NCBI RefSeq assembly: GCF_032463525.1
Contig: NZ_CP135971.1
Location: forward strand, 3,534,001-3,598,000
Source: Pseudomonas sp. DTU_2021_1001937_2_SI_NGA_ILE_001
Lineage (GTDB): Bacteria; Pseudomonadota; Gammaproteobacteria; Pseudomonadales; Pseudomonadaceae
Length of the DNA stretch: 64,000 nucleotides
Reading direction: 5' to 3'
Program-made: the position numbers and the translations under genes
In this document: piece after piece, positions 1 through 64,000 of the stretch
Layout: every line of letters starts with the position of its first letter
Position numbering within the stretch: the stretch's first letter is position 1
The notes under the pieces: generated by a model
The model's database searches: none
Seen by the model: the letters and a program-made list of their open reading frames with translations, nothing else
Told to the model about the DNA's origin: nothing

Positions 1-1941
1 GCTGTTGACCAGAAAAACCCGGTCGAACCCCGGCGGCGCCAGCTTGAGCAGGCGCTCGGAAAACTCGCTGATGGCCGCGTAGTGAAAGCGCGAGTTGGTG
101 TTGAGCAGCGACCACTGGCGCGCCGCTTCACGGGCCATGCGCGGGTGACCGTGACCAAGCACCGCCACGTTGTTGAGCATGTCCAGGTAAGAGCGGCCCT
201 GCATGTCGATCAGGTGGTTGCGCCAGCCGCGCTCGATCTGCGGCGGCGCCTGGTAGTAGTGCTTTTGCGAGCGGGCCAAGCTGGCGTCGCGCCGGGCCAG
301 CAGCGCCTGCGGGTCGGGCAGCGGCCGGGCGTCGCAGTCGAAGCCCAGCAGGCCGGCCGGTGACGGGCACAGCTGCCGCCAGGCCGACGCCCAGGCGGGC
401 GTGCAGAACAACGGCGCGTTGAGCCCCGCCTCGCGGCACAGTTGCACCAGCAGGATGCCGCTGCACTCGCCGAGCCTCTGCCCGGCGCTCAGCGAGGTGT
501 CGCACGGCAGTGCACTGCCGACGCCCCACAGGCGCAGCTGGAAGCCATCGCCGACCAGCACCAGGGCGGCGTCGGCGGTCTGCCGCAGATACCCGGCGAA
601 CGGCGCATGCACCGGGGTGCCAGCAGGGATGTGCAGTTCGACATGCAGGGCGAAGGTGTCCGGTTCGCGGGCGCTGTCAGGCTGGGTGCGTGACAGGCGG
701 TATTCGCCATAACGGCTGGTGGCCAGGCCGGTCTGCCGCGCCGTTTGCGCCAGCAAGCGTTCGTCGATGCCGTCCTGCTCCCAGTTACCGGCCTCGAAAT
801 GCTCGCTCAACACCCCCAGGTCGACCCCGCAGAAGGCCCGGTCGCGCAGGCCGGGCAGCAGCAGGCTCCAGGCGGGCTGCGGCGCCGGATCGGATTCCAG
901 ACCCACGGCGGCCAGGATCGCCGCTTCCATCAGCGCCATCGGCACCGAGGTGGCGGCGTCGAAGATCGCCCACTCGCTGTCCAGGTTGCCCTGGATGTAG
1001 GCATTGCCGGGTTCGACGCTGACCTGCTGCTCGCTGCTGAGCACCAGCACCGTGGCGCGCGCGACGATCAGCGGCCACAGCGCCTTGAGTTCCTCGACCC
1101 GCAGCGGGTTGCGCGCATGGTAGGCGCGGATGATCGGCAGGATGTACAGCGGGTCGCCTTCGGCATGGTGCAGCAGCGCCGCGCAGGTCACCGACAGGTC
1201 AGCGACCCGCCAGGTGGTGACCAGGTCGCCAAAGTCGATCAGCCCCTGGGGCTGCCACCGGCATTGTTCGTCGCGAGCCCACACCACGTTGTCTTCGGTG
1301 ATGTCCAGGTGGATGGCCTGCAACGGCAGCAGGGGAATCAGCGGCGCCAGGCAGTGACGCGCCTGGTCGGCCGCTTCGCGCAGGCACAGGCGTTCGTCGC
1401 CATCCTCGATCACCGGCAGCAGGTGCCGGGCCAACGCACCGGCATGGCGCGGGTCCCACTGCAGAATGCGCTCCAGGCCCGGATGGTTGAAGTCTTCCAG
1501 GGCCCGGTCGACGTTGGCGCACAACTCGCCCAGCGCCGTCAGCACGTCCAGGCCCAGGTGACCGGCATCGCCCAGCGACTGGCCATCGATGAACTCCAGC
1601 AGGCGCGCATGCACGGCCTGGCCGCCCAGGGTCAGCGACAGCAAGGTCTCGCCATCGCGCGCCGGGATGACCTGCGGTACCCGTACCCCGACCCGCCCGG
1701 CCAGGTGTTCGAGGGCGGCATGCTGGGCTTGCAGCTCCTCGCGGCGGTAGTCGCCGTGACAGATCTTCAGCACATAGCGGGCCGCCCCGGTGTCGAGCAG
1801 CAGGTTGCAGTCCTGCTGGCTGCCCAGCGCCTGCAGCGCGCCGCCCAGGCCGTAATGCGCCTGCAGCAGCGACAGGGCCTGGTCGTTGCTCACCTGCGGG
1901 CAGGGCAAGCTGGAACGGCGGATCAGGGTAGCAATCGGCAT
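1..1941 (-). CDS. Phosphotransferase / M23-like / class III aminotransferase fusion (3' end outside window)
   Basis: 647 codons are visible and the frame stays open past the left edge. Residues ~1-340 look like an aminoglycoside/choline-kinase-type phosphotransferase, with the catalytic HLDITEDN loop followed by a metal-binding IDFGD motif. A middle segment resembles a degenerate M23/lysostaphin-type domain (around ALHVELHIPAGTPVHAPFAG). The last ~60 residues begin a PLP-dependent class III aminotransferase (YLDMLNNVAVLGHGHP, then RVFLVNS). Related three-part proteins occur in proteobacteria, where the aminotransferase part resembles ethanolamine-phosphate phospho-lyases, so a kinase acting ahead of a PLP lyase or transaminase on an amino alcohol is plausible. 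The substrate cannot be read from the sequence. The start chosen is the ATG ending at 1941; the gene is divergent from rfbB. Confidence 0.8.
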   Translation of the reverse strand, partial: MPIATLIRRSSLPCPQVSNDQALSLLQAHYGLGGALQALGSQQDCNLLLDTGAARYVLKICHGDYRREELQAQHAALEHLAGRVGVRVPQVIPARDGETLLSLTLGGQAVHARLLEFIDGQSLGDAGHLGLDVLTALGELCANVDRALEDFNHPGLERILQWDPRHAGALARHLLPVIEDGDERLCLREAADQARHCLAPLIPLLPLQAIHLDITEDNVVWARDEQCRWQPQGLIDFGDLVTTWRVADLSVTCAALLHHAEGDPLYILPIIRAYHARNPLRVEELKALWPLIVARATVLVLSSEQQVSVEPGNAYIQGNLDSEWAIFDAATSVPMALMEAAILAAVGLESDPAPQPAWSLLLPGLRDRAFCGVDLGVLSEHFEAGNWEQDGIDERLLAQTARQTGLATSRYGEYRLSRTQPDSAREPDTFALHVELHIPAGTPVHAPFAGYLRQTADAALVLVGDGFQLRLWGVGSALPCDTSLSAGQRLGECSGILLVQLCREAGLNAPLFCTPAWASAWRQLCPSPAGLLGFDCDARPLPDPQALLARRDASLARSQKHYYQAPPQIERGWRNHLIDMQGRSYLDMLNNVAVLGHGHPRMAREAARQWSLLNTNSRFHYAAISEFSERLLKLAPPGFDRVFLVNS

Positions 1942-2184
1942 GGGCGACCTCGGCAGCGGAACGGCGATGCAATCGAGTAACTATAGATTGCAGGCTACAC
2001 CCGCCCTCACCCGCAGCGGAACGGCGACGGCAGGTTTACGGCGGTACAGGGGCCGGCCATCGAATATTTTCATTACCAGGGGCCACTGTCTGGCCTGATC
2101 CTGCTTGCGCACATCGCGTGGCCCCCACAAGCTATGCTTCTGCATAAATTCCACGCCCACTTCACAAGGAAGAAAGGCCAGCAC
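1942..2184. other. Divergent intergenic region upstream of rfbB
   Basis: This gap of 243 bases separates the minus-strand fusion gene from the rfb operon and should hold both promoters. A 15-bp direct repeat (GCAGCGGAACGGCGA) occurs at 1953-1967 and 2013-2027. An AAGGAAGAAAGG stretch just before 2185 is the probable ribosome binding site of rfbB. I see no clear promoter box or RNA gene. Confidence 0.4.
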
Positions 2185-3267
2185 ATGCGAATACTCGTCA
2201 CCGGCGGCGCTGGGTTCATCGGATCAGCCGTGGTCCGGCACCTGATCGACAACACCGAGCACGAAGTCCTCAACCTCGACAAGCTGACCTACGCCGGCAA
2301 CCTCGAATCCCTCAGCCGTATCGCCAGCAACACCCGCTACGAATTCGTGCAGGCCGACATCGCCGACCAGGCCACGGTCAGCGCCGTGCTGGCGCGCTTC
2401 GAGCCACAGGCGATCATGCACCTGGCCGCCGAGTCGCATGTCGACCGCTCCATCGACGGCCCGGCGGAATTCATCCAGACCAACATCGTCGGCACCTATG
2501 CCCTGCTGGAAGCCACCCGTGCCTACTGGACCCGGCTGCCAGAGGCCGAGCGCAAGGCGTTTCGCTTCCATCACATTTCCACCGACGAGGTGTACGGCGA
2601 CCTGCATGGCGTCGACGACCTGTTCACCGAAACCACGCCCTACGCGCCCAGCTCGCCCTACTCGGCCAGCAAGGCAGCCTCCGACCACCTGGTACGCGCC
2701 TGGCATCGCACCTACGGGCTGCCGGTGATCGTCACCAACTGCTCGAACAACTACGGCCCGTTCCATTTCCCGGAAAAGCTCATCCCGCTGATGGTCCTCA
2801 ACGCCCTGGCGGGCAAGCCCCTGCCGGTGTACGGCAACGGCCTGCAGGTGCGCGACTGGCTGTACGTCGAAGACCATGCCCGGGCGCTGTGCAAGGTGGT
2901 TACCGAGGGTGTGGTGGGCGAGACCTACAACATCGGCGGGCACAACGAGCAGAAGAACATCGACGTGGTGCAAGGCATCTGCGCCCTGCTCGAAGAACTG
3001 GCGCCGCAGCATCCCGAGGGCGTGCAACGCTACGCCGACCTCATCACCTACGTGGTGGACCGCCCCGGACATGACCTGCGCTACGCCATCGATGCCGGCA
3101 AGATCGAAAGAGAACTGGGCTGGGTTCCCGAAGAGACCTTCGAATCCGGCCTGCGCAAGACGGTTTCCTGGTACCTGGAAAACCTGGAGTGGTGTCGCCG
3201 GGTGCAGGATGGCAGTTACCAAGGCCAACGACTGGGCTTCACTGACCACAAGGATCTGATTGCATGA
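2185..3267 (+). CDS. rfbB: dTDP-glucose 4,6-dehydratase
   Basis: 360 residues, the usual length for RmlB. It converts dTDP-glucose to dTDP-4-keto-6-deoxyglucose, the second step of dTDP-L-rhamnose synthesis in the cytoplasm. The NAD-binding glycine motif GGAGFIGS is at residues 7-14, and the extended-SDR substrate signatures [18 protein letters not shown] and the YSASKA active-site tyrosine/lysine motif are all present. The ATG at 2185 is preferred over an in-frame ATG at 2134 because it follows a purine-rich AAGGAAGAAAGG and gives the canonical [12 protein letters not shown]-terminus. It overlaps rfbA by 4 bp, starting a four-gene operon. Confidence 0.97.
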
Positions 3268-4139
3268 CCAAGGGAATCGTACTCGCCGGTGGCTCCGGCA
3301 CTCGTCTGCACCCGATTACGCTCGGCGTCTCCAAGCAATTGCTGCCGATCTACGACAAGCCGATGATCTACTACCCGATCTCGGTGCTGATGCTCGCCGG
3401 CATCCAGGACATCCTGGTCATCTCCACGCCCCAGGACCTGCCGCAGTACCGCAACCTGCTGGGCGACGGCAGCCAGTTCGGCGTGCGTTTCCAGTACGCC
3501 GAGCAGCCCCGCCCGGACGGCCTGGCCCAGGCCTTCCTGATCGGCGAGCAGTTCATCGGTAGCGACTCGGTGTGCCTGATCCTCGGCGACAACATCTTCC
3601 ACGGCCAGCACTTCAGCGAACAACTGCTCAAGGCCGCCGCGCACAGCTCCGGCGCCACGGTGTTCGGCTACTGGGTCAAGGACCCCGAGCGCTTCGGGGT
3701 GATCGACTTCGACGAGAACGGCCGTGCGCTGTCCATCGAAGAGAAGCCCAAGGCGCCGAAGTCCAGCTACGCGGTCACCGGCCTGTACTTCTACGACAAC
3801 GACGTGATCCGCATCGCCAAGGACGTCAAGCCGTCGCCACGCGGCGAGCTGGAAATCACCGACGTCAACAACGCCTACCTGGAACGCGGTGACCTGCGCG
3901 TGGAACGCTTCGGCCGCGGTTTCGCCTGGCTCGACACCGGCACCCACGACAGCCTGCTGGACGCCTCGTCCTACGTGCAGACCATCGAACATCGCCAGGG
4001 CCTGAAGGTCGCATGCCTTGAGGAGATCGCCTACCAGAACGGCTGGATCGATCGCGCGCAGCTGCTCAAGCGCGCCGATTACTTCGGCAAGACGGGTTAC
4101 GGTCAATATCTGTTCAAGCTTGCAGGGGAAAACCAGTGA
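3264..4139 (+). CDS. rfbA: Glucose-1-phosphate thymidylyltransferase
   Basis: 291 residues. It couples dTTP and glucose-1-phosphate to give dTDP-glucose, the first step of the rhamnose pathway. The nucleotidyltransferase signature [11 protein letters not shown] near the N-terminus, the [15 protein letters not shown] segment and the GDNIFHG metal/nucleotide-site motif are intact. It overlaps rfbB upstream and rfbC downstream by 4 bp each, which indicates translational coupling. Length and motifs match RmlA along the whole protein, and I see nothing unusual. Confidence 0.97.
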
Positions 4140-4684
4140 ATGTGATTGCCACACAGTTGCCCGAGGTCGTCATCATCGAACCCAAGGTGTTCGGCGATGA
4201 CCGGGGCTTCTTCTACGAGAGTTTCAATGCCCGGGCCTTCAGCGAAGCCACCGGGCTGAATCCGCAGTTCGTCCAGGACAATCACTCCCGTTCGCAGAAA
4301 GGCGTGCTGCGCGGCCTGCATTACCAGATCGAAAACGCGCAGGGCAAACTGGTGCGGGTCACCGCCGGTGAAGTGCTCGACGTCGCGGTGGACATCCGCC
4401 GCGGCTCGCCGAACTTCGGCCAGTGGGTGGCGGTGCGCCTGTCGGCCAGCAACTTCCGCCAGCTGTGGATTCCTGAAGGCTTCGCCCACGGCTTCGTGGT
4501 GCTCAGCGAATCCGCCGAGTTCCTCTACAAGACCACCGACTTCTACACCCCCTCGGCCGAGCGCTGCATCCGCTGGGACGACCCGGAGCTGGCCATCGAC
4601 TGGCAGCTGGAGGGCGTCACGCCGCTGCTGTCGGCCAAGGACCAGCAGGGCAAGCGCCTGAGCGAGGCCGAACTGTTCATATGA
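4136..4684 (+). CDS. rfbC: dTDP-4-dehydrorhamnose 3,5-epimerase
   Basis: 182 residues, a cupin-fold epimerase of the RmlC family that acts on dTDP-4-keto-6-deoxyglucose, the third step of the pathway. The conserved [20 protein letters not shown] stretch (it contains the catalytic histidine) and [10 protein letters not shown] are visible. It overlaps rfbA and rfbD by 4 bp. The operon order B-A-C-D differs from the rmlBDAC order of P. aeruginosa. Confidence 0.97.
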
Positions 4685-5556
4685 AGATCCTCATCACCGG
4701 TCAGCACGGCCAGGTTTCCCGCCACCTGCAGCACAGCCTGGCCGATCTGGGCGAGCTGTGCGTGCTGGGCCGTGAACGCCTGGACCTGGGCCAGAGCGGG
4801 CAGATTCTCGCCGCGGTGCGCGCCGAGCGCCCCGACCTGATCGTCAACGCCGCCGCGCACACCGCCGTGGACCAGGCTGAAAGCGAGCCCGACCTGGCGC
4901 ACGCACTCAACGCCACCGCGCCCGGCCTGCTGGCCGAGGCCGCCGCCGAGCTGGGCGTGCCGCTGATCCACTATTCCACCGACTACGTGTTCGACGGGCG
5001 CAAACCCGCACCCTACACCGAGCAGGACGCGCCCAACCCGCTGAGCGTCTATGGCACCAGCAAGCTGGCCGGCGAGCAGGCCATCCAGGCGGTCGGCGGC
5101 CAGCATCTGATCCTGCGTACCAGCTGGGTCTATTCGCTGCAGGGCCGCAACTTCCTGCTGACCATGCACAAGCTGCTGCAGGAGCGCGAGGAACTGCGCG
5201 TGGTCGCCGACCAGATCGGCGCGCCGACCTGGGCCGGCAGCATCGCCCACAGCACCCGGCAACTGATCGAGCGCTGGCGCGACGGCCAGGCCGGTGAGTG
5301 GGGCGTCTACCACCTCACGGCACAGGGCGAGACCTCGTGGTTCGGCTTTGCCCAGGCCATCGGCGCGCAACTGGCCGCCCAGGGCAAGCCCTGCGCACGC
5401 CTGGAGCCGATCCCGACCAGCGCCTACCCCACGCCGGCCACCCGGCCGCTCAATTCGCGCCTGGACTGCAGCCGCCTGGCGCAGCAATGGGGCGTCAGCC
5501 AGCCCGACTGGCACGACGCGCTGCTGGAGTGCCTGGCGGCGCAACGGCAGGCATAA
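4681..5556 (+). CDS. rfbD: dTDP-4-dehydrorhamnose reductase
   Basis: 291 residues, an extended SDR of the RmlD family. It performs the last step, NAD(P)H-dependent reduction to dTDP-L-rhamnose, the precursor for LPS core and O-antigen. The N-terminus [16 protein letters not shown] carries the nucleotide-binding loop. Active-site YSTDYVFDG and the YGTSKLAGE tyrosine/lysine motif are present. Last gene of the rhamnose operon, followed by a GC-rich hairpin before the sensor kinase gene. Confidence 0.96.
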   Translation: MKILITGQHGQVSRHLQHSLADLGELCVLGRERLDLGQSGQILAAVRAERPDLIVNAAAHTAVDQAESEPDLAHALNATAPGLLAEAAAELGVPLIHYSTDYVFDGRKPAPYTEQDAPNPLSVYGTSKLAGEQAIQAVGGQHLILRTSWVYSLQGRNFLLTMHKLLQEREELRVVADQIGAPTWAGSIAHSTRQLIERWRDGQAGEWGVYHLTAQGETSWFGFAQAIGAQLAAQGKPCARLEPIPTSAYPTPATRPLNSRLDCSRLAQQWGVSQPDWHDALLECLAAQRQA

Positions 5557-5569
5557 TGCGGTCTTGATG

Positions 5570-5589
5570 CCCCCGGCCCGCGCCGGGGG
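5570..5589 (+). terminator. GC hairpin at the rfbD / dctB-like junction
   Basis: A perfect 8-bp inverted repeat, CCCCCGGC and GCCGGGGG, surrounds a 4-base loop 13 bases after the rfbD stop. No T-tract follows, so this may be a weak or Rho-assisted terminator or an mRNA-stabilising hairpin rather than a classical intrinsic terminator. Confidence 0.5.
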
Positions 5590-5617
5590 TCCCATCGACC
5601 GCCCAGATGCCGCCACC

Positions 5618-7432
5618 ATGATCAAGACCTCCGCCCGTGCGCGCCGCCCCCGCTGGCGCAGCCTCGCCCTTCTGGCGATCTGCCTGGCGCCGCTGCTGTG
5701 GCCGCTGGAGCATCTGGCCGAGCGCTATTACCAGAGCGAACTGACCAGCCAGAACCGCCAGACCCTGGCGCTGTACGTGGCCAACCTGCTCGGCACCCTG
5801 CACCGCTACGAGTCGCTGCCGCCGATCCTCGGCGACCTGCCGGCATTGCGCACCGCGCTGGCCAACCCGGCCAACGCCTCGGCCATCGAGGGTGCCAACC
5901 GCGCCCTGCATGACGTCACCCAGCAGACCGGCGCCGACGTCATCTACCTGATGAACAAGGAAGGCCGCACCCTGGCCGCCTCCAACTACGACCAGCGCGA
6001 CAGCTTCGTCGGTCGCAACTTCTCGTTCCGCCCTTACTTCAACGACGCTCTGGCCGGCAAGCTGGGGCGTTTCTTCGGCCTGGGCACCACCTCGGTCAAG
6101 CGCGGCTACTTCTTCGCCGCACCGGTACGCGACGGCGACGAAGTGGTCGGCGTGCTGGTGATCAAGGTCGACCTGGACTACACCGAGTCGTTGTGGGGCA
6201 AGACGCCAGTGCAACTGCTGCTCACCGACCAGAACGGCGTGGTGATCCTCACTTCCAACCCCGAATGGCGCTTCCACGCCACCCGCGCCCTGACGGAAGA
6301 CGAAAAGAAAGCCATCGTCGCCATCCAGCCCTACCCGACCCGCGACCCGCGCCCGCTGAAGCTCGATGCCAACGCCTGGCTGACCCAGACCCAGGTCATC
6401 GATGAAACCGGCTGGACGGCCAACGTCATGGCCCCGCGCGTGCTCATCGACCGTCCGGTGCGCACCGTGGTGGCGGTGGGCGGGGCCACGCTGCTGGTGG
6501 TCATGCTGGTGCTCGGCCTGACCATGCAGCGCCGTCGCCATTACCTCGACCGCCTGGCCTTCGAGAGCAAGGCGCGCCGCCAGCTGGAACAGCGGGTAAT
6601 GGAGCGCACCAGCGACCTGGAAGGCCTCAACCGCCGCCTGCGCCAGGAAGTGCTGGAGCGCGAACAGGCGCAGCAGGAACTGGTACGCGCCCAGGACGAA
6701 CTGGTGCAGGCCGGCAAACTGTCGGCGCTGGGCACCATGTCGGCGAGCATCAGCCACGAACTCAACCAGCCATTGGCGGCGATCCGCAGCTATGCGGAAA
6801 ACGCCGAGATCCTCCTCGACCACCAGCGCACCGACGAAGCGCGCGGTAACCTCAAGCTGATCGGCGAACTGACCGGGCGCATGGCCTCGATCATCGCCCA
6901 CCTGCGCGCCTTCGCCCGCCGCGACGCCCACGCCCCGGAGAGCGTGGCCCTGCAACCGGCACTGGAAGATGCCCTGGCGCTGGTCGCCAAGCGCCGCCGC
7001 GCCATGGACGTGGAGCTGATCCGCGACCTGCCGGCCGCCACCCTGTGGGTGCAAGCCGGTGAGACCCGCCTGCGCCAGGTGCTTGGCAATCTGCTGGCCA
7101 ATGCCCTGGATGCCCTCACCGAAAAAGGTCCGCCACGCAAGCTGTGGTTGAGTGCCGAGAGCAGCCCGGAGGGCGTCAGCCTGTACATCCGCGACAACGG
7201 CCCCGGCTTTTCCCAGGAAGCCCTGGCCCGCGCCCGCGAGCCGTTCTTCACTACCAAGACGCGCACCCAGGGGCTGGGCCTGGGGCTGGCGATCTGCGAT
7301 ACCCTGATGCACGCCCTGGGTGGCGAGCTGCAGTTCGCCAACCACCCCAGTGGCGGCGCGCTGATCACCCTGCGCCTGCGCTGCGGCGCGTCCGGTGCCA
7401 ACCTTCAACCCCCCGAGGACCTTTCTGCATGA
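5618..7432 (+). CDS. dctB: DctB-type sensor histidine kinase
   Basis: 604 residues. A transmembrane helix (~13-32), a large periplasmic region of the double-Cache type, a second helix (VVAVGGATLLVVMLVLGLTM, around residue 290), then a HisKA dimerisation domain with the phospho-acceptor His380 in SASISHELNQPLA and a HATPase domain (N-box NLLANALDAL, DNGPGF, GLGLGLAI). This is the layout of DctB, the inner-membrane sensor of C4-dicarboxylates. In P. aeruginosa the dctBD pair likewise follows the rml operon. The ATG at 5618 directly precedes the first membrane helix; an in-frame ATG at 5567 lies in the hairpin region and is less likely. The ligand is inferred, since no dctPQM or dctA gene is in the window. 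Confidence 0.88.
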   Translation: MIKTSARARRPRWRSLALLAICLAPLLWPLEHLAERYYQSELTSQNRQTLALYVANLLGTLHRYESLPPILGDLPALRTALANPANASAIEGANRALHDVTQQTGADVIYLMNKEGRTLAASNYDQRDSFVGRNFSFRPYFNDALAGKLGRFFGLGTTSVKRGYFFAAPVRDGDEVVGVLVIKVDLDYTESLWGKTPVQLLLTDQNGVVILTSNPEWRFHATRALTEDEKKAIVAIQPYPTRDPRPLKLDANAWLTQTQVIDETGWTANVMAPRVLIDRPVRTVVAVGGATLLVVMLVLGLTMQRRRHYLDRLAFESKARRQLEQRVMERTSDLEGLNRRLRQEVLEREQAQQELVRAQDELVQAGKLSALGTMSASISHELNQPLAAIRSYAENAEILLDHQRTDEARGNLKLIGELTGRMASIIAHLRAFARRDAHAPESVALQPALEDALALVAKRRRAMDVELIRDLPAATLWVQAGETRLRQVLGNLLANALDALTEKGPPRKLWLSAESSPEGVSLYIRDNGPGFSQEALARAREPFFTTKTRTQGLGLGLAICDTLMHALGGELQFANHPSGGALITLRLRCGASGANLQPPEDLSA

Positions 7433-8808
7433 CTCCGGATACCACCATCGACAGCCAGGTTCAGGTGGTGCTGATCGACGACGACTCGTTCCTGCGCCAG
7501 GCGCTGAAGCAGACCCTGGACCTGGCCGGCCTCAACGTATTGAGCCTGCCCGAGGCGACCGGGCTGGCCCGGCGCATCGGCCGCGACTGGCCCGGCGTGG
7601 TGATCAGCGATATCCGCATGAACGGCATGGACGGCATGGAGCTGCTGGAACAGTTGCACGAGCAGGACCCGGAGCTGCCCGTGCTGTTGATTACCGGCCA
7701 TGGCGACGTGCCGCTGGCGGTCAAGGCGATGCGCGCCGGGGCCTACGACTTTCTGGAAAAGCCCTTCCCCAGCGATGCCATGCTCGACAGCGTGCGCCGT
7801 GCCCTGGCCCTGCGCCAGCTGGTGCTGGAAAACCGCAGCCTGCGCCTGGCGCTGAGCGACCGCCAGCAGCTGAGTACCCGGCTGGTGGGTCACTCGGCGC
7901 CACTGCTGCGCCTGCGCGAACAGATCGGCGCCCTGGCCGCGACCCGCGCCGACGTGCTGATCCTCGGTGAAACCGGCGCCGGCAAGGAAGTGGTGGCCCG
8001 CGCCCTGCACGACCTCTCCGGGCGTCGCAATGGCCCCTTCGTGGCCATCAATGCTGGCGCCCTGGCCGAATCGGTGGTCGAAAGCGAGCTGTTCGGCCAT
8101 GAAGCCGGAGCCTTCACCGGCGCGCAGAAGCGCCGCATCGGCAAGTTCGAATTCGCCAATGGCGGCACCGTGTTCCTCGATGAAATCGAAAGCATGAGCC
8201 TCGACGTGCAGGTCAAGCTGCTGCGTCTGCTGCAGGAGCGCACCGTCGAGCGGATGGGCAGCAACCAGCTGATCCCGCTGGATATCCGGGTGATCGCCGC
8301 GACCAAGGAAGACCTGCGCCAGGCCGCCGACCAGGGGCGCTTCCGCGCCGACCTGTATTACCGCTTGAATGTCGCCTCGCTGCGCATTCCGCCACTGCGC
8401 GAGCGCGGCGAGGACGCACTGATCCTCTTCGAGCACTTCACCGAGGCGGCCAGCCAGCGCCATGGCATTGCCAAGCGCGAACTCGGACCGGCGCAACGCG
8501 CCCTGCTGCTGCGTCACACCTGGCCGGGTAACGTACGCGAGTTGCAGAACGCCGCCGAACGCTTCGCCCTGGGCCTGGAGCTGGAACTCGAAGGCATGAC
8601 CAGCGCCCAGGAACCGAGCAGCACCGGCGGCCTGAGCGAACAGGTCGAGCGCTTCGAAAAGGCGCTGATCGCCGCCGAGCTGAGCCGCCCACACAGTTCG
8701 GTGCGCAGCCTGGCCGAAGCCCTGGGGCTGCCACGCAAGACCCTGCACGACAAACTGCGCAAACATGGCCTGACCTTCGGTGACAGCCATGCGGAGGACA
8801 CCGAATGA
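7429..8808 (+). CDS. dctD: DctD-type sigma-54-dependent response regulator
   Basis: 459 residues with a receiver domain whose probable phospho-acceptor is Asp61 in VISDIRMNGMDG. A sigma-54-activating AAA+ domain follows, with Walker A GETGAGKE and the GAFTGA loop from residue 227. A Fis-type helix-turn-helix lies at the C-terminus (SVRSLAEALGLPRKTLHDKL). The start overlaps the sensor stop by 4 bp (ATGA), so the two are translationally coupled. The family activates RpoN promoters of C4-dicarboxylate transport genes; the actual targets are outside this window. Confidence 0.9.
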   Translation: MTPDTTIDSQVQVVLIDDDSFLRQALKQTLDLAGLNVLSLPEATGLARRIGRDWPGVVISDIRMNGMDGMELLEQLHEQDPELPVLLITGHGDVPLAVKAMRAGAYDFLEKPFPSDAMLDSVRRALALRQLVLENRSLRLALSDRQQLSTRLVGHSAPLLRLREQIGALAATRADVLILGETGAGKEVVARALHDLSGRRNGPFVAINAGALAESVVESELFGHEAGAFTGAQKRRIGKFEFANGGTVFLDEIESMSLDVQVKLLRLLQERTVERMGSNQLIPLDIRVIAATKEDLRQAADQGRFRADLYYRLNVASLRIPPLRERGEDALILFEHFTEAASQRHGIAKRELGPAQRALLLRHTWPGNVRELQNAAERFALGLELELEGMTSAQEPSSTGGLSEQVERFEKALIAAELSRPHSSVRSLAEALGLPRKTLHDKLRKHGLTFGDSHAEDTE

Positions 8809-9263
8809 ATACGCCAGCAGCCCTGAACCTGGAGCAACTGCTGCACCACGACATTCCATTGACCCGCGACATGGGCGTGAAGGTCATCGACTGGCAAGAC
8901 CATCGGCTGCGCCTGCACCTGCCGCTGGCGCCCAACGTGAACCACAAGAGCACGCTGTTCGGCGGCAGCCTGTATTGCGGCGCGGTGCTGGCCGGCTGGG
9001 GCTGGCTGCACCTGCGCCTGCGCGAAGCGGGGGTCGAGGATGGGCATATCGTGATTCAGGACGGGCAGATCAGCTATCCGCTGCCGGTGCGCGGTGATGC
9101 CATCGCCTGCTGCAAGGCGCCTGAGCAGGCTGCCTGGGAGCGTTTCCTGGCCACCTACCAGCGCCGTGGCCGCGCCCGCCTGGAATTGCATAGTGTGATC
9201 ACCGCCCCGGACAACGACGCCGAAGCGGTGCGCTTCACCGGGCAGTTCGTGGTGCATCGCTGA
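8805..9263 (+). CDS. Putative thioesterase, YiiD C-terminal-domain type
   Basis: 152 residues. The LPLAPNVNHKSTLFGGSLYCGAVLAGWGWL segment is the hallmark helix of the hotdog-fold thioesterase family found as the C-terminal domain of YiiD. It overlaps dctD by 4 bp and is probably co-transcribed with the two-component system. No direct functional link to dicarboxylate sensing is evident and the acyl substrate is unknown. Confidence 0.75.
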   Translation: MNTPAALNLEQLLHHDIPLTRDMGVKVIDWQDHRLRLHLPLAPNVNHKSTLFGGSLYCGAVLAGWGWLHLRLREAGVEDGHIVIQDGQISYPLPVRGDAIACCKAPEQAAWERFLATYQRRGRARLELHSVITAPDNDAEAVRFTGQFVVHR

Positions 9264-9486
9264 AGCGCTACAGGTGAGTTGGGCGCACTCTGGCTCTTTT
9301 GCGGCTAAAAGGCCGGGTAGGAGCGGCTTCAGCCGCGAAGCGACCGCCTGTTCACAGCAGATAAAGTGGGTTTCCTGGCGCTTTCGCGGCTAAAGCCGCT
9401 CCTGCCGAGCCATATAGCGACTAACTGAACTCGCAATCCCGGCTGAAGCCGGTCCTACAGACGCACAGCGCTTAATCGAGATCGAC
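9264..9486. repeat. REP/REPIN cluster A
   Basis: This intergenic stretch holds three REP-like units with the palindromic core GCGGCTNNAGCCGC or a close variant, at about 9316-9346 (TAGGAGCGGCTTCAGCCGCG), 9375-9406 (inverse orientation, CGCGGCTAAAGCCGCTCCTG) and 9436-9462 (CGGCTGAAGCCGGTCCTACA). The first two face each other, forming a REPIN-like pair. They lie between convergent genes, the usual position for Pseudomonas REPs. Confidence 0.85.
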
Positions 9487-10329
9487 CTAGCCTTGGGCCA
9501 GCTCCAGCAGTTTGGTGCGCCAGGGGGCCTCGGCCGGCAGGGCCAGGAAGAAAGGGTTGAGCAGCGACTCGCGCGGCGGGTAGCTGAACGGCTGGCCATC
9601 GAGCTGCAACACCACGCCGCCTGCGCCTTCCAGCACGCCCTGGGCGGCGGCGGTGTCCCACTGCGAGGTCGGCGCCAGGCGCGGGTAGCAGTCGGCGGCG
9701 CCTTCGGCGAGCAGGCAGAACTTCAGCGAGCTGCCGATATTGGCCAGTTGCAGTTCCCCCACTTCCTCGGCCAGGCCGGCCAGCAGGCGTTGTTGCTGCG
9801 CGCTGCTGTGACGCCGGCTGGCGACCACGGTGAAGCCCTGCCCGGCCGGCCCCTGCTGGCGCACGGCAATCGCTTCGGCAGGCTGCCCCGCCTCGCTGCG
9901 CCAGGCACCCAGCCCGGCGCCACCGAAGTAACAGCGCCCGCTGGTCGGTATCACCACCACGCCGAACACCACACGGCCATTTTCGACCAGCGCCACATTG
10001 ACGGTGAACTCTTCGCTGCCGGCGATGAACTCCTTGGTGCCGTCCAGCGGATCGACCAGCCACCAGCGCTCCCAGGTGGCGCGCTCGCTGGCAGAGATGT
10101 CGGCGTCCTCTTCGGACAGCACGTGAATGTCCGTGGCCAGGGCACGCAATCCCTCGACCAGCACCTTGTGTGCCGCCAGATCGGCGGCGGTGACCGGCGA
10201 ATCGTCAGCCTTGGCGGTCACCGCCACGTCGCTGCGCCAGAATGGCAGGATCGCCTCGCCGGCACGCCGCGCCAGGTCGATCACCGGGGCCAGCAAGGGA
10301 TGGGGCAGGTTGTCGGGCATCAGGCTCAT
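9487..10329 (-). CDS. cysQ: 3'(2'),5'-bisphosphate nucleotidase CysQ
   Basis: 280 residues of the inositol-monophosphatase superfamily. Metal-site motifs LSEEDAD, the DPLDGTKEF signature and a C-terminal QWDTAAAQGVLEGAGG region are intact. The family hydrolyses 3'-phosphoadenosine-5'-phosphate to AMP, recycling a by-product of sulfate assimilation. The ATG at 10329 overlaps the nudE stop by 4 bp (ATGA), so the two form an operon; an in-frame ATG at 10320 is an alternative start. Confidence 0.93.
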   Translation of the reverse strand: MSLMPDNLPHPLLAPVIDLARRAGEAILPFWRSDVAVTAKADDSPVTAADLAAHKVLVEGLRALATDIHVLSEEDADISASERATWERWWLVDPLDGTKEFIAGSEEFTVNVALVENGRVVFGVVVIPTSGRCYFGGAGLGAWRSEAGQPAEAIAVRQQGPAGQGFTVVASRRHSSAQQQRLLAGLAEEVGELQLANIGSSLKFCLLAEGAADCYPRLAPTSQWDTAAAQGVLEGAGGVVLQLDGQPFSYPPRESLLNPFFLALPAEAPWRTKLLELAQG

Positions 10330-10892
10330 GGCAGGAACAGTCCACGTTGGGTGAGAAGATCACGGGCAAGATACAGCGCGGCCAGGGCACGGCCTTCGCT
10401 GAAGCAGGGGTTCTGGGCCAGCAGGGCAAGGTCGCGCAGGTTGACCTTATCGACGCGAATCGGCTCCGGTTCGTCGCCCTCCAGACGTTCTTCATAGAGG
10501 TCGCTGGCCAGCACCACCTGGATTTTCTGGCTCATGTAGCCCGGCGACAGCGACAGCTCGGTCAGGTGCTCCAGTTGCCGTGCGCCGTAGCCGGCCTCTT
10601 CCTTGAGTTCGCGGTTGGCGGCGGCCAGCACGTCTTCACCGGGCTCGACCAGGCCCTTGGGCAGCGACAGTTCGTACGTTTCGGTACCGCCGCAGTATTC
10701 CTCGATCAGCAGCGCGTGGTCGGCATCCAGCATGGCCACGATCATCACCGCGCCATGTCCGGTGCCACGCCCTACCAGCCGCTCGTAGATGCGTTCCTGG
10801 CCGTTGCTGAAGCGCAGTTGCACGGCCTCGACCCGGAACAGGTGACTGCTGGCAACGATTTCACGGGCAAGTACGGCGGGTTTCTGGCGCAT
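10326..10892 (-). CDS. nudE: ADP compounds hydrolase NudE
   Basis: 188 residues with a complete Nudix box (GLVEPGEDVLAAANRELKEE, then AG). NudE hydrolyses ADP-ribose, diadenosine polyphosphates and NADH. First gene of a two-gene operon with cysQ, a pairing common in Pseudomonas. It is divergent from yrfG, sharing an 80-base promoter region. Confidence 0.93.
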   Translation of the reverse strand: MRQKPAVLAREIVASSHLFRVEAVQLRFSNGQERIYERLVGRGTGHGAVMIVAMLDADHALLIEEYCGGTETYELSLPKGLVEPGEDVLAAANRELKEEAGYGARQLEHLTELSLSPGYMSQKIQVVLASDLYEERLEGDEPEPIRVDKVNLRDLALLAQNPCFSEGRALAALYLARDLLTQRGLFLP

Positions 10893-10972
10893 GACAGACT
10901 CCTGGGCATGAGCGCAGTACTATACGTGGCTTTTCCCGGATATTCCCTTCAGTGAGCCATAGAGAACCCGGT

Positions 10973-11647
10973 ATGCCTGCCTTGCCCTGGAACGCCATCG
11001 ACACCGTCCTGCTGGACATGGACGGCACCCTGCTCGACCTGCATTTCGACGAGCATTTCTGGATGCACCACCTGCCGCGCCGCTACGCCGAACGCCACGG
11101 CATCAGCGAGGCCATGGCCTGGCTGGAGATCAAGCCGCTGTTCATCGACAACGCCGGCACGCTGAACTGGTACTGCCTGGATTTCTGGAGCCGCGAGCTG
11201 AAGCTGCCGATCCGCGAGCTGAAGCAGGAAGTCGCCCACCTGATCGCCCTGCGCCCCGACGCGCAGACCTTCCTGGCCGCCATTCAGAAGGCCGGCAAGC
11301 GGGTGATCATGATCACCAATGCGCACCGCGACTCGCTGTCATTGAAGCTCGAACGCATTGAGCTGGCGCCCTATTTCGAGCGTCTGATCAGCTCCCACGA
11401 CTACGGTTTCCCCAAGGAAAACCCGCAGTTCTGGGATGCCCTGCATGCCGACACCGGCTTCGACCCGACACGCAGCCTGTTCATCGACGACACCCTGCCG
11501 ATCCTGCGCAGCGCCCGCACCTACGGCGTGGCACACCTGCTGGCGGTCCGCGAGCCTGACAGCCGCAAGGGCCCGAAAGACACCGAGGAGTTCGCGGCGG
11601 TGGACAGCTACCTGACACTGATCGACAACCTTGCCGGCCCGACTTGA
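10973..11647 (+). CDS. yrfG: GMP/IMP nucleotidase YrfG (HAD family)
   Basis: About 224 residues. HAD motif I DMDGTLLDL lies near the N-terminus, motif II is in MITNAHRD, and the motif IV region is FIDDTLPILRSA. YrfG dephosphorylates GMP and IMP. The ATG at 10973 is used; an in-frame GTG at 10952 would add seven residues and has no better ribosome binding site. The YrfG-NudE-CysQ neighbourhood is conserved in Pseudomonas. Confidence 0.9.
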   Translation: MPALPWNAIDTVLLDMDGTLLDLHFDEHFWMHHLPRRYAERHGISEAMAWLEIKPLFIDNAGTLNWYCLDFWSRELKLPIRELKQEVAHLIALRPDAQTFLAAIQKAGKRVIMITNAHRDSLSLKLERIELAPYFERLISSHDYGFPKENPQFWDALHADTGFDPTRSLFIDDTLPILRSARTYGVAHLLAVREPDSRKGPKDTEEFAAVDSYLTLIDNLAGPT

Positions 11648-11886
11648 GCCGCCATGCCGAACCCGGTAGCGGCTTCAGCCGCGAAAAGACATTGCGGCTA
11701 AAGCCAATACTGGTCAATTAGTCGTTATGTGGCTTGGTGGGAGCGGCTTTAGCCGCGAAAGCGCCAGGAAACTCACTGCATTTGCTGCGAACATGCGGTC
11801 GCTTCGCGGCTGAAGCCGCTCCTACTCCAAGCCGCAAAGCGCTTAACCGAACAGTATTGCGGCTCAAGCCGCCCCTGGCTTCGAGG
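11648..11886. repeat. REP/REPIN cluster B
   Basis: At least four REP-like palindromes lie in 239 bases: ~11665-11716 (two facing units), 11736-11765 (GGAGCGGCTTTAGCCGCGAA type), 11797-11828 (TTCGCGGCTGAAGCCGCTCC) and 11855-11878. The unit at 11736 plus its flank GCGCCAGGAAACTC is the reverse complement of sequence at ~9370-9406 in cluster A, and AGCGCTTAANCGA recurs beside both, so the two clusters share composite repeat units and not only isolated REPs. Confidence 0.85.
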
Positions 11887-12360
11887 TCAATCGGGAATGC
11901 GCAGCACCTGGCCGGGATAGATGCGGTCCGGGCTCTTGAGCATGGGCTGGTTGGCTTTGAAGATCTTCTGAAACTGGCCGGCGTCGCCATAGACGGCCCT
12001 GGCAATGCCCCCGAGGGTGTCGCCCGACTTCACCGTGACGAAGCGCGGCTGCGGCTCTGGCGTACCGCCACCACTGCCGCCACTCCCACTCCCGCCGCCG
12101 CCGACGGTGATCTGGTCATCGACCTGCTCGATGCCCTTGATGTTACCCAGCGCCAGCAGGATCTTTTCCTTCTCCTCCTGGCTGGCCACCTGGCCGCTGA
12201 CCACGACCTTGCGGTCGCCCTCCACGCTGATCTGAACGTTGGGATTGCCCAGGCCGACGTTCTCGATGTGCTTTTTCAAATCATCGGCGTGAGCCCGGCC
12301 CGGTGTCAGAAAATCGAGAACGCTCTCGCCTGCATCTTTAACGAAATCGAAGAGTCCCAT
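11887..12360 (-). CDS. lysM: BON-LysM protein (YgaU/Kbp-like)
   Basis: 157 residues. MGLFDFVKDAGESV is followed by a BON domain (~25-90), a glycine/serine linker and a C-terminal LysM domain (VKSGDTLGGIARAVYG through IYPGQVLRIPD). E. coli Kbp/YgaU, with the same layout, is a cytoplasmic potassium-binding protein. The ATG at 12360 follows a strong CAAGGAGGTG ribosome binding site, so the in-frame upstream start at 12396 is rejected. Divergent from the LysR gene. Confidence 0.92.
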   Translation of the reverse strand: MGLFDFVKDAGESVLDFLTPGRAHADDLKKHIENVGLGNPNVQISVEGDRKVVVSGQVASQEEKEKILLALGNIKGIEQVDDQITVGGGGSGSGGSGGGTPEPQPRFVTVKSGDTLGGIARAVYGDAGQFQKIFKANQPMLKSPDRIYPGQVLRIPD

Positions 12361-12512
12361 GGTTGCACCTCCTTGCGGTCCGATTCGTGCCCGCACAACA
12401 ACGATAGTTGCCGCCCCTGCGCGCGACAGGCCTTCCGACCAGCGTCAGGGCCTATGAATGTCGGGACGAGTGCGTAGAATCGAGCCCCTGAATGCCCCCA
12501 TCCGGAGTGACG

Positions 12513-13391
12513 ATGGATATCAAGCAGTTGAAGTTCCTGATTGCCCTCGACGAGACCCGGCACTTCGGCCAGGCGGCAGCGCGCTGCAACATCACCCAGC
12601 CGACCCTGTCGATGCGCCTGCGCAATCTGGAGCAGGAGCTGGGGCTGGAACTGGTCAAGCGCGGCCAGCGCTTCGAGGGTTTCACCGCACCGGGCGAGCG
12701 TATCCTGGCCTGGGCACGCACGGTGCTGTCGGCCTACGACGGCCTGCAGGCCGAGGCCGCCGTATGCCGGGGGCATCTGGTGGGTACGCTGCGCCTGGGC
12801 GTGGTGCCGCTGTCGAGCTTCGACCCGCTGCCGCTGCTGCAGCGCCTGCACCAGTTGCATCCGCACCTGCAATTCGAGCTGTCGTCGCTCAGTTCCGAAC
12901 AGATCCTCGACCAGCTGTCGAGCAACCGCCTGGACCTGGGCGTGTCCTACCTTGAGCGCCTCGACGAGCAACGCTTCGAGACCTTGCCGCTGGGCGAGAC
13001 GCGCATGGGCCTGCTCTACGACGTGCGGCATTTCCAGTTCGGCGAGCAAGCACTGGGCTGGGCCGACCTGATCGACCTGCCGCTGGGCCTGCTGACCGGC
13101 GGCATGCATTTTCGTCAGTCCATCGACCACAACTTCCAGAGCCGTGGCCTGCAACCGCAGCCGCTGTTGCAGACCGACGCGGTGCATCAGTTGCTGCAGG
13201 CGGTACGCGGCGGCCTGTGCTGCGCGATCATGCCGCTGGAAGGCGGCCTGGAACAGCTGGGCGACTCCCTGCACCTGCACCCCATCGAAGATGCCCGAAC
13301 CCTGGCCAGCCTGGGGCTGATCATGCGCCGTGGCGCACCGCGCTCGACCCTTGCAGAGGTGTGCTTCGAGCTGCTGGCGACGGATGCCTGA
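12513..13391 (+). CDS. LysR-family transcriptional regulator
   Basis: 292 residues. The N-terminal winged helix-turn-helix (MDIKQLKFLIALDETRHFGQ ... NITQPTLSMRLRNLEQELG) is followed by a periplasmic-binding-like effector domain. A GGAG six bases before the ATG supports this start. It is upstream of and co-oriented with fdhD and the YdeP-like oxidoreductase gene, 135 bases away, so it may control them; this is inference. Despite an OxyR-like N-terminus I see no convincing OxyR cysteine pair (only an adjacent CC in GLCCAIMPL), so OxyR is not assigned. Confidence 0.85.
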   Translation: MDIKQLKFLIALDETRHFGQAAARCNITQPTLSMRLRNLEQELGLELVKRGQRFEGFTAPGERILAWARTVLSAYDGLQAEAAVCRGHLVGTLRLGVVPLSSFDPLPLLQRLHQLHPHLQFELSSLSSEQILDQLSSNRLDLGVSYLERLDEQRFETLPLGETRMGLLYDVRHFQFGEQALGWADLIDLPLGLLTGGMHFRQSIDHNFQSRGLQPQPLLQTDAVHQLLQAVRGGLCCAIMPLEGGLEQLGDSLHLHPIEDARTLASLGLIMRRGAPRSTLAEVCFELLATDA

Positions 13392-13526
13392 GGCGCGTCG
13401 ACAAGGCAGAAATCGACCTGTCGTGCATTGATCGACGTCATCTATCGCAGCATCGGAACTAGCGATTAGACGGATTCCGACAACCGGCCTAGGCTTAGAG
13501 CTATCAATCTGCCGGTATACCAACCC

Positions 13527-14366
13527 ATGCACGCCAAGCGCACGGTCGGCGCGGCGTCAGTTCCCGATGCTTCCGCGCTCGGCGCCAGCCAGTCCTACCA
13601 GTACTCGAACCTCGAGGGCAGCGCAGCAGCCGAAACCGCGCTGGCCGAAGAAGTCGCCCTGGCCATCGCCTACAACGGCATCAGCCAGGCGGTGATGCTG
13701 GTCAGCCCCAGCGACCTGGAAGACTTCATCGTCGGTTTCAGCCTGGGCAGCGGCATCATCGCTTCGCCCGACGAGATCTACGACTTCCGCTTGAGCGGCT
13801 GCGGCTCGTCGATGCAAGCCGAGGTCGAAATCGCCAGCCGCGCCTTCTGGGCGCTCAAGGAACATCGCCGGCAACTGACCGGCACCACCGGCTGCGGCCT
13901 GTGCGGGGTCGAAGCGGTGGAACAGGCCCTGCCGGAACTTCAGGTATTGCCCGCCACCGCCCTGCCGCCGGCCCATTGGCTCGACGGCCTGCGCCAGCGC
14001 ATCAGCGACTTCCAGCCCCTGGGCCGGCACAGCGGCGCCGTGCATGCCGCCTTGTTCATGAACGACCAGGGCGAACTGCTGCTCAGCCGTGAAGACATCG
14101 GCCGGCACAACGCCCTGGACAAACTCATTGGTGCGCTGGTGCGCCAGGGCATTCCCCTGGCCGGTGGCGTGGCCGTGGTCACCAGCCGCTGCAGCCTGGA
14201 GCTGATCCAGAAAGCCCTGCGCGCCGGCCTGCAGACCCTGGTCAGCCTGTCCGCACCCACCGGCCTGGCCCTGCAATGGGCGCGCCGCCACAACCTCAAC
14301 CTGATTCACCTGCCGCAGCACAGTGCGCCGCGGGTCTACAGCCCTGCGATGGAGAACCGATCGTGA
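13527..14366 (+). CDS. fdhD: Formate dehydrogenase sulfurtransferase FdhD
   Basis: 279 residues. The conserved cysteine pair is seen in TGCGLCGVEA. The C-terminal half carries REDIGRHNALDKLIG and VTSRCSLELIQKA, typical of FdhD. The family passes sulfur from IscS to the molybdenum bis-MGD cofactor of formate-dehydrogenase-like enzymes. Its stop overlaps the GTG start of the oxidoreductase by 4 bp, so it probably matures that enzyme specifically. Confidence 0.95.
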   Translation: MHAKRTVGAASVPDASALGASQSYQYSNLEGSAAAETALAEEVALAIAYNGISQAVMLVSPSDLEDFIVGFSLGSGIIASPDEIYDFRLSGCGSSMQAEVEIASRAFWALKEHRRQLTGTTGCGLCGVEAVEQALPELQVLPATALPPAHWLDGLRQRISDFQPLGRHSGAVHAALFMNDQGELLLSREDIGRHNALDKLIGALVRQGIPLAGGVAVVTSRCSLELIQKALRAGLQTLVSLSAPTGLALQWARRHNLNLIHLPQHSAPRVYSPAMENRS

Positions 14367-16696
14367 CTCATCATCAAGCCGACAAGACACCGACTCCCCG
14401 TTACAAACCGTACAAGGGCCCGGCCGGCGGATGGGGCGCACTGATCAGCGTGACCCAGGCTTGGCTGGGCAGCGACAACGCCCTGAAGAACCTGCGTGCA
14501 ATGCTCAAGACCAACCAGAACGGCGGTTTCGACTGCCCCGGTTGCGCCTGGGGCGACTCGCCGGAAAGCGGCATGGTCAAGTTCTGCGAGAACGGCGCCA
14601 AGGCGGTCAACTGGGAAGCCACCAAGCGTCGCGTCGACCCGGCGTTCTTCGCGCGCTACAGCGTCAGCTGGCTGCTCGAACAGAGCGACTACTGGCTCGA
14701 GTACCAGGGCCGCCTGACCGAGCCGATGGTCTACGACCGCGAATCGGACCGCTACAAACCCATCGCCTGGGACGACGCCTTCGCGCTGATCGCCAAGCAC
14801 CTCAACGCCCTGCCCGACCCGAACATGGCCGAGTTCTACACCTCGGGCCGGGCCAGCAACGAAGCGGCGTTCCTCTACCAGCTGTTCGTGCGTGCCTACG
14901 GCACCAACAACTTCCCCGACTGCTCGAACATGTGCCACGAAGCCAGTGGCGTGGCGCTGTCGCAAAGCGTGGGGGTGGGCAAGGGCACGGTGACCTTCGA
15001 CGACTTCGAACACGCCGACGCCATCTTCGTCTGGGGCCAGAACCCCGGCACCAACCACCCGCGCATGCTCGACCCGCTGCGTGACGCAGTGAAGCGTGGC
15101 GCCCAGGTGGTGGTCATCAACCCGCTCAAGGAGCGCGGCCTGGAACGCTTCCAGCACCCGCAGCACCCGGTGGAGATGCTCACCAACAGCGACAAGCCGA
15201 CCAACACCGCGTACTTCCGCCCGGCGCTGGGCGGCGACATGGCAGTGCTGCGCGGCATGGCCAAGTTCCTGCGCCAGTGGGAGCGTGACGCCCAGGCCAG
15301 CAACAGCGAGCCGGTGTTCGACCACGCCTTCCTCAACGAGCACACCGATGGCCTGCTGGACTACCTGGCGGCGGTGGACGACACCTCGTGGGAGACCATC
15401 ATCGAGCAGTCCGGCCTGCCGATCGGCGAGATCGAGCGCGCCGCGCGCATGTACGCCAAGGGCAAGAACGTCATCATGTGCTGGGCCATGGGCATCACCC
15501 AGCACCGTCACTCGGTGGCGACCATCCAGGAAATCGCCAACCTCATGCTGCTGCGCGGCAACATCGGCAAACCGGGCGCAGGCCTGTGCCCGGTGCGTGG
15601 CCACAGCAACGTGCAGGGCGACCGCACCATGGGCATCAACGAGCGGCCGCCGAAGTTCCTCCTCGACACCCTGGAGCAGCGCTTCAAGTTCAAGGTGCCA
15701 CGTGACAATGGCCACAACGTGGTCGAGGCGATCCACGCCATGGCCGAAGGTCGCTCCAAGGTGTTCATCGCCCTGGGCGGCAACTTCGCCCAGGCCACGC
15801 CGGACAGCCCGCGCACCGCTGCGGCACTGAAAAACTGCGACCTCACCGTGCAGGTCAGCACCAAGCTCAACCGCAGCCACCTGATGCACGGCAAAGAAGC
15901 GCTGATCCTGCCCTGCTACGGGCGTACCGACGTCGACCAGCAGGCCGGCGGCGCACAGGCAGTCACCGTGGAAGACTCGTTCAGCATGGTGCACGCCTCG
16001 TTCGGCCAGTTGCAGCCGCTGTCCAGGCAGATGCGTTCCGAGCCGGCCATCGTCGCCGGTATCGCCCACGCCACCTTGGGCAACAAGCCGGTGGACTGGC
16101 TGTGGCTGGTGGAAGACTACAGCCGTATCCGCAGCCTGATCGCCGACACCATTCCCGGCTTCAAGGACTTCAACCAGCGCCTGGAGCAGCCAGGCGGCTT
16201 CTACCTGGGCAACTCGGCCGGTTCGCGGCGCTGGAACACCGCTTCGGAGCGTGCCAACTTCAAGGCCAACCTGCTGCCTGGCAGCCTGATCGACGAGCGC
16301 ATGCTGGCCTCGGGGCAGAAGCCTGACCTGATCCTGCAGTCGATGCGTTCCCACGACCAGTACAACACCACCATCTACGGCCTGGACGACCGCTACCGGG
16401 GCGTGAAGGGTCAGCGCGAGGTGGTGTTTGCCAACGAGGCGGACATCATGCGCCTGGGCTTCCAGCCGGGTCAGAAGGTCGACCTGGTCTCGCTGTGGGG
16501 CGACGGGCTGGAGCGTCGGGTCAAGGGCTTCACCCTGCTGGCCTTCGACATTCCGGCCGGTCAGGCGGCGGCCTACTACCCCGAGGTCAACCCGCTGGTG
16601 CCGCTGGAAAGCGTCGGCGCCGGCAGCCATACCCCGACCTCGAAGTTCATCGCCGTGCGCCTTGAACGCGCCAGCGAAACCGCACGCATCGCCTGA
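14363..16696 (+). CDS. FdhF/YdeP-type molybdopterin oxidoreductase
   Basis: 777 residues. An N-terminal cysteine-rich segment (DCPGCAWGDSPESGMVKFCE) could hold an iron-sulfur cluster. It is followed by the molybdopterin oxidoreductase domain (GRASNEAAFLYQLF, WGQNPGTNHPRM) and a C-terminal molydopterin-dinucleotide binding domain. This is the family of E. coli YdeP, linked to acid resistance, and is formate-dehydrogenase-like without associated membrane or electron-transfer subunits. Start is the GTG at 14363, overlapping the fdhD stop as GTGA. The substrate is not determinable. Confidence 0.88.
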   Translation: MTHHQADKTPTPRYKPYKGPAGGWGALISVTQAWLGSDNALKNLRAMLKTNQNGGFDCPGCAWGDSPESGMVKFCENGAKAVNWEATKRRVDPAFFARYSVSWLLEQSDYWLEYQGRLTEPMVYDRESDRYKPIAWDDAFALIAKHLNALPDPNMAEFYTSGRASNEAAFLYQLFVRAYGTNNFPDCSNMCHEASGVALSQSVGVGKGTVTFDDFEHADAIFVWGQNPGTNHPRMLDPLRDAVKRGAQVVVINPLKERGLERFQHPQHPVEMLTNSDKPTNTAYFRPALGGDMAVLRGMAKFLRQWERDAQASNSEPVFDHAFLNEHTDGLLDYLAAVDDTSWETIIEQSGLPIGEIERAARMYAKGKNVIMCWAMGITQHRHSVATIQEIANLMLLRGNIGKPGAGLCPVRGHSNVQGDRTMGINERPPKFLLDTLEQRFKFKVPRDNGHNVVEAIHAMAEGRSKVFIALGGNFAQATPDSPRTAAALKNCDLTVQVSTKLNRSHLMHGKEALILPCYGRTDVDQQAGGAQAVTVEDSFSMVHASFGQLQPLSRQMRSEPAIVAGIAHATLGNKPVDWLWLVEDYSRIRSLIADTIPGFKDFNQRLEQPGGFYLGNSAGSRRWNTASERANFKANLLPGSLIDERMLASGQKPDLILQSMRSHDQYNTTIYGLDDRYRGVKGQREVVFANEADIMRLGFQPGQKVDLVSLWGDGLERRVKGFTLLAFDIPAGQAAAYYPEVNPLVPLESVGAGSHTPTSKFIAVRLERASETARIA

Positions 16697-17042
16697 CGCG
16701 CGCAACAGATCATTCAGGCAAAACAATAACGGCGCCCAAGGGCGCCGTTATGCTATTTAAAATTGAAAGTTCACTTGCCGAACGGGAAATATATATTTAA
16801 AAATATTTCCAACCACCCCGAAGGTGATTGATACTTCTGCATGAAAACGGCTGCAATGGCCGGCCCTACGGGCCTGAACGCTGCGAATCAAGTAGCATGA
16901 GACTCAGTAATCAACACTAAGTTCCCCAGCCAAAACAATAACTTGGCGATTGTTGAAACAATCGTGTTATTCGTCGGATTGGCGTTGCCTGAATAAAAAG
17001 TTAATTGCACGATCGCGCCGTCATCCCTATGAGATTCCCCAC
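16697..17042. other. AT-rich intergenic region with two inverted repeats
   Basis: 346 bases without a gene. After the terminator at 16726-16751, an inverted repeat GGAAATAT (16785-16792) / ATATTTCC (16803-16810) flanks an AT-only centre. Another, CGATTGTT (16947-16954) / AACAATCG (16957-16964), is nested between AATAAC and GTTATT. Either could be an operator or leader hairpin of the glycine-zipper gene. Confidence 0.45.
16726..16757 (+). terminator. Intrinsic-type terminator after the YdeP-like gene
   Basis: A 12-bp perfect inverted repeat (ATAACGGCGCCC and GGGCGCCGTTAT) with a 2-base centre lies about 30 bases after the stop codon and is followed by GCTATTTA. The long GC stem supports termination; the T-tract is short. 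Confidence 0.7.
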
Positions 17043-17513
17043 ATGAAGTTCTCCTCGGTTCTTTTGTTGTCTCTTTCTCTCGTGACCGGTTCCGCCTTGG
17101 CGGGCAACCTGGAAGCGGGCGTTGGCGGAGCATTGGGCGGAGTGCTTGGCTCAGTCGTCGGCCAGCAAGTTGGCGGTAATACCGGTGCGGCCATTGGTGC
17201 CGGCCTGGGTGGTGCCGCCGGTGGCGCAGTCGGTGCCGACCGTCGTAACCGTACCGAAGCGGCGATTGGCGGTGGCCTGGGTGCCGCCGGCGGCAACGTG
17301 ATCGGCCGCAGCGTGGGCGGCAACACCGGCAGCCTGATCGGTGCGGCGGCCGGCGGCGGGGCCGGTGGCGCACTGGGCAACTATATGGGTAACGAGAGTC
17401 GTGACGACGACCGTCGCTACCGTGGCGGCCGTGACCATCGCGAATACCGTCATGGCCATGGCCCGCGCAAGCACGGTCATTACAAGCATGACCGCCACTG
17501 GCGTCATCGCTGA
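17043..17513 (+). CDS. Secreted glycine-zipper protein
   Basis: 156 residues. A clear Sec signal peptide (MKFSSVLLLSLSLVTGSALA) precedes a run of glycine-zipper segments (GGALGGVLGSVVGQQVGG, GAAIGAGLGGAAGGAVG and two more) typical of envelope-spanning small proteins. The last ~35 residues are rich in His, Arg and Lys. Probably periplasmic or outer-membrane-associated; no enzymatic function is suggested. The ATG at 17043 is the only start giving a signal peptide. A bidirectional terminator follows. Confidence 0.8.
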   Translation: MKFSSVLLLSLSLVTGSALAGNLEAGVGGALGGVLGSVVGQQVGGNTGAAIGAGLGGAAGGAVGADRRNRTEAAIGGGLGAAGGNVIGRSVGGNTGSLIGAAAGGGAGGALGNYMGNESRDDDRRYRGGRDHREYRHGHGPRKHGHYKHDRHWRHR

Positions 17514-17541
17514 TCCCTACCGCTGCATGACCCTGCAGGAC

Positions 17542-17570
17542 ACGGGCCGCTCATCGAGCGGCCCGTTTGC
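17542..17570. terminator. Bidirectional terminator between convergent genes
   Basis: Arms ACGGGCCGCT and AGCGGCCCGT with a 5-base loop are followed by TTGCATT on the plus strand. It sits between the glycine-zipper gene and the convergent thioesterase gene. Confidence 0.75.
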
Positions 17571-17572
17571 AT

Positions 17573-18007
17573 TCAGGACGGCTGTAAACCCTTCAGGGCG
17601 ACGCGCAATGGGTCGGGAATGACGACCGGCTGGCCGGTCTGGCGGTCGACCAGCACCTGCACGATACGTCCTACCGCACAGGGCTCTGGCTCATCGACGC
17701 GAAACACCGCCAGCTCGAACTCCACCGTGCTGCCACTGAGCCGGGTAACCCTCAGGCCGACTTCGACGACTGCGGGATAGCTCAGCGAACTGAAGTAATC
17801 ACAGGCCGAGCTGACCACCCACGCCACGCACGGCCCTTCGTGGAGATCGACCCCACCACGCTCGACCAGCCAGGCATTCACGGTGCTGTCGAAGAAACTG
17901 TAGTAGGCGGCGCTGTGGACATGCCCCCGCAGGTCGTTGTCCTGCCAGCGCAGGGTGACCGGTTGGACGTAGGGGTAGTCGCTGTATTGCGGTAGATCGG
18001 CAGGCAT
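17573..18007 (-). CDS. Hotdog-fold acyl-CoA thioesterase (4-hydroxybenzoyl-CoA thioesterase type)
   Basis: 144 residues. LRWQDNDLRGHVHSAAYYSFFDSTVNAWL matches the 4HBT active-site region (aspartate/histidine in the DND...GHVH stretch), followed by the usual beta-sheet core. Such proteins hydrolyse acyl-CoA or aromatic-CoA thioesters; the substrate is unknown. It stands alone, convergent with the glycine-zipper gene. Confidence 0.82.
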   Translation of the reverse strand: MPADLPQYSDYPYVQPVTLRWQDNDLRGHVHSAAYYSFFDSTVNAWLVERGGVDLHEGPCVAWVVSSACDYFSSLSYPAVVEVGLRVTRLSGSTVEFELAVFRVDEPEPCAVGRIVQVLVDRQTGQPVVIPDPLRVALKGLQPS

Positions 18008-18141
18008 GGCGGCAGGCTCGCAGCGTCGGGAAAGTGGCCTACGTTACAGAAACAGCCCGGTACGCCGATACGCTGGCCATCACTCATCACGCTGCAGGCC
18101 AGCCTCGCGAAAGCCCATGGCCCTGCACCCCTGGAGTCGGA

Positions 18142-18447
18142 ATGGAATCCCAGCGCCCATCCAAGACGGACGACGGCGTCATCCGCATCAATCGCCTGAC
18201 ACCGGGCCACGTGGATATCGTGCTGGGCAGCCACCCCGGCAAGGCCTTGCCACGCCCGATACGCCCGCCGCGTCCCTACGCCATGATCCTGCTGAGCGGC
18301 CTGCTGGCGGCGCTCAGCCTGTGCCTGGTGCTGTCGCAACTGCGCCGCCATGCCGCCGACATCGCCCCGCCACTCAGGGTTGAAGCGCCCAGCCAGACAG
18401 GTGAATCACCCGCAGAAGAAGCCGACGAGCCGCCCGAGCAGCAATGA
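18142..18447 (+). CDS. Small membrane protein of unknown function
   Basis: 101 residues from the ATG at 18142, which follows a GGAGTCGG ribosome binding site; an in-frame start at 18034 would only add a low-complexity N-terminus. One transmembrane helix lies at ~46-65 (YAMILLSGLLAALSLCLVL), with a basic/proline-rich segment before it and an acidic, glutamate/proline-rich tail. I do not recognise the family. It is followed directly by the tandem small-RNA region. Confidence 0.5.
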   Translation: MESQRPSKTDDGVIRINRLTPGHVDIVLGSHPGKALPRPIRPPRPYAMILLSGLLAALSLCLVLSQLRRHAADIAPPLRVEAPSQTGESPAEEADEPPEQQ

Positions 18448-18481
18448 CTCGGCAAAGTCAAAAATGAGAATCAATTTCATA

Positions 18482-18549
18482 TATAGCCAATGTCTTACAC
18501 GCCGAATGGCGATTTGGCTATTTGAAATACCCTGACGACTCTCTACTAT
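18482..18549 (+). promoter_or_regulatory. Promoter and GacA-type half-site of Rsm RNA copy 1
   Basis: A TTGAAA box (18522-18527) and TACTAT box (18544-18549) are spaced by 16 bases, a good sigma-70 promoter. A CTTACA half-site at 18494-18499 lies about 60 bases upstream of the predicted start, the position of the GacA upstream activating sequence (consensus TGTAAGN6CTTACA). The left half is poorly conserved. An 8-bp inverted repeat ATAGCCAA/TTGGCTAT (18483-18490, 18514-18521) brackets this region. Confidence 0.6.
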
Positions 18550-18556
18550 TGGATCC

Positions 18557-18673
18557 AATCCACTGACACGCAGGGAGCGCGTCAGGATCAGGGACGATCA
18601 ACCATTTGCCTGGATGCTACCGACAGGGAGTTGGATGGTTTTGGATACCCAAACCCGCTTCGGCGGGTTTTTT
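18557..18673 (+). ncRNA. rsmX: RsmX-like regulatory small RNA, copy 1
   Basis: Predicted transcript of ~117 nt, no open frame needed. Seven GGA motifs are present. The first hairpin exposes AGGGA in its loop (arms TGACACGC and GCGCGTCA); a second puts AGGGAC between GATC arms; CAGGGAG recurs near the 3' end. A CCCGC-TTCG-GCGGG stem followed by six T residues (18654-18673) is a strong intrinsic terminator. GGA-in-loop hairpins are the known binding sites of RsmA/CsrA, which RsmX/Y/Z sequester under Gac control. Assignment to RsmX over RsmY/Z rests on length and layout only. Confidence 0.82.
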
Positions 18674-18715
18674 CATGCCTGCAGAAAAATGCCCGTATGC
18701 CCGGGCGACGAGCGG

Positions 18716-18791
18716 TGTAAGCGAATAGCCAAAGGCTTACACGCGGTCGGGGGCAATGGCCATTTTCCGACTGCTAAAGCATGCCTATGAT
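18716..18791 (+). promoter_or_regulatory. Promoter and GacA-type site of Rsm RNA copy 2
   Basis: A TATGAT box (18786-18791) with a weak TTTTCC box (18763-18768, 17-base spacer) precedes copy 2. A CTTACA half-site (18736-18741) sits at the same distance from the start as in copy 1. Here a TGTAAG half-site also exists at 18716-18721 but is 14 bases away, not the 6 of the consensus. Confidence 0.55.
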
Positions 18792-18798
18792 TGGATCC

Positions 18799-18910
18799 AA
18801 CCACTGGCGAACAGGGAGTTCGCCAGGATCAGGGACGATCGACCATGCCAGGATGCTGCTGACAGGGAGTTGGAATGGTCTTGGCACAAACCCGCTTCGG
18901 CGGGTTTTTT
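18799..18910 (+). ncRNA. rsmX: RsmX-like regulatory small RNA, copy 2
   Basis: Predicted ~112 nt. It shares the blocks CAGGATCAGGGACGATC, GACAGGGAGTTGGA and the AACCCGCTTCGGCGGGTTTT terminator with copy 1. Six GGA motifs are present. The first hairpin is a perfect 8-bp stem (TGGCGAAC and GTTCGCCA) around an AGGGA loop; both arms differ from copy 1 in a compensatory way, strong evidence for a selected RNA structure. The terminator's last T residues overlap the stop codon of the convergent M48 gene by two bases. Confidence 0.82.
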
Positions 18911-21113
18911 ATTGCCCGCGCTCCGGTGGTGCCGGCTCCTCTGCCGGCATCTCGCCCTGCCCGGCCTCCCGCTGCTGCAGGAAATGCCGGGCATTGGCCG
19001 CGTTGAGGTAGGTCACCACCAGCAGCATCAACTCCTGAGGCTTGAGGGCCTTGTTGTCACGGCAGAACTGCACCAGCGTCAGGTCCAGCATGCGTTTTTT
19101 TTCCAGCACCCGTACACAGGGCCTGAAGAACGAGCGAAAACGGGTCTGCGGCAGTGGCGCGTGATCTTCGATCAGGAACTGCAAACTGGGCGCCGGCTTC
19201 ATCACCAAGTTGAAATCGGCGATATCACGGATCGGCACGGGCTTTTCCAGGTTGGCGAATACCAGGTGCTCGGGCGTCAGCAGCAAGGCCGTTTCATGGG
19301 CACGCCGCACCAGACGAATCGACAACGGCAACATCATCAAGCCCAGGCTGGCCAGTATGCCGCCCACCGCCCACAGGGTGCCCCGCACGTCGGCGGTGCG
19401 CTCCGGCGACATCCACGGCAGCACCAGCAACAGCATGCCCGCCGCTGCCACCATGATGAAGGTGAAGCCAGTGGCCACGCCCCGCACGCGACCGCCTTCA
19501 TGCAGAGGCACATCGCCGCTGACCTGACCGACATCCTCCTGCAACTGGCGGATGATCTCCGCGTCCTGCTCCACGAAATGCCCCAGGCAGTCCTGGCCCA
19601 GGCGCATACAGAGTGCCTGCGGGTCGCTGAAGAAGGCTTCCAGCGCCTCACAGGCCTGCGCCGCGTCGATGGGCCGGGTGCCTCGGTTCACCGCCTCGGC
19701 GGCGTCGACCTGCAAGGCCGCCAGGCGTTCGCCGTTGGACGGGTGGGTGTCGGAAGGGTGCGGCAGCTGCACGGCCATCTCTTCAGCTGGCAGCACCAGG
19801 GGGCTCTGTGCCAGCTCACGGATCAGGCACACCGGCAGCGGGTCGCGGTGTCCGCCCTCATCGGGTTCTTCGATGGCCTGGCGAATGTGCTCGTTGATAC
19901 GCTCCACCAGCAACGGCTCAAGCACCGAAATGCGCACCAGCGCCGAGGCCGCCGCCAGATTGCCGCCCAACCGCGCACCGGCGCTATCGGCCGCCAGCTC
20001 GCGCACGCGGTTCCAGTGATGCACCGAATGGTCGAAGCGCTCCATGAAATACACGCCCAGCATCAACGCGGGGCGCAGGATCGCGCGTTGCAGCGGGTCG
20101 CCCTGCAGCATGTGCCCGGCCAGCACTTCCAGGCTGCGCCCGATACCGTCGTAGATGGGCAGGAAGCGCAGGCTGTACTCGGTGTCTTCGCCGACGAAAT
20201 GCCCCAGCTCATGACCGATCACCGCGCTGATCTCATCGCTGTCGAGCAGCCCCAGGTAAGTCACCGGCACGTGCAGGGTACGCCCGGACAGCAGGGCGTC
20301 TTCGGGCTGCAGCTGCACGTCGCTGGAAGTGACGTAGAAGCCTTCGGCGATGCCCAGCACGATATGCTGCGGCGGCAAGGCGCCAAGGCGTTCGGCCAGG
20401 GTCTCGACGAAGCGCCACAGTCCCGGTGCCTGCTCGCGGCTGACACTGCGCCCCAGCACCGTCAGCGGCACGGGCTCGAACAGGTGCAGCATCAGGTGCA
20501 GTTGCCGGGCCACGCGCCACAGCGAATACAAGCAACCGAGCGCCGCCAGACCAGCGATGAACAGCAGCTTGGACTCGCCGGAGGACATGCGCCCGGCATG
20601 CCACATGCCCAGCCCCTCGAAGGCGAAGATCGCCGCCATCACCGTGCCCATGGCCAGCACGTGGCCCACCAGCACGAAGGGCAGGCGCTTGCGCACCTGG
20701 CTGAAGCTTTCCAGCAAACGCTCGCGCGAGCGCTGCGCCCGGGCCGCTGCCTGGCGCAGGTCCAGCAGCCCGGCCAGGCCGATCAGCATGGCCAGCAGGC
20801 TGAGGCTGATCACTGTGACGGCCAGCCCATGGCGGACGCGGTCTACGGTATGCAGGGTGTCCATCTCGTCGGCCACCTTCTCGGCACGCTGCAGCGCCAG
20901 CGAAACCGGAATGCGTTCTTCACCCACCTCGACCATCTGCATACCGGGCTGTTTTTCCGCCTGCCGCAGGGTCGGCAGGATCTCGGTGATGAACACCTGC
21001 AAGTCGGCGTTTTCCTGCTGGGTGGCGACACTGCGCTGCAACTCCCAGGCACCGAACAGGGCCATGCCCAAGGGCAGCAGAATCAACAGGGCAACCAGCT
21101 TGAGCAACTTCAT
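18909..21113 (-). CDS. M48-family membrane metalloprotease at the T6SS operon end
   Basis: 734 residues. An N-terminal membrane helix, further helices around 95-115, 145-165 and 180-195, then the zinc protease site IGHELGHFVGED (HExxH) and the downstream third-ligand motif RELAAD, both intact, and two more C-terminal helices (around 530-580). An integral inner-membrane peptidase of the HtpX/Ste24 type but about twice the usual size. It lies 52 bases downstream of the four-helix protein gene at the end of the minus-strand T6SS operon, so it may be co-transcribed; a role in secretion is unproven. Confidence 0.75.
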   Translation of the reverse strand: MKLLKLVALLILLPLGMALFGAWELQRSVATQQENADLQVFITEILPTLRQAEKQPGMQMVEVGEERIPVSLALQRAEKVADEMDTLHTVDRVRHGLAVTVISLSLLAMLIGLAGLLDLRQAAARAQRSRERLLESFSQVRKRLPFVLVGHVLAMGTVMAAIFAFEGLGMWHAGRMSSGESKLLFIAGLAALGCLYSLWRVARQLHLMLHLFEPVPLTVLGRSVSREQAPGLWRFVETLAERLGALPPQHIVLGIAEGFYVTSSDVQLQPEDALLSGRTLHVPVTYLGLLDSDEISAVIGHELGHFVGEDTEYSLRFLPIYDGIGRSLEVLAGHMLQGDPLQRAILRPALMLGVYFMERFDHSVHHWNRVRELAADSAGARLGGNLAAASALVRISVLEPLLVERINEHIRQAIEEPDEGGHRDPLPVCLIRELAQSPLVLPAEEMAVQLPHPSDTHPSNGERLAALQVDAAEAVNRGTRPIDAAQACEALEAFFSDPQALCMRLGQDCLGHFVEQDAEIIRQLQEDVGQVSGDVPLHEGGRVRGVATGFTFIMVAAAGMLLLVLPWMSPERTADVRGTLWAVGGILASLGLMMLPLSIRLVRRAHETALLLTPEHLVFANLEKPVPIRDIADFNLVMKPAPSLQFLIEDHAPLPQTRFRSFFRPCVRVLEKKRMLDLTLVQFCRDNKALKPQELMLLVVTYLNAANARHFLQQREAGQGEMPAEEPAPPERGQ

Positions 21114-21165
21114 GGGACAGGCTTCCGGAAAATTGGCGAATCAGGGGTGACGCTGCGGTAAGCGG

Positions 21166-21609
21166 CTAGCGGCCGCGCTTGTTCTTGCGCAGCTCATTGC
21201 GCTGGCCACGCACCTGCACCATCGCCACGAGCATCGCCCGGTAGCGCTGGCTGTTGATCACCAGCAGGCTGCACAGCGGCAGCAGCAGGCCCAGCACGTA
21301 AATCGCCTGGGGCATGCGCCGCCCCCAATGGCCCAGCACCACCAACATGCACACCAGCAACGCGGTGACGATCAGCCACACCGCCCAGGGGCGGCCGCGA
21401 ATCACCAGGAAGTTGGCGATACACAGGTACAGCGCCATTCCCAGGTTGGCCGCCATCAGGTACGCCGGGTAGTCCTGCAAGGCCGGCGGGTACAGCTCGA
21501 ACAGCAGGATCAAGGTCAGCGTCAGGGCGAACAGCGCCAGCAGGAAGGCGCTGATGAACACCGGGAAGTGCCGGCGCAGTATCGTCAGGAAATCCAGGCC
21601 CTGGTTCAC
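21166..21609 (-). CDS. Four-helix membrane protein, candidate immunity protein
   Basis: 147 residues with about four hydrophobic segments (FISAFLLALFALTLTLILLF; AYLMAANLGMALYLCIANFL; AVWLIVTALLVCMLVVLG; AIYVLGLLLPLCSLLVI) and a basic C-terminus. Its start overlaps the stop of the preceding 301-residue gene by 4 bp. A polytopic inner-membrane protein coupled to a hydrophobic candidate toxin is the arrangement expected for immunity to a membrane-targeting effector. I do not recognise the family; the role is inferred from context. Confidence 0.5.
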   Translation of the reverse strand: MNQGLDFLTILRRHFPVFISAFLLALFALTLTLILLFELYPPALQDYPAYLMAANLGMALYLCIANFLVIRGRPWAVWLIVTALLVCMLVVLGHWGRRMPQAIYVLGLLLPLCSLLVINSQRYRAMLVAMVQVRGQRNELRKNKRGR

Positions 21610-22511
21610 TCTTCGAGTTCCTCGTACAAGCCGATGGCGTAGGTCTGCACCATGTTGCTGCCCACCAGGCCCAAGCCCACGCTGAAGGCGTCCTTGATGT
21701 TGACCGCCAGGGCCGAGGAAATCTCGCGGGCCGGCATGCGCTTGGGCAGTTCACCGGTACGCTGCAGGGCCTTGCGCATGGCCGGGGTCAGGGCCGGGTT
21801 GCGGTTTTCCAGAATCTCGTTGGTCAGCCGACGGCGCTCCTGGCGGTTGAGTCCCTTGAGGCTCTGGAACCAACTGCGCCCGGTCATCGCCTTGCGCATG
21901 GTCATCACCTTGGCGATGGTCGCCCCGGTGGCCCCCACGCCGGCCAGCGAGACGATATCCAGGGCCTTGGAGACGTTCTGGTACCACTCTTCGCTGTCCA
22001 GCTCGTCATTGCGCTCCGGGTGGTTGATCTCGTTGACCACCCGCGCCATGCCGATACCGCACTGCGCAGTCCCCGCCGCCGTAGCGGCCAGGCCGACGCC
22101 GGCGATGAACAGGCTGGCACCGCCGGTGAAGGGCACGATGGCCGTGCCACCGATCACCGCGATCCAGCCCAGCACCGCACCGGCGCAAGACAGCGAAGTG
22201 TTGACGCTTTCGGCCAGCAACCGCGACTCGCGCGGGTTGGTCTTGACCTGTTGGGCGAACTGCTGCGGCGAGATGTTGCGCTGCGCCTCACGAATGATGA
22301 TGCGCTTGGGCTTGATGCTGCAGATCGGCCGGAACTCGCGCAGCGTCACCACGTTGAAGTCGGCATCGATGTACACCACGCCAGCGCCGGAGACAGCCGG
22401 GTCGGCATCGATGGCCGCGAAAAGCTTGCGCGTGTCGACCCGGCTCTCGATGTTCAGCCGGGCGAGGTTCTGCGCAGGGGTGTTGCGTAATCCGATCAGG
22501 TAATCGGCCAT
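21606..22511 (-). CDS. Hydrophobic-core protein, candidate T6SS effector
   Basis: 301 residues, no signal peptide. Residues 1-105 are soluble and basic. Residues ~108-158 form a long alanine/glycine-rich hydrophobic stretch interrupted by a PFTGG turn, a helical-hairpin pattern like colicin-type pore formers. A second weak hydrophobic stretch lies at ~185-203, then a charged region. It sits between tagQ and a four-helix membrane gene and overlaps the latter by 4 bp. The effector assignment is inference from the hairpin, the coupling and the T6SS locus. An alternative is an accessory membrane component. Confidence 0.45.
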   Translation of the reverse strand: MADYLIGLRNTPAQNLARLNIESRVDTRKLFAAIDADPAVSGAGVVYIDADFNVVTLREFRPICSIKPKRIIIREAQRNISPQQFAQQVKTNPRESRLLAESVNTSLSCAGAVLGWIAVIGGTAIVPFTGGASLFIAGVGLAATAAGTAQCGIGMARVVNEINHPERNDELDSEEWYQNVSKALDIVSLAGVGATGATIAKVMTMRKAMTGRSWFQSLKGLNRQERRRLTNEILENRNPALTPAMRKALQRTGELPKRMPAREISSALAVNIKDAFSVGLGLVGSNMVQTYAIGLYEELEE

Positions 22512-22615
22512 GGGTCCTCCGTAAAGGGTGTCACGGTCGGCGTCGGTGCCTCGCTCCAGAAGAACCGGGGCAAGGCACCGACGCGCCGCGTGCTCAGCGG
22601 GTCAGCCCTTGGTCA

Positions 22616-23557
22616 TCAGACGTTCGGGCAAGGCACCGGGGCCCAGTCACCCACGTCGGGGTTCTTGCACATGCTGTTGACCTGGGTCTGGCCGGCCGCA
22701 GCGACCTGCTTGCTTTCGTCCTGCTTGGTCTTCGCGGTCTGCAGCGACTTCTCGGTGCCCACGGCTTCCTTCGGCACGTCAGGCAGCTTGGCCTTGGCGG
22801 TCTTCTTCACCGGCGGTTTCTTGGTACCGGTCGAAGTGGTCACCACCGGCGAGTCGGCCTGTGCGACCACCGCCACGTCGTTGCGCTTCACGCCGACCTG
22901 CTGCAGGTCTTTCTCGTAGGCCTGGGTGTAGTTGTTCAGGTCTTCGCTGGCGCGGCCATTGACGGCGACGATCAGGTCGTTGGATTCCTTCAGGCCGGCG
23001 ACGATTTCGGCCAGGCGCTTGCGGCCTTCGGTGTCGTTGATGGTGTTGGCCTTGCGCGCGCTGACCAGGCTGGCGAACTCGCGCTGGTAGCACGACTGCG
23101 AGGCCTTGGCGTAGGCGGTGCTGCGGTCGATGTCGGCCGAGCTCTTGTCGATGTCGCTGGCGTAGGAGGCGATGCGCTGCTTGTCATCGGCGATCTGCTT
23201 CTGGCGCTCGGTGTAGTAGCCCGCTGCACCACCGACCAGCGCGCCACCGGCGGCGCCGATGGCGGCGTTGCGGCCACGCTTGGAGGAGTCGCCGGTGAAG
23301 GCGCCGGCCAGGGCACCACCGACCGCACCGATCGCCGCACCGGTGACCACCGAGTGGGTCATGTCCGAGTCGGTCTGGCGCAGGTGTTGTACCGGCTCAT
23401 AGCAGCTCGGGTAGTACTCGACCTTGGTGGTGGCGCCGACCTTGGAAACCGGCGAATTGGCGCAACCGGTCAGCAGGACAGCGCCGAAACCGGCGGTGGC
23501 CAGCAACAGGGTGCGGCTCTTGGCTAACGCTTCGAGGGGTTTACGAGACAAAAACAT
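22616..23557 (-). CDS. tagQ: T6SS-associated outer-membrane lipoprotein TagQ
   Basis: 313 residues with a lipobox LLTGC (lipidated Cys32). A glycine-zipper segment follows (GAAIGAVGGALAGAFTG ... GAAGGALVGGAAGYY), then a coiled-coil-prone charged region. In P. aeruginosa TagQ holds TagR at the outer membrane and, with TagS and TagT, signals envelope stress to PpkA. Fourth gene of tagTSRQ here; an AAGAAGAG ribosome binding site precedes the ATG. Confidence 0.85.
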   Translation of the reverse strand: MFLSRKPLEALAKSRTLLLATAGFGAVLLTGCANSPVSKVGATTKVEYYPSCYEPVQHLRQTDSDMTHSVVTGAAIGAVGGALAGAFTGDSSKRGRNAAIGAAGGALVGGAAGYYTERQKQIADDKQRIASYASDIDKSSADIDRSTAYAKASQSCYQREFASLVSARKANTINDTEGRKRLAEIVAGLKESNDLIVAVNGRASEDLNNYTQAYEKDLQQVGVKRNDVAVVAQADSPVVTTSTGTKKPPVKKTAKAKLPDVPKEAVGTEKSLQTAKTKQDESKQVAAAGQTQVNSMCKNPDVGDWAPVPCPNV

Positions 23558-23640
23558 GGCTGCGTTCTCTTCTTGAGGGTTGAGTAGCCCGATACGGCCC
23601 CTGCCGCCGGGGTGTTGCTATACATGCCGGTCACGGCCCG

Positions 23641-25368
23641 TCACTGGGTACTGGCCGCGGCGAGCAATTGCTTGAGAATCTCCTGCGGGTCGGCGCGCTG
23701 GTTCTTGCGGTATTCGCCGATATGGCGCACGAACAAGGTGGCGCGGTTGACCAGGCTCTTGCCGATCACCGGCTTGCGATTGAGTTCTTCCCTGACCCGC
23801 TGGAACTGCGCCTGGATCACCGCATCGGTGTAGCGCGTGCCGGTGGCCAGGTTGTCGATGTAGATCGCCACCGCGCCGTCCAGGGCGCTGCGCCCGTTGG
23901 CGATGGCCGCGCCGAACATGCCGGCGCTGGCCTGGTCCTTGGCGGCCTCGGCCTGCTTCTGGCTTTTCTCCAGGTTGGTCAGGCGGATGTTGTAGTTGTT
24001 GATGGTCTCGGCCACCAAAGCGGCAGACTGGATCAGGTTGCCGGCCGCCTCTTCGCGCTGCATGGCGATCAGCGCCACGTTGCGCTTGAGTTCCTCGTTG
24101 ACCAGTCCCAGCTCGGCCTGCAGGCGCGGGTCGGCAGTGGTGCCGATGAGACTGTCGAGGCGCTTGGTGGGGTCGCTGACCGCGTCGATGTCATCGGTCA
24201 GCGCGGCCAGGCGGCCGTCCTTCTCCCACTGCTCGAACAGTTCCTTGTAGCGCGAGCGCGGCGCCGACAAGGCGCCCAGCGCCACCCGGAAGCCGGTGGT
24301 CTCGTTGCGCTGCTCGGTGCCGTCGGCGGCGAACAGCGGGTATTCGCGGCGCATGCCGGTGAACAGCGTGCCCTCGCCTTCCAGGTAGTTGCCGCCCTTG
24401 GCCACGAAGCCGCCATAGGTGCCCTGGCGCCGCCCGGCATGGACCAGCTGGAACGACTCCTGGACCATCTCGGCGGCGTTGCCGATCACATCGAACATAC
24501 CGATGGGGTTGGGCAGCTTGGTGCCGATGGGCATCAACCGTGCGGCCTGCCCGGTGCCACCGGCGACCTGGTTGAACACCGCCCAGTCGGCCAATGGGCC
24601 ATCGCTCTCGGCACCTTCCACGCGGCGCGGGAACAACCGCCCCTCCAGCTCCTGGCGGCTGACCGCCTGGCCGCCACGGGCGGCGAACTCCCACTCCACT
24701 TCGGTGGGCAGGCGCACGAAACCGACGCCGCCGTCTTCACTGTCCTTGCTGCGCCCGCTGATCGGCAGCAGGTCGCGGTGGTACTTCATCAGCCAGGCGC
24801 TGTACACCGCCGCGAAGCGCTCGGCCTCGAAGCGCGACAGCTTGACCTTGGGCAGGCGCCCGGCCATGCCCTCCTGGGCTTCGCAGGCCGGTGCCGGCTC
24901 GCCGCTGGCCAGCGACTGCGCCTGGGACATCACCTGGTCGTACTGGCGCTGGGTGACTTCGTACTTGCCGATGAAATACATCATCGGCTTGAGCGGTGTG
25001 CTCTTGTCGGTCTTGGGCAACAGCGGGGCAATGGTCTTGCGCCAGGCCGGCGCCAGGTCGTCGACGGTGAACTGGCCGTTGATGAAGTCGCGTCGGTAGC
25101 CGGAGATGAACGACTGCTTGTAGCCCGGCTCACCCTCACTGAACGGGTAGCCCAGGCTGATCTCGCGGTCGTCGAGGCTGCCAGAGGCCAGGATGTACAC
25201 ATAGCGCATGACCATTTCGCCGCCGCACGGCAGCGGCAGGCTGACGTCATCGGGCAGCGGCTTGGGGTTGTCCAGCTTGTTCTCGACTTCCTCGGCCTGC
25301 ACGCCGAGGGCAGCCAGGCACAACGCTGCGATGGCCAGCGCCCGGGGGGCCCTGCGCAACTCAAACAT
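23641..25368 (-). CDS. tagR: T6SS regulator TagR (formylglycine-generating-enzyme-like)
   Basis: 575 residues from the ATG at 25368, which gives a signal peptide (ALAIAALCLAALGVQAEE) and follows AAGGAATCAGAG. The middle carries an FGE-sulfatase/SUMF1-type domain (GKYEVTQRQYDQVM, RLPTEVEWEFAARGG, VIGNAAEMVQESF, VAKGGNYLEGEG, ETTGFRVAL). The C-terminus (~400-575) is helical. P. aeruginosa TagR is a periplasmic protein that promotes PpkA activation in the threonine phosphorylation pathway. It overlaps tagS by 8 bases. Confidence 0.88.
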   Translation of the reverse strand: MFELRRAPRALAIAALCLAALGVQAEEVENKLDNPKPLPDDVSLPLPCGGEMVMRYVYILASGSLDDREISLGYPFSEGEPGYKQSFISGYRRDFINGQFTVDDLAPAWRKTIAPLLPKTDKSTPLKPMMYFIGKYEVTQRQYDQVMSQAQSLASGEPAPACEAQEGMAGRLPKVKLSRFEAERFAAVYSAWLMKYHRDLLPISGRSKDSEDGGVGFVRLPTEVEWEFAARGGQAVSRQELEGRLFPRRVEGAESDGPLADWAVFNQVAGGTGQAARLMPIGTKLPNPIGMFDVIGNAAEMVQESFQLVHAGRRQGTYGGFVAKGGNYLEGEGTLFTGMRREYPLFAADGTEQRNETTGFRVALGALSAPRSRYKELFEQWEKDGRLAALTDDIDAVSDPTKRLDSLIGTTADPRLQAELGLVNEELKRNVALIAMQREEAAGNLIQSAALVAETINNYNIRLTNLEKSQKQAEAAKDQASAGMFGAAIANGRSALDGAVAIYIDNLATGTRYTDAVIQAQFQRVREELNRKPVIGKSLVNRATLFVRHIGEYRKNQRADPQEILKQLLAAASTQ

Positions 25369-26563
25369 CTCTGATTCCTTCCGAAGCTTGGATTCGCGAC
25401 ACCCGCCAACCGCCCAGGGCCGCCGCGAAGGCACTGGCACCCAGCACGGCCAGCAGGGCCACGAGGTAATGACGAGGCAGCAGGTGGCTGGCGTACTCGC
25501 CGGCCACCTGCACGAACAGACGATTCAGGCCCAGCTCGGCCAGCGCATACAGCAGCGCGCCCAGGCCGGCGGCGAGCACGCCGCTGTACAGCGCCTGGAG
25601 CATCACGAACGCCAGCAGCGCGCCGGTGCCGAAGCCCAGCAGGCGCAGCACCGACAGCTCGCGGCGCTTGCGCTCGATGGCCGCCAGGGTGCCGGCGAAG
25701 ATCGCTGCGCAGGCGCCGGCCATGGCCAGGGCGGCGATGACCCAGAACACGATGGTCAGGTTGCGGCTCAGCGACTGCACCTGAGCGATGGCCTGGGCCT
25801 GGGTCGCCACCAGCACGCCGCTGTCGGCGAAATGCTGGCGCAGCGGCTCGACATCGTCCAGGCCACGGGCGTACAGGCGAAACGCCGGGTAGACCCGCAG
25901 CGCCTGGTCGCCGCGCGCTTCGCCGGGCCAGCCCAGTGCCGGCACTTCGCGGCCATCACGGTAATCTTCGGCGGCCTCCAGCAGGGCCAGGCTGGAGAAC
26001 AGCGCATCGCGCTGGAAAGCCTGCAACGGCAGCACCCCGGCCACCTGCGCCCGCAGGCGCCGGGCTTCGACACGCCCGGCGACCTGGCGGGTGAAGGCCA
26101 CTTCCAGCCAATCGCCAGGGCGCGCCTGCAGTTTCTCGGCGGCGGTCTGGCTGAGCAGCAGGCGCTCCAGGCCCTCCGGTGCCGACAGCGCGCCCAGCAG
26201 CGGGTCGCCGGACGCCGTGGGGATCATCTCGACATTCAGGGGCTGCGCCTGACCGGGTCGGCTGAGGTCGGCGGTGGCGGCGATCTGCCGGGTGCGCGGC
26301 ACGGCGAAGGCGACGTCGGCGCGGCTGCCCAGCGCATCGATGGCCGCCGCACTGAAGCGTCCGCCGCCCAGGGGAATGATCTCGCGCACCGCCGGGTCCT
26401 GCTCCAGGCGCTCGGTGAGGCTGCCGATCAGGCCGAACTTGAGGCCGAACAGCACCAGCAGCGGCGCGATCACTGCCACCAGCGCCAGCACGCTGCACGC
26501 CGACAGACGACTGTCGGCGCGGTAATCCTGCCAGGCCATGCCGGCCACCAGTGCCAGACTCAT
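25361..26563 (-). CDS. tagS: T6SS-associated ABC transporter permease TagS
   Basis: 400 residues. An N-terminal helix, a large periplasmic domain (~60-260), then three C-terminal helices, the FtsX/MacB topology. The ATG at 26563 overlaps the tagT stop by 4 bp (ATGA); a GTG three codons upstream is also in frame. It pairs with TagT; like LolCDE/MacB relatives it probably works as a mechanotransmitter and not an importer. Confidence 0.85.
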   Translation of the reverse strand: MSLALVAGMAWQDYRADSRLSACSVLALVAVIAPLLVLFGLKFGLIGSLTERLEQDPAVREIIPLGGGRFSAAAIDALGSRADVAFAVPRTRQIAATADLSRPGQAQPLNVEMIPTASGDPLLGALSAPEGLERLLLSQTAAEKLQARPGDWLEVAFTRQVAGRVEARRLRAQVAGVLPLQAFQRDALFSSLALLEAAEDYRDGREVPALGWPGEARGDQALRVYPAFRLYARGLDDVEPLRQHFADSGVLVATQAQAIAQVQSLSRNLTIVFWVIAALAMAGACAAIFAGTLAAIERKRRELSVLRLLGFGTGALLAFVMLQALYSGVLAAGLGALLYALAELGLNRLFVQVAGEYASHLLPRHYLVALLAVLGASAFAAALGGWRVSRIQASEGIRDV

Positions 26564-27279
26564 GCCGCCCACTCCCCGACCATCGCGGTCACCCCGCCGT
26601 CTTCATCCCGCCGGCATTCGATGCGCAGCACCTTCAGGCCCGACTGGCGAGCCAGTTGTTCGTCATGGGTCGCGATGACACAGCAGGCGCGCTGCTGCCG
26701 CGCCTGGCGCAGCAGCAACTGCATGACCCGCCCGGCGTTCAGCGGGTCCAGCGCTGCGGTCGGCTCGTCGGCCAGCAACAGTTGCGGGCCGTGGGCCAGG
26801 GCCCGTGCGCAGCTGACGCGCTGGCGCTGGCCGACCGACAACGCGGCGGGCTTCTTGCCCAACTGGTCGGCGATTTCCAGCTGTTCAGCGAGACGTTCCA
26901 CAGTGCCATCACGGCTCAGACCCAACAGACGGCGCGACAGTTCGATGTTGCCGCGCACATCCAGGTAACCGAGCAGACCTCCGGTCTGCAGCACATAGCC
27001 CAGGTGCCGGCTGCGCAAGGCGGCGAGCTGGTCCTGGCGGTCGTCACGCCACAGCCGGCCGATGTCGAACTCACCCTGGCCCGTGGCGAAGTCGAAGCGC
27101 TGCGCGTGGTCCGGCGCCAGCACCAGGGCCAGCAGATCCAGCAGGGTGCTCTTGCCACAGCCACTGGGGCCAACCAGTGCACAGTGCTGGTCGCGCTGCA
27201 GCTCCAGGCGCGGAATCACCAGGCTGTAGCGCTGGCTGCCGCTGCCGCGCGTCTTGCGCACATCTCGCAGGCTGAGCAT
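26560..27279 (-). CDS. tagT: T6SS-associated ABC ATPase TagT
   Basis: 239 residues. Walker A GPSGCGKST, signature LSVGQRQR, Walker B LLLADEPTAALDP and the switch histidine in VIATHDEQ are all intact. It closely resembles LolD/MacB-type ATPases. The ATG at 27279 shares one base with the ppkA stop (TGATG); a GTG one codon earlier is possible. Forms a complex with TagS. Confidence 0.88.
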   Translation of the reverse strand: MLSLRDVRKTRGSGSQRYSLVIPRLELQRDQHCALVGPSGCGKSTLLDLLALVLAPDHAQRFDFATGQGEFDIGRLWRDDRQDQLAALRSRHLGYVLQTGGLLGYLDVRGNIELSRRLLGLSRDGTVERLAEQLEIADQLGKKPAALSVGQRQRVSCARALAHGPQLLLADEPTAALDPLNAGRVMQLLLRQARQQRACCVIATHDEQLARQSGLKVLRIECRRDEDGGVTAMVGEWAA

Positions 27280-29156
27280 CACGGCAGGGTCGACAGCGGC
27301 ACGCGGTACAACGCATCACCCGGCTCGGCATCGCCGAACCGGACCCAGTTGGCCAGGTCGTTGTGGAAGGTCTCGTACAAGCGGATCTTCGACTCCAGCT
27401 CGTCGATGAAGTCCTCCTGCTCGGCGACGCTCAGCGACAGCCACAGGTCCTGGGTCATGTTCAGCGACTTGCTGCGGTACGGCAGCCCCTCCAGGTATTC
27501 GCCGAGCACGCCGCCGGCGGCCAGGTTGCCGCCGTTGCGCAGGGCCTGCGGGTCGCGGCTCATGTAGGCACTGGCGCTGGCGATTTCCTGGAAGAAATCC
27601 TTGGGCGAGGTGCGCGTCTTGCGCGCCGCATCGACGATCAGCTTCAACGACTGCTGCAGGTCGTTGAGCTGCAGCTTGGTGAGCATCACGCACACCTGGA
27701 AAGCCGGCAGCGTCGGGTTGGTGAGGTCGCGGTCGGCGGCCCAGGCGCTGACCAGCTGCGGTGCCTGGCTGGCGCTCTTGCGGCCCAGGAAATCCATGTG
27801 CATGGCGTAACCCACCGCTGCCGACTTCTCGCTCAGGCTCGGCGCCTTGGCCAGCAGCGGCACCGGCTGCGGCTGGTTGCTGCGCACCTGGTGGACCAGA
27901 TCGGCGAACACCGTGCCGATTTCGCCGATGCGCTCGCCGAACTGGCGCACGTCGCCGCCGGGCACCGGCACGTAGAGGTCGCCGATGCGCGGGTTGGCGT
28001 CGGCGGTCAGCACGCGGTACTGCTGCTCGGCGGAAGCATGGTTGTTCCTGCCGGCGTCGGTGCGCAGGTGCAGGGCGTAGATCTTGATCTGCTTGGCCAG
28101 CGCCGCCTGGCGCACTTCCGCCTCGTTCATGTGGGTGCCGCTGAGCGGGTCACTCTTGCGCAGCGCGCCGGCATCGCTGACCAGCAGGATCAGGCGCCCG
28201 CCGTAGTCGGACCAGTCCATGCCGTCCACTGCCTGCATGATGCCGGAGAAGGCGTCTTCGTTGAACGAGTGGCTGGACACCGAGGTGGCCTTGACCTGCC
28301 GCGCCAGCTCCAGGAAACGCTGCGGGTCGCGGCCCTGGTCGAGGGTCACCAGGGTCTTGGTCAGGTACTGCAGGCCGGGGGTCTTGCTGGTGTTGTTGCG
28401 AAAGCCCACCAGGCCGAAGCTGACGCTGTCCAGTTCGCCGCGCTGGGCGATCTTCTCCTGCAGCTGATGCACCACCTCGCGCACCTGGTCGATGTACGGC
28501 TGCATCGACACCGAGGTGTCCACCACCAGCACCACGGCGGTGCGGAAGGCATTGGCGCTGGCCACCGCGCGCGGCTGATCGCCGCCGGTCTTCTGCGGCA
28601 GGTTGCCCGGGTCGATGGAGGCGATGTTGAGCAGCTGCACCGGCTGCCCGTCTTCGTCGAAGCTCTCTTTCGAATCGAAGATCGGCAGCAGGTAGAACTG
28701 GTCTTGCGGCACGGCGCTGGCCGCCGGCTCCAGGGCCAGCACCTGGCTGTTGTCCTGGCCGTCGTTCTGCGCCTGCATCAGCAGTTTGCGCGCCGCCACC
28801 GGGTCGGCCGCCAGCTGTTCGAGCTTGCCGGGGTCGCGTAGGAACATCACCGGCGAACGGCCGGAGCGTTCGGTGAACTTCAGCACCAGGCTTTGCTTCC
28901 AGTCGGCGACCTGATCACCGGGCAGCCACCCTTCGCTGCGCCCATCGCTGCCGGGGCCGACGCGCAGCCACGACTGGCCCGCCACCTCCTGGCGCTCATA
29001 CACGTACAACACCGAGAAGGCCGGCAGAGCAGCGCCCGGCGCGGCGCCGGGTTCACTGGCATAGCGCGCCCCCGGTTTGCTCAGCACGCGCTGATAAAGG
29101 GTCTTCTTGCCGGCCATCAGCAACGGCTTGCCGCTGTCACTGGCGGCCTGCTGCAC
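27279..29156 (-). CDS. ppkA: PpkA C-terminal half (von Willebrand A domain), out of frame with the kinase half
   Basis: About 625 residues from the first GTG in this frame, but the frame is open further upstream and homologous sequence probably begins near 29204. The region holds a von Willebrand factor A domain with the MIDAS motif DTSVSM and a C-terminal helical region. In P. aeruginosa PpkA this is the periplasmic half of one ~1030-residue protein whose cytoplasmic kinase phosphorylates Fha. No ribosome binding site precedes the GTG at 29156, so independent translation is unlikely. See the kinase half and the frameshift finding. Confidence 0.75.
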   Translation of the reverse strand: MQQAASDSGKPLLMAGKKTLYQRVLSKPGARYASEPGAAPGAALPAFSVLYVYERQEVAGQSWLRVGPGSDGRSEGWLPGDQVADWKQSLVLKFTERSGRSPVMFLRDPGKLEQLAADPVAARKLLMQAQNDGQDNSQVLALEPAASAVPQDQFYLLPIFDSKESFDEDGQPVQLLNIASIDPGNLPQKTGGDQPRAVASANAFRTAVVLVVDTSVSMQPYIDQVREVVHQLQEKIAQRGELDSVSFGLVGFRNNTSKTPGLQYLTKTLVTLDQGRDPQRFLELARQVKATSVSSHSFNEDAFSGIMQAVDGMDWSDYGGRLILLVSDAGALRKSDPLSGTHMNEAEVRQAALAKQIKIYALHLRTDAGRNNHASAEQQYRVLTADANPRIGDLYVPVPGGDVRQFGERIGEIGTVFADLVHQVRSNQPQPVPLLAKAPSLSEKSAAVGYAMHMDFLGRKSASQAPQLVSAWAADRDLTNPTLPAFQVCVMLTKLQLNDLQQSLKLIVDAARKTRTSPKDFFQEIASASAYMSRDPQALRNGGNLAAGGVLGEYLEGLPYRSKSLNMTQDLWLSLSVAEQEDFIDELESKIRLYETFHNDLANWVRFGDAEPGDALYRVPLSTLP

Positions 29157-30349
29157 GGCAGGCGTGCTCGGCGTTGCGTTGCGGGCGGGCGGCTGCGGAT
29201 CGGCGGGGGTGGCGTGGCCGGGGTGCTGGCGGCCATTTCCGGCGTCGCGGGCTTGTCGTGGCCGAGCAGCAGGTAGGCGCCTGCGCCAATCCCCAGGGCA
29301 GCGGCAATCGCCAGCGCCAGCAGCCCCATGGCCGGTTTGCGCGGCGCCGCTGGCGGCGCTGGCGTCGGCTTGTCGAGGCTTGGCGCAGGCCGGGGCGGCG
29401 GCGTGGGCCCAGCGGCCGGTGGCGGCGCCTTGGGAATATCGATGGACACCGGCGTCAGGCCCGCCAGGTCATCGGCGGGCGGCGGCGCCGGTTCTGCCGC
29501 AGCGGCTTCGCCAACCGGCATGGGCAGCGGGCGGAACAGCGTACGGTCGCTATCGCCCTGCGCCAGTTCGTCGAGCGCCGCGACCAGGGCCTGGGCATTG
29601 CTGAAGCGTTCGGCAGGGTCCTTGGCCAGCAGGCGCGCCAGGATGTCCTGGTAGCGACCATGCTGTACCGGCAGTTCAGGCAGCGGCTCGGTAAGGTGGG
29701 CCAAGGCCGTGGACAGCGCATCCGGGCCACTGTACGGCAGGCGCCCGGCGAGAATTTCATAGAGCACCACGCCCAGCGCATACAGGTCGGCGCGGCCGTC
29801 GATGTCCTGGCCGCGCGCCTGTTCAGGGCTCATGTAGCTGGGCGTACCCACCGCGAAGCCGGCCTGGGTGAACTGGGTGCGGTCGTCCAGCGACTTGGCG
29901 ATGCCGAAGTCCGACAGCACCGCCGTGCCGTCGGCGCGGAACAGGATGTTGGCCGGCTTGACGTCACGGTGCACCAGCCCCTGGGCATGGGCATAGCCCA
30001 GCGCCGTGGCGATCTGGCGGATGTACACCAGGCCCTGCTCGTCGGAGAGCCCGGTCGCGATGCGCTCTTTCAGCGTGCCGTTGGGCAGGAACTCCATGGC
30101 CATGTAGTACAGCGACCCGACATTGCCGATGTCGTGGATGGTCGCGATATGTGGGTGGGCCAGGCGCGCCAGGGTGCGCCCTTCGCGCAGGAAGCGCTCG
30201 CAGAAGCTGGGGTCGTCGGCCAGGCTGGCGGCCATGACCTTGAGCGCCACCTTGCGCTCCAGCGAGCGCTGGATCGCCAGGTACACGGTGGCCATCGCGC
30301 CTTCGCCGATCTCCCCTTCGATGTCGAATCCTGGAATCTGTAGGTCCAT
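29117..30349 (-). CDS. ppkA: PpkA N-terminal half (Ser/Thr kinase plus membrane helix), apparent frameshift at 3' end
   Basis: 410 residues as read. A Hanks-type kinase domain (residues ~8-265): catalytic lysine in VALKV (Lys37), HRDVKPAN loop (127-134), DFG (147-149) and [11 protein letters not shown] proline-rich linker and one membrane helix ([20 protein letters not shown], ~340-360) follow. After ~residue 380 the frame becomes arginine/proline-rich nonsense and ends, while the expected PpkA continuation is in another frame. Kinase activity itself should be intact. Its gene starts 10 bases after pppA. Confidence 0.8.
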
Positions 30350-30359
30350 GTGGCGGGTC

Positions 30360-31076
30360 TCAACTGGCCTTGACGACGATGGCGGTGATGTTGTCCGGCG
30401 CGCCGCGGGTCAGCCCCAGGTGCACCAGGCTGCGGACCACTTCGTAGGGATCGGGGTGGCCGAGCACGTCACGGATCTCGTGATCCTCGGCAGTCTTGTT
30501 CAGGCCGTCGCTGCACAGCAGGTAGGTGTCGCCGGCCTGAATGCGCAGCGGCACCCGCGACAGCTCCAGGCGCTCTTCGACACCGATGGCGCGGGTGACG
30601 ATGTTGCCGCGCGGGTGGACGCGGGCCTGGGCCTCGCTGAGCAGGCCGCTGTCGACCAGGTCCTGCACGTAGCTGTGGTCGTGCGACAGGCTTTCCAGCA
30701 CGCCGTCGCGCAGGCGGTACAGGCGGCTGTCACCGGCCCACAGGCAGGCGCCCTCGGCGTCACGCACCGCCAGCAGCACCACGGTGCTGCCCATCATCTT
30801 CACGCCACGGCGCAGGGTTTCTTCGCGCACTTCGTGGTTGATGTCTTCCAGACGCTGGCGCAGGGCATCGATGTATACGCCCAGGGCCGAGAGCGGCGGC
30901 ACGCCGCGCAGGGCATCGACGATCAGGCTGCTGACATAGTCGCCGGCCGCGTGGCCACCCATGCCGTCGGCGACCACCCACAGCCCGCGCTCGGCCAGGG
31001 CCAGGCAGGCGTCTTCGTTGAGCGAGCGGACCATGCCGGTATGGCTGTAGCTGGCCGATTGGAAGGTCATAGACAT
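30360..31076 (-). CDS. pppA: T6SS protein phosphatase PppA (PP2C family)
   Basis: 238 residues. PP2C motifs are visible: RSLNEDACLAL, VVADGMGGHAAGDYVS, LWAGDSRLYRLRDG, VTRAIGV and LLCSDGLNK, with the metal-binding aspartates intact. PppA removes phosphate from Fha and thus opposes PpkA. The ATG at 31076 shares one base with the tagF stop (TGATG). Confidence 0.92.
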   Translation of the reverse strand: MSMTFQSASYSHTGMVRSLNEDACLALAERGLWVVADGMGGHAAGDYVSSLIVDALRGVPPLSALGVYIDALRQRLEDINHEVREETLRRGVKMMGSTVVLLAVRDAEGACLWAGDSRLYRLRDGVLESLSHDHSYVQDLVDSGLLSEAQARVHPRGNIVTRAIGVEERLELSRVPLRIQAGDTYLLCSDGLNKTAEDHEIRDVLGHPDPYEVVRSLVHLGLTRGAPDNITAIVVKAS

Positions 31077-31726
31077 CAGGCCAAGCCCTCCAGCCCCAGC
31101 AGGGCACGGGCGAAGTCGCTGGCCGCCGGCAGGCCGGGGCAGCGCCACAGGCCAGGACGTACCTGTTCGTTGCCGCGTCCCCACCACAGGCTCGACCCGG
31201 CATAGCCGTTCTCTACCAGCGCGGCCAGGCGCGCCGGGGCGCTGCTGGCATCGAAACGCTGCAGGCTGGCGTCTACCTCGGTGGCCACACAAGGCTCGGT
31301 GGCCGGCATGGCAAGGGTTTGCAGGCCGGCTTCGAAGGCCTCGAAGCGGCTATCGGCTTCCAGGCTGTCGAGCATCAGCGCTTCGGCCTGCTCGAACCAC
31401 AGGTCGTCGTGCAGCCAGGGGCTCAGCGAGCTGCCGCTGGGCAGGGCCACGGCGACGGTCAGCGGAAAATAGCGCCCTACCCGGTCGATGCTCGGCATCA
31501 GCACCCCGGCCACGGCGTGCGGGCCGCAGATACCGGGCGCCAGTACGAAGCGCCACAACGGGCTGACCAGGTAGGCCTGCAGCCAGGCCTCGCCGAGTTG
31601 CTGGCGGCTGGTGGTCATTCCGGCGGCCAGCCACTGGTCCCAGGGCTGGATGAAGGATTGTGGCAAGCCACGGCTGACGAAATCGCCACGGCTGGCCAGT
31701 TTTCCGTAGAAGCCGACCTCTGTCAT
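31076..31726 (-). CDS. tagF: T6SS negative regulator TagF
   Basis: 216 residues of the DUF2094 (SciT) family: MTEVGFYGKLASRGDFVSRG, FIQPWDQWL, LSPLWRF-like core and WWGRG near the C-terminus. In P. aeruginosa TagF blocks T6SS assembly after translation independently of the threonine phosphorylation pathway. The ATG at 31726 overlaps the tssM stop by 4 bp. In-frame sequence upstream of it lies inside tssM and is not used. Confidence 0.9.
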   Translation of the reverse strand: MTEVGFYGKLASRGDFVSRGLPQSFIQPWDQWLAAGMTTSRQQLGEAWLQAYLVSPLWRFVLAPGICGPHAVAGVLMPSIDRVGRYFPLTVAVALPSGSSLSPWLHDDLWFEQAEALMLDSLEADSRFEAFEAGLQTLAMPATEPCVATEVDASLQRFDASSAPARLAALVENGYAGSSLWWGRGNEQVRPGLWRCPGLPAASDFARALLGLEGLA

Positions 31727-34700
31727 AACCGCTCCGGCAGGTTGAAACCGCTCAGCACACGGCTCTTGAAAGGGTTGAAGGCGCTGTTGGCGCGCAGCTC
31801 GTAGGCGATGCTCGCGCCATCCACGCGCAGGCGCAGGTTGAAACGGTCCGGCGCGTTGCCGGGGGTCAGGTCCGATTGCTCCAGCAGGCGGAACCAGGCC
31901 CAGGGGCCGTCGAGGGTCACGCCGGAGCGGCCACTGGCCGAGGGCGGGCTGATCGACAGGCGCACCACGCCGATGCTGCCGGGGTTGGGCCATTGCATGG
32001 CCACCGGGCGGCTGGGGCCGTGGTCGTAGCTGATCTGCTGGCCGTCGAGGTCGAGCAGGAACTGGCTGATCGAGGCATCCATGGCCACCGGCTTGAGTTC
32101 GAAGCGCACCACCGGCTGGGTGCCACCGGCGCGGAAGAACGCATCGCGAATGGCGCTGGCGCGCTGGAAGGTCTGCAGCACACCGGCGTTGATGCCCAGC
32201 TTCTGCGCCGCGCCCGGCTGCCAGCGCCAGGGGTTGGTGGAGGTGTCCACGTAGGGCTGCAGGTAGCGGCGGAAGTAGTTGTCCATCACCCCGCCGACAC
32301 CGAAGAACATGCCGAAGTCATCCAGGGTCGCATCCCGCGCGCTGCCGGAGGCCAGCGGGTAGCGGCCACTGAGCGACTGGCGCCAGACATTGACCACTTC
32401 GCTGGTCCAGGCCGCGTTGAGCTGGTTGCGCACGCCGCCCATCATGGTGTTGGTGGTGGAGTTGACCACCGACTTGACCAGCCCGCGCACCACCGCCGGC
32501 TGGCGCTCGGCGTTGAGGTTGACGCGGTTCGCGGCCGCGCTGGTCTGGTTCTTGGCCTCGCCGAGCAGCGCATCGCCGCTGGCGCCGACCATGGCGCTGA
32601 CCTGCACGTACAGGGCGTTCATGTCGGCCAGCAGGCCGTCGATGGCGGCCGGCTGGTTGTCGCCATGCCCGACCAGGCGGCGGATCTCGGCGAAATGCGC
32701 ACTCACCGGGTCTTCGCTGGCCGCCTGCGCGGGGGCATTGCTGGCCTGCTGCTCCTGGCCCAGCAGGCTGCCCAGGCGCTGCTTGAGCTGGTCTACGCCG
32801 CCTTCGACCTGCTTGCCCTGGGCGGCCAGCAGGCGCTCTTCGCTCTGCAGGTCGGTTTCCTTGGCCACCGCTTCGAGCAGCTTCTTAAGCGGCGAATCGG
32901 GACCGGAGATCACCCGCAGCACATCGGCGGCCTGGGCCACGCTGGTGATGGGCACGAAGTCGATGTCGGCCAGCAACGCATCCCACTCGCGCAGGAAGTC
33001 CTGGAAGTACAGGCGGCGCACTTCGCCGGCCAGGTTGGCGACGTCGAGTACGCCGTTATCGGCATTGCCCAGCACCCACTGCTCTTCGGCCAGGGTGCCG
33101 GCCTGGCTGAGGCTGGCGCGCAGGAAACCTTCGCGGTAACCCTTGACGGTGAACAGGCCGCTGAGTGGCTCGTTCAGCGGTTTGCCGCTCTTGCGGCTGA
33201 ACACCAGCGCGGCGTCGCGGCCAGCCGCCTCGTTGAGGCGAAAGTCACTGACCCCGGCGGGCAGCTTCTGGCGCTTGACCCGGTCGTAGACGCGCTGCGC
33301 CACCGGCAGACGCTGCAGCTGGCGGCGCAGATCGTCGATCAGACCCTGGTCCAGGCGCGCCTTGGGTGGCTGGCGTTCGAACAGCGCCTGCAGATGCCCG
33401 GCCAGGGCCTGGCGCTGCTGCGTCGGCAGGTCGCGCGGCAGGCTGCGTTCCCAATCCAGGCTGATCCAGGCCTTGATGAAGTCGGCGTCGTAATGCTCCG
33501 GGTCGGCAAGCATCAGGTAGGCCTTCAGACCTTCGTAGAGGTAGTCGGAGGAACCACCGGAACGCAGCTGCTCTTCGATACGGCTGACCAGGCGCGGCGC
33601 GAACACCGCAATCAGCAGCTTGCGGTACACACTGGCCGACTCGGCTTCGAGCATGTCGCCCTGGTACAGGCCCAGACCTTCGGACCAGCCCGGCGGGTCG
33701 CCAGCCAGGTTACGCACCGCGTCGAGCAGCGGCAGCACGGCGAGCACGTCGCGCTGCGCCGGGCTGAGGCTCTGCACCTGCTGGCCCAGTGGGGCGACCT
33801 TGCCGTCGACCTGGGCAATGTACTGCTGGTTGGCGCGGTAGCTGACCCACCACAGCGAGGCCACGCTGACCACCACCAGCACGGTGGCCGCCAGCACGCC
33901 ACGGGCGATCCACTTGCGGCGCCGCTCGACCTTGGGGTCGGCGCTCATCAGGCCCTGCTCGGCAAAGGCCACGGCAGTGAACAGCTTCTCGATGAAGTAG
34001 CTGCGCCCGGTGCCGTTCTGCCGCGCCAGGTGCTGACGGTCCAGGCCCATGCTCTGCGCCATCACGCCGATCAGGCGATCCACCGGGCTGCCTTCCTGGG
34101 TGCCGCTGGTGAAGTACACGCCACGCAGCAGCGGGCGGGTTTCATAGGGGTTGGGCTTGAACACGCCTTCCAGCAGCTCCTGAAGGGCCTGGCGCAGCGC
34201 GCCGAACTGCTGCGGGAAGCCGTAGATCAGGTCGCGCCGGGCCGGGTCGCGCTCCTGTTGCAGGCGTTCGACCAGGCGCTCGTTGAGACGCTGTTCCAGT
34301 GCCGCGAACTCGGCGGTGAAGTCCTGCAACGGGCCGGCGGCGCTCTTGCCGTCGTCCAGGGCGAAGGTAGTGCCCCACACCTGGGCGCGTTCTTCCTTGC
34401 TCAGGGCATCGAAGAACTCCATGAAGCCCGGCAGCAGGTCGAGTTTGGTGAGCATCAGGTAGATCGGGAAGCGCACGCCCAGCTGGTCGTGCAGTTCCTG
34501 GATACGGCTGCGGATCGCCACCGCGTGGGCGGCGCGCTCGGCTTCGCTGCATTGCAGCAGGTCGGCCAGACTGATGGCGATGAAGGCGCCATCGATGGGC
34601 CGACGCGGCCGCTGGGTCTTGAGCAGGTCGAGAAAGCCCAGCCAGGCGGCCTTGTCGACCTGTGCATGGCTGTCCTGGGTGGTGTAGCGCCCGGCGGTGT

Positions 34701-35229
34701 CGAGCAACACGGCGCGGTCGGTGAACCACCAGTCGCAGTTGCGCGTACCGCCCACGCCCCGAATGGCGCCGCTGCCCATCTGCGCCGCGAGCGGGAAGTC
34801 CAGCCCGGAGTTGATCAGCGCGGTGGTCTTGCCCGAACCGGGCGGGCCGATGATCACATACCACGGCAGTTCGTACAGGTTGCGCCGCTGGTCACCGCCC
34901 AGGCGCGCCTTCTTCAGCAGCGCCAGGGCCTCGTCCATGCGCTGGCGCAGGGTGGCCAGCTCTTCGGCAGTGGCCACGCTGGCCGGGTCGGGTGCGGTTT
35001 CGGCGGCCAGGCCTTCGATGACCCGCGCAGCCGCGCGACGGGTCTGGATGATGCGGTACACCCGCCAGCCGATCCAGGCCGCCCAGAGCAGGACGATCAG
35101 CGCCCAGCGGCGACCTTCGGGCACCAGCGCATCGAGCAGCGGGCCGACGAACCAGACGATCAGGCTCAGGGCCAGCAGGCCCAGTACCGGCACCACCCAG
35201 CGAATGACAAACCCCAGAAACGCCTTCAC
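31723..35229 (-). CDS. tssM: T6SS membrane complex subunit TssM (IcmF)
   Basis: 1168 residues, the usual TssM length. Two N-terminal helices (~10-30 and 42-58), a cytoplasmic NTPase domain with Walker A GPPGSGKTT (128-136), a third helix near residue 450, then the long periplasmic part that contacts TssJ. Inner-membrane core of the T6SS. It overlaps tssL and tagF by 4 bp each. Confidence 0.95.
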   Translation of the reverse strand: MKAFLGFVIRWVVPVLGLLALSLIVWFVGPLLDALVPEGRRWALIVLLWAAWIGWRVYRIIQTRRAAARVIEGLAAETAPDPASVATAEELATLRQRMDEALALLKKARLGGDQRRNLYELPWYVIIGPPGSGKTTALINSGLDFPLAAQMGSGAIRGVGGTRNCDWWFTDRAVLLDTAGRYTTQDSHAQVDKAAWLGFLDLLKTQRPRRPIDGAFIAISLADLLQCSEAERAAHAVAIRSRIQELHDQLGVRFPIYLMLTKLDLLPGFMEFFDALSKEERAQVWGTTFALDDGKSAAGPLQDFTAEFAALEQRLNERLVERLQQERDPARRDLIYGFPQQFGALRQALQELLEGVFKPNPYETRPLLRGVYFTSGTQEGSPVDRLIGVMAQSMGLDRQHLARQNGTGRSYFIEKLFTAVAFAEQGLMSADPKVERRRKWIARGVLAATVLVVVSVASLWWVSYRANQQYIAQVDGKVAPLGQQVQSLSPAQRDVLAVLPLLDAVRNLAGDPPGWSEGLGLYQGDMLEAESASVYRKLLIAVFAPRLVSRIEEQLRSGGSSDYLYEGLKAYLMLADPEHYDADFIKAWISLDWERSLPRDLPTQQRQALAGHLQALFERQPPKARLDQGLIDDLRRQLQRLPVAQRVYDRVKRQKLPAGVSDFRLNEAAGRDAALVFSRKSGKPLNEPLSGLFTVKGYREGFLRASLSQAGTLAEEQWVLGNADNGVLDVANLAGEVRRLYFQDFLREWDALLADIDFVPITSVAQAADVLRVISGPDSPLKKLLEAVAKETDLQSEERLLAAQGKQVEGGVDQLKQRLGSLLGQEQQASNAPAQAASEDPVSAHFAEIRRLVGHGDNQPAAIDGLLADMNALYVQVSAMVGASGDALLGEAKNQTSAAANRVNLNAERQPAVVRGLVKSVVNSTTNTMMGGVRNQLNAAWTSEVVNVWRQSLSGRYPLASGSARDATLDDFGMFFGVGGVMDNYFRRYLQPYVDTSTNPWRWQPGAAQKLGINAGVLQTFQRASAIRDAFFRAGGTQPVVRFELKPVAMDASISQFLLDLDGQQISYDHGPSRPVAMQWPNPGSIGVVRLSISPPSASGRSGVTLDGPWAWFRLLEQSDLTPGNAPDRFNLRLRVDGASIAYELRANSAFNPFKSRVLSGFNLPERL

Positions 35230-36542
35230 TCGACGCCCTCCGCCAATACAGTGATCTCAACCCGGCGATTCTTCGCCCGTCCTTCGGCAGTGGCATTGGA
35301 CGCCACCGGCTCGGTGTCGCTGCGGCCTTCGGCAGTGAAACGCTGCGGCTGGCCGGTACGCGCAGCCAGAATCTGCAGCACCTGCTCGGCACGGGCCTGG
35401 GACAGTGCCCAGTTGGACGGGAAGCGCAGGGTGGCAATGGGGCGGTTGTCGCTGTGCCCGGTGATGCGCACCTGGCCCTTGACCTTGCTCACCGCCTCGG
35501 CGATGCGCAGCATCAGTGGCTGGTAGGCGTCGACGATGCTGGCGCTGCCCGAGGCGAACAGCTCATCGCCACGAATGGTCACCACCGAGCGGTCCACGGC
35601 GTCTTCCACCGCGACCTTGCCGGCGCGGATTTCGTCAGCCAGGAAACCGGCCAGGCGCGGCCGCTCGACCACCTTGGGCTGCACCACCGGGCGGTCGATG
35701 GCCTGCACCGGAATGTCGCCCAGGGCATGAATGCGCTTGAACACCGGTTCGGCGTCGCTGGCCAGCATGGCACGCAGCACGAACAGCAGCAGCAACAGCA
35801 ACGCCGCGCCAATCGCCACGCCCACCCACGGCGGCATGAACTGCGAGAGCCGGTCACGGGCCAGTACCAGGCCGCGCCAGCGCGGCGAAAGCGCCTGCTC
35901 GCGCTCGCCCCGGGCACTGCGAATGGCGGCGGCGGTACGCTCGCGCAACGCCTCCAGCTGGCTGCGACCATTGTTCATGACCCGGTAGCGGCCTTCGAAG
36001 CCCAGGCTCATGCACAGGTACAGCAGCTCCAGCAGGTACAGCCGCTCGCGCGGTGTCTGCAGGCAGTGTTCGAGCAACTGGAAGGCCTTTTCGCCACCCC
36101 AGGCTTCGTTGTGCACGGTAATCAGCAGGCTCTGCTTGCCCCACTCGCTGGCACTGCCCCACGGGGTGCTCATCACCGCCTCGTCCAGTGCGGTACACAG
36201 CACGTAGCGCGCCAGCAGGACGTCGTTGCGCGCCACGCCGGCAGCATCGGCGCGCTCTTCGAACTGCCGCAACTGGGCGAGCAATTGGGCGCGCAGACTG
36301 GCCGGCGCCGGGTGGGCGATGGTGTTGCGCAGGCGGGTCAGCAGCGCCAGCAAGGGCCCGGCGGCAGCTTCCAGGGGGTTGAGGCCTTCGCCCTGCCCCG
36401 GCGTCAGCACCGGCCCACGCACTTCGGCAGCCGGCTGCGGCTGGGCGGCAGCGGGGGCCGCCGGGCGCCCGCCCGGGCGTGGCATGAACTGCGTACGGTC
36501 GTTGGCGGGGTTGCCGCCGGATGGATCGTCAGTGGGGTGCAT
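35226..36542 (-). CDS. tssL: T6SS membrane complex subunit TssL with OmpA-type domain
   Basis: 438 residues. A proline-rich N-terminus precedes a DotU domain (~55-235), one membrane helix (GVAIGAALLLLLLFVLRAML, ~240-262), and a periplasmic OmpA-like peptidoglycan-binding domain (ITGHSDN ... LSQARAEQVL ... AEGRSDTEPVA ... NRRVEI). This evolved-TssL form can anchor the complex to the cell wall by itself. Overlaps tssM by 4 bp. Confidence 0.95.
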   Translation of the reverse strand: MHPTDDPSGGNPANDRTQFMPRPGGRPAAPAAAQPQPAAEVRGPVLTPGQGEGLNPLEAAAGPLLALLTRLRNTIAHPAPASLRAQLLAQLRQFEERADAAGVARNDVLLARYVLCTALDEAVMSTPWGSASEWGKQSLLITVHNEAWGGEKAFQLLEHCLQTPRERLYLLELLYLCMSLGFEGRYRVMNNGRSQLEALRERTAAAIRSARGEREQALSPRWRGLVLARDRLSQFMPPWVGVAIGAALLLLLLFVLRAMLASDAEPVFKRIHALGDIPVQAIDRPVVQPKVVERPRLAGFLADEIRAGKVAVEDAVDRSVVTIRGDELFASGSASIVDAYQPLMLRIAEAVSKVKGQVRITGHSDNRPIATLRFPSNWALSQARAEQVLQILAARTGQPQRFTAEGRSDTEPVASNATAEGRAKNRRVEITVLAEGVE

Positions 36543-36549
36543 CGCGGTC

Positions 36550-37884
36550 TTATCCTCGAATCGCCCAGAAAGCCAGGTTCAGGCCGGGGAATTCACCGGC
36601 AATGTGGAAGGCGAAGCCGCCGGAACGGCTCAGCTGCTGCCAGTGGTCGCTGCCGCGGTCCAGCTCGTAGTAGGTCGAGCCGACGTGGAACGGCAGCTGG
36701 CGTGGCGCCACCGGCAGCGGCAGCAGGCCAATGCCGGGCAGTTGCAGGTTGACCAGGTCGCGGATGTGCTCCACCGAGCCGACCTTGCTCTGCTGGCCGA
36801 AGCGCGCGCGCAGGGTTTCGCCGGGGATGTCGGCGCGCACCACGAGGATGAAGCTGGCGTTGTCCAGCAGGGTCTTGTCGGCCAGCATCGCCACGTGCAC
36901 GCCGTAGGCCTTCTCGACGATGGGGATTGGCACCGCCTTGCTGTCGATCAGCATCGACAGCGCCTCGCGCAGCGCCTGCATCACCGGTGCGAAGCTGACC
37001 TGCAGGTCGTCGTGCTGGTAACGCGGGAATTCCTGCGGGCGATGCTCGCGGGTAGAGAAGGTGGCGAACTCACCGGCCAGGCTGACCAGTTCGCTGTAGA
37101 AGCGCTCCGGGTGCAGGGGCGCCAGTTGGCCGAGGTGCTGGACCAGCGGCTCGGCGCGGTTGACCAGCTGCAGCAGCATGAAGTCGGCGATTTCCGAAGC
37201 ACCGCCCGCGCCGGAGGCCACCACGCGACCGGCCAGGGCTTCGCCGCGCTGACGCAGCAGGCCCTGCAGCTCGCTGCGAAAGGCGCTCAGCGGGCGGCTG
37301 GCGGCCACATCCAGCAGCGGTGGAATGTACTGTTCGTCGAGCAGCAGCACGTTGTCGGCACGCTTCTCGGTAACGCGCACCACGCCGAGTACCGCGTAGT
37401 CGCTCAGGCCGTCCTTCTCGGTGAGCAGACGCAGCGCTCGCGCGCCCACCGCCACCGGCACGCGGCTCTCGAACGCGGCGTTGTCGTCACGCACTTCGCG
37501 CACCTGGCTCAGGTAACGCGCCGCACCGGGCGTCTCGCCCTCTTCCACGGTGTCGCGCACGCCGGCACGGCGCAGTGGCAGGCCCAGGTACACCAGACCG
37601 TCGCGCACGTTGTCGTCCAGCGCGATCGGGCTCGGCGCCGGGTCGTCGTGGGGAATGTTGAACGGCGTGCCGTCGGGCAGCAGGCCGCGCGCGGCGACGA
37701 TCGCCAGCTTGCCCTGTGCCAGCAGGCCCTGGTCGATGAGCAGCTCGGAAAAGCCCCAGCCGGCGGCCGACAGCGGACGGCTGCGGGCGTCGATCAGGTT
37801 CTCCAGGTAACGGTCATGCTGCTGGAAGTGCTGGGTTCCGATGAACATGCCTTCCGACCAGACCACACGATTGTTCCAGGACAT
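36550..37884 (-). CDS. tssK: T6SS baseplate subunit TssK
   Basis: 444 residues, family-typical. N-terminal VVWSEGMFIGTQHFQQHDRYLE and YLGLPL are characteristic. TssK trimers link the TssFG baseplate wedge to TssL/TssM. A GGAG ribosome binding site precedes the ATG at 37884, and the gene is 7 bases ahead of tssL. Confidence 0.95.
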   Translation of the reverse strand: MSWNNRVVWSEGMFIGTQHFQQHDRYLENLIDARSRPLSAAGWGFSELLIDQGLLAQGKLAIVAARGLLPDGTPFNIPHDDPAPSPIALDDNVRDGLVYLGLPLRRAGVRDTVEEGETPGAARYLSQVREVRDDNAAFESRVPVAVGARALRLLTEKDGLSDYAVLGVVRVTEKRADNVLLLDEQYIPPLLDVAASRPLSAFRSELQGLLRQRGEALAGRVVASGAGGASEIADFMLLQLVNRAEPLVQHLGQLAPLHPERFYSELVSLAGEFATFSTREHRPQEFPRYQHDDLQVSFAPVMQALREALSMLIDSKAVPIPIVEKAYGVHVAMLADKTLLDNASFILVVRADIPGETLRARFGQQSKVGSVEHIRDLVNLQLPGIGLLPLPVAPRQLPFHVGSTYYELDRGSDHWQQLSRSGGFAFHIAGEFPGLNLAFWAIRG

Positions 37885-37900
37885 GACTTCTCCGATTGCC

Positions 37901-38395
37901 TTATTGAGCGGTGCGGGTTGCGGGGTTCACGGCATCGCTGCGCACCGCCTGCGCATCGAGGTCGATCCGGTATTGCTGGCCCTGGCGCGGCGAGACGTCG
38001 AGCACCGTGCGCCAGCGCGCGCGGTCGATCTCGCGGTAACCCACCACCAGGCCCACATGGCGGGTCGCCGGATTCAACGGGCGCACCACGCTGCGGGTTT
38101 CACCGGGGCGCAACAGCACTTCGTCCTGGTCCACCAGGTCCGGCCCCAGGGTCTGCGCGGCGCGCTCGGCCAGGGCGAAGTAATCGGCACGGCTGAAGGC
38201 GGCGGCGTTCTTCAGTTCGAAGATGCGCACCCGCACCGGGGCCGGCTGGCCGGTGGCGCCGGGGTTGAGTGCGGCACTGGCATGCAGGTCGAGGGTCACG
38301 GCGCGTTCGGCTTCGCCTGGCGTCTCGGGCGCGGGCGTGGAACAGGCGCTGAGCAGGCTGGCCAGCAGGAAGATTCGGGCAACGGAGGCGAGCAT
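37901..38395 (-). CDS. tssJ: T6SS outer-membrane lipoprotein TssJ
   Basis: 164 residues. The signal peptide ends in a lipobox LLSAC (Cys18), followed by the compact beta-sandwich typical of TssJ, which anchors the TssM periplasmic domain to the outer membrane. The ATG at 38395 is chosen because it yields the signal peptide; longer in-frame sequence upstream overlaps fha. Confidence 0.9.
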   Translation of the reverse strand: MLASVARIFLLASLLSACSTPAPETPGEAERAVTLDLHASAALNPGATGQPAPVRVRIFELKNAAAFSRADYFALAERAAQTLGPDLVDQDEVLLRPGETRSVVRPLNPATRHVGLVVGYREIDRARWRTVLDVSPRQGQQYRIDLDAQAVRSDAVNPATRTAQ

Positions 38396-38417
38396 CTGGG
38401 TTCTCACGGCGGGATTC

Positions 38418-39902
38418 TCAGGAGCGCCGCAAGCGTTCGCTGTGCGCTTCATAGGCACGGCTGAACTCGCGACCGAAGAGGTCCTGGAAGTCGTCTTCGG
38501 CTTCCTGGGAAATACGCTCATACAAGGCGGTGAACTGCTGCCAGTACTGCGCCTGCCGCGAGCCGCCCAACAGGCCCGACAAGCCGCCAGGCTTGCCCAT
38601 GCGCGCCTCCAGCTCGGCAGGCGCGAAGCGCTTGAGCAGGTGCTTGATGGCCGCCTCGACACCGGCCATCACCGCCAACTGGTGGGCGCGCAGGTCATCG
38701 AAGCTGTCCTGGATCGCCTGTTCCGGGCCCATGAAGGCGTTGTTGCCATGGCGCAGCAGCAACAGCAGGGCTTCATCGGCGTTGGGGGCGAACTTCAGCG
38801 GGTTGTTCTCGACCGGGCGGATCATGGTCTGCTGCATGCGGAACTCGCCCTTGAGGCTGCTGCGCGCGCGCAGCACGTCGATCAGGCCTTCGACCATCAG
38901 CCGGTAGCTGCGCCCGATGGCCTCAATCTGCGCTTCGGCCTGCTGAGTATCGACACGCAGCTGGTCCAGGCCGGCACCGCGCAGGAAGGCCTGCAACAGC
39001 ACATCGGAAGCCCCGGCGCCGGGTGGAGGGCTGACGGGCTGCGGTGCAGCGGCTACCGCAACGGGCTCGACGGCCAGCGGCTCGGCGACCGGCAATGGCG
39101 CCACCTCAGGCAATGGCTCGGTAACCACTGGAGGCACAGGCTCGAAAACCGGCGCCGGTTCCGCTGCCGCTGGCGGCACTTGCGGTGGCTGCGGCTGCGG
39201 CTGCGGCTGCGGGGCAATGATGTCGGCGAACGGGTCCCAGTCATCTGGAATCAGCCCGGCACCGCCAGGCGCGGCGGCAGTCGGCGGGGGCGCAGGTGTT
39301 GCAGGCTTGTCGAGGTGCACCGGGGTGGGCGGCCGGAAGTCATGCTGGCGGGCCGGTACATGGTCCGGCTGGGTCGCCGGCGCCACGCTGGAAGGACCGA
39401 GGAAATCGAACAGGTCGGGGAATGTGTCCTGAGCCGAACCACCCTGCAGATGCGCCATGCCGGAAGTCACCGCCGGCGCACCCGACGAAGGCTGCCATTG
39501 GCTGTCCTGGCGGCTCATCAACGCCTCGAAGCTGTTCGGCGCTTCAACAGACGAGGCACCGGGCTCGGCCAGGTGCATGGCGAAATCGATGCGCACGCGA
39601 ATCTCGTATTCGCCAATACGGATGAGTTCACCATCCTGCAATACTTCGCTGTTACCGCGACGCAGGCGCACGCCCGCCTGTACTAGCTCAACGCCATTAG
39701 TGCTGGTGTCGGTGAGATAATAGCGGCCGTCCTTATATTGAATGACGCAATGCCGCGAAGATACCAACCGCTCTGGATCGGGAAGTACCCAGTCATTCTC
39801 TTGACTACGGCCAATTGCCATCACACCGCTGTCCATGCTCTTTTCAGCGCATTGACCCGGTGTAATCTTGTGGTAACTAGTTATGGTCAAGCACAGCGAC
39901 AT
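38418..39902 (-). CDS. fha1: FHA-domain T6SS activator Fha (TagH)
   Basis: 494 residues. An N-terminal forkhead-associated domain (~25-95: IGRSQENDW, SSRHCVI, DTSTNGVEL), then a long proline/alanine-rich linker and the C-terminal TagH-type domain (~300-494). Phosphorylation of Fha by PpkA triggers T6SS assembly in P. aeruginosa. The ATG at 39902 follows a strong CAGGGAGGCACC, whose GGA could also bind RsmA. First gene of the minus-strand T6SS operon. Confidence 0.92.
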   Translation of the reverse strand: MSLCLTITSYHKITPGQCAEKSMDSGVMAIGRSQENDWVLPDPERLVSSRHCVIQYKDGRYYLTDTSTNGVELVQAGVRLRRGNSEVLQDGELIRIGEYEIRVRIDFAMHLAEPGASSVEAPNSFEALMSRQDSQWQPSSGAPAVTSGMAHLQGGSAQDTFPDLFDFLGPSSVAPATQPDHVPARQHDFRPPTPVHLDKPATPAPPPTAAAPGGAGLIPDDWDPFADIIAPQPQPQPQPPQVPPAAAEPAPVFEPVPPVVTEPLPEVAPLPVAEPLAVEPVAVAAAPQPVSPPPGAGASDVLLQAFLRGAGLDQLRVDTQQAEAQIEAIGRSYRLMVEGLIDVLRARSSLKGEFRMQQTMIRPVENNPLKFAPNADEALLLLLRHGNNAFMGPEQAIQDSFDDLRAHQLAVMAGVEAAIKHLLKRFAPAELEARMGKPGGLSGLLGGSRQAQYWQQFTALYERISQEAEDDFQDLFGREFSRAYEAHSERLRRS

Positions 39903-40292
39903 GGTGCCTCCCTGCCTATATCGCACATCAACTTTCGCCGCCCATGAATGCTTCGTGATCGAGGCCAGACAAGCCCTCGAACCGAAAGTTCAATAAATTT
40001 CCCACTTTGCCCGATCAGGACTTAGGGCAATTGGCGCGCCATGATAATCATGCCGACACCCGCGATGTCAAAATAACATGCACACTGTTACGCTCATCAC
40101 AATCACTGGCCTATCGCCCATATACACGGCTTGACAAGCCCTGTGCGCTACTTCAAAAATGCACAACTCCGTTATTTGTGTGATATCAGGTTGCCATTAA
40201 CTAACCATGCGCGACATCCACACTAAAAAATGGTTCAAAAAAATTTCTTAACCGGCTGCAAGACATCATCTGAGTAGATAAGGAGATCAGGT
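39903..40292. promoter_or_regulatory. Divergent T6SS promoter region
   Basis: 390 bases without a gene, clearly more AT-rich than the flanks. It must drive both fha-to-tagQ and tssA onward. A TTGACA box is at 40131-40136 on the plus strand, but no convincing partner box follows at 17 bases. A 13-bp palindrome CATGATAATCATG lies at 40040-40052. I see no sigma-54 GG-N10-GC type element. Confidence 0.5.
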
Positions 40293-40299
40293 TTGGTGG
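40279..40299 (+). promoter_or_regulatory. tssA ribosome binding site with overlapping GGA motifs
   Basis: ATAAGGAGATCAGG precedes the tssA start, and a further GGTGGA lies at the start codon. An ANGGA motif overlapping the ribosome binding site is the standard target of RsmA; the orthologous tssA1 leader of P. aeruginosa is a known RsmA target. Binding here is inferred. Confidence 0.5.
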
Positions 40300-41315
40300 A
40301 TGTCTCATTGTTGCTTTCCGCTGTTTCAGCCAACTCCCCTTGCGGTGAAGACCTGGAATACGACGCGGATTTCCTGCAACTCGAACGTGATGCGCTGGGC
40401 AAGCCCGAGCGCGTCATGGGCGATGCCGTGCAGCCGGCAGAACCTCCGCCGTGGCGCCAGATGGAGCAGGCCAGCGTGGCCCTGCTGCAGCGCAGCAAGG
40501 ACCTGCGCATCACCCACTACCTGGTCCAGAGCGCGCTGGCCCTGGACGGGCTACCCGGCCTGGCCAACACCCTCGAACTGGTCGAGCAACTGCTGCGTCA
40601 GTACTGGGCCGAGCTGTACCCACTGCTCGATGCCGATGACGACAACGACCCGACCCTGCGCATCAATGCCCTTTCCGGCCTGGCCTGCGACACCAACCTG
40701 CGCCTGCTGCGCGAAAGCCCCCTGGTACGTTCCCGCGCCTTCGGCACCCTGAGCCTGCGCGCTGCGCTGCACGCCTGCGGGCTGCAAGTGTCCGCTGACG
40801 AAAACCTGGGCCTGGATACCTTCAACGCGGCCCTGCGCGACAGCGATCCGCAGAGCCTGCAGGAAACCCGCGAGGCCCTGAGCCTGGCCCTGGCCCGCGC
40901 CGCCAGCATCGAAGCCATCGTCAATGAGCAGGTGGGTTCGGCCCAGGGCGTGGACCTCTCGGCGCTCAAGCAGCCGCTGCGCCAGGCCCTGCAGGTGCTG
41001 GGCGAAGCCGCCCCGGCCGATGAGCCGGACGCCGCCCCGGCAGCAGCAGCCGAGCCTCTGGGCGACAGCCCGGCCCTGGCGCCTGCGCCAGCGCGCCCGA
41101 CGGTCAGTGGCGAGATCAACAACCGCGATGACGTGCTGCGCAGCCTCGACCGCCTGCTGGCCTACTACGCCCGCCACGAGCCCTCCAGCCCGCTGCCGGT
41201 GCTGTTGAACCGCGCCAAGGGCCTGGTCAACGCGGATTTCGCAAGCATCGTGCGCAACCTGATTCCCGACGGCATGTCCCAGTTTGAGAACCTGCGCGGC
41301 CCCGAGGCTGACTGA
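40293..41315 (+). CDS. tssA: T6SS assembly protein TssA
   Basis: 340 residues with the ImpA N-terminal domain (SPCGEDLEYDADFLQLE, then PPPWRQMEQASVALLQRSKDLRI) and a C-terminal domain similar to P. aeruginosa TssA1, which assembles at the baseplate. The start is either TTG at 40293 or GTG at 40296, 7 or 10 bases after AGGAG; the nearby ATG at 40300 is out of frame. First gene of the plus-strand structural operon. Confidence 0.92.
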   Translation: MVDVSLLLSAVSANSPCGEDLEYDADFLQLERDALGKPERVMGDAVQPAEPPPWRQMEQASVALLQRSKDLRITHYLVQSALALDGLPGLANTLELVEQLLRQYWAELYPLLDADDDNDPTLRINALSGLACDTNLRLLRESPLVRSRAFGTLSLRAALHACGLQVSADENLGLDTFNAALRDSDPQSLQETREALSLALARAASIEAIVNEQVGSAQGVDLSALKQPLRQALQVLGEAAPADEPDAAPAAAAEPLGDSPALAPAPARPTVSGEINNRDDVLRSLDRLLAYYARHEPSSPLPVLLNRAKGLVNADFASIVRNLIPDGMSQFENLRGPEAD

Positions 41316-41401
41316 CCCGCCCAGCGGATCAGCGCCGGGCCGCGCAGCCCGTTATAGGCATCGACGCCAACACCGTCGCAGCAGCGACCAGGAGGAGCAA
41401 C

Positions 41402-41920
41402 GTGGCGAAAACCAGTTCGCAGAAATTCATTGCGCGCAACCGTGCGCCCCGCGTGCAGATCGAATACGACGTGGAACTGTACGGTGCCGAGAAGAAGGTC
41501 CAGCTGCCCTTCGTCATGGGCGTCATGGCCGACCTGACCGGCAAGCCCGCCGAACCCCTGGCGCCCGTGGCCGAGCGCAAGTTCCTGGAGATCGACGTCG
41601 ACAACTTCGACTCGCGGCTCAAGGCACTGCAACCGCGTGTGGCCTTCCACACCCCCAACGAGCTGACCGGCGAAGGCAACCTGAGCGTCGACATCACCTT
41701 CGAGAGCATGGACGACTTCAGCCCGGCCGCCGTGGCGCGCAAGGTCGACTCGCTGAACCAGCTGCTCGAAGCCCGCACCCAGTTGGCCAACCTGCTGACC
41801 TACATGGACGGCAAGACCGGTGCCGAAGAGATCATCCTCAAGGCCATCAAGGACCCAGCGCTGCTCCAGGCCTTGGCGAGTGCGCCCAAGCCCAAGGACG
41901 ACGCCGAGCCCAACGCCTGA
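41402..41920 (+). CDS. tssB: T6SS contractile sheath small subunit TssB
   Basis: 172 residues (VipA family): RAPRVQIEYDVELYGAEKKV, LPFVMGVMADLTGK, FLEIDVDNFDSRL. It forms the contractile sheath with TssC and contains the handshake helix near the C-terminus. The GTG start at 41402 follows AGGAGGAGC, an excellent ribosome binding site. Confidence 0.96.
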   Translation: MAKTSSQKFIARNRAPRVQIEYDVELYGAEKKVQLPFVMGVMADLTGKPAEPLAPVAERKFLEIDVDNFDSRLKALQPRVAFHTPNELTGEGNLSVDITFESMDDFSPAAVARKVDSLNQLLEARTQLANLLTYMDGKTGAEEIILKAIKDPALLQALASAPKPKDDAEPNA

Positions 41921-41935
41921 TCAGGACCCACGACC

Positions 41936-43429
41936 ATGACCGAACAGCTGCGCGACAACCAGGCCCAGGCGGCCACCCAGGAACAGACCAGCGAATTCGC
42001 TTCGCTGCTGCTGCAGGAATTCAAACCCAAGACCGAGCGGGCCCGCGAAGCGGTGGAAACCGCCGTGCGCACCCTGGCCGAACAGGCTCTGGCGCAAACC
42101 GACCTGGTGTCCAACGACGCCATCAAGTCGATCGAATCGATCATCGCCGCCATCGACGCCAAGCTCACCGCCCAGGTCAACCAGATCATCCACAACCCGC
42201 AGTTCCAGCAGGTCGAAAGCGCCTGGCGCGGCCTGCACTACCTGGTGAACAACACCGAGACCGATGAGCAGCTGAAGATTCGCGTGCTGAACATCTCCAA
42301 GCCGGAGCTGCACAAGACCCTGAAGAAGTTCAAGGGCACGGCCTGGGACCAGAGCCCGATCTTCAAGAAGATGTACGAGGAAGAGTACGGCCAGTTCGGT
42401 GGCGAGCCCTACGGCTGCCTGATCGGCGACTACTACTTCGATCAGTCGCCACCGGATGTCGAGCTGCTCGGCGAGCTGTCGAAGGTCTGCGCGGCGATGC
42501 ACGCGCCGTTCATCTCTGCCGCCTCGCCAACCGTCATGGGCATGGGCTCCTGGCAGGAACTGTCCAACCCGCGCGACCTGACCAAGATCTTCACCACCCC
42601 CGAGTACGCCGGCTGGCGCTCGCTGCGTGAGTCCGAAGATTCGCGCTACATCGGCCTGACCATGCCGCGCTTCCTGGCGCGCCTGCCCTACGGCGCCAAG
42701 ACCGACCCGGTAGAAGCCTTCGCCTTCGAAGAAGACACCGACGGTGCCGACAGCGCCAAGTACACCTGGGCCAACGCCGCCTACGCCATGGGCGTGAACA
42801 TCAACCGCTCGTTCAAGCACTACGGCTGGTGCTCGCGCATCCGTGGCGTAGAGTCCGGCGGCGAGGTCGAGAACCTGCCGGCGCACACCTTCCCCACCGA
42901 CGACGGTGGCGTGGACATGAAGTGCCCGACCGAGATCGCCATTTCCGACCGCCGCGAGGCCGAACTGGCGAAGAACGGCTTCATGCCGCTGCTGCACAAG
43001 AAGAACACCGATTTCGCGGCGTTCATCGGTGCCCAGTCGCTGCAGAAGCCGGCCGAGTACGACGACCCGGACGCCACCGCCAACGCCAACCTGGCCGCGC
43101 GCCTGCCTTACCTGTTCGCCACCTGCCGCTTCGCGCATTACCTCAAGTGCATCGTTCGCGACAAGATCGGCTCGTTCAAGGAGAAGGACGACATGCAGCG
43201 CTGGCTGCAGGACTGGATCCTCAACTATGTCGACGGCGACCCGACCCACTCCACCGAAACCACCAAGGCCCAGCACCCGCTGGCCGCCGCCGAGGTGGTG
43301 GTCGAGGACGTCGAGGGCAACCCTGGCTACTACACCTCGAAGTTCTTCCTGCGTCCGCACTACCAGCTCGAAGGCCTGACCGTGTCGCTGCGCCTGGTGT
43401 CCAAGCTGCCATCGGCCAAAGGCGCGTAA
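41936..43429 (+). CDS. tssC: T6SS contractile sheath large subunit TssC
   Basis: 497 residues (VipB family), full length. The typical segments AWRGLHYLVNNTETDEQLKI, QFGGEPYGCLIGDY, SPTVMGMGSW, LTMPRFLARLPYG and a C-terminal YYTSKFFLRPHYQLEGL are intact. The N-terminal ~60 residues carry the ClpV-interacting region in the family. 15 bases after tssB. Confidence 0.97.
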   Translation: MTEQLRDNQAQAATQEQTSEFASLLLQEFKPKTERAREAVETAVRTLAEQALAQTDLVSNDAIKSIESIIAAIDAKLTAQVNQIIHNPQFQQVESAWRGLHYLVNNTETDEQLKIRVLNISKPELHKTLKKFKGTAWDQSPIFKKMYEEEYGQFGGEPYGCLIGDYYFDQSPPDVELLGELSKVCAAMHAPFISAASPTVMGMGSWQELSNPRDLTKIFTTPEYAGWRSLRESEDSRYIGLTMPRFLARLPYGAKTDPVEAFAFEEDTDGADSAKYTWANAAYAMGVNINRSFKHYGWCSRIRGVESGGEVENLPAHTFPTDDGGVDMKCPTEIAISDRREAELAKNGFMPLLHKKNTDFAAFIGAQSLQKPAEYDDPDATANANLAARLPYLFATCRFAHYLKCIVRDKIGSFKEKDDMQRWLQDWILNYVDGDPTHSTETTKAQHPLAAAEVVVEDVEGNPGYYTSKFFLRPHYQLEGLTVSLRLVSKLPSAKGA

Positions 43430-43510
43430 TGATCTGCCGGCCTGGCGGACCGCACCCGCCAGGCCTGTTCACAACTTCACCCAGCGGCCCATGCCGCATC
43501 AGGAGAAACC

Positions 43511-43999
43511 ATGGCTGTCGATATTTTCATCAAGATCGGTGATATCAAGGGCGAGTCTCAGGACAAGACTCACAAGGACGAAATCGAAGTGCTGAACTGG
43601 AGCTGGGGCATGTCCCAGTCCGGCAACATGCACACCGGCACCGGCGGCGGTGCGGGCAAGGTCAGCATCCAGGACCTGTCGCTGACCAAGTACGTCGACA
43701 AGGCGACCCCCAACCTGATGATGCATTGCTCCAGCGGCAAGCACGTCGACAAGGTCACCCTGACCGTGCGCAAGGCCGGCGGCGACAACCAGGTCGAGTA
43801 CCTGATCATCAACCTCGAAGAAGTACTGATTTCCTCGCTGAGCACCGGCGGCTCGGGCAGCGATGATCGCCTGATCGAGAACGTCACCCTGAACTTCGCC
43901 AAGGTCAGCGTCGACTATCAGCCGCAGAAGGCCGATGGTTCGAAGGAAGGCGGCCCGATCAAGTACGGCTGGAACATCCGCTCCAACGTCAAGATGTAA
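43511..43999 (+). CDS. hcp1: T6SS tube protein Hcp
   Basis: 162 residues, family-typical (MAVDIFIKIGDIKGES, EVLNWSWGMSQSG, CSSGKHVDKVTLTVRKAG, GWNIRSNVKM). Hexameric rings stack to form the inner tube and also carry small effectors, a possibility for the Tae4 protein encoded next. CAGGAGAAACC precedes the ATG. A strong hairpin follows. Confidence 0.97.
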   Translation: MAVDIFIKIGDIKGESQDKTHKDEIEVLNWSWGMSQSGNMHTGTGGGAGKVSIQDLSLTKYVDKATPNLMMHCSSGKHVDKVTLTVRKAGGDNQVEYLIINLEEVLISSLSTGGSGSDDRLIENVTLNFAKVSVDYQPQKADGSKEGGPIKYGWNIRSNVKM

Positions 44000-44005
44000 G
44001 CCCCT

Positions 44006-44030
44006 CGCCCCCGGCCGTGTGCCGGGGGCG
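44006..44030 (+). terminator. Strong hairpin after hcp
   Basis: Perfect 10-bp arms CGCCCCCGGC and GCCGGGGGCG with a 5-base loop, six bases after the hcp stop. No T-tract follows, so it could attenuate readthrough into the effector gene or protect the hcp message from 3' exonucleases. Confidence 0.6.
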
Positions 44031-44068
44031 ATTGGCATCAGGGTTCCATGCAGAAAGGACAACACGTC

Positions 44069-44524
44069 ATGGCCAAGCCTTCGTTCATCAATCTGTTGGC
44101 CGCCTATCAGAAAATCATGAAGGAGTACCCCGCCGGGAATCCTTGTGATGGCGGTTGGGATAATCAATGCGCCATTCGAATGAGCATTGCGTTATCGGAC
44201 GAACTCACGATCAGAGTGAACAAGTCGACCTACAGCGATCCCAAGTGCGCTCATGGACACGCACGCGGCGCAGAATCGCTCGCCAACTGGCTGTGGAAAC
44301 ACCACCTGGGCCGCCCGACAGTCCTGGGTGGCAGCATCGAAGAACGGAAAAAGCTCGCTCAGAAAACCGGCATCATTTTTTTCAAGGATTGCTTTTCCCG
44401 CGCGGGAGAGTCCTTCGAGAACAGAAGTGGCGACCACATCGATGTCTGGAACCGAGGCAAGACCCAAACCTTCGATGACCCGACTTTTCGTTCCAGACAG
44501 GTCTGGTTCTGGGAGCTGTCATGA
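44069..44524 (+). CDS. tae4: Type VI amidase effector, Tae4 family
   Basis: 151 residues, no signal peptide. The NlpC/P60-like fold signature of Tae4 is present: catalytic Cys34 in NQCAIRMS and catalytic His123 (with Asp125 nearby) in GDHIDVWN, plus AHGHARGAESLANWL. Tae4 enzymes cut the peptide stem of peptidoglycan in the periplasm of competitors. AAAGGAC precedes the ATG at 44069; an in-frame ATG at 44048 is less well placed. It overlaps the next gene by 4 bp. G+C is lower than in neighbouring tss genes, suggesting acquisition. Confidence 0.88.
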   Translation: MAKPSFINLLAAYQKIMKEYPAGNPCDGGWDNQCAIRMSIALSDELTIRVNKSTYSDPKCAHGHARGAESLANWLWKHHLGRPTVLGGSIEERKKLAQKTGIIFFKDCFSRAGESFENRSGDHIDVWNRGKTQTFDDPTFRSRQVWFWELS

Positions 44525-44967
44525 ACCGCAACCTTCGTGGAGCCCTCTTGCTGAGCGCTTTGTCGCTGAGCCTGCCGGCTTGCGCCGGGCAACCTGAAGA
44601 CGCGCCGCTGAATGAGTCGGCATCCGTCTCTCTGAGCGGCATGACGCTGACCTTGCAGGATCAGAATCGCCACTGCTCCTTGCGCAAGGACGACGGCAGC
44701 CTGCTGTCACTGGAAATCCCCTGGCCCTGCGCATTCAGCCAGGACCGCAACGGGCAGCCACGGGTTGAGAAGTTCAACCAGGGCTCGGAGATCGTCATTG
44801 TCTATCACGCTGTGCCGGAGCCTGCCCCGAGCCATGCCTGCGACACCCAGTTCCAGGCCGTGCGCCTGATGAAAGGGCAGCTGGAGGCCTCGATGGTCGC
44901 GCGCAACGCCATGTGCATGAAGGGCGTGATCGATCAGAAGAACTTCGTGGCGCTCTTCGATTGGTAA
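44521..44967 (+). CDS. Predicted lipoprotein, probable immunity protein for the Tae4-like amidase
   Basis: 148 residues. A signal peptide ends in LPAC (Cys21), so the product is a periplasmic lipoprotein, the compartment where an amidase would act on the producer. Several further cysteines could form disulfides. The start overlaps the amidase stop by 4 bp, the normal effector-immunity arrangement. I cannot confirm from the sequence that it belongs to the Tai4 family, which is usually shorter; the immunity role is inferred from context. Confidence 0.65.
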
Positions 44968-44972
44968 ACCCC

Positions 44973-45476
44973 ATGACCCCACGCGAACGCCTGCAGCCCT
45001 CCCTGCTCGACCGTCTGACCGACGACGAGCCCGGCAACCCGCAGGAAAGTGCCGACCGCCGCGTGCTCTCGCTCAATCAGCTCAAGGCCTCGGTGCTGCG
45101 CGACCTGACCTGGCTGCTCAACACCACCTCGCTGCTGGATGCCGACGACACATTGAACACCCCGGCCGGCACCTCGGTGGTCAACTACGGCCTGCCGGCG
45201 CTGTCCGGCACCAGCGTGTCGAGTGTCGACATCGCCGTGCTGGAAAGCCTCATCCACCGCGCCATCACCACCTTCGAGCCGCGCATCCTGGCGCACACCG
45301 TGCGGGTGCGTGCGCATCTAGGCCACGAACAGATGAACCACAACGCCCTGAGTTTCGAGATCCAGGGTGACCTCTGGGCGCAGCCGGTAGCCCTGCCGCT
45401 GCTGCTGCGCACCGAGCTGGACCTGGAGTCCGGCCACGTGCAGGTCCTGCCTGCCGACCAACGGAGACGCTCATGA
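44973..45476 (+). CDS. tssE: T6SS baseplate subunit TssE
   Basis: 167 residues of the gp25-like family: [12 protein letters not shown], a central [25 protein letters not shown] and [13 protein letters not shown]. It joins TssF and TssG in the baseplate wedge and initiates the sheath. The ATG at 44973 lies 5 bases after the lipoprotein stop. Confidence 0.93.
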
Positions 45477-47329
45477 ACCCACGCCTGCTCGGGCTCTACA
45501 ACCAGGAGCTGCAGCACATCCGGGAGAGCGCCCAGGAATTCGCCCGTGAATATCCGAAGATCGCCGGGCGCCTGACCCTGGCCGGCCTGGACTGCGCCGA
45601 CCCCTACGTGGAGCGGCTGCTGGAAGGCTTCGCCTACCTGACCGCGCGGGTGCAGCTCAAGCTCGATGCCGAGTACCCGACCTTCACCCATAACTTGCTG
45701 GAAATCGCCTACCCGCACTACCTGGCACCGACCCCGTCGATGACCGTGGTGCAGATGCACGCCGACCCGGACGAAGGTTCGCTGGCCGACGGTTTCCCGC
45801 TGCCGCGCGGCAGCGTGCTGCGTGCTGCCCTGGGCCGCGACTCGCAGACCTCCTGCGAATACCGCACCACCCAGCAGGTGCAGCTGTGGCCGCTGCAGGT
45901 CAGCCAGGCCGAGTACTTCGCCCAGCCAGCCACCGTGCTGGGGCGCCTGGCCGCCAGTGAACCCAAGGCCAAGGCGGCGCTGCGCTTCACCTTGCGCACC
46001 GGCGCAGAGCTGCCGTTCAACAGCCTGGCGCTGACCAACCTGCCGCTGTACCTCCACGGCGCCGACGAACTGCCGCACCGCCTCTACGAGCAGTTGCTGG
46101 GCAATGCCTGCGCGGTGTTCGCCCGTCAACCGGGCAGCGACTGGGTCGAGCGCCTGCCGATCGATACCCTGCGCCCTTGCGGTTTCGACGACGCCGAGGC
46201 CGCCTTGCCGGTGGTGCCCCAGGCCTTCCAGGGCTACCGCCTGCTGCAGGAGTACTTCGCCCTGCCGCAACGCTTTCTGTTCGTCGACTTCAGCGGCCTG
46301 GAGCGCGCGGTCAAACGCTGCAACGGCCAGGAGCTGGAACTGATCGTGCTGTTCGACCGCCTGGACCCGAACCTGGAGAACAGCGTCGGCCGCGAGCAAC
46401 TGGTGCCCTTCTGCACCCCGGCGATCAACCTGTTCCCGCGACGCCTCGACCGCATTCACCTCAGCGACCGGGTGCACGAATACCATGCCATCGCCGACCG
46501 TACCCGGCCGATGGACTTCGAGATTCATTCGATCACCGGGGTCACCGGGCATGGTACCGGCCCCGACCAACCGTTCCTGCCGTTCTACGCGGTGCGCGAC
46601 CCGTCGCGCTATGGCCGCGACAAGGCCTACTACATCCTGCGCCGCGAACCCCGCGTGCTGTCCAGCGAACAGCAGCGCAGCGGCACGCGCTCCAGCTACG
46701 TGGGCAGCGAGACCTTCGTCAGCCTGGTCGACAGCCAGCAAGCGCCATGGCGCCACGACCTGCGCCAGCTGGGCCTGACGGCGCTGTGCACCAACCGCGA
46801 CCTGCCGCTGTTCATGCGCCTCGGTGGCGCCAGCGATTTCACCCTGGCCGACAGCGCACCGGTGTCGGCGATTCGCTGCCTGGCCGGCCCCAGTCGCCCG
46901 CGTGCCAGCCATGCCCACGACAACAAGGCCTGGCGGCTGATCAGCCAGCTGTCACTGAATCACCTGTCACTGGCCGAACAGGGCCAGGGCGCGGCGGCGC
47001 TGCGCGAAATGCTGCGCCTGTACGGCGATGACCAGGACGCCGCGCTGCAACTGCAGATCGAGGGCCTGCGCGAGGTCAGCAGCAAGCCGGTGACCCGCCG
47101 CCTGCCGATGCCGGGGCCGATCGTCTTCGGTCGCGGCCTGGAGATCACCCTGGAATTCGACGAGAACGCCTTTCGCGGCAGTGGCGTGTTCCTGCTCGGG
47201 GCCGTGTTCGAACGCTTCCTGGCACGCTACGTGTCGATCAACAGCTTTACCGAAACGGTGCTGCGCAGCACCGAACGCGGCGAGATCATGCGATGGAAAG
47301 CCAAGCCCGGTCGGCGTCCGACCCTATGA
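45473..47329 (+). CDS. tssF: T6SS baseplate subunit TssF
   Basis: 618 residues, typical. N-terminal [31 protein letters not shown] and [14 protein letters not shown] are characteristic. It overlaps tssE by 4 bp and tssG by 37 bases. Two TssF molecules wrap TssG in the wedge. Confidence 0.95.
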
Positions 47330-48333
47330 ACACGCTGGAGGCCATGCAGGACAAGCCCTGGGAGTACGACTTCTTCCAGGCCCTGCGGCGCATCGAGTGC
47401 GAAAACCCCGACCTGCCACGCCTGGGCCATTCGCTGCGCCTGGAAGACGACCCGGTGCGCCTCGGCCAGCGCCAGGAAAGTACCTTTGCGCCCTCGACCC
47501 TGGCCAGTGCGCAGCCCGCCAGCGATGACGCCGCCGCGCGCCTGGAGCAGTTCTTTTTCGGCCTTGGCGGCCCCAACGGCCCGCTGCCGCTGCACCTGAC
47601 CGAGTACGTGCGCGAGCGCCAGCGCAACCATGCCGACACCGCCAGCAAGCGCTTTCTCGACGTTTTCCACCACCGCTTGCTTAGCCTGTTCTACCGCGCC
47701 TGGGCCGAGGCCCGGCCTACCGTCAGCCACGACCGCCCGGACGACGACTACTGGTCGGGGCGCCTGGCCGCGCTGTGTGGCCGGGGCCTGCCGGGGCAAC
47801 TGGAGCAGGGCGAACTGCCGGGCACCGCGATGCTGCACTACAGCGGCCACCTGGCAGCACAGACCCGCTACCCGGACGGCCTGCGGGCGATTCTCGGCGA
47901 GTACTTCGGGCTGCCGGTGAGCATCGAGGAATACGTCGGCCAGTGGCTGGAACTGCCTGAACGCAGCCGGGTCGGAGTGACGTCCAACCGGCTGGGCATT
48001 GACCTGTGCCTGGGCAGTCATGTCTGGGACCGCCAGCACAAGTTCCGCATTCGCCTGGGGCCGCTGAAGCTCGACGACTACATGGGCATGCTGCCCGACG
48101 GCCAGCCGTTCCGTGAACTGGTGGCCTGGGTCACCGAGTACCTGGGCCACGAACTGGACTGGGACCTGAACCTGGTGCTGGAACAACCCGAGGTTCCACG
48201 CCTGCAACTCAACGGCCGCCAGCGGCTGGGCTTCAACACCTGGCTGGGCACTCCGGAAAAGGACGCTGACGACCTGATCCTGGCCCGCCACTACGCCGAC
48301 CAAAGCGGCGCGACACCCACCTCAAGGACCTGA
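47293..48333 (+). CDS. tssG: T6SS baseplate subunit TssG
   Basis: 346 residues: WEYDFFQALRRIECE, FFGLGGPNGPLPLHLTEY, FLDVFHHRLLSLFYRAW are diagnostic. The start at 47293 lies inside tssF; an in-frame ATG at 47326 ([12 protein letters not shown]) is an alternative that would nearly abolish the overlap. Confidence 0.93.
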   Translation: MESQARSASDPMNTLEAMQDKPWEYDFFQALRRIECENPDLPRLGHSLRLEDDPVRLGQRQESTFAPSTLASAQPASDDAAARLEQFFFGLGGPNGPLPLHLTEYVRERQRNHADTASKRFLDVFHHRLLSLFYRAWAEARPTVSHDRPDDDYWSGRLAALCGRGLPGQLEQGELPGTAMLHYSGHLAAQTRYPDGLRAILGEYFGLPVSIEEYVGQWLELPERSRVGVTSNRLGIDLCLGSHVWDRQHKFRIRLGPLKLDDYMGMLPDGQPFRELVAWVTEYLGHELDWDLNLVLEQPEVPRLQLNGRQRLGFNTWLGTPEKDADDLILARHYADQSGATPTSRT

Positions 48334-48338
48334 ACAAG

Positions 48339-51017
48339 ATGAGTGAAATCAGTCGTGCCGCGCTGTTCGGCAAACTCAACAGCGTCGCCTACAAGGCCAT
48401 CGAGGCCGCCACGGTGTTCTGCAAGCTGCGCGGCAACCCCTACGTGGAGCTGGCGCACTGGCTGCACCAGTTGCTGCAACTGCAAGACAGCGACCTGCAC
48501 CGCATCGTGCGCCAGTTCAACGTCGAGCCGGCACGCCTGGCCCGTGACCTGACCGACGCGCTGGACCGCCTGCCACGCGGCTCGACCTCGATCACCGACC
48601 TGTCCTCGCACGTCGAGGAAGCCGTGGAGCGCGGCTGGGTGTACGGCAGCCTGATGTTCGGCGAAAGCCAGGTGCGTACCGGCTACCTGCTCATCGGCAT
48701 CCTCAAGACCCCGAGCCTGCGCAATGCGCTGCTGGGATTGTCTGGCGAGTTCGCCAAGCTGAAGATCGAAAGCCTCACCGAGCGCTTCGACGAGTACGTT
48801 GGCGACTCGCCGGAGAATGCCCTCGCCGCCACCGACGGTTTCAATGCCGGTGCCGCACCGGGCGAAGCCAGCGGCGCCATGGCACCGAGCGCGATGGGCA
48901 AGCAGGAAGCCCTGAAGAAATTCACCATCGACCTCACCGAGCAGGCGCGCAACGGCGAGCTGGACCCCATCGTCGGCCGCGACGAGGAAATCCGCCAACT
49001 GGTGGACATCCTCATGCGCCGTCGGCAGAACAACCCGATCCTCACCGGCGAGGCCGGGGTGGGCAAGACCGCCGTGGTCGAAGGCTTCGCCCTGCGCATC
49101 GTCGCCGGCGACGTACCGCCGGCGCTCAAAGACGTTGAACTGCGCAGCCTCGACGTCGGCCTGCTGCAGGCCGGGGCGAGCATGAAGGGCGAGTTCGAAC
49201 AGCGCCTACGCCAGGTCATCGAAGACGTGCAGGCCTCGCCCAAGCCGATCATCCTGTTCATCGACGAAGCCCACACCCTGGTCGGCGCCGGTGGCGCGGC
49301 GGGCACCGGCGATGCCGCCAACCTGCTCAAGCCGGCCCTGGCCCGCGGCAGCCTGCGTACCGTGGCGGCGACCACCTGGGCCGAGTACAAGAAGCACATC
49401 GAGAAAGACCCGGCCCTGACCCGGCGCTTCCAGGTGGTGCAGGTCGACGAGCCGTCGGAAGACAAGGCGCTGCTGATGATGCGCGGCGTGGCCTCGACCA
49501 TGGAGCAGCATCACCAGGTGCAGATCCTCGATGAGGCCCTGGAAGCTTCGGTGAAGCTGTCGCACCGCTACATCCCGGCGCGCCAGCTGCCGGACAAATC
49601 CGTCAGCCTGCTCGACACCGCCTGCGCCCGCGTGGCGGTGAGCCTGCATGCGGTGCCGGCCGAGGTCGACGACAGCCGTCGGCGCATCGAGGCCCTGGAA
49701 ACCGAGCTGCAGATCATCGCCCGCGAGCACGCCATCGGCGTCGACACGGGCAGCCGCCAAGCCAACAGCCAGGCGCTGCTGGACGCCGAGCGCGAACGGC
49801 TGGTCGGGCTGGAAGCGCGCTGGGCCGAAGAAAAGGGCCTGGTCGACGAACTGCTGGCCCTGCGTGCGCAACTGCGCGACAGCGTTGGCGTGGTGGACAG
49901 CGACACCCCGGCCGAACAAGGCCAGGCGCTGCGCGAGCAACTGGTCGAGCTGCAACGGCGCCTGAGTGCGCTGCAGGGCGAGAACCCGCTGATCCTGCCC
50001 ACCGTGGACTACCAGGCGGTGGCCTCGGTGGTGGCCGACTGGACTGGCATTCCGGTGGGGCGCATGGCGCGCAACGAGCTGGAAACCGTGCTCAACCTCG
50101 ACCAGCACCTGAAGAAACGCATCATCGGCCAGGACCATGCGCTGCAGATGATCGCCAAGCGCATCCAGACGTCCCGCGCCGGCCTCGACAACCCCAGCAA
50201 GCCGATCGGCGTGTTCATGCTCGCTGGCACCTCCGGGGTGGGCAAGACCGAGACCGCCCTGGCCCTGGCCGAAGCCCTGTATGGCGGCGAACAGAACGTC
50301 ATCACCATCAACATGAGCGAGTTCCAGGAAGCCCACACCGTGTCCACCCTCAAGGGCGCGCCACCGGGCTACGTGGGTTATGGCGAAGGCGGCGTACTCA
50401 CCGAGGCGGTGCGCCGCAAGCCGTACAGCGTGGTACTGCTCGACGAGGTGGAGAAAGCCCACCCGGACGTGCACGAGATCTTCTTCCAGGTGTTCGACAA
50501 GGGCGTGATGGAAGACGGCGAAGGTCGCCTGATCGACTTCAAGAACACGCTGATCCTGCTCACCACCAACGCCGGCACCGAGCTGATCGCCCACCTGTGC
50601 CAGGACGCGCAGAACGTGCCCGACCCGGAGGACATCGCCAAGGCGCTGCGCCAGCCGCTGCTGGAAATCTTCCCGCCGGCCCTGCTCGGCCGCCTGGTGA
50701 CCATCCCTTACTACCCGCTCAGCGACAGCATGCTCAAGGCCATCACCGACCTGCAGCTGGGGCGCATCAAGAAGCGCGTGGAGAGCACCCACAAGGTGCC
50801 GTTCGACTACGACGACTCGGTGATCGACCTGATCGTTTCGCGCTGCACCGAAACCGAAAGCGGTGGGCGGATGATCGATGCGATCCTGACCAACACCCTG
50901 CTGCCGGACATGAGCCGCGAGTTCCTGACCCGCATGCTCGAAGGCCAGCCACTGGCCGGCGTGCGCATCAGCCAGCGCGACGGGCAACTGCATTACGAAT
51001 TCGCTGATGTGCAATGA
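48339..51017 (+). CDS. clpV1: T6SS sheath-recycling AAA+ ATPase ClpV (TssH)
   Basis: 892 residues. The N-terminal domain (~1-150), AAA1 with Walker A GEAGVGKTA and Walker B ILFIDEAHT, a middle coiled-coil region (~430-540), and AAA2 with GTSGVGKTE and VVLLDEVEKAHPD are all intact. It disassembles contracted TssBC sheaths. Starts 5 bases after tssG. Confidence 0.96.
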   Translation: MSEISRAALFGKLNSVAYKAIEAATVFCKLRGNPYVELAHWLHQLLQLQDSDLHRIVRQFNVEPARLARDLTDALDRLPRGSTSITDLSSHVEEAVERGWVYGSLMFGESQVRTGYLLIGILKTPSLRNALLGLSGEFAKLKIESLTERFDEYVGDSPENALAATDGFNAGAAPGEASGAMAPSAMGKQEALKKFTIDLTEQARNGELDPIVGRDEEIRQLVDILMRRRQNNPILTGEAGVGKTAVVEGFALRIVAGDVPPALKDVELRSLDVGLLQAGASMKGEFEQRLRQVIEDVQASPKPIILFIDEAHTLVGAGGAAGTGDAANLLKPALARGSLRTVAATTWAEYKKHIEKDPALTRRFQVVQVDEPSEDKALLMMRGVASTMEQHHQVQILDEALEASVKLSHRYIPARQLPDKSVSLLDTACARVAVSLHAVPAEVDDSRRRIEALETELQIIAREHAIGVDTGSRQANSQALLDAERERLVGLEARWAEEKGLVDELLALRAQLRDSVGVVDSDTPAEQGQALREQLVELQRRLSALQGENPLILPTVDYQAVASVVADWTGIPVGRMARNELETVLNLDQHLKKRIIGQDHALQMIAKRIQTSRAGLDNPSKPIGVFMLAGTSGVGKTETALALAEALYGGEQNVITINMSEFQEAHTVSTLKGAPPGYVGYGEGGVLTEAVRRKPYSVVLLDEVEKAHPDVHEIFFQVFDKGVMEDGEGRLIDFKNTLILLTTNAGTELIAHLCQDAQNVPDPEDIAKALRQPLLEIFPPALLGRLVTIPYYPLSDSMLKAITDLQLGRIKKRVESTHKVPFDYDDSVIDLIVSRCTETESGGRMIDAILTNTLLPDMSREFLTRMLEGQPLAGVRISQRDGQLHYEFADVQ

Positions 51018-51043
51018 GTGATGAGTAATGAGTGCGAATAATC

Positions 51044-51235
51044 ATGCTCAAACAGTTTCTGATCGTGTTCGTGGTCGGTCTGCCGTTCGCGATCCTCTAC
51101 AGCGCGCTGGAATACTACCTGCCCGGCACCTGGTGGCCCGCCGGTATCGTCATCACCCTGATGCTGCTCGGGCGTGTCGGCCTTTACCTGTACCGGCGCT
51201 CGAAAGGCATCCACGACACCTGGCTGGACTCGTGA
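51044..51235 (+). CDS. Small two-helix membrane protein
   Basis: 63 residues from the ATG at 51044 (a GTG at 51032 is also in frame). Two hydrophobic helices, ~5-20 (LIVFVVGLPFAILYSAL) and ~28-45 (WWPAGIVITLMLLGRVGLYL), and a charged tail. It sits between clpV and vgrG on the operon strand. I do not recognise a family; it may be an accessory membrane protein or an immunity remnant. A +1-frame alternative at 51028-51258 lacks hydrophobic structure and is rejected. Confidence 0.55.
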   Translation: MLKQFLIVFVVGLPFAILYSALEYYLPGTWWPAGIVITLMLLGRVGLYLYRRSKGIHDTWLDS

Positions 51236-51243
51236 GCCGCGGA

Positions 51244-51271
51244 ATGGTTTGCGGCTGAAGCCGCACCTGCC
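51244..51271. repeat. Single REP-like palindrome
   Basis: TTTGCGGCTGAAGCCGCACC shares the GCGGCTGAAGCCGC core of the left-hand REP clusters. It interrupts the T6SS operon between the small membrane gene and vgrG. Confidence 0.65.
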
Positions 51272-51318
51272 GGGGCATCACTGCCAGCACTACAGCGCTC
51301 CTCGATGAGAGAAAACCG

Positions 51319-53256
51319 ATGAATTTCCAGCAACTCACCCGCATGGCCCAGATCACCAGCCCGCTCGGGCCGGATGTGCTGTTGCTCAAGGACATGACCG
51401 GCGGCGACGAGCTGGGGCGGCTGTTCCATTACGAGCTGCAGCTCACCGCCCGTGACGGCTCGCTGGACCTCAACCAGCTGCTCGGCAAGCCCATGAGCCT
51501 GTCGCTGCAACTGCCCGGCGGTGGCCAGCGGCATTTCCACGGTATCGTCGCGCGCTGCAGCCAGAACGCCGATCAGGGCCAGTTCGCCAGCTACCAGGTG
51601 ACCCTCAAGCCCTGGCTGTGGCTGCTCAGCCGCACCTCCGACTGCCGGATCTTCCAGCACCAGAGCGTGCCGCAGATCATCAAGCAGGTGTTCCGCGACC
51701 TGGGCTTCTCCGACTTCGAAGACGCCCTTAGCCGCCCCTACCGCGAGTGGGAGTACTGCGTGCAGTACCGCGAGACCAGCCTGGATTTCGTCAGCCGGCT
51801 GATGGAGCAGGAAGGCATCTACTACTTCTTCCGCCACGAGAAAGACCGCCACGTGCTGGTGCTGGCCGACGCCTACGGTGCGCACCAGAGCGCCCCGGGC
51901 TATGCCTCGGTGCCCTACTTTCCACCGGACGGCCAGCACCGCGAGCGTGACCACTTCAACCACTGGCGCCTGGCCCAGGAAGTCCAGCCCGGTTCGCTGG
52001 AACTCAACGACTATGACTTCCAGCGCCCCAGCGCGCGCATGGAAGTGCGCTCGGCCATGCCGCGCCCGCACAGCGCCAGCGACTACCCGCTGTACGACTA
52101 CCCCGGCGCCTACGTGCAGAACCAGGACGGCGAGCACTACGCCCGCACCCGCCTGGAAGCCCTGCAGAGCCTGCACGAGCGTGTCGAGCTGGGCGGTAAC
52201 GCCCGCGGTATCGGCGCCGGCCATCTGTTCAGCCTCACCGGCTTCGGCCGCCAGGACCAGAACCGCGAGTACCTGGTGGTCACCGCGCAGTACTTCATCG
52301 CCCAGGAAAGCCTGGAGACCGGCGAAGGCGGCGGTTTACAGGTCGAAGTGGCCCTGACCTGCATCGACGCCCAGCAGAGTTTCAAACCCCTGGCTACCAC
52401 CACCAAGCCGCTGGTGCAGGGCCCGCAGACCGCCCGGGTGGTCGGACCCGCCGGCGAGGAAATCTGGACCGACCAGTACGGCCGGGTGAAGGTGCATTTC
52501 CACTGGGACCGCCATGACCAGTCGAACGAGAACAGCTCGTGCTGGATTCGCGTGTCGCAGGCCTGGGCCGGCAAGAACTGGGGCTCGATGCAGATCCCGC
52601 GCATCGGCCAGGAGGTGATCGTCAGTTTCCTGGAAGGCGACCCGGACCGGCCGATCATCACCGGCCGGGTGTACAACGCTGAGCAGACCGTGCCCTACGA
52701 CCTGCCCGCCAACGCCACGCAGAGCGGCATCAAGAGCCGCTCCAGCAAGGGTGGCACGCCGGCCAACTTCAACGAAATCCGCATGGAGGACAAGAAGGGC
52801 CAGGAGCAGCTGTTCATCCACGCCGAGCGCAACCAGGACATCGAGGTGGAGAACGACGAAAGCCACTGGGTGGGTCACAACCGCACCAAGGTGGTCGACC
52901 ACACCGAGACCGTCACCATCGGCGTCAACCGCGTGCGTGCGGTGAAGCACGATGACGTGCTGCTGGTGGGTGCGGCGAAGAGCGACAGCATCAGCCGCAG
53001 CTACCTGATCGAGGTTGGCGAGAACCTGCGCCTGGTGTGTGGCAAGAGCGTGCTGGAACTCAACGCCAGCGGGCAGATCAACCTGACCGGGGTGAACATC
53101 AATTTCTACGCCAGCGAAACGGCGCTGTTCAACACCGGCGAGATCCTGCACCTGAACAACGGCAGCGGCCAGGGCACCGGTCCCAATGGCCAGGGCGAGC
53201 AGAGCAAGATCGACGCCGCCGTGCAGCAGATGTTCCCCAAGCCCAAAGGTCAGTAA
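51319..53256 (+). CDS. vgrG1: T6SS spike protein VgrG
   Basis: 645 residues. gp27-like N-terminal half (LFHYELQLTARDG, YREWEYCVQYRETSLDFVSRLMEQEGIYYFF) and gp5-like OB/needle half (WTDQYGRVKVHFHWDR, CWIRVSQAWAGKNWG, PRIGQEVIVSFLEGDPDRPIITGRVYN). No extra effector domain at the C-terminus. It forms the trimeric spike that will carry the PAAR domains of the adjacent Rhs proteins. Confidence 0.96.
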   Translation: MNFQQLTRMAQITSPLGPDVLLLKDMTGGDELGRLFHYELQLTARDGSLDLNQLLGKPMSLSLQLPGGGQRHFHGIVARCSQNADQGQFASYQVTLKPWLWLLSRTSDCRIFQHQSVPQIIKQVFRDLGFSDFEDALSRPYREWEYCVQYRETSLDFVSRLMEQEGIYYFFRHEKDRHVLVLADAYGAHQSAPGYASVPYFPPDGQHRERDHFNHWRLAQEVQPGSLELNDYDFQRPSARMEVRSAMPRPHSASDYPLYDYPGAYVQNQDGEHYARTRLEALQSLHERVELGGNARGIGAGHLFSLTGFGRQDQNREYLVVTAQYFIAQESLETGEGGGLQVEVALTCIDAQQSFKPLATTTKPLVQGPQTARVVGPAGEEIWTDQYGRVKVHFHWDRHDQSNENSSCWIRVSQAWAGKNWGSMQIPRIGQEVIVSFLEGDPDRPIITGRVYNAEQTVPYDLPANATQSGIKSRSSKGGTPANFNEIRMEDKKGQEQLFIHAERNQDIEVENDESHWVGHNRTKVVDHTETVTIGVNRVRAVKHDDVLLVGAAKSDSISRSYLIEVGENLRLVCGKSVLELNASGQINLTGVNINFYASETALFNTGEILHLNNGSGQGTGPNGQGEQSKIDAAVQQMFPKPKGQ

Positions 53257-53277
53257 CCCGCACAGGAATCCGCTTCG

Positions 53278-53712
53278 ATGACGTACCGCCTCAACGAATT
53301 CAGCTTCGCCCTGCCCGATGACCAGGTGCAGGATTCGACCATCAACATTCTCAAGTTCGGTGAACTGGGTACCTCGCTGATCGTCAGCCGCAGCCTGCTG
53401 GCCGACGGCGAAAGCCTTCAGGAGAACTTCGCCACCCAGCTCGAACGCCTCGGCCAGCAGGTCCAGGATCTGCGCCACGACCCGGTGCAGACCCTGCATG
53501 TGGGCCGCCAGCAGGAAGTGGAAGCCCTCGAATGGCGCAGTCAGTTCAGCAAGGGCAACGAGCAGGTGTTCCAGTACCAGCTGGCGCTGGTGCTGCCGGG
53601 CACCCGGCGCATGCTCGCCCTCAGCTACGTCAAGGCGCAGCCGCTGGGCAGTGCCGAGGCGGCGCACTGGGCGGCCATCAAGCAATCGCTGAACTTCGAC
53701 GTCAGTCCTTGA
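53278..53712 (+). CDS. Eag-type effector chaperone (DUF1795/DcrB-like)
   Basis: 144 residues with the DUF1795 pattern (YRLNEFSFALPDDQVQDSTI, SLIVSRSLLADGESL, RRMLALSYVKAQP). Eag chaperones shield the N-terminal transmembrane helices of prePAAR-containing T6SS effectors and load them on VgrG. It lies directly upstream of the first of two Rhs effectors that carry such an N-terminus; no second copy precedes the other. Confidence 0.88.
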   Translation: MTYRLNEFSFALPDDQVQDSTINILKFGELGTSLIVSRSLLADGESLQENFATQLERLGQQVQDLRHDPVQTLHVGRQQEVEALEWRSQFSKGNEQVFQYQLALVLPGTRRMLALSYVKAQPLGSAEAAHWAAIKQSLNFDVSP

Positions 53713-53745
53713 ACCGCCAGCCGCCTGCCGTGATGAGCCTCGTAC

Positions 53746-56700
53746 ATGTCTGACGCCGCGATCTGGGCCGCCCGCCTGGGCGATGGCCTGGAGCACACCT
53801 CGATGATGGCCGACATCGTCGGCGGTGTGCTGGAAGTGGCCGCCAACGTTGCCATCGGCGCCCTGGCCACCGCTGCCGTGGTGGCCGCCACCGGCATCAC
53901 CGTGGCCACCGGCGGGCTGGGTGCCTGCGTGCTGGGTGCGGTGGTCGGCCTGGTGGTGGGTGTGGTGATGGCCAAGACCGGCGCCGACACCGGCCTGTCG
54001 CGCTTGTGCGAAAGCATCGGCAACGGCCTGTTCCCGCCCAGCATCCAGGCAACCATCACCACCGGCTCGAAAGACACCCACACCAACAACCTGCCTGCAG
54101 CCCGCGCCGCCGGCTGGGTGCCGCCGGGCGTGCAGGTGAGTGAGGAAGAAGACCCGGAGGCCGACGCCAGCTACTGGGACATGGCGAAGAATTTTTTCTC
54201 GCAGATGTGGCGGCCTACCGTCGCTGTACCGGCACCCGGCGCGCAACCGCTGCCCGAGGACGAGATCACCTGCACCAAGCACCCGCCCATGCCGCCGCAG
54301 TACCTGGCCGAGGGCTCGGACAAGGTGACCATCAACGGCCAGCCAGCGGTGCGCAGCGGCGACCGCAGCACCTGCGAGGCAGTGGTGGTGTCGGCCGGGC
54401 CGATCTCACCGGACGTGCGCATTGGTGGCGACAAGCTGGTGGTGCGCGAGATCCGCAGCGGCAAGACCCCCGGCGTGGGCCTGGCGGTCACCGTGCTGAT
54501 GATGCTCAAGGGCAGCAAGGGCAAGTTCCTCAGCAACCTGCCGTGCATGCTGCTGGGCGCGGTCAACGCCTTCGTGGTCGGCCAAGCCACCAACGCGCTG
54601 ACCCGCGCCATCGTCGGTTCGCCCAACCCGGTGCATGCACCCACCGGCGCCAAGGTGCTGGGCGAAGACGACGAGCTGGACTTCGTGCTGCCGGCGCTGC
54701 TGCCCATCGACTGGCAGCGCGTCTACAACAGCCACGACGCACGCTGCGACGGGCTGTTCGGCGCCGGCTGGAGCGTCGCCTACGAAGTCAGCGTAGAGAT
54801 CCTGGCACATGCCGACGGCGGCGAGACCCTGCTGTACATCGACGAACAGGGCCGGCGCATCGACATGGGCGTCATCCCCCTGGGCGGCGCGACCTTCAGC
54901 GCCGGCGAGGGCTTGTGCGTACGTCGACACGCCAGCGGCCAATTGCTGATCGAGAGCGATGACGGCCTGTACCGGCTGTTCGAACCCAGCCCGCTGGACC
55001 CTCGCCGCTTGCGCCTGACCCTGCTGGGCGAGCGCAACGACAACCGCATCCACCTCGACTACGACGACCAGGGCCGCCTGCGGCGCCTGCGTGACAACCA
55101 CAGCCAGGTGCAGGTCGAACTGGGCTACAGCGAGCGCTGGCCGGGGCGGGTCAGCCACATCGAGCGCCTGTACCCCGACCAGGAGCGCGAGGTGCTGTGC
55201 CGCTACGCCTACGACGCCCAGGGCGACCTCGCCGAGGTATACGACGCCAACGGCCAGCTGCGCCGCCGCTTCGCCTACGACCAGGGCCGGCGGATGATCG
55301 AGCACCAGCGCCCCGGCGGCCTGCGCTGCTTCTACACCTGGGGCTGGGTGGACAACCGTGAATGGCGGGTGGTGCGGCACTGGACCGATGACGGCGACGA
55401 GTACCACTACGACTACGACCTGCAGGCCGGGCGTACCACCGTACGCGACGGCCTGGGCCGCAGCAGCACGCGGGTGTGGAACGCCCAGCACCAGGTGACC
55501 GAATACCGCGACCACCTCGACCATACCTGGCGCTTCGACTGGGACGACGAGCGCCAGCTGATCGGCGCCACCGACCCACAGGGTGGCCAGTATCGCTTCG
55601 ACTACGACGACGCCGGCAACCTCACGGCCAGCCTCGACCCGCTGGGCCGCCGCACCTCGACCCTGTGGCTGGAACACTGGGCCCTGCCGCTGGCCGAAAC
55701 CGACGCCGCCGGCCAGACCTGGCAATACCGCTACGATGCGCGCGGCAACTGCATTCGCGAGACCGACCCGCTCGGCCAGGCCACCCGTTACCGCTACGAC
55801 GCCCACGGCCAGGTGGTGGAGATCATCGACGCCGCCGACAAACGCAAGCAGCTGCAGTGGAACGCCTTCGGCCAACTGGTGCAGCACACCGATTGTTCGG
55901 GTTACCCGACGCACTTCGCCTACGACCGGCGCGGCAACCTGCAAAGCGTCACCGACGCCTTGGGCGAGCGCACCCTGTACCACCACGATGCCCAGGGCCG
56001 CCTGCTGGGCAGCGAACAGCCGGACGGCCGCACCGAGCAGTACCAGCGCGATGCCAGCGGCCAACTGGTGGGCTTTACCGATGCCGCCGGCTACACCACC
56101 CGCTACCGCTATGACCGTCGCGGCCAGGTGCGCCAGCGCCTCGACAGCCAGGGCCGCCAGGTGCAGTTCGACTACGACGCCTACGGGCGGCTGCTGGCGC
56201 TGGGCAACGAGAACGGCGAGTACTACCGCTTCGCCTGGGATGCCGCCGACCGTCTGGTCGAGCAGCACGACCTGGACGGCGCGCGGCGTTGCTACGCCTA
56301 TGACGCCTGTGACCAGCTGACCCGCGTCGAGCATCATCCCGCAGCGCTGGCCAGCGCCGTCGCGGTGGCCGTCGCGCCTGTACCGGCGCCTCTGGTGCAG
56401 ACCCTGGAACGTGATGCCGCTGGCCGCCTGCTGCGCCGCCGCAACGCCGACGGCTGCACCACCTATCGCTATGACGCGCTGGACCGCATGACCGAGGTGA
56501 CCTTCACCGACCTGGCCGGCGAAACGCAGACCCTCGGGTTCGCCTACGACGCCCTTGGCCAGTTGGTCGAAGAGCGCAGTGGCGCCGGAACGCTGTGCCA
56601 CCAGCACGACGAGCTGGGCAACCTGATCCAGACCCAACTGCCCGATGGCCGCCTGCTCAACCGCCTGTACTACGGCAGCGGTCACCTGCACCAGATCAAC

Positions 56701-58167
56701 CTCGACGGCCAGGTGATCAGCGACTTCGAGCGCGACCGCCTGCACCGCGAAGTGCTGCGTACCCAGGGGCAACTGACCACCCGCAGCCTCTACGACCGCG
56801 CCGGTCGCGTGCGTTCGAGGCTGCGCGGCCCGGCCATGCAGGCCCCGCAATTGCCGGCCCAGGCCGAAGACGATTACCAGTACGACGCCATCGACAACCT
56901 GGTGGGCAAGCAACGCCGTGACCGCCAGGCGCCCGGCGATGCTCGGCAACTGCTGGGCTACGACAGCACCGGGCGGATCATCGCCAGCCAGGACAGCCCC
57001 AGCGGCTATAGCGAAACCTTCGCCTGGGACGCCGCGGCCAACCTGCTGGATGCCCCGCGCAGCGGCGGCCTGGTGCGGCATAACCGTCTGCTCACTTACC
57101 AGGACAAACGCTACCGTTACGACGCCTTCGGCCGCATGGTCGAGAAACGCAGTGCCCGGCATGGCGTGCAGCAGTTCAGCTACGACGCGCAGAGCCGCCT
57201 GGTGGAAGTGCGCAACGCCAACGGCAACCGCGTGCGCATGCACTACGACCCGCTGGGCCGGCGCATCGCCAAGACCGAGCTGCACGCCAGCGGCCTGGTG
57301 CTCGGCGAAACCCGCTTCATCTGGGATGGCATGCGCCTGCTGCAGGAGCAGCGCAACCACCTCACCAGCCTGTACCTGTACAACCAGGGCAGCTTCGAAC
57401 CGCTGGCGCGGGTCGACGGACTGGGCGCGCAACAACGGGTGCGCTATTACCACAACGACCCCAGCGGGCTGCCGCAGCAGCTGACCGACCGCGACGGCCA
57501 GAGCGTCTGGCAGGCGCAGTATCAGGTATGGGGCAATACCCTGCGCGAGACCCGCGCCGCGCATTACGTCGAAGAACAGAACCTGCGCTTCCAGGGCCAG
57601 TACCTGGACCGCGAGACGGGCCTGCACTACAACACCCTGCGCTTCTTCGACCCGGACATCGGCCGCTTCACCACCCAGGACCCCATCGGCCTGGCCGGCG
57701 GCCTGAACCTCTACGCCTACGCACCGAACCCGCTGGGCTGGGCCGACCCGCTGGGGCTGAGCAAGTGCGGCACCTCCAGCCGCAAACGGCCACCGGGGCC
57801 GACCCTGGACAAGCGCACCACCGACAGCTTCACCAACGGCAAGTACACCAACCGCCAGCTGACCCGCAACGAGCGCTACTACAAGTACCATGGCGTGGAT
57901 AACCGCACCGGCCGCAAGGTGTCGTGGCTGACCAACCAGAAGTACACCTCCGAGGACGCCCTGCGCCGCGACCTGGCGATCCGCCACGACTGGGGTGTGA
58001 AGATCACCAAGGTGTCGGAGTTCGAAGTGCCCAAGGGCACCTGGGTCAGCGAAGGGCCGGCGGCCCTGCAGGGTCCAGGCCTCGATTACCCCGGTGGCGG
58101 CTATCAGGCTGTCATCACCAACCTGCCCCGCGCGTGGGTGCTCAAGACCACAGGAGTCCCCTGGTAA
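53746..58167 (+). CDS. Rhs effector 1 (prePAAR-TM-PAAR-Rhs, C-terminal toxin possibly TNT-like)
   Basis: 1473 residues. The prePAAR motif AARLGDGLEH (8-17) is followed by a hydrophobic region (~25-80), a PAAR domain (~180-260), and a long run of YD/RHS repeats (~330-1310). The core ends in DPIGLAGGLNLYAYAPNP and the autocleavage-type DPLGL (~1334-1338). The 135-residue tip (57760-58164) has LTRNERYYKYHG, SWLTNQKYTSEDALRRDLA, EVPKGTWVSEGPAALQG and YPGGGYQ (from ~1449). The PGGG-x-Q ending recalls the catalytic-glutamine region of TNT-type NAD glycohydrolases, but other ADP-ribosyltransferase-like folds are possible. Confidence 0.88.
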   Translation: MSDAAIWAARLGDGLEHTSMMADIVGGVLEVAANVAIGALATAAVVAATGITVATGGLGACVLGAVVGLVVGVVMAKTGADTGLSRLCESIGNGLFPPSIQATITTGSKDTHTNNLPAARAAGWVPPGVQVSEEEDPEADASYWDMAKNFFSQMWRPTVAVPAPGAQPLPEDEITCTKHPPMPPQYLAEGSDKVTINGQPAVRSGDRSTCEAVVVSAGPISPDVRIGGDKLVVREIRSGKTPGVGLAVTVLMMLKGSKGKFLSNLPCMLLGAVNAFVVGQATNALTRAIVGSPNPVHAPTGAKVLGEDDELDFVLPALLPIDWQRVYNSHDARCDGLFGAGWSVAYEVSVEILAHADGGETLLYIDEQGRRIDMGVIPLGGATFSAGEGLCVRRHASGQLLIESDDGLYRLFEPSPLDPRRLRLTLLGERNDNRIHLDYDDQGRLRRLRDNHSQVQVELGYSERWPGRVSHIERLYPDQEREVLCRYAYDAQGDLAEVYDANGQLRRRFAYDQGRRMIEHQRPGGLRCFYTWGWVDNREWRVVRHWTDDGDEYHYDYDLQAGRTTVRDGLGRSSTRVWNAQHQVTEYRDHLDHTWRFDWDDERQLIGATDPQGGQYRFDYDDAGNLTASLDPLGRRTSTLWLEHWALPLAETDAAGQTWQYRYDARGNCIRETDPLGQATRYRYDAHGQVVEIIDAADKRKQLQWNAFGQLVQHTDCSGYPTHFAYDRRGNLQSVTDALGERTLYHHDAQGRLLGSEQPDGRTEQYQRDASGQLVGFTDAAGYTTRYRYDRRGQVRQRLDSQGRQVQFDYDAYGRLLALGNENGEYYRFAWDAADRLVEQHDLDGARRCYAYDACDQLTRVEHHPAALASAVAVAVAPVPAPLVQTLERDAAGRLLRRRNADGCTTYRYDALDRMTEVTFTDLAGETQTLGFAYDALGQLVEERSGAGTLCHQHDELGNLIQTQLPDGRLLNRLYYGSGHLHQINLDGQVISDFERDRLHREVLRTQGQLTTRSLYDRAGRVRSRLRGPAMQAPQLPAQAEDDYQYDAIDNLVGKQRRDRQAPGDARQLLGYDSTGRIIASQDSPSGYSETFAWDAAANLLDAPRSGGLVRHNRLLTYQDKRYRYDAFGRMVEKRSARHGVQQFSYDAQSRLVEVRNANGNRVRMHYDPLGRRIAKTELHASGLVLGETRFIWDGMRLLQEQRNHLTSLYLYNQGSFEPLARVDGLGAQQRVRYYHNDPSGLPQQLTDRDGQSVWQAQYQVWGNTLRETRAAHYVEEQNLRFQGQYLDRETGLHYNTLRFFDPDIGRFTTQDPIGLAGGLNLYAYAPNPLGWADPLGLSKCGTSSRKRPPGPTLDKRTTDSFTNGKYTNRQLTRNERYYKYHGVDNRTGRKVSWLTNQKYTSEDALRRDLAIRHDWGVKITKVSEFEVPKGTWVSEGPAALQGPGLDYPGGGYQAVITNLPRAWVLKTTGVPW

Positions 58168-58430
58168 TGCCTTTGCAAGAATTGCTCGACGCCCTGGACA
58201 CCCTGATCCAGGCCCTGAACAAAGCCGGCAAGCCGCCGGCCGCCTTCTTTGCCGACCGCGCCGCCGAACTGCGCCAGGCCAGCCCGGGCGATGCTGGTGT
58301 ACGCGACAACCTGCAGGCGCTGGCGACCTGCATGCCGATGGCCCAGTACGGCGACTTTTCCCTGGAAGAGGAAGCGCTGCTGGGCAAGGTCGTCGACCTG
58401 GCCGGCGATTGCCTGAAAGCCCTCCCCTGA
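58167..58430 (+). CDS. Small acidic protein, probable immunity for Rhs effector 1
   Basis: 87 residues, predicted helical and acidic, no signal peptide, consistent with neutralising a cytoplasmic toxin. The ATG shares one base with the Rhs stop (TAATG) and a CAGGAG ribosome binding site lies 10 bases upstream inside the Rhs tip. I do not recognise a family; the role comes from position. Confidence 0.65.
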   Translation: MPLQELLDALDTLIQALNKAGKPPAAFFADRAAELRQASPGDAGVRDNLQALATCMPMAQYGDFSLEEEALLGKVVDLAGDCLKALP

Positions 58431-58488
58431 GCCGATGCAACAGGACCTGACGTCATGGAACGACGCCTTGCAGTACGGATGAACCGCC

Positions 58489-61400
58489 ATGTCTGACGCC
58501 GCCATCTGGGCCGCCCGCCTGGGCGACGGCTTGGAGCACACCTCGATGATGGCCGACATCGTCGGCGGTGTGCTGGAAGTGGCCGCCACTGTGGCCATCG
58601 GCGCCCTGGCCACCGCTGCCGTGGCAGCGGCCACCGGTATCACCGTCGCCACCGGCGGCCTGGGCGCTTGCGTCCTCGGCGCGGTGGTCGGCCTGGTGGT
58701 GGGTGTGGTGATGGCCAAGACCGGCGCCGACACCGGCCTGTCGCGCTTGTGCGAAAGCATCGGCAATGGCCTTTTCCCGCCCAGCATCCAGGCGACCATC
58801 GCCACGGGCTCGAAAGACACCCTCACCAACAACCTGCCTGCAGCCCGCGCCGCCGGCTGGGTGCCGCCCGGCGTGCAGGTCAGTGAAGAACAGGCCCCCG
58901 AGGCCGAAGCCAGCTACTGGGACATCGCCAAGAACATCTTCGCGCAAATGTGGCGGCCCACCGTCGCCACCCCGGCACCGGGCGCCGAGCCGCTGCCGGA
59001 AGACAAGGTGCTGTGCAGCAAGCACACGCCCATGCCCGAGCAGTACCTGGCCGAGGGCTCGGACAAGGTGACCATCAACGGTCAGCCCGCGGTGCGCAGC
59101 GGCGACCGCAGCACCTGCGAGGCAGTGGTGGTGTCGGCCGGGCCGATCTCGCCGGACGTGCGCATCGGTGGCGACAAGCTGGTGGTGCGCGAGATCCGCA
59201 GCGGCAAGACCCCCGGCGTGGGCCTGGCGGTCACCGTGCTGATGATGCTCAAGGGCAGCAAGGGCAAGTTCCTCAGCAACCTGCCGTGCATGGCCCTGGG
59301 CATGGTCAACAGCTATGCGGTGAGCGCGGCGACCAACGCCGTGGTACGCGCCACCAGCGCCTCGCCCAACCCGGTGCATGCCGCTACGGGCGCCAAGGTG
59401 CTCAGTGGCGATGACGAACTGGATTTCCTCCTGCCGGCGCTGCTGCCCATCGAATGGCAGCGTTTCTACAACAGCCGTGACGAACGCCATGACGGCCTGT
59501 TCGGCGTTGGCTGGAGCGTGGCCTATGAAGTGTGCGTGGAGATCCAGGCGCATCCAGAGGGCGGCGAGCGGCTGGTGTACACCGACGAACAGGGCCGACG
59601 CATCGACATGGGTGTGATCCCGCTGGGTGGCGCGGTGTTCAGCGCCGGCGAAGGCCTGAGCGTCAAGCGCCACGCCCGTGGCCAGTTGCTGATCGAAAGC
59701 GAAGACGGCCTGTACCGCCTGTTCGAGCCCTCGCCGCTGAACCCTTCGCGGCTGCGCCTGGCGCTGCTCAGCGACCGCAACGAGAACCGCATCCTGCTCG
59801 ACTACGACGAGCAAGGGCGCATCCGTGGCCTGCGTGACGGGCTCGACCAGGTGACGCTGGCGCTGCATTACTCGGCCGCCTGGCCACGCCGGCTCAGCCA
59901 TATCGAACGCCAGTACGCCGATGGCCAGCACGAAATACTGGCGCGCTATGCCCTGGACGCCCAGGGCCAGCTGGCCGAAGTGCGCGACGCCAACGGCGAG
60001 GTACAACGGCGCTTCGCCTATGACGCGGGGCAGCGCCTGGTCGAGCATCAGTTGCCCAGCGGGCTGCGCTGCGGCTACGACTGGGCACAGGGTGCCGACG
60101 GCCACTGGCGCGTGGTGCATCACTGGACCGATGCCGGTGACGAATACTGGTTCGACTACGACCTGGCAGTCGGCAGCACGCAGGTTCGCGACGGCCTGGG
60201 GCGGGTCAGCGGGCGCCGCTGGAATGCCCAGCAGCAGATCACCGAATACACCGACACCCTGGGCCATACCTGGCACTTCGAGTGGAACGACGAGCGTCAG
60301 TGGCTGGGCGCTCGCGACCCGCAGGGCGGCGAATGGCGCTTCACCTACGACGAAGCCGGTAACCTGGCGGAGAGCCGCGACCCGCTGGGCCAGACCGAAG
60401 CGGTGTCGTGGCTGGAGCACTGGTCGCTGCCACGCACCGAGACCGACAAGGCCGGCGGCCAGTGGCGCTACCGTTACGACGCGCGTGGCAATTGCACGCA
60501 GGAGACCGACCCGCTCGGCCAGGTGACCCGCTATCGCTACGACGACCTGGGGCAGGTGGTGGAGATCATCGATGCCGCCGGGCGCAGCAAGACCCTGCGC
60601 TGGAACGCCAGCGGCCAGTTGCAGGAATACACCGACTGCTCCGGCTACCCCACCCGTTATGCCTATGACCGCCGCGGCTACCTGCAGACCCTCACCGACG
60701 CCTTGGGCGAACGTACGCAGTTCGAGCACGATGCACAGGGTCGTCTGCTGCGCATCCAGTTGCCTGACGGGCGCATCGAGCAGTTCCAGCGTGACGCCGC
60801 CGGCCAGCTCACCGGCTATATCGACCCGGCCGGGCATGCCACCCGCTACAGCTATGACCGACGCGGCCTGGTACGCCAACGCATCGACCCGCTCGGCCAC
60901 CCGGTGCGTTTCGACTACGACGCCTATGGCCGCCTGCAAACCCTGAGCAACGAGAACGGCGAGCACTACCGCTTCCGCTGGGACGCCGGCGACCGCCTGG
61001 TGGAACAGCAGGACCTGGACGCCAGTGCACGGCGTTACGCCTACGATGCCCTGGGCAACCTGACCGCCCTCACCCACTTGCCCGCGCCCCACGGCGCCGG
61101 CCTGGCTGTGCTTCCCGAGCAACCCACGGCCCCCCTGGAGCAGCGCCTGGAGCGCGATGCGCTGGGGCGACTGGTGGCCAAGCACACCGCTGACGGCCTG
61201 ACCCGCTACCGCTACACACCACTGGACCAATTGACCGGGGTGAGCTTCGAAGGGTCGGATGCCGCGCCCCAGGAACTGGGCTTCGCCTATGACGCTCTCG
61301 GCCAGTTACGCGAACAGCACGCCGCCGACGGCAGCCTGCAGCACGAATACGACGAGCTGGGCAACCTGACCCGCACGCGCCTGCCCGACGGGCGCTGGCT

Positions 61401-62865
61401 CAACCAGCTGTATTACGGCAGCGGCCACCTGCACCAGATCAACCTCGACGGCCAGGTGATCAGCGACTTCGAGCGCGACCGCCTGCACCGCGAGGTGCTG
61501 CGCACCCAGGGCCGACTCAGCACGCGCAGCCAGTACGACCGCGCCGGACGCCTGCGAGCCCGGCTGCGCAGCCCGGCCAGCCAGGCGCCGCAGCTGCCGG
61601 CGCAGCGCGAGCAGCAATTCGACTTCGACCCGGCCGACAACCTGGTCGGGCGCCTGCAACGCGACCGCCAGCCACCCCTGGACCGCCGCGACCTGCTGCA
61701 GTACGACGCCAACGGGCGCATCGTCGCCAGCCAGGACAACCGCTACGGGCACAGCGAGACCTTCGCCTGGGACGCCGCCGCCAACCTGCTCGACAGCCCG
61801 CTCAAGGGTGCCGGCTTCGTGCGGCATAACCAGGTGCTGACCTACCAGGACAAGCGCTACCGCTACGACGCCTTCGGCCGCACCGTGGAAAAACGCAGCG
61901 CCCGCCACGGCGTGCAACGCTTCGCCTATGACGCCGAACACCGCCTGGTGGAAGTGCGCAACGACAACGGCCACCGCGTGCGCATGCACTACGACCCGTT
62001 GGGCCGGCGCATCGCCAAGACCGAACACGACCGCCACGGCCAGGCCTTGGGCGAAACCCGTTTCACCTGGGACGGCCTGCGCCTGTTGCAGGAGCACCGC
62101 AACGGCCTGGACAGCCTGTACGTCTACCTCGAAGACAGCTACGAACCCCTGGCCCGCGTCGACGGCAAGGGCGACCAGCAGCGCATCCGCCATTACCACA
62201 ACGACCTCAACGGCCTGCCCGAGCAACTCACCGACCACGCCGGCCAGACCGTCTGGCAGGCCCGTTACCAGGTATGGGGCAACACCTTGCGCGAAGTGCG
62301 CGAGCCCTACTACGTCGAAGAACAGAACCTGCGCTTCCAGGGCCAGTACCTGGACCGCGAGACCGGCCTGCACTACAACACCTTCAGGTTCTACGACCCG
62401 GACATCGGCCGCTTCACCACCCCCGACCCGATTGGTCTGGCGGGAGGGATCAACCTGTATCAATACGCACCGAATCCGATTGGGTGGGTGGATCCGTGGG
62501 GGTGGAAAGGCTGCTCGGTCAAAAAGGGTGATGGTCGAACACACGATATCGTCCTTGAACTCACCAGAAAACAATATAAGCAAGCCTTCGGCCACATAAG
62601 ATCAGTTATCAAGTCCACGGGGCGCGATATTTTCACCATCAATAGGGTTGGCGCAGATAAAAATCGGAAACTCTCGCTGTCTGGCTATCCGACGCGAGCT
62701 GGGAAAGACCGCGACGAGTTTCCGATGGCCATGTTCAAAGAGGGCGGTAAAGGCGCAAGCGTTCGTTACATCGACCCGAGCGACAACCGTGGAGCGGGCT
62801 CATCTATTGCACATGCACTCGATCCCTATCCCGATGGGACCACAGTCAAGATAGTTGTGAAATGA
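58489..62865 (+). CDS. Rhs effector 2 (prePAAR-TM-PAAR-Rhs, NucA/NucB-like DNase tip)
   Basis: 1458 residues. The first ~270 residues are almost identical to Rhs effector 1, including AARLGDGLEH. The PAAR and YD-repeat core follow, ending in DPIGLAGGINLYQYAPNP and DPWGW. The ~119-residue tip (62506-62862) contains GRDIFTINRVGADKNRKLSL and DEFPMAMFKEGGKGASV (from ~1409), matching the catalytic DEYPFA..EGG region of NucA/NucB deoxyribonucleases. The tip has visibly lower G+C than the core, a sign of exchange. Confidence 0.88.
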   Translation: MSDAAIWAARLGDGLEHTSMMADIVGGVLEVAATVAIGALATAAVAAATGITVATGGLGACVLGAVVGLVVGVVMAKTGADTGLSRLCESIGNGLFPPSIQATIATGSKDTLTNNLPAARAAGWVPPGVQVSEEQAPEAEASYWDIAKNIFAQMWRPTVATPAPGAEPLPEDKVLCSKHTPMPEQYLAEGSDKVTINGQPAVRSGDRSTCEAVVVSAGPISPDVRIGGDKLVVREIRSGKTPGVGLAVTVLMMLKGSKGKFLSNLPCMALGMVNSYAVSAATNAVVRATSASPNPVHAATGAKVLSGDDELDFLLPALLPIEWQRFYNSRDERHDGLFGVGWSVAYEVCVEIQAHPEGGERLVYTDEQGRRIDMGVIPLGGAVFSAGEGLSVKRHARGQLLIESEDGLYRLFEPSPLNPSRLRLALLSDRNENRILLDYDEQGRIRGLRDGLDQVTLALHYSAAWPRRLSHIERQYADGQHEILARYALDAQGQLAEVRDANGEVQRRFAYDAGQRLVEHQLPSGLRCGYDWAQGADGHWRVVHHWTDAGDEYWFDYDLAVGSTQVRDGLGRVSGRRWNAQQQITEYTDTLGHTWHFEWNDERQWLGARDPQGGEWRFTYDEAGNLAESRDPLGQTEAVSWLEHWSLPRTETDKAGGQWRYRYDARGNCTQETDPLGQVTRYRYDDLGQVVEIIDAAGRSKTLRWNASGQLQEYTDCSGYPTRYAYDRRGYLQTLTDALGERTQFEHDAQGRLLRIQLPDGRIEQFQRDAAGQLTGYIDPAGHATRYSYDRRGLVRQRIDPLGHPVRFDYDAYGRLQTLSNENGEHYRFRWDAGDRLVEQQDLDASARRYAYDALGNLTALTHLPAPHGAGLAVLPEQPTAPLEQRLERDALGRLVAKHTADGLTRYRYTPLDQLTGVSFEGSDAAPQELGFAYDALGQLREQHAADGSLQHEYDELGNLTRTRLPDGRWLNQLYYGSGHLHQINLDGQVISDFERDRLHREVLRTQGRLSTRSQYDRAGRLRARLRSPASQAPQLPAQREQQFDFDPADNLVGRLQRDRQPPLDRRDLLQYDANGRIVASQDNRYGHSETFAWDAAANLLDSPLKGAGFVRHNQVLTYQDKRYRYDAFGRTVEKRSARHGVQRFAYDAEHRLVEVRNDNGHRVRMHYDPLGRRIAKTEHDRHGQALGETRFTWDGLRLLQEHRNGLDSLYVYLEDSYEPLARVDGKGDQQRIRHYHNDLNGLPEQLTDHAGQTVWQARYQVWGNTLREVREPYYVEEQNLRFQGQYLDRETGLHYNTFRFYDPDIGRFTTPDPIGLAGGINLYQYAPNPIGWVDPWGWKGCSVKKGDGRTHDIVLELTRKQYKQAFGHIRSVIKSTGRDIFTINRVGADKNRKLSLSGYPTRAGKDRDEFPMAMFKEGGKGASVRYIDPSDNRGAGSSIAHALDPYPDGTTVKIVVK

Positions 62866-62876
62866 CGGAGAAATCC

Positions 62877-63479
62877 ATGAACACTGACGACATTAAAAAC
62901 AGTCTGATTTCAGCGAATAGTGACTTTCAGAAGCACATCGAAAAGCTACCAAAGCGCAGTCAAAAGACAGCCAAATCTCTGTTGGAAGCCGTTGTGAGGT
63001 TGGCTTACGTACTTTACTCAAGCGGGGAGACCGAGCAAGCGGAACAACTCGTAGGTCCTCTCTCCGAAATCCCATTTTCGAATAGCTACGACTACTGGAC
63101 GTGGATAGAAGCGGCTTTGGTCTTGAAGGGAACCCTGGCTAAAGCAGCGGGTGACAAGATCGCTTTCACAGAGGCACTGCAAACCGCTCAATTGGCCCTT
63201 GAAACCGGCACGGAGCTGCAGGTAAGCGTCAAGGCGGCCGTTCACCAGCGCTTTCTCAACGGTCAGATGCTCGATGATAGCTTTGATCAGGAAGACGATG
63301 AGCGTGACGCATTCGAGATGCGCATCAACTACCTCATGACGCTTTGCAAGATTCGCTTCTTTGGCGGGAGCGAGACTTGGCCTGACGTCAGAACGGAGAG
63401 CGCCATCGCCGAGGTCGTCGGGAAAATCAACGCCAGTGTTCAAGCATATGGCATTCATCAGTTGCCCCCCTTCAAGTAG
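62877..63479 (+). CDS. Probable immunity protein for Rhs effector 2 (DUF6707-like)
   Basis: 200 residues from the ATG at 62877, which follows CGGAGAAATCC; an in-frame ATG at 62862 overlaps the Rhs stop (ATGA) and would add five residues. Predicted helical, TPR-like (SGETEQAEQLVGPLSEIPFS, YDYWTWIEAALVLKGTLAKA). It resembles a family annotated DUF6707 in Rhs contexts; that label is from memory. Low G+C, like the toxin tip before it. Confidence 0.6.
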   Translation: MNTDDIKNSLISANSDFQKHIEKLPKRSQKTAKSLLEAVVRLAYVLYSSGETEQAEQLVGPLSEIPFSNSYDYWTWIEAALVLKGTLAKAAGDKIAFTEALQTAQLALETGTELQVSVKAAVHQRFLNGQMLDDSFDQEDDERDAFEMRINYLMTLCKIRFFGGSETWPDVRTESAIAEVVGKINASVQAYGIHQLPPFK

Positions 63480-63706
63480 AGGCCAAGGCACGGGGTCGAT
63501 ACGGAGAGTTCAGCCCAGCGAACCTGGCGCGGATGAAGCGTGGCTCGGCGCCAGTGGATAAGAATGGGAGTCCAATGGAACTCTACCATCACAACCCTCA
63601 ACGTTACGGAGGGAAGGACGTTAACAACCCGCGTAATTTACGCGAAGTCACCCGAGAGCAACATGCGGCACTCGACCCACATAGACAATTAGGAAGCGCG
63701 CCATGA
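63480..63706 (+). pseudogene. Orphan HNH-like toxin tip without start codon (displaced rhs-CT)
   Basis: An open frame of ~75 codons runs from the immunity gene stop to a TGA at 63704-63706 and reads AKARGRYGEFSPANLARMKR, then PMELYHHNPQRYGGKDVNNP and RNLREVTREQHAALDPHR. The HH and NPxN pattern with trailing histidine resembles HNH-type toxin tips of Rhs and contact-dependent systems. It lacks the Rhs core and any good start (first ATG at 63533 has no ribosome binding site). Its stop overlaps the next gene's ATG, so a toxin-immunity pair seems kept as a silent cassette. Confidence 0.65.
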
Positions 63707-64000
63707 CACCGTTGGAAATCATCAAGTCTTTTGTAGATGGCTCGCTGCCGCCTGCCGAGTTTGAGCGCATGCTGAACAACGACGCAGCCCTGCATACTGC
63801 ACTTGAAGCGAGCTTTACCTTGCCCGCTTACGTAAACGAGCCGGATCTGTATACGTTCTTGATCGGACAACAGTATGCCAATATTGAATCCGTCTTCAAT
63901 GTTCAGGTCATTCTGTCGGACTTTCTGAAAAGCCAAGGAGTCGAGCATGTGCCTAGCAAAAAATATGAAGAACTATTCAATCTTCTACTGAAAGTCCAGC
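63703..64000 (+). CDS. Probable immunity gene of the orphan toxin tip (3' end outside window)
   Basis: 99 codons visible, open at the right edge: MTPLEIIKSFVDGSLPPAEF, RMLNNDAALHTALEASFTLP, YVNEPDLYTFLIGQQYANIE. The ATG overlaps the orphan tip stop by 4 bp (ATGA). Soluble, no signal peptide, low G+C. Not recognised with certainty; the immunity role rests on coupling to the tip. Confidence 0.6.
   Translation, partial: MTPLEIIKSFVDGSLPPAEFERMLNNDAALHTALEASFTLPAYVNEPDLYTFLIGQQYANIESVFNVQVILSDFLKSQGVEHVPSKKYEELFNLLLKVQ

Follow-up and report, generated by a model that had tools for sequence, protein, structure and literature searches.

The 64-kb window of Pseudomonas DNA analysed here carries two tandem rsmX genes, which are very probably genuine GacA-activated genes whose RNAs would act as decoys that sequester RsmA/RsmE-type proteins. 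Both units are members of the Rfam rsmX family, both are preceded by the anatomy of a GacA-type upstream site, their structure covaries across relatives, and genes for their partner proteins are present in the genome. As this anatomy and these partners are the same as those in relatives, the pair is best read as sequestering RsmA/RsmE-type proteins. Transcription of the units, their dependence on GacA, protein binding by their RNAs and a dosage role for the pair are predicted. The pair represents a clean, structure-supported example of rsmX amplification.

The general regulatory cascade has been reviewed (PMC7366521). For P. brassicacearum, the tandem gene rsmX-2 is reported to be GacA dependent based on a Northern blot and a lacZ fusion, and its overexpression to restore gacA-mutant phenotypes (PMC7911923); for P. 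syringae, RsmX1 and RsmX5 are reported to be shifted by RsmA proteins in vitro (PMC6715622). In the window, GacA would act on the sequence TATAGC/AATAGC-N6-CTTACA, with CTTACA beginning some 65 bp upstream of each inferred start, and each RNA of ~112–115 nt would be switched on from its own promoter. Each RNA would display several GGA motifs in its hairpin loops and between its stems, bind RsmA/RsmE-type CsrA proteins and thereby free the mRNAs that those proteins repress. With two copies here, four in this genome, and RsmY and RsmZ in addition, the amplification would mainly provide more dosage, leaving the promoters free to diverge.

Family membership, upstream sites and structure of the two units

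The features of the pair are as follows:

18482–18499, plus strand: GacA-type upstream activating sequence of copy 1, TATAGCCAATGTCTTACA (from the sequence; layout of the published site)
18522–18549, plus strand: promoter-like TTGAAA-16-TACTAT of copy 1 (consensus scan; one found, 0.4 expected by shuffling)
18558–18673, plus strand: rsmX copy 1 (RF02144, 91.1 bits)
18563–18585, plus strand: hairpin 1 of copy 1, loop AGGGA, one A.C mismatch (fold and alignment)
18651–18673, plus strand: intrinsic terminator of copy 1 (from the sequence; stem paired in all aligned sequences)
18724–18741, plus strand: GacA-type upstream activating sequence of copy 2, AATAGCCAAAGGCTTACA (from the sequence)
18786–18791, plus strand: -10-like TATGAT of copy 2 (read from the sequence)
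18799–18910, plus strand: rsmX copy 2 (RF02144, 108.3 bits)
18804–18826, plus strand: hairpin 1 of copy 2, nine perfect pairs, loop AGGGA (fold and alignment)
18888–18910, plus strand: intrinsic terminator of copy 2, its final two bases shared with the stop codon of the convergent M48 gene

An earlier note on this DNA, made without database searches, had proposed two tandem RsmX-like small RNAs, and the covariance models bear it out. The search of the window with RF02144 (rsmX) placed both units on the plus strand well above the gathering cut-off of 56 bits (E = 1.2e-15 for copy 1 and 1.5e-19 for copy 2). Each covers positions 1–114 of the 114 of the model, copy 1 being the more diverged, and matching the family from end to end neither shows a difference that matters. 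By comparison of the Rfam rsmX, RsmY and RsmZ models both units are rsmX, and neither reaches the RsmY or RsmZ cut-off: the RsmY model (RF00195) gave copy 2 only 26.7 bits against a cut-off of 57 and did not list copy 1, and the sole match listed for PrrB/RsmZ (RF00166) was at C1:2168649-2168782, with none at the tandem units.

Direct repeats spaced 237–242 bp span the upstream site, hairpin 1, middle region and terminator of both units, in agreement with the period of about 242 bp and the coordinates given in the earlier note. Its estimate of six to seven GGA motifs per unit was likewise accurate, as seven were counted in copy 1 and six in copy 2 (three ANGGA in each), numbers that were reached in 13 and 249, respectively, of 10,000 base shuffles. 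The probable 5′ end of copy 1 is 18559, as judged from the TCCACTG start given for P. brassicacearum RsmX-2 (PMC7911923).

The upstream site of copy 1 reads TATAGC-N6-CTTACA and that of copy 2 AATAGC-N6-CTTACA; by sequence match, both elements resemble the published GacA site, TATAGCGAAACGCTTACA (PMC7911923). CTTACA occurs at four sites in the 64 kb, both strands counted, three of which are at this locus. In 44 of the 47 rsmX copies examined, CTTACA starts 62–64 nt upstream of the unit, and it is absent before the other three (G083_1, G135_1 and G178_1). The CTTACA half-site that had been placed about 60 bp upstream of each unit is really part of a fuller, two-part GacA-type site. As to each unit having its own promoter, the consensus scan found a sole sigma70-like pair, that of copy 1, and listed none for copy 2, for which only the -10-like hexamer TATGAT was read. 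An extra inverted half-site, TGTAAG, was observed opposite CTTACA before copy 2 (TGTAAG-N14-CTTACA, 18716–18741) and was not seen before copy 1.

The structural alignment comprised 46 of the 47 rsmX copies, 43 of them distinct, drawn from the window genome (the pair and the copies elsewhere), from a MAG (uncultured Pseudomonas sp.) and from 18 further genomes; G083_1, which lies at a contig edge and has a diverged 5′ part, was left out of the alignment and of the 46-row tree, and the eighth rsmX of genome G149 was not among the 47. In hairpin 1, standard pairs fill 348 of 372 cells (94%) and six of the nine pairs are changed on both sides, counts that are inflated by related sequences and favoured by a reference structure taken from one aligned sequence; in a control that keeps relatedness, sliding one arm by 1–2 columns reduced pairing to 26–38%. 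A GGA is present in the hairpin 1 loop of all 43 distinct sequences, the loops being AGGAA (14), AGGGA (9), AGGAU (8), AGGAC (6), AAGGA (3) and AGGA (3). Covariation around a fixed GGA loop, the pattern anticipated for an RsmA/CsrA-sequestering RNA, is thus found over the 43 distinct sequences, and two details of the earlier description are amended by it. The AGGGA loop, thought to be fixed, is common to both copies but occurs in only nine of the 43 sequences family-wide, GGA being the constant part, and the arms do covary, at six of nine pairs, but those of copy 1 include one A.C mismatch.

Hairpin 2 and the terminator stem are paired in every cell (344 of 344 stem cells for the terminator) and, because they are almost invariant, are little informative on covariation; with one arm slid, the repetitive arms of the terminator still allow up to 62% pairing. 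Hairpin 3 is paired in 195 of 215 cells with a single cell changed on both sides, and is therefore weakly supported, without covariation. The terminator of both copies is CCCGC-TTCG-GCGGG-T6, identical as had been claimed, although that of copy 1, which is plain in the sequence, was not listed by the consensus scan, probably because the stem search consumed part of the T run. The single-sequence fold of copy 1 differs from that of copy 2 in the middle region and, because of this and the A.C mismatch of copy 1, the two may be unequal decoys.

Tandem rsmX pairs in the genus and the order of the copies

The earlier hint that a tandem pair may be undescribed did not hold, since tandem rsmX pairs are tabulated for six strains, including rsmX-3/rsmX-4 of P. 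syringae DC3000 (PMC7911923 Table 1), and the pair is therefore a further example and not the first. In P. brassicacearum NFM421 and P. fluorescens F113, 211 and 213 bp separate the starts listed for the tandem rsmX-1 and rsmX-2, and in NFM421, as here, both genes have GacA sites, rsmX-2 being the one reported as GacA dependent (PMC7911923). The P. stutzeri pair rsmX-1/rsmX-2, at 239 bp, has nearly the spacing of the window (241 bp), which differs from the 292 bp between the starts of the tandem rsmX-3/rsmX-4 that P. syringae DC3000, B728a and 1448A have among their five rsmX (PMC7911923 Table 1).

Under stricter filters, by which weak matches are lost, rsmX was found over the cut-off in 116 of 199 Pseudomonas genomes, and among the matches listed there are 150 rsmX in 96 genomes. 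Tandem pairs, defined as two copies on one strand less than 350 bp apart, were found in at least 19 of the 199 genus genomes, that of the window included, with spacings of 216–314 bp. Ten proteins of the window neighbourhood, together with nine encoded next to the remaining two rsmX of the window genome, were searched for in the flanks of the 18 other pairs. Several window neighbours lie beside seven of these pairs (G018, G056, G066, G094, G149, G181 and G192), and in all but G018 they are on both sides of the pair, which is flanked upstream by the thioesterase or the 137-aa ORF and downstream by the orf147/orf301 genes or the M48 protease. For G018, the search found neighbours on the upstream side alone (FdhF-like gene, glycine-zipper gene and 137-aa ORF). 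The remaining 11 pairs have no window neighbours, or only weak lprI-/cynR-like matches, and are presumably where the fluorescens group belongs. Tandem rsmX loci are therefore present in at least two gene neighbourhoods, and they are not rare in the genus. Among the genomes that share some window neighbours, the pairs of G056, G094 and G192 have a spacing of 289–293 bp against the published 292 bp, a likeness in spacing from which we infer that the window locus may be the rsmX-3/-4 locus of P. syringae. Moll et al. 2010 is reportedly the source paper for that P. syringae pair.

The same pair is present in the MAG, beside a 99% identical M48 gene. Its copy 1 sRNA is identical to that of the window and its copy 2 differs at three bases, one of which produces a G.U pair and two of which change the loop from AGGGA to AGGAC. 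Among ten loci with homologues of the M48 protease, the MAG locus has rsmX beside the gene, and at the other nine (45–54% identity) the surrounding DNA examined contains no rsmX above the cut-off; the M48 neighbour is therefore no general marker of rsmX.

In the 46-sequence tree of promoter plus sRNA, copy 1 of the window and its twin in the MAG form a clade with G149_2 and G181_2, the second copies of those genomes (support 100/99). The clade of copy 1 with those second copies was also recovered in the 23-sequence trees, at 100/99 and, for the sRNA alone, at 95/96. A promoter-only tree joined window copy 1 to G149_2 (99/95) and not to G181_2, whose promoter is on a long branch. Topology tests, which used 23 of the 47 rsmX sequences, gave p-values that are optimistic because the pattern had been spotted in pairwise identities before the test. 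Positional orthology of the first copies was rejected with promoter and sRNA combined (p-AU 0.003), but the sRNA alone gave 0.063, above the 0.05 threshold; the corresponding values were 0.013 and 0.11 with the second copies held together, and 0.012 and 0.13 with the two window copies held together, as in a recent duplication. Orthology of copy 2 with G149_1 and G181_1 was neither supported nor rejected (p-AU 0.37 and 0.14).

The orientation of the pair relative to its flanking genes is the same in the window, G149 and G181. As copy 1 groups with the second, and not the first, copies of these two relatives, the copy order seems swapped with respect to them, more weakly so on the sRNA alone. 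Unequal exchange within a tandem array would permute copy order. The swap may be new; the listings of a literature search limited to open-licence papers gave no sign of it.

A Fur-box-like site and possible differences between the copies

One further element adjoins the GacA site of copy 1:

18460–18478, plus strand: Fur-box-like sequence AAAAATGAGAATCAATTTC, putative in function (14/19 to the consensus that we take to be that of Fur)

Scored against that assumed consensus, the match of 14/19 is the best in the 64-kb window, the next best being 12/19 at seven places. The 15-base core of the site, with up to three mismatches, finds 59 genome sites, some of them places counted twice owing to palindromy, compared with five for the reversed pattern, a rough control. 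Nine of 30 core loci were inspected and ten proteins from seven of them were searched, which revealed an FTR1 iron permease, a TonB receptor and an ECF sigma factor beside an AMP-binding enzyme near core sites, as well as a pyridoxamine-oxidase-like protein, a cytochrome oxidase subunit and four proteins without a match.

The copies could thus be specialised, with an extra iron (Fur) input to copy 1 and none to copy 2, so that different conditions would feed the same RsmA pool, although we consider this rather unlikely. In its favour are the position of the best Fur-box-like match of the window beside the copy 1 GacA site, the iron permease, TonB receptor and sigma factor near core sites, and a 12/19 match in the corresponding position upstream of the first copy of G018. 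However, the site matches the assumed consensus at only 14/19, G149_2 has only 10/19 at the same place, and the remaining rsmX upstream regions scanned reach 9–11/19 anywhere in 230 nt. In addition, the MAG in which the site is identical represents the same species or a very close one, and several of the core sites inspected have no evident iron link.

An extended version of this reading, which we likewise consider rather unlikely, would have copy 1 jointly controlled by GacA and Fur, copy 2 controlled by GacA only, and the pair permuted by unequal exchange, such that promoter input, and not position, would define the copies. Iron-loaded Fur at 18460–18478 would block the adjoining GacA site, and iron starvation would result in more RsmX from copy 1 alone, linking the entire Rsm regulon to the iron status of the cell. 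Should the Fur site prove real, the duplicated decoys would serve as separate sensors for one protein pool and not simply as dosage copies. The site is a lead and not a result; its location adjoining the copy 1 GacA site may be new, and the listings of a literature search limited to open-licence papers gave no sign of Fur input to rsmX.

It is very improbable that only one copy is functional and that the more diverged copy 1 is a duplicate in decay. Copy 1 does have the lower score (91.1 versus 108.3 bits) and a stem mismatch, and it is on a long branch together with its near-identical MAG twin; yet it retains a full upstream site, seven GGA motifs, a perfect terminator and the only sigma70-like pair. 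Moreover, the MAG carries the same copy 1 sRNA but has three base changes in copy 2, and the copy 1 type persists in two further genomes (G149 and G181). That the units are chance GGA-rich terminator hairpins with no sRNA-gene function is extremely unlikely in view of their covariance-model E-values (1.2e-15 and 1.5e-19), the covariation of hairpin 1 and the occurrence of pairs beside shared neighbour genes in relatives.

The Rsm system elsewhere in the genome and nearby RNAs

The partners expected of two genuine rsmX genes were identified in the window genome (5.66 Mb, two contigs). It contains four rsmX over the cut-off, namely the pair, C1:225897-226010 and C2:80313-80426, along with one RsmY (RF00195, 116.4 bits, C1:3242287-3242407), the one RsmZ mentioned above (103.7 bits) and three CsrA-family genes over the cut-off. 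Weak rsmX matches below the cut-off, one of which overlaps RsmY, were set aside.

Searches of mobile elements returned no match to the region in the plasmid collection and five records with short matches in the phage collection, all at the two terminators. A 17-base rsmX core was found at two loci in viral contigs, which were taken as chance because neither has an Rfam match at the gathering score.

One of the other rsmX of the genome, on contig C2, is downstream of genes of the curli type, recognised through Pfam matches to curlin repeats and CsgG, and of a gene that we take to be lprI-like (locus L009, 363–4427). This csgG/lprI place, with its single rsmX, matches a locus of G149 (L071, 2953–5074) where three rsmX units, in a 198-nt direct repeat that includes the promoter, bracket a small cargo consisting of a 184-aa ORF without a Pfam match and a ParE-like toxin with a RelB-like antitoxin. 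Judging from that locus, rsmX repeats may act as recombination points. G149 has eight rsmX over the cut-off in one genome; five rsmX are reported for P. syringae (PMC7911923, PMC7366521), and seven RsmZ and two RsmY for Azotobacter vinelandii (PMC7366521).

Two other Rfam RNAs were observed near rsmX genes. In locus L010 (5326–5415 and 4898–5011), the fourth rsmX of the window genome is ~0.3 kb from a match to the C4 antisense RNA (RF01695, 72.4 bits, cut-off 45). Within the window, the Pseudomonas sRNA P34 (RF02405, 70.9 bits, cut-off 44) was matched on the minus strand at 16728–17140, antisense across the start of a glycine-zipper gene, and it is also present at the MAG locus (L011).
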